Assembly (NCBI RefSeq): GCF_007992435.1
Contig: NZ_BKAG01000038.1
Span: 1 to 64,000, forward strand
Origin: Prosthecobacter gellanilyticus
GTDB taxonomy: Bacteria > Verrucomicrobiota > Verrucomicrobiia > Verrucomicrobiales > Verrucomicrobiaceae
DNA length: 64,000 nucleotides
Direction of reading: 5' to 3'
Position 1 is the stretch's first letter, and every line of letters begins with the position of its first letter. A program made the translations under genes and the position numbers. Of the stretch, positions 1 to 64,000 are shown piece after piece. A model generated the notes under the pieces. It made no database searches. It worked only from the letters and a program-made list of their open reading frames with translations, and was not told the DNA's origin.

Positions 1-34
1 TGAAGTCCGCGCTCCGGCGGCGCTGGAGACTTCA
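1..34. repeat. Inverted repeat upstream of the first sulfatase
   Basis: TGAAGTC at 1-7 is the exact reverse complement of GACTTCA at 28-34, with a GC-rich interior. It could be the hairpin of a gene that ends outside the window, or a dispersed palindrome. A related GC-rich stretch begins near 24940. Confidence 0.4.
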
Positions 35-86
35 GCATTTTGCATCTCTTGAAATCATCGGACGTTTGCGTCGTTACAGCGCGGCC

Positions 87-1898
87 ATGATCCGTCTCTT
101 CTCCTGTGCCTTACTCTCGCTGTGCTGCTCGGTGCTCTCCGGGGCGCAGCCGAACCTGCTCATCATCACCGCAGATGACATGAGCTGTGATTCCGTGGGT
201 GTGTATGGCTGCAAGCTGAAGGACACGACGCCGAACATGGACAAGCTGGCGGCGCAGAGCCTGCGGTTCAATCAAGCGCATGTGGTGGTGGGAAACTGCA
301 TGCCCTCGCGCAATGTGATGTGGTCGGGGAAGTATCCGCATAACAACGGGATCGAGGGCTTTGTCCCCATCCCGAGGGAGGAGAAGAAATATCCCGTGCT
401 GGGAGAGATCGTGAAGGACGCCGGATGGTTCACGGGCATTCGTCACAAGGTCAGCCACTCCACACCTTATTCACCGTTTCCGTGGGACATCGTGCTGGGT
501 GACGAGCGGAAGGACAATGCGAAGAACCCACCCTCCTGGGGCAAGGCCGCGACGACGGGCATTGAAGCCGCGAAGAAGGCCGGCAAGCCTTTCTGCCTGC
601 TGCTGAACATCGCGGATCCGCACAAGCCCTTCTATGCTGAGGGCAAAGGAGGCAAGACCATCCCGGATGACAATGTGCCGTCGCGTGTTTTCACGCCGGA
701 AGAGGTGCCGGTGCCGGGCTTTCTGCCGGATGATCCGATCGTGCGCAAAGAGCTCTCGCACTACTACTCCAGCGTGCGGCGTGCGGATGATTCGGTGGGT
801 GAGATCCTCGCCGCCTTGAAAGCTTCCGGCCAGGATGAGAACACCATCATCGTCTTCCTTTCGGATCATGGCATGCCGCTGCCCTTTGCGAAGACACAGC
901 TTTATCATCACAGCTCACGCACACCACTCATGATCCGCTGGCCCGGCGTGACGAAGGCGGGCGCTGTGGATGATGAGCACATGATCTCCACGGTGGATCT
1001 GCTGCCGACGATCCTCGACATGTTGCAGATCAAGCAGCCAGGCGGGTTTGACGGCTCTTCCTTTGCGGGCGTGCTGCGCGGCGAGAAGCAGCCTGAGCGC
1101 ACGATGGTCTTCAAGGAGCACAATGAAAACTCCGGCGGCCAGAACACACCCATGCGCGCGGTGCAGACGAAGGACTGGCTGTATATCTTCAGCCCGTGGT
1201 CGAACGGAAAGCGTATCATGACCGGCGCCACGAACGGCACCTCCACCTGCCGCCAGATGCGTGTCCTGGCGAAATCTAACGAACAGATCGCCGGTCGCAT
1301 CGATCTCTTTGATCATCGTGTGCCGGAGGAGGCTTATGAGGTGCGCTATGATCCGGATGCGCTGACGAACCTCATCGCGAAGCCGGAGAATGCCGCGCAG
1401 GTGGCGGCGCTGGAAAAGGCGCTGGAAGACTGGATGGTGCGCACGGGTGATCCGCTGCTGGAGGTGTTTCGCAAGCGTGAGGATGCGGCGTTTCGTGAGA
1501 GCTATATTTCAAATTTGGAGAAGCAGCAGGTGAGTCGCAAGGATCGCAAGGCTAACAAGGCGGAGATGAAGAAGGCCGCTGCTCCGAAGAAGCCTGCCGC
1601 GCTGATTTCACTCGAGCATCCTGAGTCTGTCACTCATGGTCAGAAAGCCATCGTGAAGCTCAAGCACAACCTGCCGGAAGATCTCGGCGAGAAGCCGATT
1701 CAAATCACCATCAAGGACGGCAGCGGAGCGCGCATCGAGCGCAAGGAGGTCATGGCCAGCGGCACGGGTGTGATCGAGGTGACCTTTGACATTCCCGCCG
1801 AGGTGAAGGGCAAAAAGATCAGCTTCGCGGGGCTGGTGGGTAAGAGCATCAAAGACACCTTGCAGCATCTGCAGTCAGAGCCGGTGCCGGTGGAGTAA
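87..1898 (+). CDS. Secreted sulfatase (formylglycine-dependent)
   Basis: Predicted arylsulfatase-family hydrolase of 603 aa, exported and probably acting on sulfated polysaccharide. Residues 1-20 form a signal peptide. The Asp pair at 30-31 in LLIITADD is the first metal-binding site. CMPSR at 71-75 is the C-x-P-S-R motif whose Cys is converted to formylglycine by a maturase. An SDHG metal motif lies near residue 257. After the sulfatase fold comes a Lys/Ala-rich linker (about 480-515) and a final ~90-residue stretch that looks like a beta-sandwich, an unusual extension. The ATG at 87 was chosen because the signal peptide starts there; a TTG at 66 would add seven residues before it. The exact substrate cannot be read from sequence. 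Confidence 0.9.
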   Translation: MIRLFSCALLSLCCSVLSGAQPNLLIITADDMSCDSVGVYGCKLKDTTPNMDKLAAQSLRFNQAHVVVGNCMPSRNVMWSGKYPHNNGIEGFVPIPREEKKYPVLGEIVKDAGWFTGIRHKVSHSTPYSPFPWDIVLGDERKDNAKNPPSWGKAATTGIEAAKKAGKPFCLLLNIADPHKPFYAEGKGGKTIPDDNVPSRVFTPEEVPVPGFLPDDPIVRKELSHYYSSVRRADDSVGEILAALKASGQDENTIIVFLSDHGMPLPFAKTQLYHHSSRTPLMIRWPGVTKAGAVDDEHMISTVDLLPTILDMLQIKQPGGFDGSSFAGVLRGEKQPERTMVFKEHNENSGGQNTPMRAVQTKDWLYIFSPWSNGKRIMTGATNGTSTCRQMRVLAKSNEQIAGRIDLFDHRVPEEAYEVRYDPDALTNLIAKPENAAQVAALEKALEDWMVRTGDPLLEVFRKREDAAFRESYISNLEKQQVSRKDRKANKAEMKKAAAPKKPAALISLEHPESVTHGQKAIVKLKHNLPEDLGEKPIQITIKDGSGARIERKEVMASGTGVIEVTFDIPAEVKGKKISFAGLVGKSIKDTLQHLQSEPVPVE

Positions 1899-1900
1899 TG

Positions 1901-1985
1901 AAAGTGGGACAGGTTTGCAACCTGTCTGCGCGCCAACACCTGCAACGCTGCGAACAGGAAACAGATTGAAAACCTGTTCCACTTT
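1901..1985. repeat. Imperfect 16-bp inverted repeat after the sulfatase
   Basis: AAAGTGGGACAGGTTT (1901-1916) and AAACCTGTTCCACTTT (1970-1985) are reverse complements with one mismatch. A smaller palindrome, GACAGGTT-TGC-AACCTGTC, sits at 1907-1925. The element starts 3 bp after the sulfatase stop and abuts the first ATPase-associated palindrome. It may double as a terminator structure. Confidence 0.6.
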
Positions 1986-2037
1986 GTCGATTTCGTGCCT
2001 GAACATCGTGCATAATTCCAGGCACCAAATCAACCAA
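1984..2037. repeat. ATPase-associated palindrome H1
   Basis: Left arm 1984-2001 (core GTCGATTTCGTGCCTG), right arm 2019-2037 (core CAGGCACCAAATCAAC). First of five related hairpins around the ATPase gene. The arms differ at one position in the core (C form on the left, G form on the right). Confidence 0.85.
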
Positions 2038-2090
2038 ATGTCGATTTGGTGCCTGAAGTTTCGGGGATTTTTCAGGCACGAAATCGACAT
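2038..2090. repeat. ATPase-associated palindrome H2
   Basis: Left arm 2038-2057, right arm 2071-2090, core GTCGATTTGGTGCCTGAA against TTCAGGCACGAAATCGAC. It follows H1 directly and ends 8 bp beyond the ATPase stop codon. The single internal mismatch (G form left, C form right) is the mirror of that in H1. Confidence 0.85.
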
Positions 2091-2098
2091 CGGCTGCC

Positions 2099-3538
2099 TC
2101 ACGCCTTCCTCATCAGGCCTTCCATGGGCACCAGGAAGTCGAACTCATCACGTTCTTCGATGCCTGAGGCGAGCTCGCCGGTGTAGATGAGACCGGTGCG
2201 GACGGAGTGGCCTTGGGGGAGCTTGAGGCGGGTGATCTTTTCATTCACCTCGTCGACGACAGCAGCTCCGATCTGAGGGCGCATCTTGATCTCGAAGACA
2301 TAGAGGCAGCGGCGGGTGCGGATGAGCAGGTCAATCTGGCAGCCTTTGCGGCGAAGGGTCTGCTTCTGATGGTAAGGGCCGGCGTTGAGCACGAGCTTCT
2401 TGTCCAGACCGATGTGGGAGAGCAGGATGTCCAGGTTCGCATGGACGAGGTTCTCGAGCTGAAGGCCGAGGATGCTGTCCCAACCCGGCAGCTTCTCCAG
2501 CGCGGTGTTTTTGAGCAAACCCTTCGCGATGCGTGATTTCACGGGATCCACATATTTCAGGTAGAAGCGCAGGTAGTTGTCCGAGAGACGGTAGCGCGCA
2601 TCACGCGGGCGGCTCTGGCCGGTCTCAGGATCAAAAGGAATGTCGCGGGTGATGAAGCCTGCTTGCTCGAGTTCGCTGAGCGATCCGCTGAGGCTGCCAC
2701 CACGGGCACGCTCGAGTTCCTCGCTGATCTGGTCCACGCTGTGGGAGCCGTCCACCAGGGTGCGCACGATCTCGCGATAGGTCTCGGCACGGCGGGTGAA
2801 AATATCGTGGAAGATGCTGTCGAACTCGTTGAAGAGCATCCCGGAAGGATGAAAGCAGAGATCCGCAATATTTTGTTCGGCAGTGCGCGCGGGATTGATC
2901 TCCTCAAGGTAGCGCGGCACGCCGCCGGTGACGGCCAGGAGGCGGAGCTTTTCCACCGGGCTGATGCGTGATCCGCGCCTGCCCCAGAACTGCACGCAAT
3001 CAGGAAGCGTGAGCGGGCCCAGGCGGAACTGCCAGGAGCAGCGGCCGACGAAGCCGGTGTTGTTGAGGATGTTTTGCTCGATCCAGGATGACACAGAGCC
3101 GCAGAGCACCACGACCAGCCGCTGGCGTTTGGAAAAAAGAGTGTCCCAGGCAGTCTTGAGATGTCCGGGGAAGTCCGCATCACCAATGGCCATCCAGGAG
3201 ATTTCATCCAGCAGGATCACGACGGTGCCGCTGGCCGGGATCTGGCTGGCCAGGAGCTGGAAGGCGGTGGGCCAGCCATCGAGGTGGACCTTGGGAGCCT
3301 TGGTCTGTTTCGCGAGCTGATCCGCAAAGGCATCCAGCTGGGCCTGGCGGTTGATGTCCTCACGCGGAGGCAGGCCCATGAAGCTGAGGAAATAGTCCGC
3401 CTCCTGCGCGCATTCGGTGATGAAGCGGCTCTTGCCGATGCGCCGGCGGCCCTGGCATGTCACGAGAGAGGCGGTTCTCTTTTGAAGAAGCCTCCTGAAC
3501 TCCTCACGCTCCGCGCTGCGGCCAATATAACCGTCCAT
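2099..3538 (-). CDS. Archaeal-type AAA ATPase fused to a DUF234-like nuclease domain
   Basis: 479-aa predicted P-loop ATPase of the archaeal ATPase (PF01637-like) type. Walker A is GRRRIGKS at 30-37 and Walker B is VVILLDE ending at D111-E112. A winged-helix-like middle region follows. The C-terminal domain (about 400-479) contains D403...E416-I-K418, the spacing expected of the PD-(D/E)xK-like DUF234 fold, so a nuclease activity is possible. A start at 3607 would translate palindromic DNA; the ATG at 3538 gives the family-like N-terminus MDGYIGRSAERE, so it is preferred. There is no operon partner, and the gene sits alone between five copies of one palindrome family. Biological role unknown; a selfish or mobile unit is an inference. 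Confidence 0.85.
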   Translation of the reverse strand: MDGYIGRSAEREEFRRLLQKRTASLVTCQGRRRIGKSRFITECAQEADYFLSFMGLPPREDINRQAQLDAFADQLAKQTKAPKVHLDGWPTAFQLLASQIPASGTVVILLDEISWMAIGDADFPGHLKTAWDTLFSKRQRLVVVLCGSVSSWIEQNILNNTGFVGRCSWQFRLGPLTLPDCVQFWGRRGSRISPVEKLRLLAVTGGVPRYLEEINPARTAEQNIADLCFHPSGMLFNEFDSIFHDIFTRRAETYREIVRTLVDGSHSVDQISEELERARGGSLSGSLSELEQAGFITRDIPFDPETGQSRPRDARYRLSDNYLRFYLKYVDPVKSRIAKGLLKNTALEKLPGWDSILGLQLENLVHANLDILLSHIGLDKKLVLNAGPYHQKQTLRRKGCQIDLLIRTRRCLYVFEIKMRPQIGAAVVDEVNEKITRLKLPQGHSVRTGLIYTGELASGIEERDEFDFLVPMEGLMRKA

Positions 3539-3546
3539 GATATGAA

Positions 3547-3599
3547 ATGTCGATTTGGTGCCTGAAAAACTGGCCATACTTTTGGCACGAAATCGACAT
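3547..3599. repeat. ATPase-associated palindrome H3
   Basis: Left arm 3547-3566, right arm 3580-3599 (slightly degenerate on the loop side). It lies 8 bp upstream of the ATPase ATG, so the mRNA leader or promoter of that gene overlaps it. Same internal G/C-form mismatch as H2. Confidence 0.85.
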
Positions 3600-3600
3600 G

Positions 3601-3651
3601 ATGTCAATTTGGTGCCTGAAAGTGACGCCCTTTTCCAGGCACCAAATCAAC
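3601..3651. repeat. ATPase-associated palindrome H4
   Basis: Left arm 3601-3620, right arm 3633-3651. The most divergent copy: it has GTCAATTT instead of GTCGATTT. It is the only copy whose two arms match at the otherwise conserved mismatch position. Confidence 0.85.
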
Positions 3652-3654
3652 TAA

Positions 3655-3707
3655 TTGTCGATTTCGTGCCTGGAAAATAAATGAAAGTTCAGGCACCAAA
3701 TCGACAT
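3655..3707. repeat. ATPase-associated palindrome H5
   Basis: Left arm 3655-3673 (C form), right arm 3688-3707 (G form). The right arm ends on the first base of the stop codon of the convergently placed O-antigen ligase-like gene, which marks the outer boundary of the repeat block. Confidence 0.85.
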
Positions 3708-5602
3708 CAGCGGGCCGGAGGCTGCGCGCGCATCAGGGCGGCGTGCTCCAGCATGAGGCGGTAGCTGCTCAGCCAGTTGGCCGTGTCTCCCTGGTTCATG
3801 GCCCAGGAGTCGCGAGCCCAGAGGTAGGCGGCTTCGGCCTTCTCCCAGTCACCCAGACGATGCCAGTGAATGCCTAGGGCCACACGCGGCTCCTCATGAT
3901 GCGGGGCGAGCTTGATGGACTCATGGATGGCGGCGAGCGCATCATCATAACGGCCGACGGCATCATAGGCATCCGCTAGGGCGAGGTCGTATAAGTGGTT
4001 ATACGGATTGAGCGAGATGGCGTGCTCGAGGTCGTCGATGACTTGTTTCAGCGCGGGGCTGTCTGGGGCGCGATCCTTGTCGGTGAGGGTGTCGAGCACA
4101 GCGAGGCCGCGCTGGTAAAAGACCTCGCCATTGGTGGGGTCGAGACGCACAGCGTCATCGAGATGGGCTTTGCGAGCAGGGGCGTCTTTGCGCGCCTCAG
4201 CGAGCTGAGCCTGGGTGAGCGCCATGTCGCCACGGCCATAGCACCAGGCACCGGCGAGAAGGGCGATCGAGGCGATGCCGAGGGTGATCTTGGTCAGCAC
4301 GCGCACTCCAGGCAGGCGGAGGAGCGGACGCTGCATCTGCTCAAAGCCAGGATTCGCCAGTACACCCAGCAGCAAGGCGCCCGTGAGCGCGGTGGCGGGC
4401 ACGTGGTAGTGAAACTCAAACAGCGCATGCACCAGGGTGGCTGCGATCGCGGCTAGCGCGCCGAGGCAGAGCGCGAGGTTCATGCTCAAGACCCGTCCGC
4501 TGTTGAGGAAGCGCTCACGCACAAACCAGCGCAGGTAGCGACAGCCGTTCAGGATGTGAGCGAGGACCAGCAGCAGCAGCATGCCGACACCGATCCAGCC
4601 GTAGTCGGCGAGCAGTTGAAAGTGCTCGTTATGCGCAAAGAGCGGCTCAGGAGCCCATTGCGGAAGCTTGTCAGAGCGCAGGCGCGTGCCGCCATCATAA
4701 AACATGCGCGCCCCGGCTCCGGTGAGCGGATGCTCCGCATTCTGGCGGATGGCGGACTCCCAGATGCCCAGGCGGATGTCACTGGTCATGGCGAGGCGTT
4801 CAGTTCGTCCGCGGAGGTATTCCTCATTCACCTTCCACAGCACTGCACCGCAGAGAAGGCTCATCACAATGCCGCCACCGAGCAGGCTCCAGAACATGTG
4901 GCGCTGGGTCTGCCAGATCATCCACAGGGCGAGCATGGCAAAGACAAAACTGCCCGCCACAAGTCCGAAGAGGGCGCCACGGCTGACCGTGAGAGACATG
5001 CCCACGGCCATGGCCACGCAGCAGAAGGCCAGCCAGAGCTTGAGCACTGAGCCGCCACGACCAAAGCAGAGCCAGCCGGCGGAGAGGAAGAGCGCCACGG
5101 AAAGAAAGGCAGCGAGGTGGTTGGCATTGGCAAAGAAGCCGCCGATGCGCCCGGGCTCCGCAGGCCGCAGGAAGTGCGGCACGACATGGAAGCCCCAGTT
5201 TCCCGAGAGATGAATGGAACCCACAGCGAGGTTTCCCATGACGAGCAGCAGCAGCACGGCGAGCCAAGCCATGCGCCAGCGCGGATGACTGGCCGCGGTG
5301 ACGGTGAGGATGTAGGTGACGAGACAGCCGAGCAGGATGATGGCGTCTTCGCGCGCATAGGCACTGACGGGAGAGCACACGGCGCGACCGATCATGTAGG
5401 CGGCAAAGGCCAGCGTGGTGGCGAGGCAGACATCACTCGGTGGAAAGAGGATGCGAAGACGCCAGCGCAGAGTCGCGAACAAGCCTGCGATGCCGAGCAG
5501 GATGGCTCCAGGCCAGAAAAACAGCAGGCGTGTTTCCGTGCCGAGCACGCCTGTGACGAGCAGGGCGAGGAGGAAGAGGACAAGCGCGGCGGTTTGCAGC
5601 AT
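3707..5602 (-). CDS. O-antigen ligase/Wzy-like membrane protein with C-terminal TPRs
   Basis: 631-aa polytopic membrane protein. Residues 1-~445 hold about ten to twelve hydrophobic segments. The Wzy_C/O-antigen ligase signature is visible: GGFFANANHLAAFL, then a TVSRGALFGL segment. The last ~170 residues are soluble and read as tetratricopeptide repeats, for example the region with YDLALADAYDAVGRYDDAL and RVALGIHWHRLGDWEKAEA. Such fusions act in polymerisation or transfer of surface polysaccharide to lipid A, or in protein O-glycosylation. A GT9 heptosyltransferase-like gene nearby (7443-8447) fits an envelope-polysaccharide role, but the two are not adjacent. Sugar specificity cannot be read. 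Confidence 0.75.
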   Translation of the reverse strand: MLQTAALVLFLLALLVTGVLGTETRLLFFWPGAILLGIAGLFATLRWRLRILFPPSDVCLATTLAFAAYMIGRAVCSPVSAYAREDAIILLGCLVTYILTVTAASHPRWRMAWLAVLLLLVMGNLAVGSIHLSGNWGFHVVPHFLRPAEPGRIGGFFANANHLAAFLSVALFLSAGWLCFGRGGSVLKLWLAFCCVAMAVGMSLTVSRGALFGLVAGSFVFAMLALWMIWQTQRHMFWSLLGGGIVMSLLCGAVLWKVNEEYLRGRTERLAMTSDIRLGIWESAIRQNAEHPLTGAGARMFYDGGTRLRSDKLPQWAPEPLFAHNEHFQLLADYGWIGVGMLLLLVLAHILNGCRYLRWFVRERFLNSGRVLSMNLALCLGALAAIAATLVHALFEFHYHVPATALTGALLLGVLANPGFEQMQRPLLRLPGVRVLTKITLGIASIALLAGAWCYGRGDMALTQAQLAEARKDAPARKAHLDDAVRLDPTNGEVFYQRGLAVLDTLTDKDRAPDSPALKQVIDDLEHAISLNPYNHLYDLALADAYDAVGRYDDALAAIHESIKLAPHHEEPRVALGIHWHRLGDWEKAEAAYLWARDSWAMNQGDTANWLSSYRLMLEHAALMRAQPPAR

Positions 5603-5658
5603 GGGCAGGATTTACAGGGCGGACTTGGGCGGTGCAAGACAAGTCGGGAAGCACTGAA

Positions 5659-5686
5659 TTTTAACCGCAGATCACGCAGAGGGCAC
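5659..5686. repeat. Dispersed 28-bp repeat, copy 1
   Basis: TTTTAACCGCAG followed by ATCACGCAGAGGGCAC. The reverse complement of this 28-mer recurs at 22543-22570 with one difference. Related (A)CCACAGAGGACACGGAG stretches are found near 62150 and 63022. Confidence 0.6.
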
Positions 5687-5706
5687 CGATGATTGAGCAA
5701 CAGAAA

Positions 5707-5732
5707 GCGCAGCCCCCTTTCGAGGGCTGCGC
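5707..5732 (-). terminator. Rho-independent terminator of the di-haem gene
   Basis: GCGCAGCCC (5707-5715) pairs with GGGCTGCGC (5724-5732). On the minus strand the stem is followed by TTTCTG. It lies 42 bp beyond the stop of the 5775-7268 gene. Confidence 0.65.
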
Positions 5733-5774
5733 CAGCCTATGGTACCAACTTATGCGTTAACACACCTTGTGCAC

Positions 5775-7268
5775 TCACAAGGAATTGATGAACTCGATCA
5801 ACTGCTGCCGCTCCGCCGCGGTGAGCTGGGTGTAGCGGGTGCGTGAGGCGAGGCCCTCGCCATCATGGGCGCGGACGGCTGCATCGATCGAGGGAGCACG
5901 ACCATCATGCAGATAGGGTGCGCTGACACGCACGCCCCAGAGCGGAGCGGTTTTCATTTCACGAGCACCTGCGTCTGCCTGCACGATGCCGTCACCGAGA
6001 CGGCCCATGTCATGCAGCAGCAGGTCGGAATACAGAGCCACTTCCTTTTCGCTGAGCGCGGCGATGACGTTCACTCCCGTGGTCATGCTGGGTGTGTGGC
6101 ACACCGCGCAGCCGGTGGAGGTGAAGAGCGCCTGGCCAGCCGTGGCATTCGCCGTCAAGGCACGTGGTGGCAGCGGTGCCAGCAGGCGCATGAAGTCCGC
6201 GCTGTGGTCGATGTCCGCCTTGCCGGTCACGGGATCGATGGTGTCCTCGGGATCATTCACGCGGTCATGCGTGGCCAGCACATCCGCCTTGCCATTCGGC
6301 GCATTCTCCGTGGGGAAGAAGCGGCTGGTGATGCCCATCTCATTGACATAAGCATCTGCAGAGAAGGCAAGCAGCGTGGCCTGCTGGGCCTTCCAGCCGA
6401 AGCGTCCGACACGCTCATCACCCGTGGTCACGTCCGTGATGATGGCGGCACGGCCGAGCACGCCGTCAGGTTTGCCAGCGACTTCCCCCGCGAGGATGGT
6501 CTCATCCGGAATCGCTTCGATGAGGCCGAGGCCAAACAGCGCGGTGGTCTGGCGCCGCACAATCACATTCGCCTCGCGAGGCACGACCTCACGCGCGGCA
6601 GGGTGGATGGACATGTTCTGCAGCAGCGAGCCGCCGAGCGAGGCGAGCGGGTCAAAGATATCATTCGTTGTTCGGCCAAAGCGCGTGACGTTGATGGTGC
6701 CGGCTCCGCCGATGCCACCCTGCACATGGCAGGCCGCGCAGGAGTTGCGGTTAAAGATGGGGCCGAGACCTCCGGCGGCATCTTCGCGGTTGTTGAACTC
6801 CAGCCGACCATCCGCAAAAGCCACGAGATCAGCATTGCTCAAACCCGGAAGCGGATCGGCGGCGCGTGGCGGGCCACTGTGGCGTGCCATCATCTGATGC
6901 GGAGGCCGGCGGCGCTGAGAATTGCGCATGGGAGGAGGTCCTCCTTGGGGCGGCTGACCAGCGGTCGGTGGTTTCGGCGCACCGGCAGGAGGTTGCTGGC
7001 CCGCAGGAGGTTGTTGGCCGGCGGGAGGTTGTTGGCCGGCGGGAGGTTGTTGCCCGGCAGGAGGTTGTTGCCCGGCAGGAGGTTGTTGCCCGGCAGGAGG
7101 CTGCTGCCCAGCAGGAGGTTGCTGCCCTGCCACGGGTGGTTTTGGAGCACCAGCGGGTGGCTGCTGCCCTGGGGGTGGCGGCGGGCTGTCGGTGGTCTGA
7201 CCGAAGGTGATCCCGGCTACTGCGGTGAGCAGCAGGATGAGATGGTGAGGTCCGGTGGTAGGTTTCAT
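5775..7268 (-). CDS. Di-haem oxidoreductase-like c-type cytochrome with a QQPPAG repeat
   Basis: 497-aa exported protein with a signal peptide (1-23). Two CxxCH haem sites are present: CAACH 177-181 and CAVCH 387-391. The body, with an early FNRNSCAACH segment and a late TAPLWGVRVSAPYLHDGRA segment, matches the di-haem oxidoreductase (DHOR, PF06537) family related to bacterial cytochrome c peroxidases. Between the signal peptide and the first haem lies a Pro/Gln-rich linker with eight tandem QQPPAG hexapeptides (residues 49-96) plus one isolated copy at 35-40. This probably forms an extended spacer across the periplasm or wall. Electron donor and substrate are not evident. It stands as a single-gene unit with its own terminator. 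Confidence 0.85.
   Translation of the reverse strand: MKPTTGPHHLILLLTAVAGITFGQTTDSPPPPPGQQPPAGAPKPPVAGQQPPAGQQPPAGQQPPAGQQPPAGQQPPAGQQPPAGQQPPAGQQPPAGAPKPPTAGQPPQGGPPPMRNSQRRRPPHQMMARHSGPPRAADPLPGLSNADLVAFADGRLEFNNREDAAGGLGPIFNRNSCAACHVQGGIGGAGTINVTRFGRTTNDIFDPLASLGGSLLQNMSIHPAAREVVPREANVIVRRQTTALFGLGLIEAIPDETILAGEVAGKPDGVLGRAAIITDVTTGDERVGRFGWKAQQATLLAFSADAYVNEMGITSRFFPTENAPNGKADVLATHDRVNDPEDTIDPVTGKADIDHSADFMRLLAPLPPRALTANATAGQALFTSTGCAVCHTPSMTTGVNVIAALSEKEVALYSDLLLHDMGRLGDGIVQADAGAREMKTAPLWGVRVSAPYLHDGRAPSIDAAVRAHDGEGLASRTRYTQLTAAERQQLIEFINSL
6981..7124. repeat. Eight tandem 18-bp repeats inside the di-haem gene
   Basis: Eight nearly identical 18-bp units on the plus strand (type CCGGCAGGAGGTTGTTGC), each encoding QQPPAG on the minus strand. 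The perfect 18-bp period makes copy-number variation by slippage likely. Confidence 0.9.
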
Positions 7269-7442
7269 GGCTTGGGAGGTGCTGAATGTTTTGGGAAGTT
7301 ATTTTCCCTTTTTCAGCGCCTAACCTGATGTGGCCATGTGAAGGAATGATGATGCCTGACCCGGAGATTTGTTAAGGCTGGGTAAATGTGGTTAGACTTC
7401 CAGGCAGCCCTGGGAGGTCGTGCTAACCCAGCATCGCTCGCA

Positions 7443-8447
7443 TCAAAGCCTGCCCAGCACCCATCCGCCAATCTGCCTGGCGGCTTCGGGGGTGAGTTCG
7501 GACTCGGTGAGGACTTCCTGGTCGGTGAAATCCTGGCGATGAGAAATGCGACCTGCCTTCCAGACCCAGGCTTTCGGATTGTAGGGGCCGACTTTTCGCG
7601 GGTTGCTCCAGGTGTGGAGGCCTAACGTATTGTCATTTATGGCAGCGGCGATGTGCATGGGGCCGCTGTCCACACTGATGACCCAGCGTGCATGACGCAG
7701 GCAGGCGATGAGCTCGGCCAAAGAGGTGCGATGGCTGAAATCCGTGATGTGCGCACCGGTGGGGCGGGATTTGTCATCACTCATGCCGACAAGCACCACG
7801 GGATGCGGTGCGAGGGCATCACAAAGGGTCTGCAAGGCTTCGGGCGAGAGGGACTTCCCAGCTCCGCGTGACCATGGATGGAGGACAATGAGGTCGTCAC
7901 GCTGCGGCCAGTCAGAAGGAAGAGTGCCAGGAGCGAGAGGGAAGCTCAGGTGATCAGCATCAATGGTTAGGCCAAGTGCGCGGGGCAGGGTGAGGTAGCG
8001 GTCGACGGCATGTGCGGATGCATCCACCGGGATCACGTGGTCATGCATGAGCCGGGCACCTTCGCGGGAATCCGAGAGGCCGAGAATGGGACGTGCGCGG
8101 CTGGCACGGGAGAGCACGGCGCTGCGGAGGAGGCCCTGGAAGTCGAGCACAAGCTCGGGCTGGGTTTGGCCGGGCAGGGTGGCACGGGCCCAGCGCGCGG
8201 CTTTGAAGATGGCGGTGAGGCCACGGAAGCTCTTGCGGGGAAAGGCGATGACTTCATCGAGCCACGGGGCGCCTTGGAGAAGAGGAGTCCACTCGGTGTT
8301 CGCCACCCAGCGGATGCGCAGATGCGGGTGCGCATGCTTGATGGCATGCACGGCAGGCAGCGTGTGCACGATGTCTCCCAGCGAGCTGGGTTTGACGATC
8401 AGGACTGATCGAAAATCCGCGAGGTTGGGCAACGCGGTGTCAGTCAT
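7443..8447 (-). CDS. Glycosyltransferase family 9 (heptosyltransferase-like)
   Basis: 334-aa GT9/WaaC-WaaF-type enzyme. The N-terminus LIVKPSSLGDIVHTLPAV is the classic GT9 nucleotide-sugar fold entry. A second half motif, HPWSRGAGKSLS (about 195-206), and VISVDSGPMHIAAA (about 258-271) are the donor-binding elements of this family. It likely transfers a heptose or similar sugar to lipid A core in the cytoplasm. The start is 3 bp after the stop of the upstream metallophosphatase (8451-9173), so the two form an operon. The acceptor is not predictable, and verrucomicrobial LPS cores are poorly known, so the name is kept general. Confidence 0.85.
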   Translation of the reverse strand: MTDTALPNLADFRSVLIVKPSSLGDIVHTLPAVHAIKHAHPHLRIRWVANTEWTPLLQGAPWLDEVIAFPRKSFRGLTAIFKAARWARATLPGQTQPELVLDFQGLLRSAVLSRASRARPILGLSDSREGARLMHDHVIPVDASAHAVDRYLTLPRALGLTIDADHLSFPLAPGTLPSDWPQRDDLIVLHPWSRGAGKSLSPEALQTLCDALAPHPVVLVGMSDDKSRPTGAHITDFSHRTSLAELIACLRHARWVISVDSGPMHIAAAINDNTLGLHTWSNPRKVGPYNPKAWVWKAGRISHRQDFTDQEVLTESELTPEAARQIGGWVLGRL

Positions 8448-8450
8448 GGG

Positions 8451-9173
8451 TCACTTGCCGAGAGCGAGGCGGTCCGCGAGCAGGGAGGGGAGGCCAGCGG
8501 CGCGGATCTTGTCCTGCGCGGTCTGGATGTCATATTCGAGGCGACGGATGGAGATGGTCTGCGCCTGCACATCATAGATGGCATAGGCGGCGCGCCAGTC
8601 GCCATCACGGGGCTGGCCCACGCTGCCGACATTGACGAAATACTTCACACCGCGCTGGAGCTGGACCTCAGTGCCGCGCGCAGCGCGCACGGAGTCGTCC
8701 TTTTCAAAGATGCGCGGGACATGCGTGTGACCGTAGAAGCAGACCTGAGTGAACTGGTAGCTGAAGCTGGCCATCGCATCAAAGCGGTTGGTCACGTAGC
8801 CCCAGCTTCCGGGGGAATCCAGCGTGGCGTGGACGATGGTGAAGTCACGCACCTGGCGGACGAGCTTCAGATCACGCAGCCACTGGCGCTGCTCCTCGCT
8901 GAGCTGGTCACGGGTCCAGAGGAGGGCGGCCTGGGCCAGGGGATTCAGCTCCTCCAGCTGGGATTCGCTGGCGGCGCCTTCGTCATGATTCCCACGGACC
9001 ACCGGGCAGCCCATCTGGCGCACGGTTTCCAGGCACTCGGCCGGATTCGCGGCATAACCGACGATGTCACCGAGGCAGACATAGTTTCCACACCCCTGCT
9101 CATGGGCATCCCACAGCACTGTCTGGAGGGCTTCCAGATTGGCGTGAATGTCTCCGAAGATGGCAAATTTCAT
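8451..9173 (-). CDS. Calcineurin-like metallophosphoesterase
   Basis: 240-aa cytoplasmic phosphoesterase with all metal-site motifs of the superfamily: GDIH (D8, H10), GDIVGY (D36), GNHDE (N62-H63-D64) and GHTH (about 187-190). The overall pattern fits the YfcE/MJ0936-type and diadenosine-tetraphosphatase-like group (Metallophos_2). Possible substrates are phosphodiesters or nucleoside polyphosphates; none can be assigned. First gene of a two-gene unit with the GT9 gene, separated by 3 bp. Confidence 0.85.
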   Translation of the reverse strand: MKFAIFGDIHANLEALQTVLWDAHEQGCGNYVCLGDIVGYAANPAECLETVRQMGCPVVRGNHDEGAASESQLEELNPLAQAALLWTRDQLSEEQRQWLRDLKLVRQVRDFTIVHATLDSPGSWGYVTNRFDAMASFSYQFTQVCFYGHTHVPRIFEKDDSVRAARGTEVQLQRGVKYFVNVGSVGQPRDGDWRAAYAIYDVQAQTISIRRLEYDIQTAQDKIRAAGLPSLLADRLALGK

Positions 9174-9303
9174 CAGTGGGCAAGGGCAGGGTAGGGTCTA
9201 GGGGGCGCGCACACTCGGGGCGAGTGTCAGAAAATCAAGCGCTTAGACAATTGTTGGACAGGTGGCTAAACGGGCCGTGTGGGTAATGGATAGGGCAGTG
9301 TGT

Positions 9304-10584
9304 TTACTGGATAGGTGCGGAAGTTAGGCCGGCGCTGTTCACGGCGGTAACGGTGTAGGTGGCCTTTTCTGGCGCGTTCGGGTCGAGGAATTTCATCTCA
9401 GGCAGCGGGGCTTCCGGCGTGTCGTGATACGACATCGACTGGAAGAGCGGACGGCCAAACTTGCCCACGGGCTTCGCAGGGACCCGGCCCACCTCGCGCC
9501 CATCGCGCATGATGATGAACTGTTGAATCCCGCTTTCGAAGTCGGCCTCGGCATCCCATGATACTGAATAGCCATTTTCGGTGCGGACTGTTACAATCTT
9601 TGTAGGGGCAGGCGGCGGGGTGCTGTCCTGCGTGGAGCCGGTCTTCACATACTGGCTCCAGCTCTGGGCGACTTTTTCGTCCGGTAGCCAGACAGATTCC
9701 TCCGGCTTGCTCTTAAAATCAGCCGCGCTTTGGGCACTCTCCCCGAGCAGCGGTGCCAGCCAGCCTTGGGAAACATCCACCATCCTCAGCTGCGTGCCCG
9801 TTTCAGGAAGCCGGAGGCGCAGGCAGGCATCGAAGAAGGGAATGGCCAGGTAGCGTGAGTCCCCGCACTGATGGCTGGTCAGCGGATCTGGAGCGAAGCC
9901 GATGGGCGCGCCCTTGGCCCGATAAGCATGAAACATGGCCAGGCTGCCGGTCCAGGCGCCGTTGAAGCGCTTGTCACCATTCTCCTTGGCACCGGGATTG
10001 CACATCATGGGGATGGCATACATGGCCTCAGGCAGTTCAGGCTTCGGGATCTCGCCCTTCTCCCAGGTGGCAAAAGCGGTGCCGGAGCGGAACCAGATGC
10101 CCACGATGCGCTCCGGGTGCCGGGTTTGCAGAATGCTGGACCAGAAACCGCCACCGCTGTGACCCCACAGGCACCAGGGCGCTTTCGCCAGTTCCGGGTG
10201 GCCGGACTTGGTGGCCAGATCATCCAGGCTGCGGAGGAAGGTCTTTTCAGAGCCGTTGCGTGGATCACACCACATGCGGCAGTCTTTGCCCTCGGGCTGA
10301 TGGTAGGAGGGGCCCAGCAGCGCGCAGTTGTGCTTCTTCGCCAGGGCCTGCCAGTGCAGATCATAGGCCGCCGTCGCCCCACCTTTGCAGGCACCCTCAC
10401 CACAGCCATGCTGATGCACGATGACTCCGCGCACCTGCTTCACCTCCTCAGGCAGCCACACCGTGTAGGTCACGCCGTAGATCAGTTCGCCGGGCTTTTC
10501 AGAAGGCGGATACTCCACCGTGAAGTAGCTGCCAGCCGCGTGGGTGAGCAGAGGGAAAAGGCAGAGGAGAGCCGCGAAGCGCAT
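9304..10584 (-). CDS. Secreted alpha/beta hydrolase with a C-terminal FnIII-like domain
   Basis: 426 aa with a signal peptide (MRFAALLCLFPLLTHAA). The serine nucleophile elbow is GHSGG with Ser about 143, typical of poly(3-hydroxybutyrate) depolymerase/esterase-like alpha/beta hydrolases. Conserved-looking Cys residues (HQHGCGEGAC) suggest disulfides. After a Pro-rich linker (TPPPAPTKIV) the last ~100 residues read as a fibronectin type III-like beta domain. The ATG at 10584 was chosen because it opens the signal peptide; the longer open frame to 10647 runs into the region of the divergent creatininase gene. Substrate unknown. Confidence 0.75.
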   Translation of the reverse strand: MRFAALLCLFPLLTHAAGSYFTVEYPPSEKPGELIYGVTYTVWLPEEVKQVRGVIVHQHGCGEGACKGGATAAYDLHWQALAKKHNCALLGPSYHQPEGKDCRMWCDPRNGSEKTFLRSLDDLATKSGHPELAKAPWCLWGHSGGGFWSSILQTRHPERIVGIWFRSGTAFATWEKGEIPKPELPEAMYAIPMMCNPGAKENGDKRFNGAWTGSLAMFHAYRAKGAPIGFAPDPLTSHQCGDSRYLAIPFFDACLRLRLPETGTQLRMVDVSQGWLAPLLGESAQSAADFKSKPEESVWLPDEKVAQSWSQYVKTGSTQDSTPPPAPTKIVTVRTENGYSVSWDAEADFESGIQQFIIMRDGREVGRVPAKPVGKFGRPLFQSMSYHDTPEAPLPEMKFLDPNAPEKATYTVTAVNSAGLTSAPIQ

Positions 10585-10687
10585 GATGAAGGCATTTTCA
10601 TCGTGTGAACGAGGCCGCGTCAATGAAGATGCTTGGCAAGAGCACACCGCGAGTGCTGTATTTCGACAACAACTTACTTTCTATCCC

Positions 10688-11464
10688 ATGAACTCACCCC
10701 GCCCCTGGATGATCGCCGAGACGAACTGGAAGCATGTGAAGGCCACGCGCTATGAGGTGGCCGTGCTCCCCTGGGGTGCCACCGAGGCGCATAACTGGCA
10801 TTTACCCTATGCCACGGACAGCCTGCAAAATGAGGCCATGACGGCCGAGGCCGGACGCATCGCCTGGGAGGCTGGCGCGAAGGTGGCCATCCTGCCAAAC
10901 ATGCCGTTTGGCGTGCAGACAGGCCAGCTCGATATCCCCTTCTGCATCAACATGAACCCGAGCACGCAGATGGCGGTGCTGGAGGACACCATCTCATGCC
11001 TGGAAGGCGTGGGCGTGCCGAAGTTCGTGGTCTTCAATGGCCACGGTGGCAATGACTTCCGCCAGATGCTGCGTGAGCTGCAGGCGCGCCACCCCAAGAT
11101 TCATCTCAGCGTCGTGAACTGGTTCCACATGGATGCCGGGAAGGACATCTTCACCATCCTCGGCGATCACGCGGACGAGCGTGAGACCAGCCTGCTGCTG
11201 CATCTGCACCCCGACCTCGTTTTGCCGAAAAGTGACTGGGGCGAGGGCAAGGACAACCTGCCCATCCTCAAAGCCATGCGGGAGAAATGGGCCTGGTCCC
11301 AGCGTCCGTGGACCCAGGCCACGAATGACACCGGCTCCGGTGATCCGCAGCACTCCACGGCGGAGAGAGGCGCGCAGTATTTCGAACGCCTCACTCAGAA
11401 GTTCGCCAGCTATCTCATTGAGCTCGCCGCAGCAGATGCCACGCGGCTTTACCAGAAGGCGTGA
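10688..11464 (+). CDS. Creatininase-family amidohydrolase
   Basis: 258-aa protein of the creatininase/creatinine amidohydrolase family (PF02633). Family metal ligands are visible: PWGATEAHNWHLPYATD (E33, H35, D44) and FNGHGGND (about 119-126), plus an ERETSLLLHLHPDLV segment (about 165-179). Members hydrolyse cyclic amides or formamides, for example creatinine or FAPy intermediates, in the cytoplasm. The ATG at 10688 gives the normal family N-terminus; a longer reading from 10544 overlaps the divergent hydrolase gene and is not homologous-looking. Monocistronic and convergent with the barrel protein gene. The actual substrate is not predictable. Confidence 0.85.
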   Translation: MNSPRPWMIAETNWKHVKATRYEVAVLPWGATEAHNWHLPYATDSLQNEAMTAEAGRIAWEAGAKVAILPNMPFGVQTGQLDIPFCINMNPSTQMAVLEDTISCLEGVGVPKFVVFNGHGGNDFRQMLRELQARHPKIHLSVVNWFHMDAGKDIFTILGDHADERETSLLLHLHPDLVLPKSDWGEGKDNLPILKAMREKWAWSQRPWTQATNDTGSGDPQHSTAERGAQYFERLTQKFASYLIELAAADATRLYQKA

Positions 11465-11481
11465 AGAGCAAAAACAAAACA

Positions 11482-11505
11482 CCCGCAACCGGTGAAGGCT
11501 GCGGG
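11482..11505 (-). terminator. Terminator of the outer-membrane barrel gene
   Basis: CCCGCA (11482-11487) pairs with TGCGGG (11500-11505). On the minus strand the stem is followed by a T-rich run (TGTTTTGTTTTTG). It lies between two convergent genes, so it may act in both directions. Confidence 0.65.
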
Positions 11506-11544
11506 CGCAGAGTTGATTAGGTTCGTGTGAACCAACCTGGATGA

Positions 11545-12201
11545 TTAGAACTTGAAGCGGACGCCGACGTTCAGGCCGAACACGTCTTCCAGCACGTCGT
11601 TGCTGCCCAGACCGAAGGTGCCGGTCACGAAGAGGTCCACTTTGGGGCAGACTTCATACAGAGCGCGGGCGAAGGCGCTCCACTCTGTGGGAGCCACGTC
11701 GTTGCTGTTGTAGGTCACGCCACCGTGAACTTCAAAGGCACCGAACTTGGCGCGGACATGCGGAGTCACGTAGACACCCCAGTCGTCCAGGTTGCCGAAA
11801 CCACCGAGGTCCAGATCTGCGTAGTGAGCGCCGACTTCCGTGACGAAATGCACGTTGTGTGCCAGGGGGATGTAGCCACCCACGCCGCCGTTGAGAGTCC
11901 AGTAGTCAGCGTTCACGCTGCCGCCAGGGCCGCTGAGTTCCGCATCGCTCCAGGAACCGCCGAGAGCCAGGTAGAGGTGATTCACCGGGGAGTATTCCAG
12001 AGCAGCCGCGACGCCGTTGCTGTCCACGTCGAGGTCACTGAAGCCGTCCACGTTGGCCCACTGGCGCAGCCAGGAGACGGACACGTTGCTGTAGGAGATG
12101 TCATCAGGCTCGACGGTCGGAGGAACGGCAGGGGCAGGGGTGCCAGCGTGAGCGAGGGTGCAGGAGGCGAGGGCCAGCGCGGCCAGTGTCTTTTTCAGCA
12201 T
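11545..12201 (-). CDS. Outer-membrane beta-barrel protein
   Basis: 218 aa with a signal peptide (MLKKTLAALALASCTLAHA). The mature chain alternates polar and hydrophobic residues in segments such as HLYLALGGSW and VDLFVTGTFGLG, and ends in VGVRFKF. A C-terminal Phe is the usual BAM-recognition signal. Small size suggests an OmpA/OmpW-like eight-stranded barrel, with Asp/Gly-rich loops that could bind Ca2+. The start at 12201 begins the signal peptide. Single-gene unit with its own terminator. A specific porin or adhesin function cannot be inferred. Confidence 0.75.
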   Translation of the reverse strand: MLKKTLAALALASCTLAHAGTPAPAVPPTVEPDDISYSNVSVSWLRQWANVDGFSDLDVDSNGVAAALEYSPVNHLYLALGGSWSDAELSGPGGSVNADYWTLNGGVGGYIPLAHNVHFVTEVGAHYADLDLGGFGNLDDWGVYVTPHVRAKFGAFEVHGGVTYNSNDVAPTEWSAFARALYEVCPKVDLFVTGTFGLGSNDVLEDVFGLNVGVRFKF

Positions 12202-12729
12202 GGTTGGGTAGTCTAATTTGGGTGGTTGGTAGGGTGATCTAAACCCCATTCCGCCCCGGAGGACGAAAGGCAGGTTTAAAATCGGCGCTTTTTTTAAAAG
12301 GGGGTGGCGAAAGGTCAAGCCTCCTTGCTTCAAATGTCAGATTTTTGTCTCAGGATACGCCCTGATTGATTCATAGTGGACTCGTCTTCAGCGCTTTAGT
12401 CATTTAGTCATCGGAGGGTGATTCATCATGGCTGCCTCGTCGTCTGAGGCTGGCTGCCCTTTCGTGGGAAGGTCTGTCGATTCTTGCAGGCTCCCGCCGG
12501 AAGGCTCGATTGCCGAGCCAGGTCTTCCTCAACTGCCACAAAGTCAGCGACTTGAAGGGAAATCAACCGGTGGGCCTGCTCACGGCATCAAGTCATCACC
12601 TCTCAAAGACAACGCATCTCGAGAAAGGTGCAAAATCGCAGGATAATTTCTAGGGTTAGGCAACTTGCGTGGGAATGATAATTTTAATACAAGTTGATTA
12701 TCATTACAAAAATAATAAAATATGTGAAG
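12202..12729. other. 528-bp intergenic region without a convincing gene
   Basis: Contains the upstream region of the barrel gene and, from about 12670, an AT-rich promoter zone for the PEP-CTERM gene. A 72-codon open frame at 12428-12646 has no recognisable motif and atypical composition, and is not called. Confidence 0.6.
12674..12705. promoter_or_regulatory. AT-rich inverted repeat upstream of the PEP-CTERM gene
   Basis: AATGATAA (12674-12681) and TTATCATT (12698-12705) are exact reverse complements, spaced 16 bp. The half-sites resemble pieces of a Fur box (GATAAT/ATTATC), but the spacing is not canonical. The surrounding 60 bp are far more AT-rich than the rest of the window. Confidence 0.35.
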
Positions 12730-13803
12730 ATGCGGAGCCATCGAGGTCGCAACTTCCCCAAATTCATGATTTTCCTGATTTTCTCAGGGGCTCATTTTGC
12801 GTGGGGCTATCTCGGTAGTTTTGAGGAGAACGATGGATACCGTGTGCCTAGTTCTGGAAACATCCTCTCTCTGAATTTTGCCGGGGATGCGCAGTTCTAC
12901 TTGGGAAACAACCCCACTAACGGTCTGACCGGCATCGTCGCACCTGGGGCCTATCCCAGCACCCTCGGTGACGCCACCCACGGGTTGGACGTCTCCCGCT
13001 ACAATGCCGGCCAGTATGGCGGCGGCGGTGGAGGGCCTGGCGGAAACGGCACGGACATCCAGGACAACACCGGTCTCTGGAGAGCTCTGTCTGGTGGCCG
13101 GCTCAATGAAGACCAAGGCGCGCCCTACTACCTCGGCGGGCCGTTTCAGCGGGACTACATCGCCGGTTACAACTACGGCAGCGCCCGCACCGGCTCCCAG
13201 GTGCTGAACCTCCTGGCCTATGACGAGAACCTCCGCTACTCCTACAGCTTGGATTCGCGTGACTTTGATGGCATCAATCCAGCCACCACGAGCGACATGC
13301 GCATCGAGGCTAGCTTCTGGACCTGCCCCACAGATGCGGATGATGACATTGCTATCGGCGTCAACACCGTCGGCCTCAGCTTCCGTGACTCCATGGACCA
13401 GATCCTGGTGGATATCGGTTACACGGGCGACAACTTCCTCCAATACCGCATCGGCGGCTCTTCCACCTGGCAGGTCACCGCGCTGAATCTCGGCGCCACC
13501 GGCTGGTCCCAGATCAATCTCGTGCTCGATACCCAGGCCAACAGCGTCAGCCTCGCCGCACGCGCCTACAGTGACATCACGGGCACCCTCGGCACAGACA
13601 CCACCGTGTTCACCGATCAACTCCTCGGTTTCAATACCGACAACGTCACCCAGATCGAGTGGACCGCCACCGACGTCGACGGCTTCAAAAACTTCTTCGA
13701 CGACTTCGACTTCACTCTGATGAGCGTCGTCCCCGAACCCGGCAGCCTCACGTTTCTGGTGCTGGCATGGCTTTACTCCATGAGGAGAAAAAGAGAAAGC
13801 TGA
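12730..13803 (+). CDS. PEP-CTERM sorting-domain protein
   Basis: 357-aa secreted protein. The end is a textbook PEP-CTERM tripartite signal: VPEPG, a hydrophobic segment (SLTFLVLAWLYS) and a basic tail (MRRKRE). This predicts processing and surface attachment by an exosortase, which is not encoded in the window. The body is Gly-, Asn- and Asp-rich without a recognisable catalytic motif and looks like an extracellular beta-rich (LamG/concanavalin-like) chain. The N-terminal signal sequence is MIFLIFSGAHFAWG (from 12766); ATG 12730 adds a basic n-region. Exosortase substrates commonly go with extracellular polysaccharide production. Function otherwise unknown. Confidence 0.8.
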   Translation: MRSHRGRNFPKFMIFLIFSGAHFAWGYLGSFEENDGYRVPSSGNILSLNFAGDAQFYLGNNPTNGLTGIVAPGAYPSTLGDATHGLDVSRYNAGQYGGGGGGPGGNGTDIQDNTGLWRALSGGRLNEDQGAPYYLGGPFQRDYIAGYNYGSARTGSQVLNLLAYDENLRYSYSLDSRDFDGINPATTSDMRIEASFWTCPTDADDDIAIGVNTVGLSFRDSMDQILVDIGYTGDNFLQYRIGGSSTWQVTALNLGATGWSQINLVLDTQANSVSLAARAYSDITGTLGTDTTVFTDQLLGFNTDNVTQIEWTATDVDGFKNFFDDFDFTLMSVVPEPGSLTFLVLAWLYSMRRKRES

Positions 13804-13807
13804 GCCT

Positions 13808-14290
13808 CTACTTTCCCTGCCTTTCGAAATGCGAGGTCATCGTCATCAACTCGTATTTGTCCAAGTTTCCTGAGATAATGATATTGCCGTCTTCGATGGG
13901 TGCGCGCAGAACAGGAGCGCTGACTAGGCGGCCATTCAAGATGATCGCCAGCTGTTTGCCAATAAGACAACTCGTTGCCTGACGGAACTTTTCTGTTCCA
14001 TCCTCTGTTAGTATGAGGAGAACGATCCATTGATCATCCTCGTTCATTTGGGGAGAGAATTGCTTCACATCCACGTCAGTGATAATGCTCGTTTTCTTGA
14101 CGAAGATTCTCTCCGCGTTTGCATATTCTGATGCAGGGAATGAATCACTTTCAGGAGTTTCAAAATCGACTACTTCCGAAACGCGGAAGGCGCATTTCGC
14201 CTGACTTGTTACAGGTGAACGAGTGAAGGACATCGCGCAGAAGAGGAGGGCAATGATGACCAGGAAGAGAGTGATGTCGATTGAGCTCAT
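13808..14290 (-). CDS. Membrane-anchored SecD P1-head-like orphan protein
   Basis: 160 aa with one N-terminal hydrophobic segment (about residues 5-22) and a periplasmic domain. The stretch CLIGKQLAIILNGRLVSAP followed by an ISG turn strongly recalls the P1 'head' of SecD/SecDF, where a similar 'a.il.G.v.s.P.i...i..g...isG' pattern occurs. The ATG at 14290 overlaps the stop of the upstream GMC oxidoreductase gene as ATGA, which supports this start and translational coupling. It is far too short for SecD, so it is either a free-standing relative or a degenerate copy. Role unknown. Confidence 0.7.
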   Translation of the reverse strand: MSSIDITLFLVIIALLFCAMSFTRSPVTSQAKCAFRVSEVVDFETPESDSFPASEYANAERIFVKKTSIITDVDVKQFSPQMNEDDQWIVLLILTEDGTEKFRQATSCLIGKQLAIILNGRLVSAPVLRAPIEDGNIIISGNLDKYELMTMTSHFERQGK

Positions 14291-16062
14291 ACACTCCCCG
14301 CCTTCATCTCCCCCATCAGCCATTCACAGGATCTCCACGCCAGGGCCAGAATCGTCAGCGTCGGGTTCTTGTCCGGATTGCTCGGCATCACCGCGCCGTC
14401 CATGAGGAAGAGATTCTTCACATCCCACGTTTGGCAATATTGGTTCGTCACGGAGTCCTTCGCGCTGGATCCCATGCGCGCGCAGCCCACCTCATGGATG
14501 ATCTCACCCGGACGCTGAATGGCGTCGCGCCCGCTCTGCGGCTTCGCCTTGCCGCCCATGCCTTCCAGCAGTTCGGCAAAGGTCTGCTGCATGTGTTCCG
14601 CCTGCTTGATCTCGTGATCGCTCCACTTCCAGTGAAAGCGCAGCACCGGAATGCCCCACTGGTCCACCACCTTCGGATCAAGTTCGAGGTAGCAATCCTT
14701 GTTCGGCACCATCTCGCCACGTCCGCTGAAACTGAAGTTCGATCCATAGTAGCGCCGCGCCTCTTCCTTCAGCTTGCTGCCATACACACCCGGGCTGGTC
14801 TGGTTCAGATAGGAGAAGCCGTTGGCGGAGGGCATCTTCCGTCCGCCACCCATCTCGATGTGGTAGCCGCGCGCAAAGCCCAGCTTTGCGTGATCCTTCA
14901 CCAGCCACCATGGCGAATAGACGTGCAGTCCCCCTGCGCCGTCTTCATTCAGCACGGGCGCATCTTCCAGCGCGGGAATGTGGGCGCCCAGCCGGGTGCC
15001 CACACTGTCCATGAGGTTCTTGCCCACCTCGCCGCTGCTGTTCGCCAGGCCGGCGCTGTCCTTGGACTTCGAGTTCAGCAGAATGCGCGCCGTCTCACAG
15101 GCGCTCGCTGCCACGATGACCACGCGCGCCTTCACCACCGCATCACGCCGCGTCTTTTTGTCGATGTAGTGCACACCCACCGCCTTGCCATCCTTCATCA
15201 CGATCTCGCGCACCATCGCATCTGTGATGATGTCCAGGTTCCCCGTTGCCAGCGCCGCAGGGATCAGCACCGTCGTGCTTTGAAAATTCGCACGGATGCT
15301 ACACCCGCGCAGGCAGTCCGTGGCCCAGAAGCACGGCGCGCGCATCATCATGTCTTTGCCGATGATTTCCTGCGCCTTCGGGTTGTTCGGGAAAAGCTGC
15401 TTCGGCAGATTCTTCCAGTCCAGCGGCTGGCTCAGCACCGCACGATGCGCCGCCACAATCGGCACGCCCGTCTTCTTCCCGGACTTCTTCGCCATCAGCT
15501 CACCCAGCCTCGGTTTCGGCGGCGGCAAAAGCACCCCCGGTGAGGAGTTCGGTGCATTCGCAATGCCATCATTCTCCCCATACACGCCGATCAGCTGCTC
15601 CACACGATCATACCATGGCGCGATGTCCTCATAGTTGATCGGCCAGTCCACTCCGAGCCCGTCTCGCGACTTCGGTTTGAAATCAAATTCCCCGAAGCGC
15701 AGCGAGATGCGTCCCCAGTGATTCGTGCGCCCGCCCAGCATGCGCGCACGCCACCACCAAAACGCTCCCTCCGTGCCCTCCTTGTTCGTGTAGGGTTCCC
15801 CCGGCACCTGCCATCCGCCGATGTTCGCATCGTAGAAGCCGAAAGGCTTGTCCGGGTTCTTCTCCCCGCGCAGCGGCGCCATCTCCGGCGTGTTAAACAT
15901 CGCCGTCTCCGTCGCCGGTTCATAGTTCCGCCCCGCCTCCACCATCAGCACCTTCACCCCATGCAGCGCCAGGATCAGCGCCGCCATCCCGCCCCCAGCC
16001 CCCGACCCCACGACAATGACATCATACTGCGGCTGCGTTTTACGATCGATGAGGAGTGGCAT
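14287..16062 (-). CDS. GMC-family FAD-dependent oxidoreductase
   Basis: 591 aa. The dinucleotide-binding motif VIVVGSGAGGGMAALILA lies near residues 15-32, followed by an acidic beta-2 end (MVEAG). A C-terminal GMC_oxred_C region contains CARMG and LFLMDGAVMPSNPDKNPTLTILALA, typical of gluconate 2-dehydrogenase/glucose-methanol-choline type enzymes. No signal peptide is visible. It probably oxidises a sugar or polyol. Coupled by ATGA overlap to the SecD-head-like protein; no DUF1080 or gluconate dehydrogenase subunit 3 partner is seen. Substrate not predictable. Confidence 0.85.
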   Translation of the reverse strand: MPLLIDRKTQPQYDVIVVGSGAGGGMAALILALHGVKVLMVEAGRNYEPATETAMFNTPEMAPLRGEKNPDKPFGFYDANIGGWQVPGEPYTNKEGTEGAFWWWRARMLGGRTNHWGRISLRFGEFDFKPKSRDGLGVDWPINYEDIAPWYDRVEQLIGVYGENDGIANAPNSSPGVLLPPPKPRLGELMAKKSGKKTGVPIVAAHRAVLSQPLDWKNLPKQLFPNNPKAQEIIGKDMMMRAPCFWATDCLRGCSIRANFQSTTVLIPAALATGNLDIITDAMVREIVMKDGKAVGVHYIDKKTRRDAVVKARVVIVAASACETARILLNSKSKDSAGLANSSGEVGKNLMDSVGTRLGAHIPALEDAPVLNEDGAGGLHVYSPWWLVKDHAKLGFARGYHIEMGGGRKMPSANGFSYLNQTSPGVYGSKLKEEARRYYGSNFSFSGRGEMVPNKDCYLELDPKVVDQWGIPVLRFHWKWSDHEIKQAEHMQQTFAELLEGMGGKAKPQSGRDAIQRPGEIIHEVGCARMGSSAKDSVTNQYCQTWDVKNLFLMDGAVMPSNPDKNPTLTILALAWRSCEWLMGEMKAGSV

Positions 16063-16368
16063 GTGAAAGCGCTGTTATAGCGAACTTCGAGTCAGATACG
16101 CAAAACCAAAATGAGCGTTGAAGGCGCAAAGCGTCCTGGACTGCGCCAGTCCTCTGGCGCTTTCCGACGAAGTGAGTGATCGGCGCATGCCAAATGACAA
16201 AATGACTCCCTTCGGACCTCGAAGATGGCACGTGCGACGTGTCTCCATTGGACTTCAAGAGCTCCAGAGGACTGGAGCACTCCAAGACGCTGCCGCGACT
16301 TCATCGCCAGCCTTCAGTCAGACACCTACAGCACAGCTAAAGTGACAAGTGCCGCGCCCATTCGCACA
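16063..16368. repeat. 306-bp intergenic gap holding an inverted dispersed repeat
   Basis: Two related ~42-bp stretches lie in opposite orientation at 16121-16162 and 16257-16302, sharing the core CCAGAGGACTGG (reverse-complemented in the first). No gene is supported here. Confidence 0.6.
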
Positions 16369-17229
16369 TCACTCCATCACCTTCGCCACCCACTCCCGCA
16401 GCCTCTTCCTCTCCGGCAGATCCCTCAGCACCCACGCCCCGCTATGTTCTGGAAACGGCAGCGAGACAAACGTCCAGTCTCCCGTGATGCCCGTGACCCC
16501 CAGCCAGCGCTTCGTCTCCATGGGTTCGATCTCATGGCTGATCCACTGCGGCCGGCTCCCCAGTCTTCTCAGTCTCTCCAGCACCGCCTCACGCCCTCCA
16601 TCCCGCGGCCACCGACGCGAGCCATCGTAGTGACTGTGACAGATAAACCCGCACCACAGCGCCGCGATCTCATCATCATGCAGCCCGATGAGATTCGCGG
16701 CGATGGCCCCGCGCGAAAATCCACCGATGAAAACCCTCCTCGAATCACCGCCATAGCGCGCGCAGATATCCCGCACCGTCTCCACGCAGTAGTCGCGCGT
16801 CATCTCCACATCACCCCACCATCGCGCAGCGTTCTGCACCTCTCCGCCCGACTCTTCAATAAAAGGCAGGCTCGCCCAGATCATGCCCTTGCCCGCGCTG
16901 ATGCCATACCCCATCACACAGCTCTCCACGCTGCCATCCCCCGCATTGCCGGAACCATGATCATACGGATTCCCCGCATACTCGATGAAGACCGGCAGCT
17001 TCTTCCCGGCCTGCCAATCCGTCGGTAGATACAGCAGATGATGCACCGCCGTGCATTCCCAGCCCATGGACGTCAGCGGCACCCGTTTTCCCGCTGAGGG
17101 CGGTCCATGCGTGACCGCTGGCACGCTCAGGTCTAACGGAATGTCCATCAAGGCCACCGGCGTCGTCTGCGCGCTGAGGCAGGACGAACCTGCCAGCATC
17201 AGAAGCGTGATGACCGCGCGCGAAATCAT
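16369..17229 (-). CDS. Secreted alpha/beta hydrolase-like protein
   Basis: 286 aa with a signal peptide (about 1-20, ending CLSAQ). The nucleophile elbow is GGFSRGA with Ser172. It is preceded by a PHB-depolymerase/esterase-type arrangement in which a helix (TVRDICARYGGDSRRV) leads into the strand before the elbow. The start codon overlaps the stop of the MFS-PlsC gene as ATGA at 17226-17229, so the two genes are translationally coupled. The substrate is unknown; coupling to a lipid-handling fusion hints at, but does not prove, an ester or lipid substrate. Confidence 0.7.
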   Translation of the reverse strand: MISRAVITLLMLAGSSCLSAQTTPVALMDIPLDLSVPAVTHGPPSAGKRVPLTSMGWECTAVHHLLYLPTDWQAGKKLPVFIEYAGNPYDHGSGNAGDGSVESCVMGYGISAGKGMIWASLPFIEESGGEVQNAARWWGDVEMTRDYCVETVRDICARYGGDSRRVFIGGFSRGAIAANLIGLHDDEIAALWCGFICHSHYDGSRRWPRDGGREAVLERLRRLGSRPQWISHEIEPMETKRWLGVTGITGDWTFVSLPFPEHSGAWVLRDLPERKRLREWVAKVME

Positions 17230-19676
17230 GCAGCAGGAGGTTCGGAGGCTGCTGGGGGAGGCGTCTTCGGCTTCAAGAAACCAATCTCCATGATCTCCAG
17301 TTGATGCCGCTCCATCAGCGCGATGAGACCCGCAGCGTTCATGGCGCCGGACAGAGGCCTGCCAAAGGATTCCGGATCGTTGCCAAGCTGGGCACCTTCA
17401 TCACCCTCAGGCATCTGAGGATCCGGCACGCTCATCGTCAGCAGCTCGCCCGTGGAGTTGTCCAGAATCCCGCGTAGAGTGCCAGGAACAAGTCCTGCCT
17501 GCACATCATCCCAGCACATGATGAGCCTTCCGCTGGGAATCCCTGCCCTGAAATCTTCCACTCGGCCCACGACAACACGCGGCTCCGGGCAGTTGGCCAC
17601 GTCCACGCTAAGCTGGATCTTCGGCTTGAGCTGCACATACGCCTCCAGCGTCTGGTGGATGGCACTGTCTTTCGGTGCCAGACAAAGCAGCGTGTCTCCC
17701 GGCTGTGCCCACTCCGCCTCCACCAGCCTAACGGCATTTGCCGTGGCAATCGCGGATGCATGCGTCAGCGAGGTGCGCTCGGCACGCGCCGTGATCGCCT
17801 TGTGGCGCATGTCCAGCCACTGGTGGTGCACGGCCGTGGTGGTCGCCTCACGGGCGCTCAGCGGCTTGCCGAAATGCACATGCACAGGGTAGCGCACCGT
17901 TTTCGGCAGCTTCTTGAAACAGTTCCCGCCTTCATGGGAAAACACAGAGCCGTAAAGCCCCTCCAGATACACCGGCAGCACCACCGCATCTCCCTGGCGT
18001 GCCATCAGCTCAAAGCCTTTGCGCAGGTCATTGAACATGCCGTGGCGCGTGATCTGCCCTTCCGGGAAGAGACACACCACGCGGCCTTCCTTCAAAGCCG
18101 CGCCCACGGCGCGGATCGCGTCCTTCGCCCGCGTGGCGGAGATGGGCACCGTGCCCACGATCTTCAGGAACCACGTGACATAACGAATATTGTAGAGCTG
18201 GTCCCACATCACAAAGTGCACCGGCCTCTGGCTCGCCGCACCGATGATGAAGGCATCCATGTAGCTCACATGGTTGGAGAGCATCAGCACACCGCCCTTT
18301 TCAGGGATGTTCGGGTGGTTCACACCGCGCACCTTGTACATCGATCGGACGATGGCCAGCGCGATGAAGCGCAACAAATAGTGTGGCAAAAGCCTCACCG
18401 TGTACACCGCCGCGATCAGCATGAGCACACCCAGCACCCAGAACTGCCCGCGGAAGCCCAGGCCCAGCATCTTCAGCCCCACCAGCACCAGCACGCCCAG
18501 CACGCCCGCGATGCTGTCCAGCAAGTTCATGGAGGACAGCACCATGCCGCGCTTCTCTGGATGCGCACGGTCCTGGATGAAGGTCTGGATCGGCACCATG
18601 TAGCAGCCACCGAGGAATCCCACGCCCAGCAGCGCCCATTCAAAGGCCTTGCTCTGCACCGGCTCCAGCCCTGACCACAGCAGCGCCAGCGCCAGCCCCA
18701 GCGCCCCGAGAGGGATCACGCCGAGCTGGATGCCGCGCCGGTTGATCCAGGCCACAAAGATGCTGCCGGCCACCGTGCCCAGGCCCACCATCAGCGTCAT
18801 GTGAGAGGAGGCGCTGGCCGCACCGCCCGCAGCGGAGTCCGGATGCAGCACCATGCCGATGTCCACAAACATGGCCGCCACCATGCTGGCCACGAACCAG
18901 TAGGTCGAATTCCCCACAAAGGCCCGGCGCATTGGCAGGTCGGAGAGGCACTCGCGCAGGTTCTTGAAATGCTCCCACCACAGCTCCTTGCGAAAAGGCA
19001 GCCCCGGATGCCTCGGCGTCTCCTGGATGAAAAATCCACCAATCATCGCCAGCACGCCCACACCAAAGAGAATCCAGATCGGTGTCGCTGCCGCGTTCCA
19101 TGGATCGCCGGACTGCTCAAAGTGCACATCAAACCACACCCCGCCGATGCCAAGTCCCGCAAGAATCCCGACCATCGCCACCATCTGCAGCCAGCCGGAG
19201 ACTGATCCCAGCCTTCGTGACCCCGCCAGTTCCTTCAGGATGCCCATCTTCGCCGGGCTGAAAAATGTCGCCTGAGTCGCCAGCAGAAAGAAGGTGCCCA
19301 GCGCCAGCAGGATGCTCGTGGTCCCCCACGCCGCCTCAAAGCAGGCCCCGGCCATCAGCAGAATGATCGCCTGGGCGATGAGCATCACCACCAGCACGCT
19401 GCGCTTGGAGTAGCGGTCGGAAAACCATCCCGCCACCGGCGCAAAGATCACAAAGGGCAGAAGGATCATCGCCCCCAGCCACGCGCCGATGTCCTGTCCC
19501 AGCGCCCCGGCGGCCACCTTCGGCGCCAGCCCCACCAGCATCATCTTCAGGATGTTGTCGTTAAAGGCATTCAGCGCGGAGACCGCCAGCACCAGCACCA
19601 GGGAGAGCTTGTTCCTCCCGGGAAGGGAATGCAGCTGGTTAAGATCGGCGGAGTCAGCAGGGGCAGGGGAGGGCAT
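17226..19676 (-). CDS. MFS transporter fused to a PlsC-type acyltransferase (LplT-Aas-like)
   Basis: 816 aa. Residues 20-~430 form a 12-segment major facilitator domain like LplT, the lysophospholipid flippase; SDRYSKR near 86 is the MFS loop motif. Residues ~445-640 are a PlsC acyltransferase with the catalytic NHVSYMD (H469...D474) and FPEGQITRHG. This is the order found in fused lplT-aas proteins that re-acylate lysophospholipids at the inner membrane. Such fusions usually continue into an acyl-ACP synthetase (AMP-binding) domain of ~500 residues; here only ~170 residues of unrecognised sequence remain, with no AMP-binding signature seen. The acyl donor would then have to come from elsewhere. 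Coupled to the hydrolase gene downstream. Confidence 0.85.
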   Translation of the reverse strand: MPSPAPADSADLNQLHSLPGRNKLSLVLVLAVSALNAFNDNILKMMLVGLAPKVAAGALGQDIGAWLGAMILLPFVIFAPVAGWFSDRYSKRSVLVVMLIAQAIILLMAGACFEAAWGTTSILLALGTFFLLATQATFFSPAKMGILKELAGSRRLGSVSGWLQMVAMVGILAGLGIGGVWFDVHFEQSGDPWNAAATPIWILFGVGVLAMIGGFFIQETPRHPGLPFRKELWWEHFKNLRECLSDLPMRRAFVGNSTYWFVASMVAAMFVDIGMVLHPDSAAGGAASASSHMTLMVGLGTVAGSIFVAWINRRGIQLGVIPLGALGLALALLWSGLEPVQSKAFEWALLGVGFLGGCYMVPIQTFIQDRAHPEKRGMVLSSMNLLDSIAGVLGVLVLVGLKMLGLGFRGQFWVLGVLMLIAAVYTVRLLPHYLLRFIALAIVRSMYKVRGVNHPNIPEKGGVLMLSNHVSYMDAFIIGAASQRPVHFVMWDQLYNIRYVTWFLKIVGTVPISATRAKDAIRAVGAALKEGRVVCLFPEGQITRHGMFNDLRKGFELMARQGDAVVLPVYLEGLYGSVFSHEGGNCFKKLPKTVRYPVHVHFGKPLSAREATTTAVHHQWLDMRHKAITARAERTSLTHASAIATANAVRLVEAEWAQPGDTLLCLAPKDSAIHQTLEAYVQLKPKIQLSVDVANCPEPRVVVGRVEDFRAGIPSGRLIMCWDDVQAGLVPGTLRGILDNSTGELLTMSVPDPQMPEGDEGAQLGNDPESFGRPLSGAMNAAGLIALMERHQLEIMEIGFLKPKTPPPAASEPPAA

Positions 19677-20170
19677 CGTGGCCTATACAGGCAGAGAACC
19701 GCCCACTTTCCAGCCTGGATGGTGAAAACATCTCATGAGCCTGCGGCGATAAGCAAACTGATCGGAGCCTCGAAGAGGCGGCACTCCTCAGCCCAGGGCA
19801 ACGCCCTGGGGACAAATGGAACCATGATGATCCCGCGATGTGAAGGCCTGAAAGGCCGATGCTCGACTCCTCGGATCGTGTCGGCGAATGAGCCCGCGAA
19901 GTCGAGCATCGCACCTCCCGTAGAGGCAGGCGTAAGTATGCCTTCAATGAGGGCGATCAAGCTCTCGGCGCTTTCGAATCAAATCACCGTCCCTCGAGGG
20001 CAAGGCGCGGCGACTGAATGAACGATAGACCGCCAAGCGCCAACGTGCGCGTCTCATCAAAGCCTGGGGTTTCAACCCCAGGGACTCGCCAAAACGCCCC
20101 ACCGAAAAGCGCTGGAAGCGCGTCTCATGCACACGACAGGTGGTGAGATCCACGGATCAACCCCACCCCC
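19677..20170. repeat. 494-bp palindrome-rich intergenic region
   Basis: No gene is supported. Palindromes are CCCAGGGC-AAC-GCCCTGGG at 19792-19810 and CTGGGGTT-TC-AACCCCAG at 20064-20081. A similar element, with the same TTTCAA centre and C/G-rich arms, recurs at 22376-22395, so these belong to a dispersed family. Confidence 0.6.
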
Positions 20171-21196
20171 TCACTCCGGCATCAACTCCTCCACCTTGAT
20201 CCTGAAAAAAGCATCCGTCCGAGACTGCTTCTTGTCTTCTCCCCCGAGGCAATAAACAAACCCCTCATGCACCACCAACGCCACCATGGCCTTATACGGC
20301 AGGGGTGGCGCAGGCCGGTAACGATCTTTGCTCGTGTCGTAGAGCCAGGCCGCGTTCGTGAAACCTTCCGCGTCACTCTTATAACCTCCGGCCAGATAAA
20401 CAAACGGCTTCACGATGGATCCACCCTCCGGCTTCTCTTGATACAGCGCCACCGCGGTCATCCCACGTGCCGCATAGGGCAGAGGGCGCAGCTTCTTCCA
20501 CTCATTCTTCCGCGCATCAAAGGCATGCGCCTCATCCAGATTGACCACCGTCTGCGCCTTCTCATCCCAGGTGCCGCCACCGAAAACATACAGCCGCCCA
20601 AACAGATCCATGCAGTGGCCCGAGGTCACAAAAGGCTTCCCCGGATGTGGAGCCAGCGTCGTCACCGCCATCGTCTCCAGATCCACCGACCAAGTATCCG
20701 TCCCAGCCTTCGCGATCTGCATGGTGTCAGGAGCACCCCCCGAAAAAACCATCGTCCTGCCATGCACACCACCCGCGCACAGCACCGCATTCGCGGGCAT
20801 TTCCACTTGGCGTGCGGTGAACTTTCCATCCTTCAAAGTTCGCACGCTCGGCTGCATGCCTTCAGCATTGATGCCTCCACCGAAGACAAGCGCGGATTCC
20901 TTCGTCGGCTCATTCTGAACACCTGACACCGTGTAGGCCACCGGCCTGTCCAGATCTTTCCACGTCTCCCACTTCATCGTCGCAGGATCAAGCGCGCGCA
21001 CCTTGTCCAGCCAGCGCTTCGTGCCATCCTTCCAGTTAGTCCCGCCAGCGATGATCACACGCCCTTGGTGGGATTCTACCACACTCCCGCCGACCGGCTC
21101 GGGCAGCGGAGGCAGCTTTTCCCATCCAGCAGCTTGGCTAGTGCCCGCTGCCAGCAGCAGGAGGCAGCTTGTCGTCAGGATCAGTCGCGCGTTCAT
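20171..21196 (-). CDS. Secreted Kelch-repeat beta-propeller protein
   Basis: 341 aa with a signal peptide (MNARLILTTSCLLLLAAGTSQA). Repeated blade motifs of the type GG...W.....V...D..T..W (for example IIAGGTNWKDGTKRW and YVFGGGTWDEKAQT) indicate a six-bladed Kelch propeller similar to N-acetylneuraminate epimerase (NanM) and galactose-oxidase-like proteins. The start is set at the signal peptide. The gene overlaps the 3' end of the upstream ATC-hydrolase-like gene by 59 bp, suggesting co-transcription. A sialic acid epimerase role is possible but not shown. Confidence 0.75.
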   Translation of the reverse strand: MNARLILTTSCLLLLAAGTSQAAGWEKLPPLPEPVGGSVVESHQGRVIIAGGTNWKDGTKRWLDKVRALDPATMKWETWKDLDRPVAYTVSGVQNEPTKESALVFGGGINAEGMQPSVRTLKDGKFTARQVEMPANAVLCAGGVHGRTMVFSGGAPDTMQIAKAGTDTWSVDLETMAVTTLAPHPGKPFVTSGHCMDLFGRLYVFGGGTWDEKAQTVVNLDEAHAFDARKNEWKKLRPLPYAARGMTAVALYQEKPEGGSIVKPFVYLAGGYKSDAEGFTNAAWLYDTSKDRYRPAPPLPYKAMVALVVHEGFVYCLGGEDKKQSRTDAFFRIKVEELMPE

Positions 21197-21713
21197 AAGA
21201 GTCGAGATGAGTATCAGCGGTTTGCCAGTCCGGATGCAAGCGCACATCTGCCTCGCCGGAGAGTTCTCCAGGAACGCTCGCGGGCGAGAGATCGTCCACG
21301 CGCTTCATCTCCCACCAGCACTGGCCGCAGTGGTTGTGCTCATGATTCACCACAAAGCCCGCCTTCTTCATCAGCGGCCCGATCCAGCCCAGGCAGTGGT
21401 CACAGTAGTCCGGATACTGCTGCAGACCATTGTGAATCAAAAAGCCTTTCGAAGGGCAGTGATGCATGTCGATGCGGAAGGCATCCTCGCGCGCCGTCAC
21501 ATCCCAGACACCGCCTTCCTCACCCAGCGTGTGGTCCCAGTATTCCTCCATGCCGGCAAAGCCCTTGCCGATGATCAGCTCGTTCGCATGGATCTGCGCA
21601 TCCTCATGGATCGCCTCATGCCAGTAGCGCCGCACTAGCCCATGGCCGCCACGTTCTTGCAGCCATTGAAAGGTCCATTCGTAGTGCCCGCAGAAATCGT
21701 AGATGCCGATCAT
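21138..21713 (-). CDS. Cys-rich ATC-hydrolase-like protein (paralogue 2)
   Basis: 191 aa, no signal peptide. The core ...HHCPSKGFL...CDHCLGW...NHCGQCWWEM follows the Cys pattern of the L-2-amino-thiazoline-4-carboxylate hydrolase-like family (PF14196), with CP, then C-x-x-C, then a final C-x-x-C. The start overlaps the stop of paralogue 1 (ATGA at 21710-21713), so the pair is coupled. The last ~20 residues are read through the start region of the Kelch gene. Cys clustering may mean a metal site. The biochemical role is unverified in this phylum. Confidence 0.6.
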   Translation of the reverse strand: MIGIYDFCGHYEWTFQWLQERGGHGLVRRYWHEAIHEDAQIHANELIIGKGFAGMEEYWDHTLGEEGGVWDVTAREDAFRIDMHHCPSKGFLIHNGLQQYPDYCDHCLGWIGPLMKKAGFVVNHEHNHCGQCWWEMKRVDDLSPASVPGELSGEADVRLHPDWQTADTHLDSYERATDPDDKLPPAAGSGH

Positions 21714-22225
21714 GATGCTGTGGCGATGTCCTCCAGACGCTGAGGTTGATCAAAGTGGCCCGTCTTCGCAAAGCGCTGCTCGCACGAGCCATTGCCACCA
21801 CGAATGCGCGTCTCCACACCCGCACCTTCGCCCATGGCCGAACTCACAAATGAACAATGCTGGCAGAAGCACGGCAGGATCTCGCGCCCATGCTCGCGCA
21901 GATATCGAATAGCCGGACACCTCCACACCTCCAGCACCACCTCATTCGCATGTTCCGTGACCACGACTTCAGCCTCTGGCTCCGCCGCAAAGAAAGCCTT
22001 CCAATGCGCCGCCACCGCCGGAAGCCCGCCCTCGCGCCAGCGCTGGGTCACAGGTGCGTAGTAGCCACGCCCAAGTTCCGTCCAATAGCGCTTCAACCCC
22101 TCATTCCCGAACTCCTTCTCGATGAACCGGAACGTCGCATTCACCGCCGTGTAAAAATCCGCCGCGCCGACAGGTTTCGTGTCGGTATAGGGGAGCGGGC
22201 TTGGGGGGCTGGCCGTCTCAGGCAT
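21710..22225 (-). CDS. Cys-rich ATC-hydrolase-like protein (paralogue 1)
   Basis: 171 aa. The YWTELGRGYYAP segment parallels the RRYWHEAIHEDA segment of the next gene, and WRCPAIRYL...CFCQHC...GGNGSCEQRF carries the family Cys pattern (CP / C-x-C-x-x-C / G-x-C-x-x-R-F), so the two genes are divergent paralogues. The ATG at 22225 was preferred to an upstream in-frame start because the added stretch lies in repeat-bearing intergenic DNA. Both proteins look cytoplasmic. Assignment to PF14196 rests on motif spacing only. Confidence 0.6.
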   Translation of the reverse strand: MPETASPPSPLPYTDTKPVGAADFYTAVNATFRFIEKEFGNEGLKRYWTELGRGYYAPVTQRWREGGLPAVAAHWKAFFAAEPEAEVVVTEHANEVVLEVWRCPAIRYLREHGREILPCFCQHCSFVSSAMGEGAGVETRIRGGNGSCEQRFAKTGHFDQPQRLEDIATAS

Positions 22226-22588
22226 GGTCCCAAGTGTGCGGGTCCGCGCCCCACATGACAAGCATGGACCCCCTGGTTCCAAAAACAGGCCAGAACCTCT
22301 CCGGGCCTGGAAAAACACATTGATTCGTCATGCCCTGCCAGCGGTCTCCAGCCTCGGAGAGGCGAAAGGAAATAGCCCCGGGTTTCAACCCGGGGAAACC
22401 GCACGTCCGCACCCTGGGTTGATCCCGAGTCCCGGAAGGGACGAAAGAGGCTTCCAATCGCCATCGGATGGCCGACTTCGCATCGGGCTTCGATCACCCA
22501 CCAGTCACAAACAGACCGCATTGCCTGCGTCTGAAACCATCTGTGCCCTCTGCGTTATCTGCGGTTAAAAAAATCCAGGTTCTTCGGC
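22226..22588. repeat. 363-bp intergenic region with palindrome and 28-bp repeat
   Basis: No gene seen. CCCCGGGTT-TC-AACCCGGGG at 22376-22395 is a perfect palindrome. The 28-bp dispersed repeat (inverse copy of 5659-5686) sits at 22543-22570, just past the 3' end of the PL14-like gene. Confidence 0.6.
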
Positions 22589-23398
22589 CTACTGGCTCTT
22601 CGCCTTCACCACCTTGAAATCCGAAAACTCCGTATAACACGGCTTCGTCGGCGCCCAGGTGCTGTCATTGCCACCGTGGAAGGTTTCAAAATACAAACTG
22701 TCCACATTAAAGGTCTCCGCGCTGCGCCACTCCATGTCCTTGCGCTCCACCACCTGTCTCTCACCCTGGCCCGGCAGCGTGATCCACACTCGCAGAATGC
22801 CATCGCGCTGACCGCCCGTGTTCATCACCACCGCCAGCCGCACGCCAATCGGCTTGCCGGTCGGAAACCGGAAGTCCTCGGGAAATGAAAAACTCTCCCC
22901 ATACTTCTCCGGCTGGTTCTTGTGATACACATAGGCCTCACCACGACCATCCCGCCGCCACATCAGACGTGCGGAGAAACCATTCGCACCATCCGCAGGC
23001 CGGCCACCACTCACATTCTCCGGTCCACCGCACAGGCCCGGCAGCTTGCCACCCTTCACAAAGTCAAAATCTTGGTTAAACCGCAGCGTGTAGCTCAGCT
23101 CCGCCGCGCGATGTTTCCCAATCGGCCAGCGCCAGCCCGCACCACCCTGCTCCGGCCCGATCTGGCCGACCGCGTAGTTCACGCGCAGCCACTTCTGGCC
23201 ATCTTCACGTGCCTTGAGCTGCACATGACCTTCCTTCACCCCGTCCTCAAATTCGCAGCCCGGCCAGTCCTGCTTCCAGCGCTCCACCGTATAGTCTCCA
23301 GGCTCACCCGCGAGGTTCACCGTGATGGGCAGGGGCAGGTCAGCCGCATGCAGGGACACGGCGAGCAGAAGAGTGCAGAGGCTGGAGAGGTGACGCAT
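22589..23398 (-). CDS. Secreted polysaccharide lyase-like protein (PL14/alginate lyase type)
   Basis: 269 aa, signal peptide 1-18. The mature chain is a beta-jelly-roll-like sequence with the family-typical stretch LSYTLRFNQDFDFVKGGKLPGL, then ARLMWRRDGRGEAYVY and a C-terminal DSLYFETFHGGND. These match the PL14-like polysaccharide lyase group acting on uronic acid polymers. The gene follows the sulfatase at 23453-24883 with a 54-bp gap in the same direction, which fits joint degradation of a sulfated uronate-containing polysaccharide. Catalytic residues were not mapped. Confidence 0.65.
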   Translation of the reverse strand: MRHLSSLCTLLLAVSLHAADLPLPITVNLAGEPGDYTVERWKQDWPGCEFEDGVKEGHVQLKAREDGQKWLRVNYAVGQIGPEQGGAGWRWPIGKHRAAELSYTLRFNQDFDFVKGGKLPGLCGGPENVSGGRPADGANGFSARLMWRRDGRGEAYVYHKNQPEKYGESFSFPEDFRFPTGKPIGVRLAVVMNTGGQRDGILRVWITLPGQGERQVVERKDMEWRSAETFNVDSLYFETFHGGNDSTWAPTKPCYTEFSDFKVVKAKSQ

Positions 23399-23452
23399 GA
23401 GGTTAGGCGGCGGCAGTCTGGAGTCGGCAGCGCCGCCTGTCCTCTATGAATG

Positions 23453-24883
23453 TCACTGCTTTTTCTTCTTCTTTGCCTTGTCCTTGCCATTGCCCTGCCC
23501 GTTGGCGGCCTTGGGCTTGGTCGCACCTTCGTTCTTCACCACATCTTCCGGCTCCGGAATGCGTCCCTGGTCGTCACTGTCCTCGATCCATTTGTCCAGC
23601 ACACCACGCAGGCGCTCCAGCGTCTGCTGATGATCCGGTGATTTCGCCAGATTGTGGATTTGATGCGGATCCTTCTCCATGTCGTAGAGCTCCTCTTCCG
23701 GCATGTTCGGCGCGGCCAGCACCGCCTGCTCCGGCGTCAGCTTGTCCTGCGCCGCCAGCTCCTTGATCAGGTTCCACACCGGATACTGCTTTTCCTTGTA
23801 TTCGTTAGGCTGAAGGAAGGGCCGCTCAGGCGTGAAGTTGTGAATGTAGCGATACTTCGCATCCCGCACCGTGCGCAGCCGGAACACCGTCTCATCACAG
23901 CGATCCCGTGCCCCAAAGGTATACTCACGCGGAGCCTCCGCATCCGCTCCCAGAAACACCTGCCCCTGCATCCCTGCGGGCTTCGGAATGCCCGCAAAAT
24001 TCAAGGACGTTGCCGTGAGGTCGATCGACATCAGCAACCGGTCACTCACCGTGCCAGCCGCGTATCCCTTCGGCGCTGGCAAGCCCGAAGGCCATTGCAG
24101 GATGAACGGCACATTCAGACCTTCCTCATAACAAAACTGCTTCGCGCGCACGTGCGCCGCGCCATTGTCACCCACAAAGCAGATCACCGTGTTCTCCAGC
24201 AACCCGTCATTCTTCAGCAGTTCCAGCACCTTGCCGATCTTCCGGTCCAGCTCCGTCGCCGCATCCAGATACTGCGCCCAGTCCTTCCGCGTGATCTCAT
24301 GATCCGGATAGTAAGGCGGGATCTCCACCTTCGCCGGATCCGCATGCGGTGGTGCATGGAAGGTGCGATGAGTCTCCTGGAAATTCAGCTGCGCATAAAA
24401 CGGCTGATGAGCCTTCAGATCATCCCAGTTGTCCGAATCAAACGGCTTCTCCGGTGGCACAAAGTTCCAGTCCGTCTTGCCTGCTCCTTTGAGCCCGGAG
24501 GCGGCAGGCAGCGCCTTCACATTTGCCGTGAAGTAACCCGCATCCCGCATGCGCTCGCTGATTACCCGCACATCCTTCGGCAGCGTGTAGCCATCATCCC
24601 GATGACTCCTGTGATTATGCGCGCCGATCGTCGTCTGATACATCCCCGTGTTAAAAGCCGATCTGCTCGGCGAGCACACCGGTGCCGTCGTGTAGTAGCG
24701 ATTAAACCGCATCCCCTTCGCCGCCATCTCATCCAGCACCGGCGTGGAAACCTCCTTCGCCCCATAGCATCCCAGATGCGGCCCAAAATCCTCCGCAATC
24801 AGCCAAAGCACATTCGGACGCGCGGTCTCCGCCAGCGCCGGCAGTGCAAAACAAAACAAAGCCAAAAATTGAATCAATTTCAT
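23453..24883 (-). CDS. Secreted sulfatase (formylglycine-dependent)
   Basis: 476 aa, signal peptide MKLIQFLALFCFALPALA. The first metal site is IAEDFG (E31, D32), a variant of the usual DD. CSPSR at 70-74 is the formylglycine motif. TGMYQTTIGAHNHRSH is typical of the heparan N-sulfatase/iduronate-sulfatase-like branch. The chain ends in a very basic tail (KDKAKKKKKQ), perhaps for binding polyanions. The start at 24883 opens the signal peptide. Upstream member of a unit with the PL14-like lyase. Confidence 0.9.
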   Translation of the reverse strand: MKLIQFLALFCFALPALAETARPNVLWLIAEDFGPHLGCYGAKEVSTPVLDEMAAKGMRFNRYYTTAPVCSPSRSAFNTGMYQTTIGAHNHRSHRDDGYTLPKDVRVISERMRDAGYFTANVKALPAASGLKGAGKTDWNFVPPEKPFDSDNWDDLKAHQPFYAQLNFQETHRTFHAPPHADPAKVEIPPYYPDHEITRKDWAQYLDAATELDRKIGKVLELLKNDGLLENTVICFVGDNGAAHVRAKQFCYEEGLNVPFILQWPSGLPAPKGYAAGTVSDRLLMSIDLTATSLNFAGIPKPAGMQGQVFLGADAEAPREYTFGARDRCDETVFRLRTVRDAKYRYIHNFTPERPFLQPNEYKEKQYPVWNLIKELAAQDKLTPEQAVLAAPNMPEEELYDMEKDPHQIHNLAKSPDHQQTLERLRGVLDKWIEDSDDQGRIPEPEDVVKNEGATKPKAANGQGNGKDKAKKKKKQ

Positions 24884-24969
24884 ACCCTCAAACCATGCCA
24901 GAGCCCTCCCCCTTCTGGCAAGCTCCCTCAATCACGAAGTCGCGGAGCGTCCCGGAGTGCGGTGGCAGA

Positions 24970-24991
24970 GATGCACGGGCCACCGTGCATC
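24970..24991. repeat. Hairpin upstream of the second sulfatase
   Basis: GATGCACGG (24970-24978) pairs perfectly with CCGTGCATC (24983-24991). It is part of a dispersed GC-rich repeat in the 24935-25000 region. Confidence 0.5.
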
Positions 24992-25067
24992 GTCGACACC
25001 GCTATGTACGCTCTCAGCATCTACACCCCACCCAACATTCTCCGCGCATGAACAACTTCCGACCGTA

Positions 25068-25089
25068 CCACCCCATTCCAATGGGGTGG
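25068..25089. repeat. Perfect 10-bp-arm palindrome
   Basis: CCACCCCATT (25068-25077) and AATGGGGTGG (25080-25089) are perfect complements with a 2-nt centre. It lies 62 bp beyond the end of the amidohydrolase gene and may form its transcript 3' end, although no T-run follows. Confidence 0.55.
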
Positions 25090-25150
25090 AGGGAGTCTAA
25101 TGGAAATTGAATCCACGCTTAATCTGTCACCAGACGCCTGAATCCCACCC

Positions 25151-26716
25151 TCACGACTTCCTCAGCGCCCCACCCGGCCTAGCTTCCGTCAGCTTCCCCT
25201 CACGAATCACCGGCACCCCGTTCACCAGCACCTCGCTAAACCCTTCCGAGTAATGATGCGGATCATTAAAAGTGCTCGGATCCGCGATCTTATCCGGATC
25301 AAAAATCACCACATCCGCACTCGCCCCCACTTTTAAAACACCACGACCCTTCAAACGAAACGTCTCCGCCGGTAAACTCGTCATGCGCCGCACCGCTTCC
25401 TCCAGACCGATCACCTTCTTCTCCCGCACATAGCGCCCCAGGATGCGCGCATTGTTTCCATAGCTGCGCGGATGCGGCACATCCTCGCCCAGCTTCCGTG
25501 GCCCCCCATCACTGGCAATCATCGTCAGCGGATGCTTCAGAAATTCGGTGAGGTCATCCTCATTCATCCCATGGAAGACACCGCTGCCACCGCCGCGCTT
25601 CTCGATGTCCAGCAGCAGCTCGATCTGATCTTCCAGTGAATCACTGCCGCGCACCTTTTTCGCCGCTTCCGGGATCGTCAGCCCATTCAAAGACGGGTCC
25701 GTCACAAAGCGCGCCACCACCGCATAGCTGTAGTCCTTGCGTCCGCTGCGATGCAGGATCTCCAGCATGCCCTCGATGATCTTCGCTTTCTTCTTCGGAT
25801 CCGCCAGACGCGCGGCGTAGTCATCGCGCGTGCCCTCCAGCGCGCTGTCAGGAATCGTTTGCCTCAGCCCTGTGCTGGACGCGGTATAACCATAAAGATC
25901 GTGCGTGATCTTCAGCCCTTCCGCGCGTGCCTTGTCCAGATAGCTCAGCACCTCGCCTGTCTTGCCCCAGGCCGTCGGACCGGAAAGCTTGATGTGGCTC
26001 AGCTCAGCCCGCACCTTGGCCTCACGGGCCACTCGCGTGAACTCATCCAGCGCATCAAAGATCTTCACCGTCTCATGCCGGATATGGCTCGCATACACAC
26101 CATCATGCTGCGCCACCACCTTCGCCAGCTCGATGATCTCCTCCGTCTTTGCGAACGAGCCCGGCACATAGATCAGCCCCGTGCTCATCCCCACGGCACC
26201 ATCCTTCATCGCCTGCTCCACGATCCCCTTCATCTTCGCGAGCTGCGCCTCAGACGGAGCGCGGATGAACTTCCCGCCCATCCCTTCTTCGCGCACCGAC
26301 CCATGGCCGATCAGCGTCGCCACATTCAGCGTCATCCCCGCCTTGTTGATCTCATCAAAAAATTCCGCAACGTTGGTTCGCGACATTCCGCAGTTCCCCG
26401 TGATGATCGTTGTCACGCCCATGCGCAGAAAGTTCTCCGCCGCCGGCACATCACTGATCTTCTCCGAGTGCGTGTGCACATCGATGAACCCCGGCGCCAC
26501 CACCTGCCCCTTCGCATCGATCGTTGTCGTGGCATCCCCCTTCACCTCGCCCACCGCCACCACACGTCCGTCTTTAATGCCCACGCTCCCAGCTTTCGCC
26601 TCAGCGCCCGTGCCATCCACGATCCGGCCATTCGTGATCAGCACATCCAGATCCGCCGCCCAGGTCATCGACATCGGCAGCAGCGCAGCAGAGAAAAGCA
26701 GGGTCAGTAAACGCAT
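25151..26716 (-). CDS. D-aminoacylase/N-acyl-D-amino-acid amidohydrolase-like protein, exported
   Basis: 521 aa with a signal peptide (1-20). It belongs to the metal-dependent amidohydrolase superfamily: HTH motif in FIDVHTHSEK (H81, H83) and the family entry DVLITNGRIVDGTG. The order of motifs (NCGMS, SHIRHE, ELSHIKLSG, IASDGG) matches D-aminoacylase/dihydroorotase-like proteins. Its promoter-proximal flank is abnormal: 27 bp upstream lies one copy of an 18-bp direct repeat, and the opposite-strand two-gene module starts beyond it. It was therefore probably the last gene of the operon that begins at 35372. Substrate unknown. Confidence 0.8.
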   Translation of the reverse strand: MRLLTLLFSAALLPMSMTWAADLDVLITNGRIVDGTGAEAKAGSVGIKDGRVVAVGEVKGDATTTIDAKGQVVAPGFIDVHTHSEKISDVPAAENFLRMGVTTIITGNCGMSRTNVAEFFDEINKAGMTLNVATLIGHGSVREEGMGGKFIRAPSEAQLAKMKGIVEQAMKDGAVGMSTGLIYVPGSFAKTEEIIELAKVVAQHDGVYASHIRHETVKIFDALDEFTRVAREAKVRAELSHIKLSGPTAWGKTGEVLSYLDKARAEGLKITHDLYGYTASSTGLRQTIPDSALEGTRDDYAARLADPKKKAKIIEGMLEILHRSGRKDYSYAVVARFVTDPSLNGLTIPEAAKKVRGSDSLEDQIELLLDIEKRGGGSGVFHGMNEDDLTEFLKHPLTMIASDGGPRKLGEDVPHPRSYGNNARILGRYVREKKVIGLEEAVRRMTSLPAETFRLKGRGVLKVGASADVVIFDPDKIADPSTFNDPHHYSEGFSEVLVNGVPVIREGKLTEARPGGALRKS

Positions 26717-26743
26717 GCCCTCACTCCATCACAGTCCGCCGCC

Positions 26744-26761
26744 TTACTCCAGATAAATGAG
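26744..26761. repeat. 18-bp direct repeat, left copy
   Basis: TTACTCCAGATAAATGAG, identical to 27704-27721. On the minus strand it spells the last codons and stop of the DUF1553 gene (LIYLE-stop). Here it is detached from that gene. Confidence 0.9.
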
Positions 26762-26833
26762 CCTGGCCGCCCCCCGAATGCGTCGGGCCGACGAAAGCTG
26801 GCATCCTGGCGAGACTCGACTATAAAAAACGCC

Positions 26834-27367
26834 ATGAGACAAAACACGAATCGTGACCGGGTCGAGCGGCTGATGCGCGAGCTGGGCACCAGCGTGACCT
26901 CGGAAGGTCGTGTTTACTTCACCGGAGGTGTTTCGGCCGTGCTTCTCGGTTGGCGGGATATGACCCTGGACGTGGACCTGAAAGCAGATCCGGAGCCCGC
27001 AGGTTTTTTCGAGAGTCTGCCCCGCCTCAAGAATGAGCTCGACATCAATATCGAGCTCGCTGCGCCAGACCAGTTTGTCCCGCCCTTGCCCGGCTGGCGA
27101 GAGAGGAGCCGCTTCATTGCCCAGCATGGCAAGGTGGTGTTTCTTCACTATGATTTCTACAGCCAGGCGCTTGCCAAACTGGAGCGCGGCCATGCCCGTG
27201 ACCGGCATGACGTGGGCATGATGCTGGAGTCAGGGCTTGTGGAGCCTGGAAGGCTGCTAGCCCTCTATCTGGAGGTCGAAAACCAGATGATGCGATACCC
27301 CGCTGTAGACGCTGAGGCTTTGCATGAACGAGTGCAGGCAGTTGCGAGAGAAGGAAAGTGGATCTAG
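26834..27367 (+). CDS. MNT-like nucleotidyltransferase (DUF6036-like)
   Basis: 177 aa. YFTGGVSAVLLGWRDMTLDVDL has the nucleotidyltransferase pattern G-G-x(12)-T-x-D-x-D (G31-G32, D46, D48), as in DUF6036 and AbiEii-type proteins of toxin-antitoxin or defence modules. A second half KLERGHARDRHDVGMML resembles the helical part of these proteins (K...R...D). It overlaps or abuts the next gene (27358 or 27376). It runs opposite to all genes around it. A TA-like role is inference from family. Confidence 0.7.
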   Translation: MRQNTNRDRVERLMRELGTSVTSEGRVYFTGGVSAVLLGWRDMTLDVDLKADPEPAGFFESLPRLKNELDINIELAAPDQFVPPLPGWRERSRFIAQHGKVVFLHYDFYSQALAKLERGHARDRHDVGMMLESGLVEPGRLLALYLEVENQMMRYPAVDAEALHERVQAVAREGKWI

Positions 27368-27702
27368 CTTGGACTATGAACGGGACAGAACGCGCCATGC
27401 TGTTTGCCGGTCTGCCTGGAGCAGATCTGGTGAGCGATGGTCTTGCGGATGTCGCCGCTGGACGTGAAACAGTCGCCGGAGAGCTGGTCAAGATCGGCAG
27501 CCCGAGACTGAATGACTGCGGATTGAGTGTGATCGTTGACCACGAGGAAGCCTTGAATGCCGACCGGCGTCTCTATACATTGTTAGGTGCAAGTCACGGC
27601 AATGCCGCGCACTCGCAGTACAATGCCCTTATCCGTCAGTTAGTGAGCTTTGAGCGTGCCTTGGAGCAGCGTCTTGCTCGCGCACGCCGGGTGCGGGTCT
27701 GA
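27358..27702 (+). CDS. Small partner of the nucleotidyltransferase
   Basis: 114 aa from a GTG at 27358 that overlaps the upstream gene by 10 bp, or 108 aa from ATG 27376; the GTG has an AAGGA stretch closely upstream. The protein is helical, with DGLADVAAGRETVAGELVKIG and a C-terminal NALIRQLVSFERALEQRL. It has no catalytic motif that I recognise. Order and overlap make it the likely antitoxin or accessory partner of the DUF6036-like protein. The stop codon ends 1 bp before the right copy of the 18-bp direct repeat, so the module fills the insert completely. Confidence 0.65.
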   Translation: MDLAWTMNGTERAMLFAGLPGADLVSDGLADVAAGRETVAGELVKIGSPRLNDCGLSVIVDHEEALNADRRLYTLLGASHGNAAHSQYNALIRQLVSFERALEQRLARARRVRV

Positions 27703-27703
27703 G

Positions 27704-27721
27704 TTACTCCAGATAAATGAG
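27704..27721. repeat. 18-bp direct repeat, right copy (within the DUF1553 3' end)
   Basis: TTACTCCAGATAAATGAG, identical to 26744-26761. It encodes the C-terminal residues LIYLE and stop of the 27704-30556 gene on the minus strand. Confidence 0.9.
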
Positions 27722-30556
27722 TTCGTTTGAGTTCAGCAGCGCCCGGCACAGGGCTGTTGGCGGCTGGCCGCGCAGGAACTCTGTGGCCATCGCAATCTCC
27801 TTCTGGCTCGGCTCACGTTGGAAACAGTGGCGATAAGTCCGGGTGATCGCAGCGCCTGGATCAGCCTTCCAATCTCCGCCGCGAGCCGCCAGCGCGGCCG
27901 CCATGTCGAGCGTGAAGCTGTGGTTCAGCAGTGTCAGCGCCTGTAGCGGCGTGGTCGTGTTTGCCCGCTTCGGTGAGGCAAAGGCGATGTCGGGCAGATC
28001 GAAATCATTCAGCACATCCACGATGCTCGCGCGGGCATTTTGATGATACACCGCGCGGCGATACGTCTCCGGCCCATGCTGATCCAGCGGGAAGTAGGTG
28101 CACACATTGTTCTGGCTGAATTTGTAGAGCCGGAACCCCGCTCCACCCATCGGCTCCAGCTTCATCTGCCCCGCCGCCGTGAGGATCGTGTCCCGGATCT
28201 CCTCCGCGCTCAAACGACGCGGCGGAAAGCGCCAAAGCAGCCGCGCAGACTTGTCGAGCTTCAGACCTTCCGTATTGCCCGTCGAGGCTTGCTGATACGT
28301 TTTCGACATCATGATCTCCCGATGCAGCTCCTTCAGCTTCCAGCCATTTTGAATCAAACGCGTGGCGAGGTAGTCGAGCAGTTCCGGATGTGTCGGCTGG
28401 CTGCCGAGATAACCAAAATCACTCGGCGTGTCCACAAGCCCGATGCCGAAGTGATAATGCCACACACGATTCGCCAGCACACGCGCCGTGAGCGCATTGT
28501 CATCACTCGTGATCCACTTCGCCAAGGCCAGCCTGCGCTGTCCTTCTTCTGCCTCCGGGGGCAGTGAAAAAGGCTGCGTGATCTTGTCCAGCACGTTCAA
28601 GCTCGCCGGCACCACGGGCTCCAGCTCCTTCATTGGATCGCCACCCTGATGCACATGCGTGCGCGCCGTCGGCTGTGCAAAATGCCCCGCCCAGATCTGC
28701 GGCAGTGGCGCGATCTTTGCCAGCGCGGCCTTCGTGGCAGCGATCTGCTTGTCAAAGCTGGCCAGTTGCGCCGTTTCCTCCTTCGTGATGATGCTGCGCC
28801 GTGCCTTGGCAATGCCATGCTCCTTGGTCCAGGACTCCCGCCCTTCGTCCGTCGCCACCGTGGTCCAGGTCTTTCCGTCCATCGAGACCTGCACATCATA
28901 CTCACAGGGAGTGGCGCCCCGCACTCTGCTCTCATCGACATCACGCTCTCCACGCGCATTGATGAAGGTGATGCGTTGAATCATTTCTAGTTGGGCAAAA
29001 GTCAGCCTCAACTCCGCTGGACTGCCGATGAACCACGCCTCGCCCTTCTGCCCGTCGATGCAATACTGCGGACCATACGCTTCCGGGAAGTCATCGGCGC
29101 TGGCAGCCTTCGCGCCTTCGGCCTTCGTGCCATGGCTGGCCAGTGCAACGTTCTTACCTTCCTTGTCCCAGACCTGAAACTCCGTCAGCTTGCCACCAGA
29201 GCCGCCAGCACGAGCCGTCTTCGTTGGCTGGTGATCACTGGTGAGCGAGTGAATGACAAACTTCAGATACTTGGCCTGCATCGGTTGAAAGGATTCATCC
29301 GTGCCATTCTCGTCGATCTTGGGCCGCGTGGGCTTCACCTTCTTCGCCTCGTCATGGGCGCGGCCGTTGATGGTGCCATCCAGCTTTAGCCTCTCAGCCT
29401 CCAGCCTCCTCACTTCCAGGTTCAGCGGCGTCGTGGCCGCCGCATGGGCATCACGTGCCTCTTTCGTCGCCACCACACGCCGTCCATGCGTCACTCCTTC
29501 AAAGGCTGCGCGGATACGATAATAGTCCTCCGTCGGAATCGGATCAAACTTGTGATTGTGGCATCTGGCGCAATTCACGGTTAGGCCGAGGAATGCGCTG
29601 CCCGTGGCCGTGATCATGTCATCCAGCGTCCCCGCGCGGATGTTCTTCTGCGCCACCACATCCGCATTCCCCACATCATCATAGGGTCCAGCCGTCAGAA
29701 ACGCACTGCCGACCTCCACCGCCGGGTCGTCCTTGCCGATCACGTCTCCCGCCAGATGCTCCGTGATGAACTGGTTGAAGGGTTTGTCATCATTGATGGA
29801 CTTGATGACATAGTCTCGGAACGGCCAGAGATCATCGACGATCACGTTGCGCTCAAAGCCGTTAGATTCCCCAAAGCGAATCACATCCAGCCAATGCCTC
29901 CCCCACTGTTCTCCATAACGCGGAGAAGAAAGCAGCCCATCCACGAGCTTCGCATACGACTCATGAGATCCATGCTCCACAGACTCCGACGTCGGCGGCA
30001 AACCATGCAAATCATAGGTCATGCGCCGGACCAGCGTGCGCGCATCAGCCTGCGGACTGAAATGCAGTCCCTTTTCCTTCAGCTTCTCCTCGATAAACCC
30101 ATCAATGCTCTTGTGAGCAAACTCCTTCCGCAGCGGCTGCAGCGACCACCAGCTCTTGTCCGCGCGTTTGGCCTCCACCTTGCCCTCACGTGGATCCGGT
30201 GCGCCCATTTTCACCCAGGTCACCAGATCGGCGATCACCGCATCAGGCAGCTTCGGCTTCTTCGGCGGCATCTCCAGATCCGCCTCTAGATGCTGGATGC
30301 TGCGGATGAAAAGGCTTTCCTCTGGCTTGCCCGGAATGATCGCAGGTTCGCCGCTGTCACCACCCTTTTCCCAACCCGCTTTCGTGTCGAGATAGAGATT
30401 GCCCTTCAGCTTCTTCGCCTGCGCGCTGTGGCACGAGTAGCAGTGCTCCACCAGCACCGGCCGGACCTTCTGCTCGAAGAAGGCCACATCAGCCAGAGCC
30501 GGACCTGTGAGCAGCCAGCCGCCTAACAAAGAAAGGATGCAAAAGTCAGTACGCAT
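27704..30556 (-). CDS. Planctomycete-type cytochrome c, DUF1549 and DUF1553 protein
   Basis: 950-aa exported protein. Signal peptide about 1-22. CYSCH at 39-43 opens a planctomycete cytochrome c domain (PSCyt1) that ends in the EMPPKK segment. DUF1549 covers about 145-355. An inserted discoidin/F5-8C-like segment around 425-570 includes SGGKLTEFQVWD. DUF1553 covers about 660-930. These large proteins are nearly restricted to Planctomycetota and Verrucomicrobiota and pair with DUF1501 proteins, as here (33275-34672). They are thought to serve redox steps of polysaccharide breakdown, but no activity is established. The 3' end coincides with the 18-bp direct repeat. Confidence 0.85.
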   Translation of the reverse strand: MRTDFCILSLLGGWLLTGPALADVAFFEQKVRPVLVEHCYSCHSAQAKKLKGNLYLDTKAGWEKGGDSGEPAIIPGKPEESLFIRSIQHLEADLEMPPKKPKLPDAVIADLVTWVKMGAPDPREGKVEAKRADKSWWSLQPLRKEFAHKSIDGFIEEKLKEKGLHFSPQADARTLVRRMTYDLHGLPPTSESVEHGSHESYAKLVDGLLSSPRYGEQWGRHWLDVIRFGESNGFERNVIVDDLWPFRDYVIKSINDDKPFNQFITEHLAGDVIGKDDPAVEVGSAFLTAGPYDDVGNADVVAQKNIRAGTLDDMITATGSAFLGLTVNCARCHNHKFDPIPTEDYYRIRAAFEGVTHGRRVVATKEARDAHAAATTPLNLEVRRLEAERLKLDGTINGRAHDEAKKVKPTRPKIDENGTDESFQPMQAKYLKFVIHSLTSDHQPTKTARAGGSGGKLTEFQVWDKEGKNVALASHGTKAEGAKAASADDFPEAYGPQYCIDGQKGEAWFIGSPAELRLTFAQLEMIQRITFINARGERDVDESRVRGATPCEYDVQVSMDGKTWTTVATDEGRESWTKEHGIAKARRSIITKEETAQLASFDKQIAATKAALAKIAPLPQIWAGHFAQPTARTHVHQGGDPMKELEPVVPASLNVLDKITQPFSLPPEAEEGQRRLALAKWITSDDNALTARVLANRVWHYHFGIGLVDTPSDFGYLGSQPTHPELLDYLATRLIQNGWKLKELHREIMMSKTYQQASTGNTEGLKLDKSARLLWRFPPRRLSAEEIRDTILTAAGQMKLEPMGGAGFRLYKFSQNNVCTYFPLDQHGPETYRRAVYHQNARASIVDVLNDFDLPDIAFASPKRANTTTPLQALTLLNHSFTLDMAAALAARGGDWKADPGAAITRTYRHCFQREPSQKEIAMATEFLRGQPPTALCRALLNSNELIYLE

Positions 30557-30573
30557 GGATCAAAAACGATGAA

Positions 30574-31914
30574 TCAAGGTGCATCCGGACCCACATCCGC
30601 CGCCGTGAGTTGCTTGGGCGCAGCTATCGCAGGCTTTGCCGCCTCCCAGCGAAACCACGAAGCCCACTCCGCCTCCGGCTTCGCATCAGCGTAGGCGATG
30701 TTATCCTTCGCAGTCAGGCTGTGCACCAGCCCCTGGATCACCAGCGGCTTCCCGAGCGGCTTGGTATGCACCACCGTGTTGTTCGTGAAGACACACTCCT
30801 TCGGCAAATACTGCCGCTGCTTGTCTTCCTTCTCCAGGCCCATGTAAAGCGGAGCGCAATCCACCCACGTGTTGCCCGTGACGGTGCAGCGCGTGGCGGC
30901 GGAGGCCGTGTTGTCGTCATACTTGTCACGGATGTTCTCCGTCGTCAGCGTATCATGCATGCCCGGGAAAAAGGAGAATGGCGCCTCATGCTTCGCACCC
31001 GTGAGTCCCGCGAAGTAGTTGCCTGTCACGCGATGCTCAAAGCCATAGAGCTTGATGCCTCCGAACCCCGGTCCGTCCTCCGTGGCGATGATGATATTGT
31101 TCTCCGCCACATTGCGATTCCCCAGCCGCATGCAGATGGCACCGCGGCAATTGATCAGCGTGTTGCGCCGCACGATGTTGTCAGATGACTTGAGCGACAT
31201 CAGCTCATCCTCGCCACTGCAGCGTTCCAGCAGATTGTCCTCAATAATCGTGAATGAGCTTTGCCCCGAAGCTCCGAGATCATTGCCACCCGTGCGGATG
31301 GTCTCGTGACCGTTCTCCTTGTTGGCATAGATCACATCGCGGAAGTGATTGTGATCCACACGGTCATGCTGCGAGTTCACCAGCGCCACATCATCACCAC
31401 GGACAAACACCGGGCTGCCACGGTTCACCTTCTTCTCAAAGAGATTGTGATCCACGCGGTTGTGGCTGCTCTTCGCGCCTTCCACCGTCACCCAGTGCTC
31501 CCAGTGCCGCGGCTTCGCGCGTTCCTTCGGGCGGAACACATTCCGCGTGACCTGCACGTAGTGGCAGTTCTCCACCCGCACGCACTGCGCGTCTGCATCG
31601 TTCTCAAAAACAAAACCTTCGATCACCACATGATCGCACTCCTTGAGAATGAAACCTCCCACACCGCCAATCACTGCCTTGCCGCGATGCACCGCGCGGA
31701 TGACCACCGGCTTCTCCTCCGTGCCATGCAGATCCCTCAGCGTGATCGGGCTCTTCAAAGTGTGCGTGCCATCTGGCACCTCCACCGTGCTGCCCGGCTG
31801 CAGATTGCTCAGCAACTTGGCGAGCTCCGACTTCTCCTCTGCCAGTGCGGTGGTGAAACCCAACGCTGCAGTAATCAGCCCGCAAGCGATCCAATGTTTA
31901 GAAAACAGATTCAT
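30574..31914 (-). CDS. Polysaccharide lyase family 6 (alginate lyase/chondroitinase B-like)
   Basis: 446 aa with a signal peptide (about 1-26). Right-handed beta-helix sequence with strings of short strands. PL6 signatures include EDELMSLKSSDNIVRRNT and GAICMRLGNRNVAENN, which parallel the catalytic Lys/Arg region of chondroitinase B and PL6 alginate lyases. Predicted periplasmic or secreted elimination of uronic-acid polymers. It sits in the GntR-controlled operon with the DUF1501, propeller and DUF1549/1553 genes, giving the operon its likely purpose. ATG 31914 is the signal-peptide start. Confidence 0.85.
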   Translation of the reverse strand: MNLFSKHWIACGLITAALGFTTALAEEKSELAKLLSNLQPGSTVEVPDGTHTLKSPITLRDLHGTEEKPVVIRAVHRGKAVIGGVGGFILKECDHVVIEGFVFENDADAQCVRVENCHYVQVTRNVFRPKERAKPRHWEHWVTVEGAKSSHNRVDHNLFEKKVNRGSPVFVRGDDVALVNSQHDRVDHNHFRDVIYANKENGHETIRTGGNDLGASGQSSFTIIEDNLLERCSGEDELMSLKSSDNIVRRNTLINCRGAICMRLGNRNVAENNIIIATEDGPGFGGIKLYGFEHRVTGNYFAGLTGAKHEAPFSFFPGMHDTLTTENIRDKYDDNTASAATRCTVTGNTWVDCAPLYMGLEKEDKQRQYLPKECVFTNNTVVHTKPLGKPLVIQGLVHSLTAKDNIAYADAKPEAEWASWFRWEAAKPAIAAPKQLTAADVGPDAP

Positions 31915-31924
31915 AGTTAGGTAT

Positions 31925-33247
31925 TCACTTGGCAGTTCCCAGCTTCCACAGCGCACCATACATGTCGCTGGCTCCTGATTTGCTCACTTCCTTCGCGCCA
32001 AAGGCCGCTGGGGCCGCGCACGCCCCACCGATGAGCAGCAGGTCCGGAGCACGGAAAGCTGCCGGATAGGCATTGTCATTCAGCTTCCCACCCGCCTGCT
32101 CCACCCATTGAAGCGCCCCGTTGATGTCAAAGGCCGCGAGAAAGATATCGCCACTGCCACGTGGTGTCAGCGCATGACCTGCGAGGGAGGTTTCTTGATT
32201 GAAGTCACCACATACAAAAGCCGTGCCGTGATCATCCGTCACCACGCCGAGGCAGTAGTCCGTGCCCTTGCCTTGCAGATGTTTCGCCCACTTCACCTGG
32301 CCGTCCTTGTCCAGATGCACAATGAGGCCGTCATTGTCCTTGTCACCACTGCTAGTGAAGGTCTGACCCGCCACACTCACGCTGCCCTTGAACATCCCCA
32401 CGCCCCACACCCGGCCGGAAGAATCGCAGGTGATCTCATGATACAACGCGCTGGGTGCACCAGGGATCACACTGGCCCATACACCCTCACCGTCCGGAGT
32501 CAGTTTCACCGCGAGCGCCGCTGTAGTCTTCGATTCAATCGCAGCCTTGCCAAAGCCACCAGCGCCCGACGCATTGCCGCCGAGGTAAATGCGATCACTC
32601 CCATCCACAGCGATCCCATGCCCGCTGCCGGAAACCGTTCCACTGGCCACCTTGTGCCAGATCTCTTTACCCTCGCTGCCATACTTCGTGCAAAAGAGCT
32701 TCCGGTCGATCGCACCCGTGATCACCACATCACCTTTGGAATCGATCGCGATGCCATGCCCATAGTCATAACCTGCGCCACCGGCAGTCTTTACCCAGAC
32801 CACGCGACCATCCGGTGCAAACTTGGCCGTGAAGACATCATAGCCTCCTGCATTCGGTAAAACCTCGCCATTGACCTTAACATCCGTGCTTTCGAAGTGG
32901 CCGGTGACATAGGCATTCCCGTCCGCGTCCGCCACCACACCATAAGCACGGTCTATTTTGCTGCCGCCGATACTGCTCACCCACTGCGCCTTGCCTGCGG
33001 GATCAAGCTTCACGAGGCACATGTCCATCCCGCCCGCACTCTGATGCTGCTTGTCGCCAAAGATGGAATCTCCCGTGCACTCAGAGGCCAGGAAAACATT
33101 GCCGCTCTTGTCGAAGGCGACCGCGCGAGCTTTGTCACTCGTGCTTCCTCCGCCATTGAAAACCCATTCACAGGTGGGCGGTGTGGCCGCATGCAGAAGA
33201 CCAGAGATACCTAGAAGGGGGAGCAGGAGATGTCGGATGGAAGTCAT
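31925..33247 (-). CDS. Secreted beta-propeller protein (SBBP-like repeats)
   Basis: 440 aa, signal peptide 1-20. Repeats of about 50-55 residues such as ARAVAFDKSGNVFLASECTG, AYGVVADADGNAYVTGHFES and GHGIAIDSKGDVVITGAI are beta-propeller (SBBP/NHL-like) blades, roughly six or seven in number. No catalytic motif is seen. It may be a carbohydrate-binding or structural partner of the lyase, next to which it lies (10-bp gap). Function otherwise unknown. Confidence 0.75.
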   Translation of the reverse strand: MTSIRHLLLPLLGISGLLHAATPPTCEWVFNGGGSTSDKARAVAFDKSGNVFLASECTGDSIFGDKQHQSAGGMDMCLVKLDPAGKAQWVSSIGGSKIDRAYGVVADADGNAYVTGHFESTDVKVNGEVLPNAGGYDVFTAKFAPDGRVVWVKTAGGAGYDYGHGIAIDSKGDVVITGAIDRKLFCTKYGSEGKEIWHKVASGTVSGSGHGIAVDGSDRIYLGGNASGAGGFGKAAIESKTTAALAVKLTPDGEGVWASVIPGAPSALYHEITCDSSGRVWGVGMFKGSVSVAGQTFTSSGDKDNDGLIVHLDKDGQVKWAKHLQGKGTDYCLGVVTDDHGTAFVCGDFNQETSLAGHALTPRGSGDIFLAAFDINGALQWVEQAGGKLNDNAYPAAFRAPDLLLIGGACAAPAAFGAKEVSKSGASDMYGALWKLGTAK

Positions 33248-33274
33248 CTGTCGAAGAATAAAAATAAGTTAGGC

Positions 33275-34672
33275 TCATGCCAGCACGCCCTGGATCACAT
33301 GCCCGTGCACATCCGTGAGTCGTCGATTTGTGCCGTTGTGGTAGTAGGTCAGCTTTTCGTGATCCAGTCCCAGCAGGTGCAGGACCGTGGCATAGAAATC
33401 ATAGGTCGTGGCCACATCCACGGCGGCACGTCGGCCGAACTCATCCGTGGCTCCATGACTCACGCCACCTTTCACACCGGCTCCCATCATCCAGGTCGTG
33501 AGAGCATCCGGATTGTGATCACGACCGCTGGTGCCCTGCTGATGCGTGGGCATGCGGCCAAACTCGGTGCACCAGATGATGAGCACATCATTCAGCATGC
33601 CGCGTTGTTTCATGTCCGTGAGCAGGGCCGCAGTCGGCTGGTCAAACACAGGCAGATGCCGCTCATAGTCCGCCTTCAGCGTCTTGTGCGCATCCCAGTT
33701 CAGCAGACCATCCACGGCACTGGCGCGTGAGGCGCAGTAGAGGCTCACATAGCGCACGCCTTGCTCCAGGAAGCGACGTGCCAGCAGGCAGTTGCGGGCA
33801 TACGCAGCCTTCAGCTTGTTGGCATCGCCCGTGCCATACAGCTCATGGATGTGCTTCGGCTCGCGTGAGAGATCACTCACCTCCGGCGCGGCGAGTTGCA
33901 TCTTCGCGGCTAGCTCATAGGCATTCATGCGCGCACGTAGCTCATCATTCTCGGGATGCGCGCTGGCATGCTGCTGATTGAGGTGATGCAAAAAGGCACG
34001 CGTGGCCTTCTCTTCGGCGACGGAGATGTTCGCGGGCCTGGAAAGATTCCGCAAAGGTTGTTGGGCCGCCATGCTCACCGCCTGGTGCTGCGCGGGCAGA
34101 AAGCCATTGCTCCAGTTCGCCTTGCCGTTCGGCGGCTCGCCGCGGATGTCCTGCATGGCGATGTAGGTCGGCAGATTCTCGTTCAGGCTGCCAAGCCCAT
34201 AGCTGATCCACGATCCCGCGCTGGGGAAACCTTCGCGCGTGAAGCAGGAGTTCATGTAGATGCAGCCTGGGCCATGCGTGTTCGTGCGGCTGGCCATGCT
34301 GTGGATGAAGGCGATGTCATCCACGTGCCGCGCCATGTTCGGCATCATGCTGGAGATCTTTTTGCCACTCTGGCCCGCCGCCACAAAGTCCCAGGGCGAG
34401 CGCATCAGGTTGCCGTTCTTGCCTTGGAAAGTCACTTCCGCCGCACCAGGCAGCGGCGTGCCGTGATACTTCTCCAGCATCGGCTTGTGGTCCCACAGAT
34501 CCACATGCGAGGCCGCGCCCGGGCAGAAGATCTGCAGCACCTGCTTCGCCTTCGGCGCATGATGCGGCTGGCCGCGAGGCGCCTCCGCCATGAGGCGTGA
34601 AAGCGCCACGCCGGTCATGCCGGTGGTCATGTTCGTCAGGAACTGACGACGTGAGAAATCGAGCGTGCTCAT
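33275..34672 (-). CDS. DUF1501 protein with twin-arginine signal
   Basis: 465 aa. The N-terminus STLDFSRRQFLTNMTTG is a Tat-like signal, so the protein is probably exported folded. The body is DUF1501, a sulfatase/alkaline-phosphatase-fold family: CPGAASHVDLWDHKP near the start, and late TEFGRMPTHQ...GRDH, the family's metal-site-like motif. DUF1501 proteins regularly pair with DUF1549/DUF1553 cytochromes. The start is 2 bp from the stop of the regulator gene, supporting one transcript from 35372. Reaction unknown. Confidence 0.85.
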   Translation of the reverse strand: MSTLDFSRRQFLTNMTTGMTGVALSRLMAEAPRGQPHHAPKAKQVLQIFCPGAASHVDLWDHKPMLEKYHGTPLPGAAEVTFQGKNGNLMRSPWDFVAAGQSGKKISSMMPNMARHVDDIAFIHSMASRTNTHGPGCIYMNSCFTREGFPSAGSWISYGLGSLNENLPTYIAMQDIRGEPPNGKANWSNGFLPAQHQAVSMAAQQPLRNLSRPANISVAEEKATRAFLHHLNQQHASAHPENDELRARMNAYELAAKMQLAAPEVSDLSREPKHIHELYGTGDANKLKAAYARNCLLARRFLEQGVRYVSLYCASRASAVDGLLNWDAHKTLKADYERHLPVFDQPTAALLTDMKQRGMLNDVLIIWCTEFGRMPTHQQGTSGRDHNPDALTTWMMGAGVKGGVSHGATDEFGRRAAVDVATTYDFYATVLHLLGLDHEKLTYYHNGTNRRLTDVHGHVIQGVLA

Positions 34673-34673
34673 G

Positions 34674-35372
34674 TCAGGCTTTTACGGTGCGGCGAGGTTT
34701 GGGTTGGAGGCCGAGATCGAAACGTGCATGCGTCAGGTGATCACGCATCGCTTTCGCAGCCGCATCACCATTGCGATCCACAATCGCCGCGAGCACCTTG
34801 CCATGGTCATCCACCGCGAGGTCTTTCGTGACCCTCCGGTAGCCATGCGAAAGACTGCTCTGCAGCAGATCCGAAAGCGACTGCATGAGCAGTGAGGAAA
34901 CCTCATTTCGAGAGGCCTCAGCGATCAAGCAGTGAAACTCCATGTCCGCCAGCACTTGCGTTTCGAGGTCCTCGCAAAGCGTGAAGCGCTGATGACAATC
35001 TTGAAGCCGTTTGAGATCCGCTTTGGTCGCTCGTTCAGCGGCGAGACGTGCCTGCTCCGGCTCCAGGGCCAGCCGCACCTCAGTGAGTTGCACGAGCCTT
35101 GTCTTCTCATCCGGCACGCGCAGATGCACGGCGCTGCTCAGAGGCTTGTGCAGCTTGTCCACCACCTTCATGCCGCTGCCCTGACGGATCTCCAGCATGC
35201 CTTGCAGTTCGAGGCGCTTCGTCGCTTCACGAATGACACCCCGGCTCACGCCAAACTGCGCAGACATGAAGCGCTCAGTCGGCAGGCGGTCCAGATGACT
35301 GGCGCGCACCAAGTCGACGATCCGTCCGCTGACGGAGTCGACGAGTGAAATGGCATTCTTGGTGGCAGGCAT
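34674..35372 (-). CDS. GntR/FadR-family transcriptional regulator
   Basis: 232 aa. The N-terminal winged helix (about 12-75) contains LPTERFMSAQFGVSRGVIREATKRLE, the GntR HTH. The C-terminal FCD ligand domain (about 95-220) shows DMEFHCLIAEAS and a DDHGKVLAAIVDRN stretch with the metal-binding Asp/His pattern of that family. FCD regulators often sense hexuronates and related acids, matching the PL6 lyase downstream. An exact FadR-type operator lies 1 bp upstream of the start codon, so autorepression of the whole operon is likely. First gene of the 35372-to-25151 operon. Confidence 0.9.
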   Translation of the reverse strand: MPATKNAISLVDSVSGRIVDLVRASHLDRLPTERFMSAQFGVSRGVIREATKRLELQGMLEIRQGSGMKVVDKLHKPLSSAVHLRVPDEKTRLVQLTEVRLALEPEQARLAAERATKADLKRLQDCHQRFTLCEDLETQVLADMEFHCLIAEASRNEVSSLLMQSLSDLLQSSLSHGYRRVTKDLAVDDHGKVLAAIVDRNGDAAAKAMRDHLTHARFDLGLQPKPRRTVKA

Positions 35373-35373
35373 G

Positions 35374-35395
35374 AATTGGTAGGACCAATTTTATA
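35374..35395 (-). promoter_or_regulatory. FadR-type operator overlapping the regulator promoter
   Basis: AATTGGTAGGACCAATT (35374-35390) is a perfect palindrome and fits the FadR-subfamily consensus TGGTNNNACCA exactly. A TATAAA box on the minus strand overlaps its upstream edge (35390-35395). Bound regulator would block transcription of its own operon. Confidence 0.7.
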
Positions 35396-35430
35396 CGAGT
35401 TCAAATCACGGACTTTATCAAGCTCTGAAA

Positions 35431-35454
35431 AAGCCGCCGGTTTCCCGGCGGCTT
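35431..35454 (-). terminator. Rho-independent terminator of the aldolase operon
   Basis: AAGCCGCCGG (35431-35440) pairs with CCGGCGGCTT (35445-35454). On the minus strand the stem runs into TTTTTC. It follows the aldolase stop by 18 bp and insulates it from the GntR operon. Confidence 0.85.
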
Positions 35455-35472
35455 CATTTCAGATAGATAAGC

Positions 35473-36303
35473 TTACTTGATCAGGCTCAGCGCCTTCTTA
35501 ACGCTGGCTCCGTCATGCACCATGGCCATGAGCGCCTGGGTGATGCCCTTGGGCTTCGGATGCTGGATCACATTGCGGCCATACACAATGCCCGCCGCGC
35601 CCTGCTCCAGGAGACCCTGGGTGCGCTCGAGGATTTCCTTGTCGCTCACACGACCACCACCACGCACCAGCACCGGGATGCCGGAGGCTGCGGCGATGAC
35701 CTTGTGATACACGCTGACGTCATCCGTCGGGTCGGCCTTCACGATGTCGGCACCCAGTTCCACAGCCTGGCGGACAAGGTAGGTGATGGCGGTTTCATCG
35801 CCATTCACCATGTAGCCGCCAGCCTTTTCGTTAGGCTGGAAAACCAGCGGCTCGATCATCATCGGCACACCGTAGTCGTCAGCCAGCGGCTTGAGACGGA
35901 GGATGTTTTCCACGCACTGCGCATGCACTTCTGGAGCGCCAGGGATCTGGAAGAGGTTCACGCAAACGCAGGCAGCGTCATAGCGCACGGCCTGGAGCAT
36001 GGTCTCCTCGATCATGAGGCTGAAGCGGCTTTCGGGAAGAGTCTTGCCGTAGATGTTCGCCACGTCCGTGCGGAGCACGAGGCTGGGCTTGAAGCGGCCA
36101 GGGATCTCCTGCAGATGGCGGGCCATGCCCAGCGTGAGCTGAATGGCATCCGGTGCGGCATCCACCAGGGTCTTCACGACCGTGCGCATGTCCTCGATGC
36201 CCTGGAGGAACCCGGGCTGGTTGAAGAAGCCATGATCCACGGCCACGTCGAAGCAGCGGCCAGACTTGGCGTTGAAGAGGCGGTTGAGACGATACTGTTT
36301 CAT
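35473..36303 (-). CDS. DeoC/LacD/FbaB-family class I aldolase
   Basis: 276-aa cytoplasmic TIM barrel. FDVAVDHGFF near the start, MIEPLVFQP mid-chain, DIVKADPTDD (probable Schiff-base Lys about 191) and VLVRGGGRVSD near the end are the marks of the class I FbaB/LsrF aldolase group. It likely splits a ketose phosphate from the pathway fed by the isomerase upstream (36337-37380, 33-bp gap). No sugar kinase is encoded beside them, so the middle step must come from elsewhere. Its own terminator follows. Confidence 0.8.
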   Translation of the reverse strand: MKQYRLNRLFNAKSGRCFDVAVDHGFFNQPGFLQGIEDMRTVVKTLVDAAPDAIQLTLGMARHLQEIPGRFKPSLVLRTDVANIYGKTLPESRFSLMIEETMLQAVRYDAACVCVNLFQIPGAPEVHAQCVENILRLKPLADDYGVPMMIEPLVFQPNEKAGGYMVNGDETAITYLVRQAVELGADIVKADPTDDVSVYHKVIAAASGIPVLVRGGGRVSDKEILERTQGLLEQGAAGIVYGRNVIQHPKPKGITQALMAMVHDGASVKKALSLIK

Positions 36304-36336
36304 GTGAATGAAGAAGTGGGGGGAGGTTGGGTAGGA

Positions 36337-37380
36337 TTAGCGGACACCCATGATGTGCTTCATCACGGCAAGTTCCAGTGCTTCATAGTCACGAGCATCG
36401 ATCATTTGCTGCTCAAGCTTGCGGTCCCAGGAGCGCACCTTGTTCACCAGATGCAGGAAGAGTTCCTTGCTGCCCGTGAGGTGGGAGGTCACGCCCTTGC
36501 CCTTCTGCGTGCGCATGGCCTTCACGTCCAGGCCGATGAACTCGCCCTTGCTGCCGTAGCCGGCTTCTTCCAGCACACGCACCTGGTTGAAAGCGCCGCG
36601 CAGGTTGGCCGTGCCGAAGTTTTTGTCCTGGTCGTATTTCAGGCCGTTCTGGTCATTGAGATGCACGCTGCCCAGCTTGTCATGGGCGAGGGCAAAGGCC
36701 ATCTCATCACTGGCATCAAGACCCGCAAGGAGAGCATGAGCCGTCTCAATGAGACCTTTCACGCGCTTCGGATCGCTGGAGGCATAAGCCAGCGCGACCG
36801 CGTGACCGATGGTCGGCACATACGCGGCATCGGTCGGCTCATTCGGCTTCGGCTCGATCCAGATTTCGATGTCCTTGTCATGCGCCAGCATGGCATTGAT
36901 CGTCTCCAAAATGCGTTGATAGGCGATACGAGCATTCTTGCTCTCGCGGATGTAGCTGCCTTCACGAGCCAGCCAAAGCACCACTGCTCCACAGCCGATC
37001 TCGCGTGCCACATCGATCGTGCGCAGCGTGCGCTCCAGCGCATAACGGCGGTCCTTGGCGCTGTTCGCCGTGTAGCCACCATCAACGGTCTGTGGCGCGA
37101 ACCACAAGCGCGGCGCGACGAACTCCGGAACCAGGCCCTGGTTATCCAGCATCTTCTTCACCTTCGCGCACTGCTTGCTAATCTGCGCCGGTGTCAGGTC
37201 ATCGATGTTCGGGACCACATCGTCATCATGGAACTGCACACCATCAAAGCCGAGCGGCTTGTAGAGCGCATACTTCTTCTCATGCGGGAAGACCGGACGC
37301 ACTTCCGGGCCGAAGGGATCGGCGCCCTCGCTGATGTTCCAGGGTCCGAAGGAAAAACGATACGTGGTTGGTTTGCTCAT
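36337..37380 (-). CDS. Sugar isomerase of the xylose-isomerase TIM-barrel family
   Basis: 347 aa. The N-terminus YRFSFGPWNI, then GFDGVQFHDDDVVP, IWIEPKPNEPTD and SVHLNDQNGLKYDQDKNFG, mark a xylose-isomerase-like barrel. The Glu, His and Asp residues in these segments are the expected metal ligands. It is shorter than classical XylA, resembling the compact actinobacterial type or related rhamnose/xylose isomerases. Transcribed away from the AraC regulator and followed by the aldolase. True sugar unknown. Confidence 0.8.
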   Translation of the reverse strand: MSKPTTYRFSFGPWNISEGADPFGPEVRPVFPHEKKYALYKPLGFDGVQFHDDDVVPNIDDLTPAQISKQCAKVKKMLDNQGLVPEFVAPRLWFAPQTVDGGYTANSAKDRRYALERTLRTIDVAREIGCGAVVLWLAREGSYIRESKNARIAYQRILETINAMLAHDKDIEIWIEPKPNEPTDAAYVPTIGHAVALAYASSDPKRVKGLIETAHALLAGLDASDEMAFALAHDKLGSVHLNDQNGLKYDQDKNFGTANLRGAFNQVRVLEEAGYGSKGEFIGLDVKAMRTQKGKGVTSHLTGSKELFLHLVNKVRSWDRKLEQQMIDARDYEALELAVMKHIMGVR

Positions 37381-37428
37381 GGCGGGGCGGAGTAAAGCGC
37401 GGGAGATGCAGAGTCTGCTACGTCTCCA

Positions 37429-37455
37429 GTCTCAGAGCTTGAGACTATTGTCTCA
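37429..37455. promoter_or_regulatory. GTCTCA repeat cluster between isomerase and AraC genes
   Basis: GTCTCA (37429-37434), its reverse complement TGAGAC (37440-37445) and another GTCTCA (37450-37455) are spaced 10-11 bp apart, about one helical turn. The arrangement in the divergent control region suits an AraC-family binding site. Confidence 0.55.
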
Positions 37456-37498
37456 ACTGCCTCTGGTATCAGTGATAGATCGTGCTACGAAAGTGCCC

Positions 37499-38392
37499 AT
37501 GCGTGTTGAGCGTGAGAAGATTGAGATCCCCAGCGGCCACTCGTTCCGGGTGCTCCGTTGGTCGCGCACACTGCGTGAGGTGGAGTGCGTGGTCGCTCCG
37601 GGAAAAATCGAAAAGCTCACCGGTGAGGGCACACGCTGGCATTTCCACATGGAGATGGAGCTCACGCTGTTCCGGGAAGGACAGGGGACTCGCTTCGTGG
37701 GAGACCACATCGGCGCGTTTGAGGCAGGAGACCTCGTGCTGCTTGGCAGCAAGCTCCCACACTACTGGCACACGCGGGGACATTCCGGCGGCTTGTCCGT
37801 GCAGTGGCATTTTCCAGAGGGGCATCCGTTCTGGGCCTTCCCGGAGACACTGCCGCTGCGCGGGTTGTTTGAGCGCGCCGGGCATGGGCTGCGCCTCAGC
37901 GGACTCACAGCGGCCCGAGTTGGATCGTTGATGAATGAGATGATCAGCGTGCAGGGTGTGGAGCAGCTATCTTTGCTCCTGCGAGTGCTCGCGGTGATCC
38001 ATGCCGCTCCGGAAAAAGAGCGCGTGCGGCTTTCGGCGCGCTCCTTTGCACTGGCGGCGGAGTCTCACTACCAGCAGGCCATCTCCAAAGCCGTGCGTCA
38101 TCTGCTGGCCAGCTTTCGCGAGCAAGTGCGGCTGGAGGACGTGCTCATCCTTACCGGCATGAGCCGCCCCACTTTTGCGCGACAGTTTAAAAAGCACTCC
38201 GGCAAGACCCTTAGCGAGTTCCTGAACCACCTGCGCCTCCAGGCCGCCTGCCGCGAGCTGGTGGAGAGCGACCGCAGCGTGCTGGAGATCGCCCTGGGCA
38301 GCGGCTTCACCCAGGTCTCCTTCTTCAACCGCCTCTTTCGCCGCCTGCAAAGATGCAGCCCCACCGAGTATCGGGCAAAGCGGAGAAGTTAG
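37499..38392 (+). CDS. AraC-family transcriptional regulator
   Basis: 297 aa. The N-terminal cupin-like sensing domain contains WHFHMEMELTLFREGQGTRFVG and LGSKLPHYWHT. The C-terminal part carries two HTH motifs: VLILTGMSRPTFARQFKKHSG and then the AraC signature VLEIALGSGFTQVSFFNRLFRR. ATG 37499 was chosen; a longer frame upstream would overlap the divergent isomerase gene. It likely controls the isomerase-aldolase unit through the GTCTCA cluster in the 118-bp shared region. A sugar ligand is expected. Confidence 0.85.
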   Translation: MRVEREKIEIPSGHSFRVLRWSRTLREVECVVAPGKIEKLTGEGTRWHFHMEMELTLFREGQGTRFVGDHIGAFEAGDLVLLGSKLPHYWHTRGHSGGLSVQWHFPEGHPFWAFPETLPLRGLFERAGHGLRLSGLTAARVGSLMNEMISVQGVEQLSLLLRVLAVIHAAPEKERVRLSARSFALAAESHYQQAISKAVRHLLASFREQVRLEDVLILTGMSRPTFARQFKKHSGKTLSEFLNHLRLQAACRELVESDRSVLEIALGSGFTQVSFFNRLFRRLQRCSPTEYRAKRRS

Positions 38393-38413
38393 GCCCAAGT
38401 CTCCAGATTTTTT

Positions 38414-38458
38414 GGCAGCAAGATTAAGGTAGAAAAATTTCAGGAGAATCTTTCTGCC
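38414..38458 (+). terminator. Terminator-like hairpin after the AraC gene
   Basis: GGCAGCAAGATT (38414-38425) pairs with AATCTTTCTGCC (38447-38458) with one mismatch, then CTAATTTTTCTG. The loop is long (21 nt), so strength is uncertain. Confidence 0.5.
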
Positions 38459-38563
38459 CTAATTTTTCTGCCAAATCGGCTCCAGTCAGAAGGCAGATGA
38501 ACGACGTGCCTCCGCAACTCAGCCAACCATGTGCATTTCCATAAAAGCAACTTGATTGCATTA

Positions 38564-38599
38564 TTGACACAGGCTTATTAAACGCAATATAATTGCATT
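38564..38599 (+). promoter_or_regulatory. Consensus sigma-70-type promoter with overlapping palindrome
   Basis: Perfect -35 TTGACA (38564-38569) and perfect -10 TATAAT (38588-38593), 18-bp spacer. The -10 sits inside a palindrome GCAAT-ATA-ATTGC (38584-38596), extended imperfectly to 38581-38599. A repressor at this site would shut the promoter. Given the gene downstream, a Zur-type zinc repressor is the obvious candidate. Confidence 0.75.
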
Positions 38600-38609
38600 T
38601 AATAAACTC

Positions 38610-39824
38610 ATGTCCACCCACAAACTCCCCGTCACCGTCCTCTCCGGCTTCCTCGGAGCTGGCAAAACCACGCTGCTGAACCACATCCTGCGAAATCGCG
38701 AGGGCCGGAAGGTCGCCCTCATCGTCAATGACATGAGCGAGGTGAATGTGGACGCCCAGCTCGTGAAAAGCGGCGATGCGCAGCTCTCCCGCACGGAAGA
38801 AAAAATGGTCGAGATGAGCAATGGCTGCATTTGCTGCACCCTGCGTGAGGACCTGATGCAGGAGGTGTCCAAGCTCGCCCACGAAGGCCGCTTTGATGCC
38901 CTCGTCATCGAGTCCACCGGCGTGTCAGAGCCCATGCCCGTGGCGGAGACATTCACCTTCACGGATCAATCCGGCCGCCAGCTCAATGACCGGGCCCAGC
39001 TTGATACCATGGTCACCGTGGTCGATGCGCGAAATTTCCTGCACGACTACCGCAGCACCGATGACCTGCAGCATCGCAAAATGGGGACTTCCGAGGAAGA
39101 CGGGCGCTCCATTGCCAACCTGCTCACCGACCAGATCGAGTTCGCGAACGTGATCCTCATTAATAAGGTGGATGTCGTGGGGGCTGATGATCTGGATGAG
39201 ATCCAGGGCATCATCCACGCCTTGAATCCACGGGCCCAAGTCCACCTCACCCGTGACAGCGCCGTGCCTCTCACCTCTGTCCTGGACACCGGCCTCTTCG
39301 CCATGAGCGAGGCCGAGCAAAGCAACGGCTGGCTGGACAGCCTGCAAGGTCACACGCCAGAGACCGAGGAGTATGGCATCAGCAGTTTTGTTTATCGGGC
39401 ACGACGCCCGTTTCATCCGCAGCGCTTTCAGGACATGCTGCAATCACGCTGGGAGGGTGTGATCCGGGCCAAGGGCATGTTCTGGCTGGCCACGCGTGAT
39501 CAGATCGCTGGTTATGTCTCGCAGGCTGGGGTGCTGCGGGAGACCCGCGCCATGGGCTTCTTCTGGAGTGCCGTGGACGAGGCTGAATGGCCGCAAGACG
39601 CCGCCAGTCAGACCGACATCCGCTCCCACATGCAGGGTGAGCATGGCGATCGCCGCACCGAGATCGTCCTCATCGGCCGTGACATGGACCAGTCCGCTCT
39701 GATAGCCAGATTTGACCAAGCCTTGCTGACCGAGGAGGAGTTCAGTCGTGGACCAGACTCCTGGGCGACCCTGCCAGACCCCTTCCCGGCCTGGCTGCCA
39801 GGGGCCGCCGGGGCAGGGGAGTGA
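38610..39824 (+). CDS. COG0523/CobW-family GTPase metallochaperone
   Basis: 404 aa. Walker [11 protein letters not shown] (about 14-23), metal-binding C-x-C-C in [11 protein letters not shown] (about 71-81), ESTGVSEP switch and NKVD (about 189) mark a CobW/G3E GTPase. The C-terminal CobW_C domain includes the [14 protein letters not shown] segment. This subgroup (YjiA/ZigA/ZNG1) delivers zinc to client proteins under zinc shortage and is commonly Zur-regulated. The consensus promoter with an overlapping palindrome 11 bp upstream fits that. Monocistronic. Confidence 0.9.
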
Positions 39825-39916
39825 CGCACCGCGTCAGGGAAAAATGTGGAAACTCATCCAGCCGGGCATGACGTCCGTAGTTTGACAAGGCTCCCTGACT
39901 CCTCTTGATTCCTCCT

Positions 39917-40573
39917 ATGTCCCAGACCCCTTACGATTTTCCCACCTCTCTCACCCCCTCGCCGTCGAATTTCATCGTCCCCACGGTGATCGAGTCCGAA
40001 GGCCGCGTGGAGCGCGCCTATGACATCTATTCCCGCCTGCTGAAGGACCGAATCATCTTCCTCGGCTCGGACGTGAATGACCAGGTGGCGAACATCATCA
40101 TCGCCCAGTTCCTCTTCCTGCAGATGCAGGACCCGAAGAAAGACATCCATTTCTACATCAACAGCCCTGGTGGCTCCGTCACGGCCGGCCTCGCCATCTA
40201 TGACACCATGCAGTTCGTGACCTGTGATGTGAACACCTACTGCATCGGCATCTGCGCCAGCATGGGCGCCGTGCTTCTGGCCTCCGGCACCAAGGGCAAA
40301 CGCTACGCCCTGCCTAACAGTGACATCATGATCCATCAGGTCTCCGGCGGTGCCCGCGGCACAGCCAGCGATGTGGAGCGCACAGTCGACTTCATGTACA
40401 AGCTGAAGCGCCGCTTGAACCGCATCCTCGCTCATCATTGCGACAAGACCCCGGAAGCCATCGAGAAGGACGCTGACCGCGACAACTACATGACCGCCGA
40501 GGAAGCCTGCGCCTACGGCCTCGTGGACAAAGTGCTCCAGAGCAATCGCGAGCTGCCACAGGCGAAGGAGTAA
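39917..40573 (+). CDS. clpP: ATP-dependent Clp protease proteolytic subunit
   Basis: 218 aa ClpP. The catalytic triad is visible: Ser115 in GICASMGA, His140 in IMIHQ and Asp185 in IEKDADRD. The handle region [11 protein letters not shown] and the glycine-rich [10 protein letters not shown] are intact. The N-terminal ~25 residues are Pro/Ser/Thr-rich and probably flexible or processed. It forms the 14-mer degradation chamber used with ClpX or ClpA. Unlike in many bacteria, no tig or clpX gene lies beside it. ATG 39917 was preferred to one 12 bp upstream because the segment after it is the normal ClpP N-terminus. Confidence 0.95.
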
Positions 40574-40601
40574 GGTTTTGCTCTCTTGAATGAGATCACG
40601 G

Positions 40602-40626
40602 GCACTCTCTGAAAGTCAGAGAGTGC
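40602..40626. terminator. Terminator between clpP and the convergent dehydratase gene
   Basis: GCACTCTCTGA (40602-40612) pairs perfectly with TCAGAGAGTGC (40616-40626), 3-nt loop, then TCTTTCTCC. The right arm holds the stop codon and last codons of the convergent gene on the minus strand. Confidence 0.75.
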
Positions 40627-41839
40627 TCTTTCTCCAGCCGTTCTTCCCTTCCTGGAAAAGCTCATCCTTGAGCTTCGTGCCCAAACCGGTGCCCGTGGGA
40701 AGATGCGCCCGGCCATTGACGATCACCGGCAGTGTATCCACTAGCTTGTCATAAAACGAGCGGATGTGCGCGCGCACGGATTCCTGGAAAACCACATTCG
40801 CCGATGAGGCCGCGAGGTGCAGTCCGCTGAAAAGCGTGAGCGGTCCCGTGCAGTCATGGATGGTGGAGGGCACATTGAAAGTCTGCGCCAGATCGATCAC
40901 GCGGCGCGTCTCGCTGATGCCACCATTCCACGTCGGGTCGACCATGCAGTAGTCACAGGCACCCGCCTGAAGCGCGGCGAGGTATTCCTTCCTCCCCAGC
41001 AGCATCTCACTGGCCGCGATCGGCAGACCGCTGCGATGACGAAAATCCGCCAGCGTGCCCACATGATCCACGCGCAGCACATCCTCGAGCCAGAGCGGCT
41101 TGATCTCGCGCAAAGCCTCCGCGATGCGCAAGGCCGCAGGCAGTTGGAAGAACGCATGACCTTCGATGGCGATGTCCATCTTCATGCCCACGCGCTCGCG
41201 GATCTCGAGCAGCGGCTTCATCGCCTCCTCCACGTCCGTCCAGGAGATGTGCAGACCTCCGTTACGATGCGCAGCACGATCAAAGGGCCAGAGCTTCATC
41301 GCCGTGATGCCCTCGCTCAGCAGCTCTTCTGCCAGATCACCTGCCGCGAAGTGCGAGGACCAGTTGTCCTGTAGCGGCCCCGCGCTGCCGATGTCTCCAT
41401 ACCCCGGCCAGCCCGGATGACGAGGCGCGGATCCACAATCCGTGAGTGCCCCATAGCTCGGACCACCGCTAGTGTTATAGACCGGGATCGAATCACGCAC
41501 CGGACCGCCTAACAAGCGATACACCGGTTGGTTGCAGGCCTGTCCCAGGATGTCCCACAAGGCCAGATCCAGCGCCGAAAGCGCGCGCATCTCCGCGCCG
41601 GGATGCCCAAAAGGTGTGCAGCGCTCATAGATGAACCGCCAGTGAGACTCGATGGCCAGCGCCTCCGCACCCAGCAGCCGCTCCGCCATCCAGTCATGGA
41701 TCAGCGCCGCGATGGCATGCGGTGTGTAATACGTCTCCCCGCATCCGATGAACCCATCATCCGTATGAATGCGGACGAGCAAAAGGTTCGGCATGATGCC
41801 GGAGGGAATGACAGTCTCGATGGCGGTGATGCGTGGCAT
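40616..41839 (-). CDS. Mandelate racemase/enolase-superfamily sugar acid dehydratase
   Basis: 407 aa. The N-terminal MR_MLE_N domain contains LLVRIHTDDGFIGCGETYYT and the second half is a TIM barrel. Likely Mg ligands lie at the ends of successive strands: DIAIEGHAFF, WLEDVLRVD and IAASEML, plus HDCTGPLT near the end, as in galactonate/gluconate dehydratase-type members. It probably dehydrates an aldonate or uronate-derived acid in the cytoplasm. Monocistronic, convergent with clpP, sharing its terminator. Precise substrate uncertain. Confidence 0.85.
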   Translation of the reverse strand: MPRITAIETVIPSGIMPNLLLVRIHTDDGFIGCGETYYTPHAIAALIHDWMAERLLGAEALAIESHWRFIYERCTPFGHPGAEMRALSALDLALWDILGQACNQPVYRLLGGPVRDSIPVYNTSGGPSYGALTDCGSAPRHPGWPGYGDIGSAGPLQDNWSSHFAAGDLAEELLSEGITAMKLWPFDRAAHRNGGLHISWTDVEEAMKPLLEIRERVGMKMDIAIEGHAFFQLPAALRIAEALREIKPLWLEDVLRVDHVGTLADFRHRSGLPIAASEMLLGRKEYLAALQAGACDYCMVDPTWNGGISETRRVIDLAQTFNVPSTIHDCTGPLTLFSGLHLAASSANVVFQESVRAHIRSFYDKLVDTLPVIVNGRAHLPTGTGLGTKLKDELFQEGKNGWRKSTL

Positions 41840-41961
41840 GGGAGAAGCACAAACAACGCTCTCATGAGCTCCATTTGCACATGCCGAAGCGCATCAGTCA
41901 CATACTCCTGGCACCTCGCCAACCAAGAACGAGCACAAAAGTGTTACCTATGTTTTGAACG

Positions 41962-42008
41962 CTCCCTGTTAACCGTGAACCGTGAACGGCGAACCCTGGA
42001 CCGTGAAC
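41962..42008. repeat. Degenerate heptamer array (CCGTGAA)n
   Basis: About seven successive 7-bp units: CTGTTAA, CCGTGAA, CCGTGAA, CGGCGAA, CCCTGGA, CCGTGAA, CCTTCAG. It runs into the end of the 42011-43279 gene on the opposite strand. Confidence 0.7.
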
Positions 42009-42010
42009 CT

Positions 42011-43279
42011 TCAGCCCTCATAGTTAGGAAAGATGGCCGGCGTCGGGAAGCGGTCCTCGTGGCTGTAGTTCCCGCTGTTGAGGTATTCCTCACGCGGCAT
42101 GTGGACATCGGGCCAGCTCGCGGGACGGATGCGGATGATCCGGGTCGGGCGCATGCCTTCGGTGATGAGGTCGGTCTCAAAACGAACCTGCACGCCGCTG
42201 CTGCCCAGGGGCACGTCTCCTGGAGTCTTGGAGATGTCGCGAATAGCGCCCCTTGCGGCCATTTGCGTGGGCCCGGCGCTGCCGCCTTCGGTGTGCTTCA
42301 GGGTGTTCTCCACGCCATTCACCAGCACCTGACGCTCCTTGTCGAAAGCCGCATAGAGGCTGGGGTCCATGCCGCCAAACAAGGTCACGGTCACCGTCGC
42401 TCGGCCGAACTTGCCATACTCCACGGCATCCACCCACGCAGGAATCCAGCGGCTGCGCATAAAAGCCTTGTGCGTCTCCGTCTGGTTCTGGGCGGTGCGC
42501 TGCATGGCCGCATCGTCTAACCAAATGTCTGAAATGTGAAAGCGGGTGAACACACCGCCCGGAGTGGGCTTCCAGGTGATCCCGAGCTGCACCGCCTGAC
42601 CCTCGAGCGATTTCTTCCCGCTCGCAGGCCAGAGGCCTTCGGCGATCAACTCGCTGATCCCGAGGTATTCGCGACCGCGCCAGATGCGAGTGGCGCCGTC
42701 AAAGCTCAGCGTTTCCTCTTCGGCCTTGCCATCACCACCAGCCTTCGGTTCGCGGCTGGCGACGATCATCCCCTCGTTGTCTTTGATCTCCACCTCCTTG
42801 AGCTTCCAGACCAGTCCCTCGCGCAGGCAATGGCTGGGCTCATCTTCGAGCAGGAGGACGTGGTTCTCGGCGGGTGCGATGCCCGTGCCGCGCCTGTGGT
42901 CAGAGTCCTTTTCCTTGTTGTTCACTGGCAGCACCGGCACCGCAGAAATCTTCGGATCCGGAGGCAGATAAGCGCGGACATGCATCACCGTGCCGAGCGG
43001 TATGTCCCGCAGATCCGCCGGTGCGCCATGATAGCGGACGATGCCATAAGGCAGCATGGCGAAAGGGCGTGGATCGTTCCTGCGAAACACCCCATTTCCT
43101 TGCACACGGATGCTTCCGCGGCGGTTCACATGATCCACAAACACCAGCTCTCCCCGGTAAGAGTGCGCCTTTGCCAAAGGCGGAAACTTCCCCGCCTCAG
43201 GCCTGAACGGCTCTTCGGCGGCCGCAGACATGGTGAGCATGCACCCGAGAGATGTGAGCAGGAGGACTGTGAGTTTCAT
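42011..43279 (-). CDS. Secreted protein of unknown function, tandem paralogue A
   Basis: 422 aa with a signal peptide ([21 protein letters not shown]). No family that I recognise. Conserved blocks shared with the next gene include [51 protein letters not shown] and [10 protein letters not shown]. The first part (about 30-130) looks OB-fold-like; the second half is beta-rich. It is the last gene of the unit DUF1592-DUF1552-paralogue B-paralogue A. The start at 43279 opens the signal peptide. Likely periplasmic or surface; function not inferable. Confidence 0.75.
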
Positions 43280-43384
43280 CAGCGAATGGAGGGGTGGAGT
43301 AATGGAGTATGGGAGTGGTGAACGAGCAGTCGCAGTGTAGGAGCCCAATGACTCCAACACTCTAGTACTCCACTCCTCTGTGGG

Positions 43385-44725
43385 TCAGTACTCCGGAAAG
43401 ATCACCGGCGTCGGAAAGCGGTCGGTCGCGTTGGAGCCATCACCGATGTACTCCTCGCGCGGCACCTGCACCTGCGGCCAGGTCGATGGACGAACACGCA
43501 CCACTCTCGTGGCACGGATGCCTTCGATGACGAGGTCAGTCTCGAACTGCACCTGAATACCACTGCTGCCCAAAGGCGCCTCTCCAGAGGCCTTGGTGAC
43601 CGCGAGGATCGGGCCTTTGGAAGCCATGTGCGCGGGGCCGTAATTTCCTCCGGCATGCTTGAGGGTGTTCTCGGCTCCGTTCACCAGCAAGGAGGCGTCC
43701 TTCTTGAAATCAGCATAGAGAGACTCGTCCATGCCGCCAAACAAAGTGGCCGTCACCTTCGCACGACCAAACTTGCCATACTCCACGCTATCCACAAAGG
43801 CAGGCATCCAGCGGCTGCGAATGAAAGCCTTGTGAGTGTCGGTCTGGTTCTGCGCGGCGCGTTGCATCGAGGCATCGTCTAACCAAATGTCCGAAATGTG
43901 AAACCGCGTGAAGATGCCGTCTGGTGTGGGCTTCCAGGTTATCCCCAGCTGCACGGCCTGACCTTCCAGTGCCTTCTTCCCGCTCGCAGGCCAGAGACCT
44001 TCGGCGATCAAGTCCGCAGGCGTGAGGGACTCGCGACCGCGCCAGATGCGCGTGGCCGCATCCAGGGTCAGCTTTTCCTCGTTGGCCTTGCCATCGCCAC
44101 CCGACTTCGGTTCACGCGTGGCGATGATCATCCCCTCATTGTTGTTGTAGTCCAGCTCCTTGAGCTTCCACACCATGCCCTCGCGCTGGCAGTGGCTGGG
44201 CTCATCTTCCAGCAGGAGCACATGGTTCTCGGCGGGTGCGACACCTTGGCCGCTGTAACCTGCGGTCTTCTCCTTGTTGTTCACCGGCAGCACCGGCACG
44301 GCGGAGATCTTGGGATCTGGAGGCAGATAGGCACGGATGTGCATCACCGTGCCCAGCGGGACATCCCGCAGATCCGCCGGCGCTCCGTGATAACGAACCA
44401 TGCCGTAAGGCAGCATCGCAAAAGGATGCGGCGCATTGCGGAAATACGTGCCCGCTCCTTGCACACGGATGCTGCCGCGACGGTTCGCATGATCCACAAA
44501 CACCAGCTCACCGCGGTAGGAGTGCGCCTTCTCCAGCGGCGGAAACTTCCCCGCCTCCGGCCGGAATGGCTCCACTGCTGGTTCTTGGTTCTTTGTTCTT
44601 GGTTCTTCGTTGGCGGCAGACGCATCAACGGCGAACCAACAAACCAGCACCAACAACGAGAACTGAACCAAGCGCCGCGCACAAGGAACAAAGAACAAAG
44701 AACGAGGAACAAAGAACTGCTTCAT
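43385..44725 (-). CDS. Secreted protein of unknown function, tandem paralogue B
   Basis: 446 aa, clearly homologous along its whole length to paralogue A. Its start overlaps the stop of the DUF1552 gene as ATGA (44722-44725). The N-terminus is odd: [15 protein letters not shown] before the hydrophobic core, and [15 protein letters not shown] before the conserved body, both absent from A. Both extra peptides are translated from heptamer repeat DNA of the GTTCTTG/AACAAAG type. The gene thus carries captured repeat sequence that seems tolerated. Function unknown. Confidence 0.75.
44575..44615. repeat. Heptamer repeat (TTCTTGG)n inside paralogue B
   Basis: Successive units TTCTTGG, TTCTTTG, TTCTTGG, TTCTTCG within the coding sequence; on the minus strand they encode [10 protein letters not shown]. 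Confidence 0.75.
44688..44722. repeat. Heptamer repeat at the start of paralogue B
   Basis: Units GGAACAA, AGAACAA, AGAACGA, GGAACAA, AGAACTG. On the minus strand they encode [13 protein letters not shown] directly after the start codon. A related run lies at 46102-46127. Confidence 0.75.
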
Positions 44726-46101
44726 AGTGCGATCACTTGATTGCTGTCACCGAACTGGCTGATCTCCACGCCCATGCGCTGGGCCATGAGGAGGAGCAGA
44801 TTGCTCATGTGAGCGTCCGAGTTCACCGGACGGCTGCAGACCTGATAGTGGGCCGATGTGAGTCCGCCATCCGGGCCGAACGTGTAGCCCTGGAAGTTCG
44901 TGGCTTTCTGGTTGAAATCCAGATGCTGACCATGCTTCAGACCGAGGTCCGAGCCACCGGCAAGCACCAGCGGCAGGTTGGCATTGCCATGGCTGTGGCC
45001 GTAGGACATCCCGCTGCCAAAGAGGGACATGGTGGAGCCTAACAAAGATTTGCCACTGAGATCCTTCGTCTCCTCGAGCCGCGTCAGGAAGTAGCTGAAC
45101 TGCTCGAGCGCAAAGGTGTCGTAGTTGGTCAGCTTCTCCATGTAGTCCATGTCGCCACCATGATGACTGAGCTGATGGCGTGACTCCGTGATGCCGATCT
45201 CAGGAATGGCAATCGCCTGGCCCTCACCGCCGAGACTGAAGGTCGCCACGCGCGTCACATCCGTCTGGAACGCCAGCACCATGAGGTCATAGACCGTGCG
45301 GAAATAATCACCGGCCTTGGTGTCAGGGATGTCGCGATTCGTCCGCGTGCGATCCGCTTCAGAGATGCTGGGCAGCGGTGTGTCCAGCCAGGCATCCGCA
45401 CGTCGCGTGCGGATCTCCGCCTCGCGCACGGAGGTGAGGTATTGCTCCATGCGTCCCTTGTCTTCAGAACCCATCTTCTTCTCGAGCTGGCGCACTTCGG
45501 CCAGATTGTCATCCAGCACGCTGCCCTTGCGGCGCAAGGCCCTGCGCTGGGCCGCGATACCACCTTTCGGTTCGGCAAACATGGAGGAGAAGATCTCGCT
45601 GCAACGGCGCAGCGCCGGCAGCCTCACACCGTCCGCCGTCCACGCGAGCGACTCCTGCGTGATGGCCACTTCCAGCGATGGATAGCGCGTGTGCTGCGCC
45701 GTGATCTCCGCCATCTTCTGGTCCACGGAGATCGTGTTGCGATCCGAGGGCCCGAGCTTTCCACCTGTCAGCCAGATGCTGATGCAGTTGTGGTGATGAC
45801 TCAGGCTTCCTGGATGATGCAGACCGCTGATCGGCGTGATGGAGTCACGATGCTTCTCCAGCGGCTTCATGGAGCGCGAGAACTTGTAGTCCTTGCCAGC
45901 CGTGGTGATCTGGTAGTTCAGCGAGTGCACACCATTCGCCAGGTAGATGAAAGCACTGCGCCGTGGCGTGGCCGTGATCTTCTCCGCCGCCGCGGCGCGC
46001 ATCGGCACCATGCACTCCAGCAAGGGCAGCGAAATAAAAGAGCCCATCGCCTTCAGCGCATGACGGCGGTCGATCAGCCAGGATTGAGACAAATAGTTCA
46101 T
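44722..46101 (-). CDS. DUF1552 protein
   Basis: 459 aa. The N-terminal segment with [10 protein letters not shown] and a hydrophobic stretch resembles a signal (possibly Tat-like with RR). The body matches DUF1552 with [37 protein letters not shown] and a late [19 protein letters not shown]. These Verrucomicrobia/Planctomycete proteins accompany DUF1592-type cytochromes, as here, where the DUF1592 gene lies 33 bp upstream. The His-rich motifs could bind metal. No biochemical function is established. Confidence 0.85.
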
Positions 46102-46134
46102 GGTTCTTGGTTCCTTGTTCTTGGTTTAAAAAGG
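46102..46134. repeat. Heptamer repeat between the DUF1552 and DUF1592 genes
   Basis: The gap consists largely of GGTTCTT, GGTTCCT, TGTTCTT, GGTTTAA units, the same family as the repeats in paralogue B. Confidence 0.6.
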
Positions 46135-48603
46135 TTAGCGTTTGCGCATCAATTCAGACATCGCGACTGCCCGGACGACATCCTTTACTTTGAACTGGCT
46201 CTTCTTCGCCTCGGCCATGATGGCCTTGATGTCGTCTTCATCATCGACAGTCAAGACACGGCGCAGTCCGTAGGTGCAGAGGTGCTCGATGAACGCGTGC
46301 ACGAACTTCTCGCGATCGGCGAGCAGCAGGTTCTTGAACTCGGTGGCATCCTTGAAGGTGCGGCCATCGGGCATTTCGCCGGAAGGATTGACCACGGGGG
46401 CTGCACCGGTTCCCGTCGCGGTCTTTTCGTGGGTGCGCCATTGGCCGATGGCATCGTAGTTGTCCCAGGCGAGACCCAGCGGATCGATCTTCGCGTGGCA
46501 GGCAGCGCAGTTCACGTTGTCGCGGTGCGCCTCCAGTTTATCGCGGAGAGAGGCCTTGGCGCTTGTCGGTGGATTGGGTTCGATGGCGGGAACGTTCGCG
46601 GGCGGCGGTGGTGGTGTTTTGGCCAGGATCACCTCGCTCAGCCATACACCACGATGCACCGGGCGATGGCGTGTTCCATCCGATGTTAGGCCGAGCGATG
46701 CACCCATCGTCAGCAGACCCCCGCGATGATCTTCCGGCTTGAGCGAGACACGCTGAAAGCCATCCTTCTTCGGCTCCGGCAGTCCGTAGAAATCGCAGAG
46801 CCGCGCATTGGCCATCGTCCAGTTGGAGTCGAGGAAGCCATCCATGGGCAGGTTTTTCACCAGCATCTCGCGGAAGAACTCCACCGGCTCGTCCCGCATG
46901 CTCACCTCCAGCCAGCGGTCATAGTTAGGGTAGAGTTTTTTATCCGGCGGGAACATGCCCACGCGGTGCAGTTGCAGCCACTGGCGCGAGAAGTCATCGA
47001 TGAATCGATTGATGCGGCCATCGGTCAGCATGCGGCCCACTTCCTTCCTCAATCCTTCACCCTTCAGGGCCCCGCTTTTGGCTGATGCAAAGAGCGCCTC
47101 ATCTGGCATCGAGCTCCATAGGAAAAACGAGAGGCGCGACGCAAGCTCCCAGTCATTGAGAGTCTCGCGAGCTGTCGGCTCACCTTCCACAAGATAAAGG
47201 AAGTTGCGCGAGGTCAGCACACCCTGCATCGCCACGCGATAGGCCTCCGCAGGCTTTTCACCTGCCTCGCGTTCCGTGCGGTAGGATTCCAGATATTGCG
47301 CCAGTTCTTCTGTGTTCACCGGCCTCCTCCACGCACGTTCCGCGAAGCGTTGCAGATGCTGCGCCACGACTTCGGGCGTTGCATCATCCGCTGGCAGCAG
47401 ATCCTTGCGCAGAGCTTTTTCAGCCTCCGTCTGCAGCGGTCCTTCCCATTCAATCCAGTCCAAGAGCACGGTCGAGAAAAGACCGTTGCCCTTGTCATCA
47501 AACATCTGCGGCGCGTTTGAGTTCAGCAGTGTCGTCTCGCTGCTATGCGTGAAGATGTAGCCGCCACGGCTGCCGAGCGCATTGCGGAAGGCTGCGCCGC
47601 TTCGGCGGTCCACCACATCCGTGGCCACCACGCAGAAGTCCAGCGTCGCCGGCATCTCCAGATCCACGTCAAACTCATACACCTGCGGTTTGTCCTCCGG
47701 CGCCGTGATGTCGAAGTCCAGGATGCCATCCACCGTCTCCTCACCCGTGCGCTTGCCGATGCTCAAGTGCGCGGGCTGGCCGCCGATGGGGCGGACACCG
47801 CTGGCCTGGATGCGCACCTTGTAGAGTCCGCTGTGCTGCGGCCCCACATTGCCGAACCAATTGTTTGACAGCGCATTCTGCACCGTGCCGGGGAAGAGCA
47901 GGTAGCGCAGCGGCCGTTTGATGCCAAACCGGTCCAGCGCCGCCTGCTGGTCCTTGCCACCATTGTAGCGCAGATCGGCCGCCGTCTTGCGCACCTTGCG
48001 CGCCTCGCTGGTGGCAGCGGCAGGAAAGGCACGCTCCAGCACCAGCTCCGCCGCGCGGTAGTAGCGATCCACATGCGAGGGCGAGAGCGAAAGCTCCGAG
48101 CCGAGGCGCTCAAACCCATGCCAGCGCGTGTCTTCATTCAGCTCGCCGGGTTTCGCCGGGTCATAGCGCACTCCCAGCAGATCATAGACCGTGTTTTGAT
48201 ACTCCTTCCGGCTCAGGCGATAGTGCGCCACCGCAGGCCGCGCCGCCATGCGTGCCGCACGACCATCCTTGATGCGTGTGTCGAGACTCGAGATAAACGC
48301 CGCGATCTCCGCCTGCGCCGGCTGCTTCTCCTTCTTCGGCGGCATCTCGCCGGAGTTCACCTGCTCGATCATCTCCGCCCAGTGGTGCGTGTCCGCCCCC
48401 ACCTTGAAGTCACGCGAAAGCTGGTCGATCCGCAGATCACCCTTCTCTTTGTCAGGTCCGTGACAGCTGATGCAGTAAGTCTTCAGGAAAGCATCAAACG
48501 GCTCGGCTGGGGCTGTGGCTGCAGATGCTGCTGCATGGACAGCACCGGCAGAGCCAAGACTGGCGATGAAAAGGGCAGGGAGGCTGAAAGCAAAACGGGT
48601 CAT
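46135..48603 (-). CDS. Multi-domain cytochrome c protein DUF1587/1595/1592/1588/1585
   Basis: 822-aa exported protein with a signal peptide ([21 protein letters not shown]). N-terminal haem site CISCH (about 44-48) with the planctomycete cytochrome pattern ending GEMPPKK. Then [16 protein letters not shown] (DUF1587), DUF1595, and DUF1592 around [23 protein letters not shown]1588 contains [18 protein letters not shown] and a second CxxCH in [17 protein letters not shown]1585 is at the C-terminus. First gene of the four-gene unit with DUF1552 and paralogues B and A. Redox role inferred from the haem sites; substrate unknown. Confidence 0.9.
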
Positions 48604-48660
48604 GCGGGGTGAGATGCTATAATACACACCCCACGCCGCCTTTGTGCATGACCCACGAAT

Positions 48661-48684
48661 TCTCGGGGGTCAGCGCCCCCGAGA
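48661..48684 (-). terminator. Hairpin beyond the dioxygenase gene
   Basis: TCTCGGGGG (48661-48669) pairs with CCCCCGAGA (48676-48684), 6-nt loop. Strong stem, but no T-run follows on the minus strand, so this is a terminator-like structure only. Confidence 0.45.
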
Positions 48685-48705
48685 CGACCTCATCTCTACC
48701 TCAAA

Positions 48706-49551
48706 TCAAAACGGCGAAGGCCCAAACAGTGCATCGCGGATCTCCCGATCACTCAGCTCCGCCTGCGGCCCCGGAGGTGGCCCACCCGCACCGGGAGGAC
48801 CTCCATTTGGCGGCGGGTCACCAGGACCACCAGGCCCGTTCGGACGACGACCTCCCGGAGGCCCGCCGCGCCGCTGCTCCCGCTCTTCCGGTGTCTTGCC
48901 GATCACAATGTCCCAGGTGCCGACGAACTCTTTGCTCTCCGCGCTCACAGGCTTGAACTCACGGATCACGGAGAGGCGCTGCTCGTCCGTGCCCATGCCG
49001 CGGAGGATGCCATCACGATCGTTCTGCGGCACGCCTGCGATGAAAAGCTGGGTCGTGAGCATGCTCTTGCCGTCTTGCTTCACCCGGATGTGCCAGTGAA
49101 TCGTGCGACCTGTATAGAGACCGGGCTTGATCGTGCGGAATCGATACTCGCCCTTCTCATTCGTCTCGATCTTGCCATACCCCTGGAACTTCGGATCACG
49201 CTCCTTGTCCCGCTGGGTGCCCTTGCTGTGGATGTAGCAGCCATTGTTATCCGCCTGCCAGACCTCAATCAAGGCCCCTTGGATCGGCTTGCCATCCACC
49301 CCCAGCAGCCTCCCGCCGAAATTCGCCACCACACCCTCCGCCACGCCGCCGTCCTTGATCTGCAGCAGGTCGTTGTCCTGGTCCAGCGGCAGGTGGTCCG
49401 GGTAATACGGCCCCTCCGTGGCACGTGGGGTCAGGCTCAGCGCCTCCGCATAGATTTGACTGGTGATGACCCCGCCCGTGACAGCGAGCAGGCTCTTCAG
49501 CAGACGACGGCGGTCCAGACGGATATGAAAGGGGGTGATCAGGGTTTCCAT
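48706..49551 (-). CDS. Intradiol ring-cleavage dioxygenase-like protein, exported
   Basis: 281 aa. RRRLLKSLLAVTGGVIT near the N-terminus is a Tat-type signal. Non-haem Fe(III) ligands fit the intradiol family: Tyr106 in GCYIHSK, Tyr146 in PGLYTGR and His152/His154 in IHWHIRV. The protein resembles the single-subunit 'protocatechuate 3,4-dioxygenase beta-like' exported group rather than PcaGH. It ends in a Gly/Pro-rich tail (about 225-265). An aromatic diol substrate, perhaps from plant matter, is likely but unproven. ATG 49551 starts the Tat signal. Monocistronic. Confidence 0.85.
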   Translation of the reverse strand: METLITPFHIRLDRRRLLKSLLAVTGGVITSQIYAEALSLTPRATEGPYYPDHLPLDQDNDLLQIKDGGVAEGVVANFGGRLLGVDGKPIQGALIEVWQADNNGCYIHSKGTQRDKERDPKFQGYGKIETNEKGEYRFRTIKPGLYTGRTIHWHIRVKQDGKSMLTTQLFIAGVPQNDRDGILRGMGTDEQRLSVIREFKPVSAESKEFVGTWDIVIGKTPEEREQRRGGPPGGRRPNGPGGPGDPPPNGGPPGAGGPPPGPQAELSDREIRDALFGPSPF

Positions 49552-49645
49552 GGCAGTGGCTCTAAACCTCCGGACATCAGACCAGTTTCGCGGAGATATG
49601 TTAAGGAAATATAAAGTTGGTGATGCACCCCGTATATTCCGCAGA

Positions 49646-49663
49646 GCGCTCCTTGCGGAGCGC
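49646..49663. repeat. Perfect hairpin at the left edge of the small-gene array
   Basis: GCGCTCC (49646-49652), TTGC loop, GGAGCGC (49657-49663). It sits between the divergent dioxygenase and small-gene regions. Confidence 0.6.
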
Positions 49664-49746
49664 GAGCGTGCCCACTCGCCAGTCTTCACAACCCGGTAAG
49701 GTTCATATTGAATCATAGAATATGACACGCATTATGCGCTGTAATT

Positions 49747-50073
49747 ATGACCGAAGGAATCGTCGCAGTTCAAGGCGTTGACTGCCGGTGGAGCGTTTAC
49801 CGACAGCCCACATGGGCAACCGGCCGATTTGAACAATACGAACTCCGGGGGTTAGCAATCCTTGTCGAACCTCTTCAGGCAAGCAGACGTCGATTGATTC
49901 TTGAGTTCTCAATAGATTTATCGCGCCACGGAGACATGCCACAGCATCAGCGCTTCCACTTCCATCCAGGCCGATTAACCCAGGCCATTGCAGATGCAAT
50001 CGAGGCAGGTTGGAACCCTGAATCCCGCGGGAAACCCTTTACACATGAAGCCGGACAACTCCAACCTCGCTAG
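49747..50073 (+). CDS. Small protein of unknown function, array gene 1
   Basis: 108 aa, soluble, no signal peptide. Visible features are VQGVDCRWSVYRQ and a C-terminal PGRLTQAIADAIEAGWNPESRGKPF. The latter looks like a helix followed by a conserved GWNP turn. I do not recognise the family. It is preceded 4 bp upstream by the motif ATGCGCTGTA (49734-49743) and followed by GCCTAACCATGCGCTGCAGCG, both part of the array's recurrent junction sequences. Confidence 0.6.
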   Translation: MTEGIVAVQGVDCRWSVYRQPTWATGRFEQYELRGLAILVEPLQASRRRLILEFSIDLSRHGDMPQHQRFHFHPGRLTQAIADAIEAGWNPESRGKPFTHEAGQLQPR

Positions 50074-50082
50074 CGAACTGTT

Positions 50083-50107
50083 GCCTAACCATGCGCTGCA
50101 GCGAACG
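50083..50107 (+). repeat. attC-like junction motif 1
   Basis: GCCTAAC (50083-50089, fits RYYYAAC) followed by ATGCGCTGCAGCGAAC (50091-50106), which contains the palindrome CGCTGCAGCG. Lies 9 bp after array gene 1. A right-hand GTTRRRY partner was not found before the next gene. Confidence 0.5.
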
Positions 50108-50136
50108 ATTCCAGGCATCACTACACATCACTCGCC

Positions 50137-50586
50137 ATGAACTGCCCACGAGAGTACACCGGAGATGAGGTAGCCAGCCTTGTTCAGCAGTGGCTTGATG
50201 TTTTTGCCCCAGAAAGGCAGGGCATCAACACCAAGGCATACATGTGGCACGTCTTTAGCGGTAGCCGATACCCGGCTTTGGAGGGTGAGCTGGCCCGAGT
50301 GGAGTATCTCAAGCAGATTTGCGGTGAGTTCGTCATCCTCTCAAATGATCGGGAGGTGGCATTCCTCACCGACACGAGACCGGAGGATCGTCCGTTTTCA
50401 GATTTCTACGTCTTTCCCCCGAACCTAGCCTGGACGATGGCTTTTACTCATGAGGAGGGCTCGCTTGGACCCTACTTCGCCCAGCATCCCCGCTACGCGG
50501 AGCTTAACCCAGCCAATATTGCTAGAGTGAAGAAGCAGGAGGAGATGGCACATGCGCGCTCGCAAGGCTGGATCAAGACACCATGA
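50137..50586 (+). CDS. DUF4275-like small protein, array gene 2
   Basis: 149 aa, cytoplasmic. Segments YMWHVFSGSRYPALEGELA, SDFYVFPPNLAWTMAFTHEEG and LGPYFAQHP resemble the W-H-x-F-S and W-T-x-x-x-T-H-E...G-P-Y-F pattern I associate with DUF4275. No catalytic role is known to me. Stands alone on the plus strand, flanked on both sides by array junction motifs. Confidence 0.6.
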   Translation: MNCPREYTGDEVASLVQQWLDVFAPERQGINTKAYMWHVFSGSRYPALEGELARVEYLKQICGEFVILSNDREVAFLTDTRPEDRPFSDFYVFPPNLAWTMAFTHEEGSLGPYFAQHPRYAELNPANIARVKKQEEMAHARSQGWIKTP

Positions 50587-50619
50587 CGACGACTTCGCAG
50601 ACAAACAACCAAACAATGG

Positions 50620-50744
50620 CGAACAAAGCGCTGGTGCAAACCGCCGGCGCTGCCCTGTCAGTTATGCTCCCGCAACTTCAACTCGCCGACCCGCCTTCGT
50701 GCTCACCACCGCCCTGGCGGTGGTACACGTTAGACGTAAGCCCA
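50620..50744 (+). repeat. attC-like junction 2
   Basis: Begins with CGAACAAAGCGCTGGTGC (50620-50637), an 18-mer repeated exactly at 51279-51296, and ends with GTTAGAC (fits GTTRRRY) near 50731 and GCCCAAC (fits RYYYAAC) near 50739. About 125 bp, GC-rich and with internal inverted segments, lying between array genes 2 and 3. Confidence 0.5.
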
Positions 50745-50764
50745 ACAAAGTAGCACCATTCGCC

Positions 50765-51277
50765 ATGACACGAGCTATACTGATTCTATTGCTGTCCACA
50801 TTATCTGCATTTGCTGGTGACGCTGCTTGGCCCGGCGTGAAGTTCTCGGAAATTCGGGCTTATGCATGGCCTGATGACAAAAGCACAGAAGCCGTCATAT
50901 TGGATGGAATGGCGTTGAAGGAAGGTTGCATCAACCCAGATGGAGCTGTTTTGACTCCAGAGCAGACGACGGCACTCATTGCCGCCGTCACTGGCAAACA
51001 TCCTGATTACCCAGTCGCAGCGTGTCACATTCCACACAACGCTTTTGTGTTCTATGATGCTGGCAAGAAGCCTGTGGCCTTTGTCGAGATTTGCTTTGGA
51101 TGCTCGAATCATCGTATCACCGCAGATGGATCAGCGGAGAATCTTGATTTGGTAGCGATAGCTAAAATCTTTGACGCCCACAAACTTCCCATGGGTGAAT
51201 ATCGTGATCTCGTCGCATTCAAGAAGCACTTTGACGATCTCCAGAAGATGGCGAAGGAGGCTGCCAATGACAAATGA
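50765..51277 (+). CDS. Small secreted protein, array gene 3
   Basis: 170 aa with a signal peptide (MTRAILILLLSTLSAFAGDAA). The mature part has the motif HIPHNAFVFYDAGKKPVAFVEICFGCSNH, in which a C-x-x-C pair (CFGC) precedes a His. This resembles small periplasmic proteins of unknown function that carry a 'VEICFxC' signature. Base composition is more AT-rich than most of the window. The ATG at 50765 starts the signal peptide. Function unknown. Confidence 0.65.
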   Translation: MTRAILILLLSTLSAFAGDAAWPGVKFSEIRAYAWPDDKSTEAVILDGMALKEGCINPDGAVLTPEQTTALIAAVTGKHPDYPVAACHIPHNAFVFYDAGKKPVAFVEICFGCSNHRITADGSAENLDLVAIAKIFDAHKLPMGEYRDLVAFKKHFDDLQKMAKEAANDK

Positions 51278-51278
51278 C

Positions 51279-51369
51279 CGAACAAAGCGCTGGTGCTGCC
51301 CTGCCGTCCATCCTGTCTCCGAGCTCACCGTGCCCCAGCCTGGGTGTAGCTGAGTTGTTCGCCTAACAA
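51279..51369 (+). repeat. attC-like junction 3
   Basis: CGAACAAAGCGCTGGTGC at 51279-51296 begins 2 bp after the stop of array gene 3. The spacer ends in GTTCGCCTAAC (51359-51369, GCCTAAC box 51363-51369). Confidence 0.5.
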
Positions 51370-51385
51370 ACTGTCGAGGAAGCGT

Positions 51386-51745
51386 ATGATTGCCAAGGAA
51401 ATATTGATCGAGTTCTTCGACGAGACCCGTAAACTCAAGGCCAACGGCAAGGCCCGCTTCGACATTAATAAGGAGTGTCGCTGGTCTTACTTTTTTACCG
51501 ATGTGAACAGGGACAAGCTCGCCGAGGCAGGTCGCCATCTTGAGGAGATCGGTTACGAGGTCAGAGGCTTTCTGGATCCGAGTCCAGATGACGAGTGTCA
51601 GACTATCTTCCTTCGCTTCGACAGGGTCGAGACCCACACGCCAGAGTCGTTGTTCGAGCGGAATGCTTCTTTGTATGCACTCGCCGATCGGTTCGAACTT
51701 GATAGCTACGATGGCATGGATGTGGGTGCGCTCGATGGACCCTAG
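51386..51745 (+). CDS. RraB-family (RNase E inhibitor B-like) protein, array gene 4
   Basis: 119 aa. WSYFFTDVNRDKLAEAGRHL, GYEVRGFL, and RVETHTPESLFERNASLYALA with FELDSYDGMDVG match the RraB/DUF695-associated fold: the YFFT entry and YDGxxV end are its marks. RraB in gamma-proteobacteria binds the RNase E degradosome; in cassette-like settings the role is unknown. A good ribosome-binding site (GAGGAAG) precedes the ATG. Flanked by junction motifs. Confidence 0.75.
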   Translation: MIAKEILIEFFDETRKLKANGKARFDINKECRWSYFFTDVNRDKLAEAGRHLEEIGYEVRGFLDPSPDDECQTIFLRFDRVETHTPESLFERNASLYALADRFELDSYDGMDVGALDGP

Positions 51746-51753
51746 ACTGAAGC

Positions 51754-51777
51754 GCCTCGCAATGCGCTGTAGCGAAC
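51754..51777 (+). repeat. attC-like junction motif 4
   Basis: GCCTCGC then ATGCGCTGTAGCGAAC (51762-51777), matching junction 1 (50083-50106) at most positions. Starts 8 bp after the RraB-like stop. Confidence 0.5.
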
Positions 51778-51782
51778 TCAGA

Positions 51783-51929
51783 ATGAGTCAACCGACACCC
51801 ATGAGCAGCACCTCCATGCACAAAGTCTTCGCCATCTTTCTGCGTGCCGCTCTCCAAGTCTCCGGAAAGAAAATGCCTGGCTTTTACTCCACTCGCCTGC
51901 CAGCCTCTGCCGTTGAGCTGTCAGCCTAA
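51783..51929 (+). pseudogene. Truncated secreted-protein fragment, array gene 5
   Basis: 48-codon open frame. Its internal part MHKVFAIFLRAALQVSGKK parallels MRIIFALLLWAAFQVSGAE at the start of the 52785-53324 gene, in both protein and DNA, so it looks like a detached signal-peptide-coding remnant. It is followed by GCCTAAC at 51926-51932. Probably non-functional. Confidence 0.4.
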
Positions 51930-51947
51930 CTGAAAGTATCATTTTAT

Positions 51948-52451
51948 ATGCCCATCATAGCCATAGCTTCTCCGTCAGACTGGCAGCGAGTCCAGAAGCT
52001 CCGGCTGGCTGCGCTTCAGGACACACCAGACGCCTTTGGCTCCACCTTCGAGGATGAGTCTCAGAGACCACCCGAGTGGTGGATTGGCCGCCTCCAGTCG
52101 TCGGGCTCCGTGACATTCATGGCGGTCGAGCCATGTGACTCAGGAATGGCTGTGCTGGGACCCTACAATGCCCCACCTGACCGCGGCGTCTTTGCCGTCT
52201 GGGTGGCTCCTGAGCACCGGGGGAGGGGAGTTGGAGACGCGCTCATGTCCGCCGTAATCGCTGAGGCGAGGAGTCTGGGCGTTGGGAGACTGGTGCTCGA
52301 CGTTGACCGGCTCAACCTTCCCGCTCGGAGGCTTTATCTGAGGTACGACTTTTCACCCACCGGCATCGAGTCCACCCTGCCGCCACCACGCTCACACATC
52401 ATGGAGGACCAGCTTGAGCTGATTTTGGAAGTAGCTAGGCTGACGCCATGA
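51948..52451 (+). CDS. GNAT-family N-acetyltransferase, array gene 6
   Basis: 167 aa. The acetyl-CoA motif A is VFAVWVAPEHRGRGVGDALM (R/Q-x-x-G-x-G/A), followed by LVLDVDRLNLPARRLYLRYDF, the usual motif B ending. The N-terminus DWQRVQKLRLAALQDTPDAFGSTF is typical of GNAT enzymes that modify small molecules or antibiotics. The stop overlaps the next gene's start (ATGA at 52448-52451), so genes 6 and 7 were moved or duplicated together. Substrate unknown. Confidence 0.85.
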   Translation: MPIIAIASPSDWQRVQKLRLAALQDTPDAFGSTFEDESQRPPEWWIGRLQSSGSVTFMAVEPCDSGMAVLGPYNAPPDRGVFAVWVAPEHRGRGVGDALMSAVIAEARSLGVGRLVLDVDRLNLPARRLYLRYDFSPTGIESTLPPPRSHIMEDQLELILEVARLTP

Positions 52452-52777
52452 GCAGCACGACCGCGAATGAGGGGATCCAGCCCGCCAGCATCGCACGCAT
52501 TCCAACCGCAGCCTACTTGGTCGCGCCGCTGCTTTATGGGATTACTGTGGGGCTCCATGTTCTGTTCCCCATTTTTGGTGACCGCTACTTGCTCTCACTT
52601 CATGTATTGGTGCTTCCCGGTCTTCTTGTCCTGAGTCTCGCGACGGTGGGTTTGAGGCTCATAGCCACAGCACCGAGGACATGGACGCTGATCATTTCAC
52701 TTGTTATCAATCTTGCCGTCAGTGCTTTTGCGCTTTGGATGACATGGTTGGCGATGACATTTCCCACGCCGGACTAG
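52448..52777 (+). CDS. Small three-TM membrane protein, array gene 7
   Basis: 109 aa with three hydrophobic segments (about 23-42, 48-70, 80-103). No family recognised. Its start is coupled to the acetyltransferase gene by a 4-bp overlap. A membrane partner of the acetyltransferase is possible but purely inferred. Confidence 0.6.
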   Translation: MSSTTANEGIQPASIARIPTAAYLVAPLLYGITVGLHVLFPIFGDRYLLSLHVLVLPGLLVLSLATVGLRLIATAPRTWTLIISLVINLAVSAFALWMTWLAMTFPTPD

Positions 52778-52784
52778 TTGAACC

Positions 52785-53324
52785 ATGCGCATCATCTTTG
52801 CCCTCTTGCTGTGGGCCGCGTTCCAAGTTTCTGGAGCCGAGCCAGGAAGTTTCGTCGAGCAACCCAATCTGGTGGGAAAGATCACGGAAGCACTTATGGC
52901 TTCCAAGATGGATCATCTCACGCCGCACATCTATCGTGATGGCGTCCAGCAGTTCTCATATCATCTGAAATCGGTTTCGTATCTGGGCAGTGTGGAGCGC
53001 GGTTCGGAGAAGATTTTCCTGGCCACCGCTCTGTTTCTCCGCTCATCCGCCCAGGGCAGCGAGTATCCCCCAGCGCAAGGCCATGGCTATCTCCTCTGCC
53101 TTTCACCTCAGTGGCGCTTGATTTCGCACTGTCAGTTGGATTTCCCGGAGGTTGAACTCATGGGCATAGCGCTCCGCCGCCAGCAAGAGACCATTGGAGA
53201 CTTCGCCGCCAAGGATGAAGCTACCCGCAGCCGTGGCTTCTTGATCGATGGAAACGACTTCCTCCCGTATCCTTTCTCCGACAAGCTTCCCGACCCAGCC
53301 GTTCCAGAAGTTAAAAAACCATAG
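52785..53324 (+). CDS. Small secreted protein, array gene 8
   Basis: 179 aa, signal peptide MRIIFALLLWAAFQVSGAE. The mature part contains FLATALFLRSSAQGSEYPPAQGH and CLSPQWRLISHCQLD, with a Cys pair that could form a disulfide. No recognised family. The start region shares AACCATGCGC with the array junction motif, so the ATG may have been supplied by that motif. Function unknown. Confidence 0.6.
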   Translation: MRIIFALLLWAAFQVSGAEPGSFVEQPNLVGKITEALMASKMDHLTPHIYRDGVQQFSYHLKSVSYLGSVERGSEKIFLATALFLRSSAQGSEYPPAQGHGYLLCLSPQWRLISHCQLDFPEVELMGIALRRQQETIGDFAAKDEATRSRGFLIDGNDFLPYPFSDKLPDPAVPEVKKP

Positions 53325-53355
53325 CCACAGGCTCTTCAAACTATAACGAGGCAAA

Positions 53356-53694
53356 ATGCCCACCTCCTATGAAGGATCGAAAGAAGACCATAGAATGAAC
53401 GCCGACCCATTGCCAACCGCCGAACAACAAGTGCGATTGAGCGACATGGTCGCGATGGCATTCGTGGAGATTCGTTTGCTTGGCTGGGCTGGCCGCGCGG
53501 AGCAGGCATCCGATCTTGCAGACGCCTTTCACAACATACCCCGCGAGATCTTCGGATGGGGGCGCTGGAGCATTGGGCACACGCGCGCCATGCTACAGTG
53601 CTACCAGGACAAGCATCACAACGAAGAGTATCCAGGAAGGACGAACTACGTGGCTATCTTCAACTCGATATTCCCGACCGAAGGTGTGACATGA
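53356..53694 (+). CDS. Small protein of unknown function, array gene 9
   Basis: 112 aa (or 99 aa from ATG 53395; a GAGG stretch precedes 53356). Helical, with VEIRLLGWAGRAEQASDLADAFHNIP and REIFGWGRWS. The first stretch suggests an alpha-helical hairpin that may bind another protein. No family recognised and no signal peptide. Part of the plus-strand small-gene run. Confidence 0.55.
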   Translation: MPTSYEGSKEDHRMNADPLPTAEQQVRLSDMVAMAFVEIRLLGWAGRAEQASDLADAFHNIPREIFGWGRWSIGHTRAMLQCYQDKHHNEEYPGRTNYVAIFNSIFPTEGVT

Positions 53695-53716
53695 TCTGCC
53701 ACCGTGGCAATCACCC

Positions 53717-54688
53717 ATGAAACCCTTCATTCACCTCCCATCACAAGTTCTTGCCTTTCTCGCCGTCGTCATGGCCTGCAATCAGGCGATTGAGTCGCTC
53801 GCAGCGGAACCCCAGGCGGAGATCGTTTGGGTCATGAGTCTGAACCTCTGGCACGGTGGAGATGGAGGGAAGCAGCCGCTCGACCAGATGGTGACGCTCA
53901 TCCGGCAGTCCCAGGCGGACTTGGTAGGACTTCAGGAGACGGCAGGTTTTGCTCCCCAGGGGAAGCCGCGCCCGGATCGCACCGCCGAGATCGCCAGACG
54001 GCTCGGCTGGCATCATGTTGAGCAAGGGGGCGGCACCGGCATCGTCAGCCGGTTTGAGATTGTGGCGGTGACTCCCAAAAAATGGGGCATCAAGGTGAAG
54101 CTGCCGTCGGGCCGGCACTTGTATCACTTCAATGCCCACCTCTTTCACTCTCCCTACCAGCCATATCAGCTCCTCGGCATTCCTTATGGAAAGGCTCCCT
54201 TCTTAAAGACGGGTGAGGAGGCGGTGCAGGCGGCCCGGGACACACGGGGTGACGAAGTGGCACGTCTGTTGGCGGAGGTGAAGACCATCCTGCCAGACGG
54301 GGTGCCCGTGTTCATCACCGGTGACTTCAATGAACCCTCGCACCTCGACTGGACGCCCGCCTCCGTGAAAGCGGGCCACTGCCCCCTGCCCGTCCTGTGG
54401 CCTTCAACCCAGGCGGTGGAGGCTGCCGGGTTCATCGATACCTACCGCGCCGTTTACCCCGACCCCGTGAAAAACCGGGGGCTGACCTGGACGCCGAGGA
54501 CCAGGGTCGACGATCCGAAAGACCGGCACGATCGAATCGACTTCGTTTTTGTGGGCGGACCACCGTTCCGAGTAAGAGCAGCCAGGGTTGTCGGCGAGTC
54601 GCCGGAATATGCCGACGTGGTGGTCTCTCCGTATCCGTCTGATCACAGGGCAGTCGTCTCCGAGGTCGAGTTTCCAGCCGGGAAATAG
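53717..54688 (+). CDS. Secreted endonuclease/exonuclease/phosphatase-family protein, array gene 10
   Basis: 323 aa, hydrophobic N-terminal signal ending near ESLAAEP. EEP-fold motifs are present: MSLNLWHGG (metal Asn), LQETAG (E), ITGDFNEPSH (D-x-N) and SDHRAVV near the C-terminus (D-H). DRIDFVF matches the IDYIF motif of the family. It likely hydrolyses phosphodiesters or sphingomyelin-like lipids outside the cytoplasm; the substrate is not predictable. Last gene of the run; GCCTGACAAAGCTGCATGG at about 54697-54716 resembles a degenerate junction. Confidence 0.8.
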   Translation: MKPFIHLPSQVLAFLAVVMACNQAIESLAAEPQAEIVWVMSLNLWHGGDGGKQPLDQMVTLIRQSQADLVGLQETAGFAPQGKPRPDRTAEIARRLGWHHVEQGGGTGIVSRFEIVAVTPKKWGIKVKLPSGRHLYHFNAHLFHSPYQPYQLLGIPYGKAPFLKTGEEAVQAARDTRGDEVARLLAEVKTILPDGVPVFITGDFNEPSHLDWTPASVKAGHCPLPVLWPSTQAVEAAGFIDTYRAVYPDPVKNRGLTWTPRTRVDDPKDRHDRIDFVFVGGPPFRVRAARVVGESPEYADVVVSPYPSDHRAVVSEVEFPAGK

Positions 54689-54981
54689 CCAATCGCCTGA
54701 CAAAGCTGCATGGCGTCAAGTGGGGTAATCTTCAAGAATGGAATGGAGTATCCATTTGATAATCAATACCTTAGGTGAAGTTTAGGTGGGGCAGTCGAGA
54801 CCCGGTCGACCGAGGTCCAAATGCAGGAATCCCCCATTTCAACTCTTCGTCCCGCGCGGTTCCCCCCGGTGTCTTTCAAGCGCCCCCACTTTTTTGATTT
54901 CCAGCCTTGCAAAGGTGCCTCGGACTTCTATCCTCGAACCTCGCTTGTGAAATTTTTCACAAGCCCTGAATTTGACGTTTT
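54689..54981. other. 293-bp control region of the act operon
   Basis: No gene. Right edge of the small-gene array (to about 54720), then the upstream region of actA, ending in the CRP/FNR-like palindrome. GGTCGACC is a further short palindrome near 54800. Confidence 0.55.
54943..54964. promoter_or_regulatory. CRP/FNR-core palindrome upstream of actA
   Basis: GCTTGTGAAA (54943-54952) and TTTCACAAGC (54955-54964) are perfect complements. The inner part is TGTGA-AATTTT-TCACA (54946-54961), an exact match to the CRP-family core TGTGA-N6-TCACA. It lies 17 bp upstream of the actA start codon. Confidence 0.6.
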
Positions 54982-55785
54982 ATGGGCAATTTCTTTCCTC
55001 GTTGGACCAATTGGCTCCCCCTGAAGCTAGCCGTCGCGGCTGGTTTTATCGTTTTTGGGGTGAGCCTGGCCGTGCCGTATTACTTCACGCCGAAATACAC
55101 GCGCGTGGGCTATGAGCCGACTCAGCCGGTGCCATTTTCGCATAAAATCCACGCCGGTCAGCTCGGCCTGGACTGCCGCTACTGCCACTCTTTTGCGGAG
55201 GTCTCCAGCCATGCGAACGTGCCGACGAACCAGACCTGCTTTAACTGCCATGGTCCGGGCAAGGGCAACATCAAGGCTTCCTCGCCGAAGCTCGAAAAAG
55301 TGATCAAGGCCGCCGAAACCGGCAAGCCAATCGAGTGGGTGAAGGTCCACAAGGCGCCTGATTACGTCTACTTTAACCACAGCGCTCACCTGAACCGCGG
55401 CATCTCCTGCCAGAACTGCCACGGCCAGATCAATGAGATGGAAGTGGTGAAGCACGCCGAACCTCAGTCCATGGGCTGGTGCCTCGAGTGCCATCGCAAT
55501 CCTGAGCAGAAGCTCCGCCCGCTGGATCAGATCACCAATCTGAACTACAAGCCTGAGCAGCTCGACCGCAGCGGCTTCTACGCCGGCCTCCTGAAGAAGG
55601 GTGTGAAGGCAGACGAGATCGCCGCCACCATCAAGGAAGGCAGCTCCGCCGGTAAGCTCGAGGACCTTGTGGCCCTGGCCGTGGGCAAATACGGTGAGAA
55701 GGTGACCCAGCTCGAAGTGGGCAGCCAGCTCAAGAAACACTGGCAGGTCCAGCCGCCGGAAAACTGCACCGCCTGTCACCGTTGA
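54982..55785 (+). CDS. actA: Alternative complex III pentahaem cytochrome ActA
   Basis: 267 aa with one N-terminal transmembrane anchor (about 12-34). Five CxxCH haem sites: CRYCH 65-69, CFNCH 86-90, CQNCH, CLECH and CTACH at the extreme C-terminus. Extra His residues (FSHKIH, FNHSAHL) provide distal ligands. Five haems and one anchor define ActA of alternative complex III, the quinol:electron-acceptor oxidoreductase that replaces bc1. First gene of actABCD. Electrons pass from quinol oxidised at ActC through FeS clusters in ActB to these haems. Confidence 0.9.
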   Translation: MGNFFPRWTNWLPLKLAVAAGFIVFGVSLAVPYYFTPKYTRVGYEPTQPVPFSHKIHAGQLGLDCRYCHSFAEVSSHANVPTNQTCFNCHGPGKGNIKASSPKLEKVIKAAETGKPIEWVKVHKAPDYVYFNHSAHLNRGISCQNCHGQINEMEVVKHAEPQSMGWCLECHRNPEQKLRPLDQITNLNYKPEQLDRSGFYAGLLKKGVKADEIAATIKEGSSAGKLEDLVALAVGKYGEKVTQLEVGSQLKKHWQVQPPENCTACHR

Positions 55786-55837
55786 TCGGCTCGTTTGCTC
55801 CTTTTGACCCTTTTTTGATTCTTCCTTTTTCCCGCTC

Positions 55838-58800
55838 ATGAAACGCAAATGGATTCACCCCGAGGAGCCTCAGACCGGCAAGCGCTACTGGCGCAGCCCG
55901 GCCGAACTCGAGCAACGCTCGGAATTCCTCTCGACACTCGGTGTGGAGTTTCCCGCCGGTGACACGCTGACCGAGGAGGAAGCAGGCAACTCACGCCGTG
56001 ATTTCCTGAAGCTCATGGGCGCCTCCGCCGGTATGATGGGCCTCGCCGCCTGCCGCCGTCCGGTGGTGAACATCCTGCCTTACACGAACCACGTCGAGTG
56101 GGTCATCCCAGGAAAGTCCCTCCTGTATGCCTCCGCCATGCCCACCCCCACGGGTGCCGTGCCCATGGTGGTCACCACGCATGAAGGCCGCCCCACGCAC
56201 CTCTCCGGCAACCCGCTTCACCCCGTGGGTGGTGGTCTGGATAGCTTCGCGCAGGCCAGCGTGCTGGATCTCTATGATCCGGAGCGCTCCCAGTTCCCCA
56301 CCATCGGCGGCAAGTCCGCCACCTGGGCTGAGGCCAACAAGGGTCTCGAAAACATCTCCGCTGAAGTCAAGAAAGACGGCGGCGCCTCCCTGGCCGTCGT
56401 CGTCGGCCGCGGCACCTCCCCCACGGTGCAACGTTTGTTAGGTGAAGTGAAGGCCGCCCTCCCGCAGGCGAAGCTCTTCAGCTACGAAGCCATCAACAGC
56501 GCCGCCCAGAATGCCGCGAACAACGAAGTCCTCGGTGCCACCACCAAGACCTTCGTCCGCTGGAGCAAGGCTCTCCGCATCATCTCCCTCGACTGCGACT
56601 TCCTCTCGCTCGACCCCGTCGCCGGTGAGACCATCAAGGAATTCACCAAGCAGCGCGCCCAGGACAAGCCAAGTCCTGAGATGAACCGTCTCTACGTGCT
56701 GGAAAACCGCTACACCCTCACCGGTGGCATGGCGGATCACCGCAAGCCTCTCGCGGCCAGCCTCATCCCAGCCGCTGCGGCCATCATCGCCGAGCTTCTG
56801 GACATCAAGGACGGCTCTGCGCTCGCTGCCGCCGCTCCTGCCGGCCTCAAAGACTGGCTCGCTCCTGCCGTTCGTGACCTCATCGACAACAAAGGCCGCT
56901 CGGTCGTCGTCGCTGGCAGCCGTCACGGTGCTGAAGTCCACGCGCTCGTCGCCGCTATCAACAACGCCCTCGGCGCTTATGGTTCTACCATCGAGCTCCT
57001 GGAAGGCGGCCCCGCCGCAGCCACCCTCGGCACCGCGGCTGAGCTTGAGACCGCGCTGGCTTCCGGTTCCGTCAAGACCCTCGTCTCCCTTACACCTTCA
57101 AACCTCCTCTTTGATGCCCCAGCCTCCGTGGCGAAGTCCATCCAGGAAAAAGGCGTGAAGATCGTCCACCTCGGCCATCTGCCGAATGACACCGCTCGCG
57201 CAGCCCTGCTGCACATCCCGGCCGCTCATTACCTGGAGTCCTGGAGTGATGTTCGTGCCTCAGACGGCACCTACTCCGTCGTCCAGCCGATGATCCAGCC
57301 GCTCTATGACGGCACCAGTGAGATCGAGGTGCTCCTCGCCCTCCTCGGCCGCAAGAAGATCGGTCCTGTGGAGAAGCCCGCTGACGGCTCCGCTCCTGCG
57401 GAAGACCCCGCCTATCAGGCCGTGCGTGACACCTTTGCCCAGGTCGCTGGCAGCCTCGATGAAACCAAGTGGAATCTCTCCCTGCGTGACGGCTTCCTCA
57501 AAGGTTCCGGCTATGTGAAGTCCTCCGGCGTGATCAATGCTGGCGCCGTCGCAGGCATCGTCAGCAAGGCCAAGGCTCCCACCGCTCCGTCTGACAAAGC
57601 TCTGGAAGTCGTCCTCACGCCTGACGCAGGTGTGTATGATGGCCGCTACATCAGCAATTCCTGGCTCCAGGAAGTGCCAGATCCGATCACCAAGCTCTCC
57701 TGGGACAACGCCGCCTGGATCGGCAGCGTGACCTTCCGCGCTCTCGAGCTGAAGAACGGCCAGATGGTCAAGATCACCGTCGGTGACAAGACCCTCACCC
57801 TTCCTGCCATCGAGGCCCCCGGCCACGTGCAGAACTCCATCACCATCCCTCTCGGTTATGGCCAGACGCAGCTCGGCTTCGTCGCTTCAGACACCAAGGG
57901 CACAGGCCGTGGCTTCAATGCCTACCCCCTGCGCTCCGCCGCCGCTGAGTTCGTCCTCACCGGTGCCACGCTGGAAAAGACCCCTGAGATCTACCAGCTC
58001 GCCATCAGCCAGGACCAGAACACCATGGAAGGCCGCGCGGTCTACCGTGAAGGCACTCTGGAGACCTTCGCCAAGACCCCTGACTTCGCCGTCAAGACCG
58101 GTCTGGACAGCCACATCCCGGAAAACATTTCCCTCTACAAAGGTCAGGTCGGCAAGAAGACCGAGACCAACCCCGATGGCTTCGACTACGAGAAGAAGCA
58201 TCAGTGGGGCATGGTCATCGACCTCAGCAAGTGCCTCGGTTGCACCGCTTGCGTCGTCGCCTGCCAGAGCGAAAACAACATCGCCGTCGTCGGCAAGGAC
58301 CAGGTCATCAAAGGCCGTCTCATGCAGTGGATCCGCATGGATCGCTACTTCGCCATGAGCGAGTGGGGCGCTGACAAGGCCAAGTCGGATGAAGTCAATA
58401 TCGACCCGACCGCCGAACAGCTCGAAAATGCCGAGATGGTCCATCAGCCGCTGGCCTGCCAGCAGTGCGAGTCCGCTCCTTGTGAGACCGTCTGCCCGGT
58501 GAATGCCACCGTCCATACGGACGACGGCCTCAACGCCATGGTCTACAACCGCTGCATCGGCACCCGCTACTGCGCGAACAACTGCCCTTACACCGCCCGT
58601 CGCTTCAACTGGTTCGACTACAACAAGCGTCCGCTTGACGAGCTCTACTGGGGCCCCCTCTCCACGCCTGAGAAGACCGGCGTGCGTGAGTCCCTCCAGC
58701 TCCAGAAGAACCCGAACGTCACCGTCCGCATGCGCGGCGTCATCGAGAAGTGCACCTACTGCGTGCAGCGCATCGAGGCCGCCAAGATCAAGCAGAAGCA

Positions 58801-59110
58801 GACCCAGCGTGACTCGAAGAACTTCCGCGTTCCCACGGACACCGTCAAAGTCGCCTGCCAAGCAGCCTGCTCCGCAGATGCCATCACCTTCGGTGACATG
58901 GCTGACCGGAACAGCGCTATCGCCAAGGTCAAAGGTTTCAAAGACGAGAAAGACCCGTCCAAGGACCTTCCGGAGCACCCACGTAACTACGAACTCCTCA
59001 AGTACATCGGCACCCGTCCGCGCACGAGCTACCTGGCACGTCTGCGCAACCCGAACAAGGCAATGCCCGGCGCCGACAAGATCGCCGCCTGGAGCGCTCA
59101 CCAGAACTAA
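55838..59110 (+). CDS. actB: Alternative complex III molybdopterin/FeS-like subunit ActB
   Basis: 1090 aa. A Tat-like motif SRRDFLKLMGAS lies near residue 50, followed by an ACRRP lipobox-like site. The first ~790 residues are the molybdopterin-oxidoreductase-like fold, which in ACIII carries no cofactor. The C-terminal third is ferredoxin-like with four cysteine clusters: CLGCTACVVACQSENN (from about 797), CQQCESAPCETVCP, CIGTRYCANNCPYT, and CTYCVQRI paired with CQAACSADA. This fusion of the two polypeptide types is the ACIII hallmark. Sits 52 bp after actA and 18 bp before actC. Confidence 0.93.
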   Translation: MKRKWIHPEEPQTGKRYWRSPAELEQRSEFLSTLGVEFPAGDTLTEEEAGNSRRDFLKLMGASAGMMGLAACRRPVVNILPYTNHVEWVIPGKSLLYASAMPTPTGAVPMVVTTHEGRPTHLSGNPLHPVGGGLDSFAQASVLDLYDPERSQFPTIGGKSATWAEANKGLENISAEVKKDGGASLAVVVGRGTSPTVQRLLGEVKAALPQAKLFSYEAINSAAQNAANNEVLGATTKTFVRWSKALRIISLDCDFLSLDPVAGETIKEFTKQRAQDKPSPEMNRLYVLENRYTLTGGMADHRKPLAASLIPAAAAIIAELLDIKDGSALAAAAPAGLKDWLAPAVRDLIDNKGRSVVVAGSRHGAEVHALVAAINNALGAYGSTIELLEGGPAAATLGTAAELETALASGSVKTLVSLTPSNLLFDAPASVAKSIQEKGVKIVHLGHLPNDTARAALLHIPAAHYLESWSDVRASDGTYSVVQPMIQPLYDGTSEIEVLLALLGRKKIGPVEKPADGSAPAEDPAYQAVRDTFAQVAGSLDETKWNLSLRDGFLKGSGYVKSSGVINAGAVAGIVSKAKAPTAPSDKALEVVLTPDAGVYDGRYISNSWLQEVPDPITKLSWDNAAWIGSVTFRALELKNGQMVKITVGDKTLTLPAIEAPGHVQNSITIPLGYGQTQLGFVASDTKGTGRGFNAYPLRSAAAEFVLTGATLEKTPEIYQLAISQDQNTMEGRAVYREGTLETFAKTPDFAVKTGLDSHIPENISLYKGQVGKKTETNPDGFDYEKKHQWGMVIDLSKCLGCTACVVACQSENNIAVVGKDQVIKGRLMQWIRMDRYFAMSEWGADKAKSDEVNIDPTAEQLENAEMVHQPLACQQCESAPCETVCPVNATVHTDDGLNAMVYNRCIGTRYCANNCPYTARRFNWFDYNKRPLDELYWGPLSTPEKTGVRESLQLQKNPNVTVRMRGVIEKCTYCVQRIEAAKIKQKQTQRDSKNFRVPTDTVKVACQAACSADAITFGDMADRNSAIAKVKGFKDEKDPSKDLPEHPRNYELLKYIGTRPRTSYLARLRNPNKAMPGADKIAAWSAHQN

Positions 59111-59128
59111 TCTCCGATTCCCGCTGAC

Positions 59129-60622
59129 ATGTCCGCCGAAGCAGCCACCCACTCCCACGACCACGCTCCCGCCTACAGCGGTGCCCCGCGCATCCTGGAC
59201 CGCGAGCCTCTCGTCCTCAACAACCGCTCCTACTCATGGATCACGAACCGCATCTGCGGCATCGTGGAAAACAAGCAGCCCCTCCTCTGGTGGATTCTGT
59301 TTGTGCCGTCCGTGCTGCTGACCGGTTTGATGGCCTTCTGCTTCATCTACCTCATCAGCACCGGCGTCGGTGTCTGGGGTCAGAAGCAGCCCGTCGCCTG
59401 GGCCTGGGACATCACGAACTTCGTGTTCTGGATTGGTATCGGTCACGCCGGCACCCTCATCTCCGCCATTCTTTTCCTCACCCGCCAGAAATGGCGCACG
59501 TCTGTGAACCGCGCTGCTGAGGCCATGACCATCTTCGCCGTGATGTGCGCCGGTCTCTTCCCGGCCTTCCACGTCGGTCGTGTGTGGATGGTGTGGTTCC
59601 TCGCTCCCATCCCGAACGCCAACGCCATCTGGCAGAACTTCAAGTCCCCGCTGCTTTGGGACGTGTTCGCGGTGTCCACCTACTTCAGCGTCTCCGCCGT
59701 GTTCTGGTTCCTGGGCCTCGTCCCTGACCTCGCCACCCTGCGTGACCGTTGCAAACCTGGTCTGCGCAAGACCATGTATGGCATCTTCTCCCTCGGCTGG
59801 CGCGGTGCCAACCGTCACTGGAGCCACTATGAGACCGCCTACATGCTCCTGGCTGCTCTCTCCACCCCGCTCGTGCTTTCCGTGCACTCCGTGGTGTCCT
59901 TTGACTTCGCCACCTCCATCGTTCCTGGCTGGCACACCACCATCTTCCCGCCCTACTTCGTGGCTGGCGCTATCTTCGGCGGTTTCGCCATGGTGCTCAC
60001 GCTCATGATCCCGGTCTCGAAGATCTATGGCCTGAGTGATCTCATCACGCCGAAGCACATTGATAACATGGCCAAGATCATCCTGCTCACAGGCACGATC
60101 GTCGGTTACGCCTACTCCATGGAGTTCTTCGTCGCCTACTACAGCGCGAACCCCTTCGAGCTCCAGACCTTCATGCTTCGCGGCCTGTATGGTCCCTCCA
60201 CCTGGGCTTACTACTTCATGTTCGGCTTCAACGTGTTTGCCCCGCAGCTCTTCTGGTATCGTCCGTTCCGTCACAATCTCTGGGTCGTCATGCTCGTCTG
60301 CATGTGCGTGAACGCCGGCATGTGGTTTGAGCGTTACGTCATCATCGCCACCACCCTTGAGCGTCACCTCATCCCGGGCTCCTGGCGCACCTATGAAGCC
60401 ACCTGGGTCGATAAGTACACCTTCCTCGGCACCTTCGGCTTCTTCATGATGCTCTTCCTTCTGTTCCTCCGCTTCCTCCCGGTCATTGCCATCGGTGAAG
60501 TGAAGGGCGTGCTGCCGCAGTCCAATGCGCACAATCACGACCACGGCAAGGAAGGCGTCCAGGAAGAGGACCTCATGGCCTACCCAGACCGCCACGTCCC
60601 TCGTGAAGCCGCCGCCGTCTGA
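59129..60622 (+). CDS. actC: Alternative complex III NrfD/PsrC-like membrane subunit ActC
   Basis: 497 aa with about ten hydrophobic segments. VFWIGIGHAGTLISAILFLTRQKWRTS is the NrfD-family signature containing the His of the quinol site. MLLAALSTPLVLSVHSVVSFDFA is a second conserved segment. The extramembrane N-terminus is His-rich. ActC is the quinol-oxidising and probable proton-handling subunit of ACIII. Downstream ActD follows after 38 bp. Confidence 0.93.
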   Translation: MSAEAATHSHDHAPAYSGAPRILDREPLVLNNRSYSWITNRICGIVENKQPLLWWILFVPSVLLTGLMAFCFIYLISTGVGVWGQKQPVAWAWDITNFVFWIGIGHAGTLISAILFLTRQKWRTSVNRAAEAMTIFAVMCAGLFPAFHVGRVWMVWFLAPIPNANAIWQNFKSPLLWDVFAVSTYFSVSAVFWFLGLVPDLATLRDRCKPGLRKTMYGIFSLGWRGANRHWSHYETAYMLLAALSTPLVLSVHSVVSFDFATSIVPGWHTTIFPPYFVAGAIFGGFAMVLTLMIPVSKIYGLSDLITPKHIDNMAKIILLTGTIVGYAYSMEFFVAYYSANPFELQTFMLRGLYGPSTWAYYFMFGFNVFAPQLFWYRPFRHNLWVVMLVCMCVNAGMWFERYVIIATTLERHLIPGSWRTYEATWVDKYTFLGTFGFFMMLFLLFLRFLPVIAIGEVKGVLPQSNAHNHDHGKEGVQEEDLMAYPDRHVPREAAAV

Positions 60623-60660
60623 GCGGAATGACGAAATCCGAATTCCCTCCATTTTAGAAT

Positions 60661-61257
60661 ATGAGCACGCTTAAAAGAGTACATGGTTATCTGGCCGAGT
60701 TCGACGGCGCGGCTGACATCTACCACGCGGCCGAGCAGGTCCGCGATGCTGGTTACCAGCGCTGGGATGTCCACTCCCCGTTCCCCATCCACGGCATGGA
60801 CGACGCCATGGGCAATTCCCGCTCCGTCCTGCCGAAGCTCGTCTTCGTCGGCGGCATGACCGGCACCTGCGTCGCTTTCACGTTGCAGACCCTCACCCAG
60901 ACGAACTTCTGGTCCAGCATCGGTCTCGGCTTCCTCCAGACCCTCGCCGAAACCTATCCCACGATCGTCCAGGCCAAACCCACGGACATCTGGACCCTCC
61001 CGGCCTTCTTCCCCGTGATGTTTGAGCTGACCATTCTGTTCAGCGCCTTCACCACCCTCTTCGGCCTCCTGGCCCTCATGGGTCTGCCCCGCCTGAACCA
61101 CCCTCTGTTTGCCTCCAAGCAGTTCGGCAAGTTCTCCGATGACGGCTTCTTCGTCTGCATCGAAGCCCGCGACCCCAAGTTCAGCCAGGAAGGCACCAAA
61201 GCCCTCCTCGAGAAGATCGGTGGCAAGAACATCGAACTCGTCGAGGACGAGCTCTAA
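60661..61257 (+). CDS. actD: Alternative complex III subunit ActD (DUF3341)
   Basis: 198 aa, DUF3341. Cytoplasmic entry VHGYLAEFDGAADIYHAAEQVRDAGY, WDVHSPFPIHGMDDAMG, then two transmembrane segments (about 60-80 and 118-143), exactly the ActD layout. ActD is a peripheral-membrane subunit of ACIII. A strong terminator directly follows (61291-61316). The usual actE and actF genes, which encode a monohaem cytochrome and a second NrfD-like protein, are not next and are not found elsewhere in the window. Confidence 0.9.
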   Translation: MSTLKRVHGYLAEFDGAADIYHAAEQVRDAGYQRWDVHSPFPIHGMDDAMGNSRSVLPKLVFVGGMTGTCVAFTLQTLTQTNFWSSIGLGFLQTLAETYPTIVQAKPTDIWTLPAFFPVMFELTILFSAFTTLFGLLALMGLPRLNHPLFASKQFGKFSDDGFFVCIEARDPKFSQEGTKALLEKIGGKNIELVEDEL

Positions 61258-61290
61258 AAGCCCGCTTCAAGACAGCCCTTCAAAATCTCC

Positions 61291-61316
61291 AAAAGAGCCG
61301 CGCGAGCGGCTCTTTT
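61291..61316 (+). terminator. Strong Rho-independent terminator after actD
   Basis: AAAAGAGCCG (61291-61300) and CGGCTCTTTT (61307-61316) form a perfect 10-bp stem, loop CGCGAG, followed by GTTTTG. It lies 33 bp after the actD stop and should end the operon. Confidence 0.9.
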
Positions 61317-61384
61317 GTTTTGGGGGCATCGCAGGTTTGGAACCAGGCTTTACATCTCCCCTCCCTTCACGGCACACTGCCTGC

Positions 61385-61963
61385 ATGAGCGAGAGGCAAA
61401 CCAAATGTTGCAGCATCCCTTGGTGGGGCATTTGCTTGATCATCCTGGGGGCTATTAGCGCTATCGTGATATGGGTGATGATCCTGAACGCTGGGCGCCA
61501 ACGTGGCCACTGGATTCTCCACAGGGAATCAATGAGAGATCTCCAGGTAGCCCTGGGGCACTATCGAACAGAATACAACACATGGCCGGATGATCCTGCT
61601 CTTGCCACTTCAGATGATGTGCCAGCCAAGGTTCGCGGACCGCTCATGGATGCCTTGCTCGGAAACAACCCGCGTAGCATCATGTTCTTCAATCCTACGA
61701 ATGCGGAGCCTGGTCATTCACCTGGTCTCGTAAAGGAGGCGGGCGTGTCCGCCATGCATGATGTTTGGGGGAGCAGTTACTTCCTGATGCTGGATATGAA
61801 CGGTGACGGCCAGGTGAAGAATCCCGAACGCTTGCCCGGTGCCGTTCCGAACCCGAGAGCCAAGCCGTTGGGTGAGTTTCTCCCGATGCTCAAAGCCGCC
61901 TTCTCCGCCGGCCCCGATCGAGATCCCAACACCTGGGCAGACAATATCACCACTTGGAGATAA
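61385..61963 (+). CDS. GspG-like pseudopilin paralogue 1
   Basis: 192 aa. One N-terminal hydrophobic segment (about 14-36), then MRDLQVALGHYRTEYNTWP, a GspG-like alpha helix followed by the NxxPxD-type turn. A central DVWGSSYFLMLDMNGDGQV and a terminal SAGPDRDPNTWADNITTWR match the GspG C-terminal pattern (G-P-D ... D-N-I). The classic prepilin peptidase motif (G-F-T-L-x-E) is absent; the N-terminus is MSERQTKCC with a Cys pair. It is therefore a pilin-like or solitary membrane-anchored variant. Confidence 0.75.
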   Translation: MSERQTKCCSIPWWGICLIILGAISAIVIWVMILNAGRQRGHWILHRESMRDLQVALGHYRTEYNTWPDDPALATSDDVPAKVRGPLMDALLGNNPRSIMFFNPTNAEPGHSPGLVKEAGVSAMHDVWGSSYFLMLDMNGDGQVKNPERLPGAVPNPRAKPLGEFLPMLKAAFSAGPDRDPNTWADNITTWR

Positions 61964-62326
61964 CCACTGACCAAGCGCAGCCTCCAAACACCGAACTCCG
62001 GAGGAGTTCCCCATGAATAGCCAGGAGTGAAACTCCTGGTTAGGCCAGAACAACCCATGATCTAAAATACAACTCCGGAGGAGTTGCCCAATGCACACGT
62101 AGCCTAGCTGTCTCCCGCGTCTCTAATTTCCGGGCAGCACCTGTTGAAACCCCTCACCACAGAGGACACGGAGAAACATAGAGGCACTGAATTGAAACCT
62201 CTGTGTCCCTCTGTGTTCTCGGTAGTTTAAAATCAGGGGATCTCCCAACACACTCTCATCACGAATGATCGGAGGGCAGGTCATGCGAGCTTTACAGACG
62301 CGCATGATTTGTGGCAAAATCCTGGC
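61964..62326. repeat. 363-bp spacer with repeats, first copy of the duplicated unit's flank
   Basis: No gene. AACTCCGGAGGAGTT palindromes occur near 61992 and 62070. The segment 62068-62226, with CCACAGAGGACACGGAG and CCTCTGTGTCCCTCTG, recurs almost identically at 62937-63092. Confidence 0.75.
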
Positions 62327-62905
62327 ATGTGTGAATGCAAGCCACCGCGCAGAGTGATTTTTTTCTGGATCATCTCGCTGATGCTTCTGCTGCTGCTCGT
62401 TGTCGGTGGAATTCTGCTAGAATTCGGCTTCGGCTCTGATCGCGGCCATCTCACCACACGAACAAGGGCCGATCTGAAGGACATCCAAGTTTGCATCGGC
62501 CACTATAGAACCGAGTACAACAAATTTCCCGCCGAACCAACATTGGGAAGTGCCGACAAAGCTCCCATCAAACTGCGAGGACCTGTCCTGGAGCATCTGC
62601 TGGGCAGCAATCCTCGCAATATCAAGTTTGTGGACGTGCCACCCATGAGGCCAGACGGGTCGGGTTTGATCATGGAGGAAGGCGTGCCTGCCTGGCATGA
62701 CCGATGGGGCACATGCTACTTCCTGATGGCGGACGTGGACTTGGACAATCGAATCCCGAATCCCGCCTTCATGGCCGGTGCCGTCACGCCTCGCAGAACT
62801 TTGTCCACATCTCCCAAGTTCCTCCCCGCGAGCACCCTCGTCTTCTCCGCCGGCCCTGACCGCGATCCCAACACCTGGGCAGACAACATCACTTCCTGGA
62901 GATAG
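62327..62905 (+). CDS. GspG-like pseudopilin paralogue 2
   Basis: 192 aa, homologous to paralogue 1 and very close to paralogue 3. Starts MCECKPPRRV, then a hydrophobic segment (about 11-34), ADLKDIQVCIGHYRTEYNKFP, KLRGPVLEHLLGSNPR, GVPAWHDRWGTCYFLMADVD and the end AGPDRDPNTWADNITSWR. Same architecture: a Cys-rich short N-terminus, one membrane span, and a GspG-like globular domain. No G/E prepilin site. It lies in the first copy of the tandem duplication. Confidence 0.75.
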   Translation: MCECKPPRRVIFFWIISLMLLLLLVVGGILLEFGFGSDRGHLTTRTRADLKDIQVCIGHYRTEYNKFPAEPTLGSADKAPIKLRGPVLEHLLGSNPRNIKFVDVPPMRPDGSGLIMEEGVPAWHDRWGTCYFLMADVDLDNRIPNPAFMAGAVTPRRTLSTSPKFLPASTLVFSAGPDRDPNTWADNITSWR

Positions 62906-63193
62906 GCACCAACCCGGCATAGCCCAGCGCAAAACGAACTCCGGAGGAGTTGCCCAATGCGCACGTAGCCTAGCTGTCTCCCGCGTCTCTAATTTCCGGG
63001 GCAGCACCTATTGAAACCCCTCACCACAGAGGACACGGAGAAACACAGAGACACTGAATTGAAACCTCTGTGTCCCTCTGTGCTCTCTGTGGTTTAAAAT
63101 CTGGTGTCCCCAGAGACACGCTCATCGCGAATACTCGCGCACGCAGGCTATGCGAGCTTTACAGACGCGCATGCTTTGTGGCAAAATACCATC
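62906..63193. repeat. 288-bp spacer, second copy of the duplicated flank
   Basis: No gene. AACTCCGGAGGAGTT at about 62938; the 62937-63092 block repeats 62068-62226. The upstream leader of paralogue 3 (from ATGCGAGCTTTACAGACG near 63149) repeats that of paralogue 2 near 62283. Confidence 0.75.
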
Positions 63194-63775
63194 ATGTGTG
63201 AATGCCAGCCACGGCTTAGCAAGAAGCTTATCTGGATCGTCTCCATGATCCTTCTGCTGCTCGTCGTTGGGTTCATGTGGCCAGTGCCACACATCTTCAC
63301 TTGTGTGGGCTCGGCCGATCCAACCCGACGAACCATGGCCGATCTCAAGGACATCCAAGTCAGCATTGGCCACTATAGAACCGAATACAATCGCTTTCCC
63401 GCCGAACCAACATTGGGAAATGCCGACAAAGCTCCCATCAAACTGCGTGGCCCCGTCCTGGAGCATCTGTTGGGCAGCAATCCTCGCCACATCAAGTTTG
63501 TGGACGTGCAACCTACCAAGCCAAACCGCTCGGGCCTGGTCATGGAGGAAGGCGTGCCTGCCTGGCATGACCGATGGGGCACATGCTACTTCCTGATGGC
63601 GGACCTGGACTTGGACAATCGAATCCCGAATCCCGCCTTCATGGCCGGTGCCGTCACGCCTCGCAGAACTTTGTCCACATCTCCCAAGCTCATCCCCGCG
63701 AGCACCCTCGTCTTCTCCGCCGGCCCTGACCGCGACCCCAACACCTGGGCAGACAACATCACTTCGTGGAGATAG
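63194..63775 (+). CDS. GspG-like pseudopilin paralogue 3
   Basis: 193 aa, nearly identical to paralogue 2 from ADLKDIQVSIGHYRTEYN to the end, but with a different membrane segment (KKLIWIVSMILLLLVVGFMW) and following linker. This means the globular domain is under stronger constraint, or was recently homogenised, while the N-terminal part drifts. Starts MCECQPRLSK. No prepilin peptidase motif. A convergent short open frame overlaps its last 17 bp. Confidence 0.75.
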   Translation: MCECQPRLSKKLIWIVSMILLLLVVGFMWPVPHIFTCVGSADPTRRTMADLKDIQVSIGHYRTEYNRFPAEPTLGNADKAPIKLRGPVLEHLLGSNPRHIKFVDVQPTKPNRSGLVMEEGVPAWHDRWGTCYFLMADLDLDNRIPNPAFMAGAVTPRRTLSTSPKLIPASTLVFSAGPDRDPNTWADNITSWR

Positions 63776-63998
63776 TGACAGGCACCTTGAAGGGCTTCTG
63801 AATGTGCTTGCCCAGGTGGCGGTCAAGGATCGCCAGAAACTGATCCGCAGCCGCCTTTTTCGGCCCATCGAAGTCTCCGAAGCCCAGCAGCGTTGGTCCA
63901 AACAAGGCCGGAAGGGAAAGATTGCCGCATTGAAAGCAAACCAGGGACTCGCAGATGACTCGTCCATCCTTGCGAAACTCCACCACGTGATGCGGCAT
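63759..63998 (-). CDS. Hypothetical protein, possibly partial at the window edge
   Basis: 79 aa from ATG 63998; the true start may lie beyond the window. It contains C-x-x-C (CFQC) and a helical stretch AAADQFLAILDRHLGKHIQKPFKV. Its stop overlaps the 3' end of pseudopilin paralogue 3 by 17 bp in convergent orientation. Family not recognised. Confidence 0.4.
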   Translation of the reverse strand: MPHHVVEFRKDGRVICESLVCFQCGNLSLPALFGPTLLGFGDFDGPKKAAADQFLAILDRHLGKHIQKPFKVPVTISTK

Positions 63999-64000
63999 GT

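Follow-up and report, generated by a model that had tools for sequence, protein, structure and literature searches.

The closest described relatives of the locus studied here belong to PDC-S27, a PADLOC candidate defence system (PF01637 ATPase_2 with DUF234) that is described in the text of PMC12988326 as an ATPase fused to a PD-(D/E)XK superfamily domain, and the protein considered below, P0001, is of the same family. One survey in that text counts 3503 archaeal and 4562 bacterial PDC-S27 genes; validation is pending for most PDCs, and the anti-phage role of PDC-S27 is that of a candidate only (PMC12988326). The terms "palindrom", "inverted repeat" and "hairpin" do not occur in the main text of that paper, and relative to PDC-S27 as presented there, the cassette and its private palindromes are added here. 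Among the matches listed in the open-licence PMC literature, no report of palindromes associated with these genes was found. We know of no established mechanism for PDC-S27, and the defence role of P0001 is an annotation that makes the protein a candidate.

Palindromes beside the gene for a DNA-acting enzyme are a feature of REP/RAYT (REPIN) systems, and this is their likeness to the present locus; the differences are that the palindromes here are undispersed and that no HUH/Y1 (RAYT) transposase gene is present in the cassette unit, whose sole gene is that of the ATPase. A REP/RAYT system was rejected on these grounds, all six exact half-site matches in the 7.65-Mb genome lying at the ATPase locus. 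In Tn7, the same two enzyme types, TnsA (PD-(D/E)XK) and TnsC (AAA+), act at the element ends as separate proteins alongside the TnsB transposase, whereas the cassette unit contains no TnsB-like partner. Toxin-antitoxin systems of the Xre-RES type are two-gene operons with a separate DNA-binding antitoxin, in contrast to the single gene here. Their likeness lies in the palindromic sites of the promoter, which in toxin-antitoxin systems such as Xre-RES are operators bound by a product of the operon (PMC12204516). Finally, the text of PMC3119063 describes PATEs and IS605-type elements of Haloquadratum with palindromes near their ends and no target duplication, and deletion of the core leaves a palindromic remnant of about 52 bp that resembles the solo palindromes reported below (PMC3119063). 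These elements, however, are tied to IS200/IS605 transposases and occur in many copies per genome (PMC3119063), whereas here the sole gene encodes an ATPase-nuclease.

A single ATPase-nuclease gene flanked by five palindromes

The window (the whole stretch of DNA analysed, 64,000 nucleotides from Prosthecobacter gellanilyticus) contains five palindromes of 51 bp around the single ATPase-nuclease gene, two downstream and three upstream, just as a sequence-only reading of this DNA had described them. The features of the locus are the following.

66..1898, plus strand: sulfatase gene, a neighbour outside the cassette
1985..2035, unstranded: H1, downstream palindrome
2039..2089, unstranded: H2, downstream palindrome
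2099..3538, minus strand: ATPase gene P0001 (479 aa; PDC-S27 family)
3548..3598, unstranded: H3, upstream palindrome unit 1, containing a poor -10-like hexamer
3579..3584, minus strand: putative -10 position, CAAAAG, a poor match, 17 bp after the -35 box
3602..3607, minus strand: putative -35 box TTGACA
3602..3652, unstranded: H4, upstream palindrome unit 2, with TTGACA (minus strand) in its gene-proximal arm
3656..3706, unstranded: H5, upstream palindrome unit 3, the outer cassette edge
3707..5602, minus strand: Wzy_C O-antigen ligase-like gene with TPR, a neighbour outside the cassette

The gene-proximal end of H3 lies 9 bp ahead of the ATG of the ATPase gene, and H5 directly adjoins the Wzy_C stop codon (3707-3709). 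Each palindrome unit is built of two half-sites, each with an independent G-or-C base, so that several of the units are imperfect hairpins. A search of the window with GTCGATTTSGTGCCTG at up to 3 mismatches yielded 11 matches, 10 of them at the ATPase locus, compared with a mean of 1.42 and a maximum of 6 in the shuffle control at the same threshold. Allowing up to one mismatch in the half-site yielded nine matches in the entire genome, all at the ATPase locus. Pfam scanning of 33 of the 54 predicted window ORFs (the ATPase included) found no transposase, in line with the claim that none is present, and no obvious defence family, and a defence island was rejected on this basis.

P0001 consists of an N-terminal AAA+/ATPase_2-like part that is ORC/Cdc6-like, a winged-helix-like middle and a C-terminal PD-(D/E)XK nuclease-like domain. 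The Walker motifs (A, GRRRIGK; B, LLDE) and the D403/E416-I-K418 pattern were found as the sequence-only reading had given them, and the Walker residues together with E362, D403, E416 and K418 are invariant across 19 homologues. The PADLOC profile for PDC-S27 matches residues 1-421 of P0001 with E = 2.1e-79 and also matches all five relatives scanned. Against Pfam PF01637 ATPase_2, P0001 scores 31.7 bits, below the curated cut-off of 33.2, the clade B protein scores 30.3 bits and four other relatives score 42.5-61.3 bits; by this measure P0001 would at best be a divergent member of the PF01637 superfamily. Weak wHTH matches were obtained in two of five relatives. The C-terminal part resembles EndoMS/MspJI/McrC, with EndoMS-type, MspJI, McrBC and Hjc proteins among the matches of a fold search (best E = 7.7e-4).

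Conservation of the array and its promoter-like signals

An upstream array of the same kind, placed just before the gene and in a 54-bp register, is present in seven close orthologues and in five 55-59% relatives of the genus. Upstream half-sites were found in 13/13 array-bearing copies (six in 10 copies, five in two and four in one), while random 260-bp windows contain a mean of 0.41. The unit spacing is 54 bp in 23 of 25 steps and 53 and 55 bp in the others, and three of the 38 array units deviate from 51 bp, one measuring 50 bp and two 52 bp. In clade A, with the 50-bp unit excluded, the arms are 79-93% identical compared with 35-50% for the centres, which vary in sequence at constant length; the arms carry position-specific changes that are preserved in orthologues, as in vertical descent. 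Among the 13 array-bearing copies, only that of P. gellanilyticus has the downstream pair in register, and G024 and G015b each show two weak, out-of-register half-site matches downstream. Within its clade, the earlier description of the gene as caged on both sides applies to this genome alone, although other clades do show palindromes on both sides. The G023 contig stops 53 bp after the gene, and the clade A gene of G014 is split into two matches with an ambiguous stretch.

TTGAC is fixed in the middle unit, where all 13 clade A/B arrays have it, but is not wholly restricted to that unit, as G023 carries a further copy in its unit 3; the -10 match of clades A and B is poor. A promoter-like score of at least 10 was obtained for 41% of loci in the phylum survey compared with 5% of shuffles. 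In an analysis restricted to loci that have a palindrome and a promoter score of at least 9, palindrome centres of the phylum set cluster near -62 (9/35, reached by 21/5000 permutations), and this clustering was not repeated in the wide survey (1/33). Palindromes also lie past the stop codon in P. gellanilyticus, in clade C and at L211, L214, L228, L233, L237, L244, L410, L411 and L413, and these are not explained by promoter control. The geometry at the putative promoter points to regulation no less than to mobility.

The most likely reading is that P0001, an AAA+/winged-helix/PD-(D/E)XK protein of the candidate defence type PDC-S27, has its own DNA sites at the putative promoter and that these travel with it, most probably for autoregulation. 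We lean towards regarding the locus as a one-gene cassette of a protein and its own palindromic sites, with the binding, autoregulation and defence nuclease proposed here. The only product of the cassette would bind as an oligomer, its winged helix contacting the half-sites, and in the resting state this binding would control its own promoter, the putative -35 box of which falls within the array. If binding were lost, for example through titration or altered DNA, expression of the nuclease, which would act in defence, would rise. More speculatively, the palindromes might double as ends for movement of the cassette.

Alternatively, the upstream repeats could be transcribed as a structured RNA, either type III toxin-antitoxin-like or as a guide-RNA-like array with variable centres. 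Fixed-length tandem repeats ahead of a nuclease-like gene would suit such a system, as would the folding of the array as RNA (-92.3 kcal/mol, shuffles -39.5), but any array of palindromes would trivially fold strongly. Sense-strand G-T mismatches outnumber A-C mismatches in clades A and B (52 versus 26), with 13 of the 52 stemming from a single fixed -35 change, whereas the stem mismatches of the two surveys show no RNA-strand bias (29 G-T versus 31 A-C); an RNA hairpin was set aside on the survey result, though clades A and B alone lean RNA-ward. Furthermore, G-G or C-C clashes are frequent at the N position, the number of palindromes is just one in many relatives, some relatives have a palindrome after the stop codon, and Rfam yielded no match in window positions 1-12000. 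A guide-RNA array was set aside, as the position-specific changes of the arms follow descent, and an RNA-based system as a whole appears quite improbable.

The gene and its array as one unit

Comparison between genomes shows that the gene and its array form one unit, located at different genomic sites and present or absent at matching sites. In copies at different loci, homology reaches from the outer palindrome to the last codons or the stop. Between the G024 and G031 copies, identity is 93.4% over -173 to +3 and nothing else matches; the homology of other clade A pairs also stops near those places. The same unit pattern is repeated outside the genus by L365/L383, and clade C has the structure palindrome-gene-palindrome, with homology from -53 to +52. 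Two sites are occupied in some genomes and unoccupied in others, the distribution is patchy (8/35 genus genomes at >=70% identity), and solo clade C palindromes without the gene are found in G010, at the same site, and in P. gellanilyticus at G000:C5:77698-77740. The palindromes go with the gene and not with the place: the check proposed in the sequence-only reading found that the same palindromes accompany orthologues at different loci, and array and gene are present or absent together. Neither outcome named there as refuting was observed: orthologues are not generally without the palindromes, nor are these scattered through the genome independent of the gene. The "new kind of selfish unit" proposed in that reading is kept here as a hypothesis.

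The stopping points of homology, the clade C structure, the occupied and unoccupied sites and the patchy presence would also fit an autonomous mobile element, in which the ATPase-nuclease reads the palindromes as ends and, without a known transposase, places an excised or copied cassette at a new site, and the solo clade C palindromes are as would be left by recombination between flanking palindromes or by failed homing. However, clade A has one copy per genome with no burst of identical copies, no clear target-site duplication was found at the two sites where junctions were read by eye, and most clade A and B copies are without a right-end palindrome. Other machinery or recombination in the flanks could also transfer the cassette, and gene loss at a site could mimic insertion. 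While it is possible that the enzyme itself moves the cassette, we regard the autonomous element as rather unlikely; a cassette that moved itself would represent a transposable element of a new kind.

A search for the empty site of the P. gellanilyticus insertion found no close sulfatase homologue beside Wzy_C-homologue loci (1.5 kb flanks), with one match of 30%, at L071. In the corresponding search for the G008 copy, the upstream neighbour had a weak paralogue next to it in several genomes of the match table. From about 0.9 kb past the clade A gene, G014 and G031 have 3.3 kb of DNA in common and may therefore represent a single site.

Palindromes in the wider family

Upstream palindromes were found in 54/78 relatives, with 24/78 having none at the survey threshold, compared with 9/104 control ORFs, which came from the same loci and were unmatched for intergenic length. 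The 78 relatives derive from 80 loci, two of which were left out for too little upstream DNA, and these 80 are the best of at least 549 relatives and lean towards the kind of the query. In the phylum survey (60 loci, with one excluded as no gene was found and one for too little DNA), upstream palindromes were found in 49/58, compared with 1/290 shuffles and 2/232 in-gene windows, and 9/58 had no palindrome at threshold. On plasmids and phages, where 12 of the 23 matches listed were sampled, an upstream palindrome was present in 6/6 bacterial plasmid copies (score >=10 in four) and, at score 9, in 0/5 haloarchaeal plasmid copies and 0/1 phage WO member. Across the family, the palindrome rule is general, not universal, and the palindrome-free relatives and haloarchaeal plasmid copies indicate that not every part of the family depends on the sites. 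DUF4143 ATPases (PF13635), which we take to be PDC-S01, have a sister architecture to the PDC-S27 type. From 30 of their loci, five without a usable frame, 25 were assessed; three (L262, L264, L265) are bounded on each side by a 37-bp palindrome and 19 have no upstream palindrome at score 12.

These surveys also bear on passive hitch-hiking, in which the palindromes would be unrelated structural DNA, such as terminators or REP-like repeats, lying near the genes by chance. A REP-like repeat is indeed common in the P. gellanilyticus genome, with one copy touching H1, and some survey palindromes are terminator-like (e.g. downstream of L238). Nevertheless, the pattern is restricted to the gene in this genome, the palindromes are kept in orthologues and differ between paralogues, and their frequency greatly exceeds that in control ORFs and shuffles, leaving hitch-hiking extremely improbable. 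Ordinary terminators were rejected, as the half-site logic and the private sequences argue otherwise.

Turning back to self-recognition by each protein, the comparisons show that relatives carry different palindromes, that same-genome paralogues compared do not share them, and that the sites lie at the putative promoter end of the gene, in the 54-bp register. With one palindrome taken per locus, none of 68 same-genome paralogue pairs had 11/14 arm bases matching. Protein and palindrome similarity are correlated (Mantel rho 0.23; 0/2000 permutations) by a measure that takes one of two nested palindromes and therefore understates similarity, and similar arms were found in 2/4 pairs of the top protein-similarity band. 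Many bacterial relatives have a different palindrome at this position, suggesting that each enzyme may recognise and be controlled by its own DNA tag. Such private palindromes would keep paralogues from cross-talk. As a private palindrome lies beside most surveyed bacterial members, each protein comes with a candidate DNA substrate, making binding, specificity, autoregulation and cleavage directly testable, and a genome with many paralogues, each having a different site, would serve as a natural library for learning how the protein reads DNA.

A broader proposal is a whole class of bacterial units with one gene each, which would be mobile elements or mark themselves for defence. In these, a PD-(D/E)XK nuclease fused to an ORC-like AAA+/winged-helix ATPase would recognise a private palindrome for self-control and would move, copy or protect its cassette without a known transposase or recombinase, with paralogues kept separate by their palindromes and solo palindromes as footprints. 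We hold this class to be unlikely.

At the level of single loci, L365, L383 and L387, with proteins 78-85% identical, have a half-site in common in opposite arrangement. An extra palindrome 291 bp upstream of L365, outside the 68-pair count, has a GGGCGACTA core in common with the palindrome of L363 in the same genome.

An ATPase gene framed by its own palindromes

The sequence-only reading had placed five copies of one palindrome around a single ATPase gene, and this arrangement was borne out as five 51-bp units, each consisting of two half-sites (arms) and a centre, with two units downstream (H1, H2) and three upstream (H3-H5).

1985-2035 and 2039-2089: palindromic units beyond the stop codon, 51 bp each
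2099-3538, minus strand: ATPase gene (product P0001, 479 aa)
3548-3598, 3602-3652 and 3656-3706: palindromic units before the start, 51 bp each

With up to three mismatches allowed, the half-site pattern has 11 matches in the window, 10 of which lie at this locus (shuffle mean 1.42). The earlier reading had seen no further copy of the palindrome in the window; across the 7.65-Mb genome all six exact half-site matches, and all nine at one mismatch or fewer, fall at this locus. On the upstream side the array borders directly on the stop codon of Wzy_C, one neighbouring gene, and the other neighbour is a sulfatase. In line with the statement that no transposase is present, Pfam annotation of 33 of the 54 predicted window ORFs gave neither a transposase nor an obvious defence family besides the ATPase. 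A REP-like palindrome (GTGGGACAGGTTTNCAACCTGTC) at 1901-1985, unrelated to those of P0001, touches H1 and has 25 matches (up to three mismatches) in this genome, often as inverted pairs.

P0001 falls below the Pfam ATPase_2 cut-off (31.7 bits against 33.2) and matches the PADLOC PDC-S27 profile over residues 1-421 (E = 2.1e-79). PDC-S27 has been described as a fusion of an ATPase with a member of the PD-(D/E)XK superfamily, and as a candidate defence system without a validated mechanism (PMC12988326); a related architecture is described for DUF1703 (PMC1913061). The Walker A/B and D403/E416/K418 pattern noted earlier stood up to comparison, as the core Walker residues, E362, Q401, D403, E416 and K418 are invariant in 19 homologues. 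The best solved structural match to the AlphaFold2 model (mean pLDDT 90.6) is a Walker-type ATPase of Pyrococcus abyssi, followed by ORC/Cdc6 proteins and NLR-type ATPases. Modelled separately (pLDDT 82.7), the C-terminal 180 residues match PD-(D/E)XK enzymes, including a P. abyssi repair endonuclease, MspJI, McrBC, EndoMS and Hjc, a moderate match given its best E of 7.7e-4. Weak, sub-cut-off Pfam hits in two of five relatives are the only indication of a winged helix lying between these parts.

Conservation of the array within the genus

Among 35 genomes of the genus, clade A, to which P0001 belongs (at least 70% identity), has a copy in eight, this one included (an ambiguous stretch divides that of G014), and five copies at 55-59% identity were found of clade B. 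Every one of the 13 copies has half-sites immediately before the gene: 10 copies have six, two have five and one has four, where random 260-bp windows hold 0.41. Of 25 steps from one unit to the next, 23 measure precisely 54 bp (the others 53 and 55), and the unit length of 51 bp is kept in 35 of 38 units despite variable centres; clade A identity is 79-93% for the arms and 35-50% for the 15-bp centres. The distance from the gene-proximal unit to the start codon is about 40 bp at most, and several copies have a possible ATG immediately at the unit's end. Among these 13 copies, only that of the window's own genome shows two downstream units in register.

Across 56 genomes of the same genus and order, half-site clusters with at most one mismatch occur only at these genes or their remnants, so the palindromes are not scattered genome-wide apart from the gene; elsewhere half-sites are single matches at about the frequency of a reversed control pattern. 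One remnant (G028:C89) retains a palindrome about 100 bp from a 31-residue piece of the C-terminal end of the protein, with 52% identity and E = 7.9e-6. Judged from these sequences, the palindrome array is a property of the gene. Decayed copies at G015:C3:637211-638487 and G010:C157:13852-15142 have half-sites next to a short leftover of the gene's C-terminal part that includes a stop codon.

The cassette as a unit with occupied and empty sites

DNA homology between clade A copies ends at the outer palindrome and at the gene end. For G024 and G031, the only match spans -173 to +3 in gene coordinates, at 93.4% identity, and G014/G024, G015/G024 and other clade A pairs have the same boundaries. 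In the fetched stretches clade A occupies at least five different sites (this genome; G024 and G009; G014 and G023; G015; G008), answering positively the question of whether one palindrome accompanies orthologues at different loci. Starting some 0.9 kb past the gene, G014 and G031 have DNA in common, and the two may represent one site.

Clade C (27-32% identity) is arranged palindrome-gene-palindrome, and its palindrome has a different sequence, of the GATTTTCTTCCTATAACG type. The upstream palindrome runs as far as the ATG in G014 and G026, where the TGA is overlapped by the downstream one; G009/G014 homology spans -53 to +52. Two sites were found in both occupied and unoccupied versions. The first, between histidyl-tRNA synthetase and a ceramidase-like gene (Pfam; 30 loci of 56 matching genomes plus a G026 contig), holds a clade C unit in G014 and G026, a single palindrome without the gene at the same left flank in G010, and a similar flank without palindrome in G031; in 14 further genomes it is empty, with the two neighbours 51-55 bp apart. 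The second, between L-lactate permease and a DUF1501 gene (Pfam), holds a clade B unit in G031, G009 and G014, a short spacer in G007, G024, G025 and G021, and a retained half palindrome in G023; others of the 30 loci have different neighbours.

Of 10 clade C palindromes that a pattern search gave in the 56 genomes, eight adjoin an ATPase gene and two stand alone. One of the two solo copies belongs to the genome of the window (G000:C5:77698-77740), and no ATPase match within 1.5 kb of it reached significance; the clade C gene is probably absent there, since a P0001 search, which finds clade C in other genomes at about 1e-37 to 1e-45, returned only P0001. Palindromes that follow the stop codon, palindromes standing alone and the exact ends of the unit would all suit a cassette that mobilises itself by means of its palindromes; we regard this as unlikely to be their main role, and take these features as a hint of a second one, in moving or marking the cassette.

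Palindromes beyond the genus

A survey took in 60 loci from other genera of this phylum. It showed an upstream palindrome at 51 of 59 loci; in the scored comparison 49 of 58 had one, against 1/290 shuffles, 2/232 in-gene windows and 7/55 downstream windows. A wider, alignment-based scan of named genomes gave at least 549 relatives, the best 80 of which were kept, by record title from Bacteroidota, Chlamydiae, Firmicutes, Proteobacteria and others. At a palindrome strength score of at least 13, these contained 48 palindromes in 31.6 kb upstream, 12 in 22.5 kb downstream, none in 117 kb of gene sequence and 19 in the other 359 kb. With the score set at 10, 54 of 78 had an upstream palindrome versus 9 of 104 control ORFs at the same loci, and 15 of 71 a downstream one.

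Many PDC-S27-like paralogues can share a genome in this phylum (14-26 first-look candidates in G327, G330, G243, G185 and G251, with 26 in G327). Five were scored in each, and their upstream palindromes differ within the genome; with one palindrome per locus, 0 of 68 same-genome pairs had 11 of 14 arm bases in common. A 99%-identical protein pair from two genomes has the same palindrome, and protein and palindrome similarity correlate modestly overall, with a Mantel rho of 0.23 that none of 2000 permutations reached. Unit boundaries also recur: the match between loci L365 and L383 (76.5% identity) begins at the outermost half-site and stops 21 bp before the end of the gene.

Three of 25 DUF4143 genes assessed, the ATPases of L262, L264 and L265, are flanked on either side by a 37-bp palindrome (TTTGAGGAATCTAAACTG...), to which the gene-palindrome rule may thus extend. 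Among 12 plasmid and phage loci fetched from 23 listed matches, all six bacterial plasmid copies had an upstream palindrome at score 9 (four at 10 or above), compared with none of five haloarchaeal plasmid copies (L420, L423, L424, L425, L426) and not the single phage WO copy; the archaeal branch may work differently. In Wolbachia phage WO record MN180249.1 (L428), an ATPase-DUF234 gene (1486-2949) directly follows the head genes.

Promoter geometry and proposed mechanism

If the hairpins acted as RNA, sense-strand stem mismatches should be G-T rather than A-C. Clades A and B together have 52 G-T and 26 A-C, with 13 of the 52 being one fixed change (23 and 15 as distinct events); the surveys gave 29 G-T versus 31 A-C, no excess, and we consider an RNA role highly improbable. 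The fixed change to TTGAC creates a -35-like box in 13/13 clade A/B arrays, always in the gene-proximal arm of unit 2 (counted from the gene), followed after 17 bp by a poor -10 hexamer; among other units TTGAC occurs in G023 unit 3 only. A promoter-like pair at score 10 or above was found at 41% of phylum loci versus 5% of shuffles. In 9 of 35 loci of the phylum set (reached by 21 of 5000 permutations), and in only 1 of 33 of the wide set, the palindrome is centred between -66 and -58 of the predicted start, where activator sites are known to lie. From these scores and positions, the palindromes adjoin or overlap a predicted promoter in many cases, with group-dependent geometry.

As each cassette has one gene, the most economical candidate for binding the private site would be the product of that gene. 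An ORC-like AAA+/winged-helix protein that bound these inverted half-sites, whose register is fixed, at the promoter of its own gene would naturally autoregulate the ATPase-nuclease gene, and a nuclease harmful to the cell when overproduced would need such control. We lean, with some reserve, towards an autoregulated cassette.

The closest analogue in form is PATE/IS605, whose core deletions leave a palindrome of about 52 bp (PMC3119063), and in logic the operator arrays of toxin-antitoxin systems. The protein family is already known as candidate defence; among the matches listed in open-licence PMC texts, no report of palindromes at these genes was found. It is doubtful that these cassettes form a new class of one-gene mobile elements or self-marking defence units, each with a private palindrome and without a known transposase or recombinase. 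Elsewhere in the window, the di-haem oxidoreductase-like protein encoded at 5775-7268 has PPAGQQ repeated in a long tandem run close to the N-terminus.
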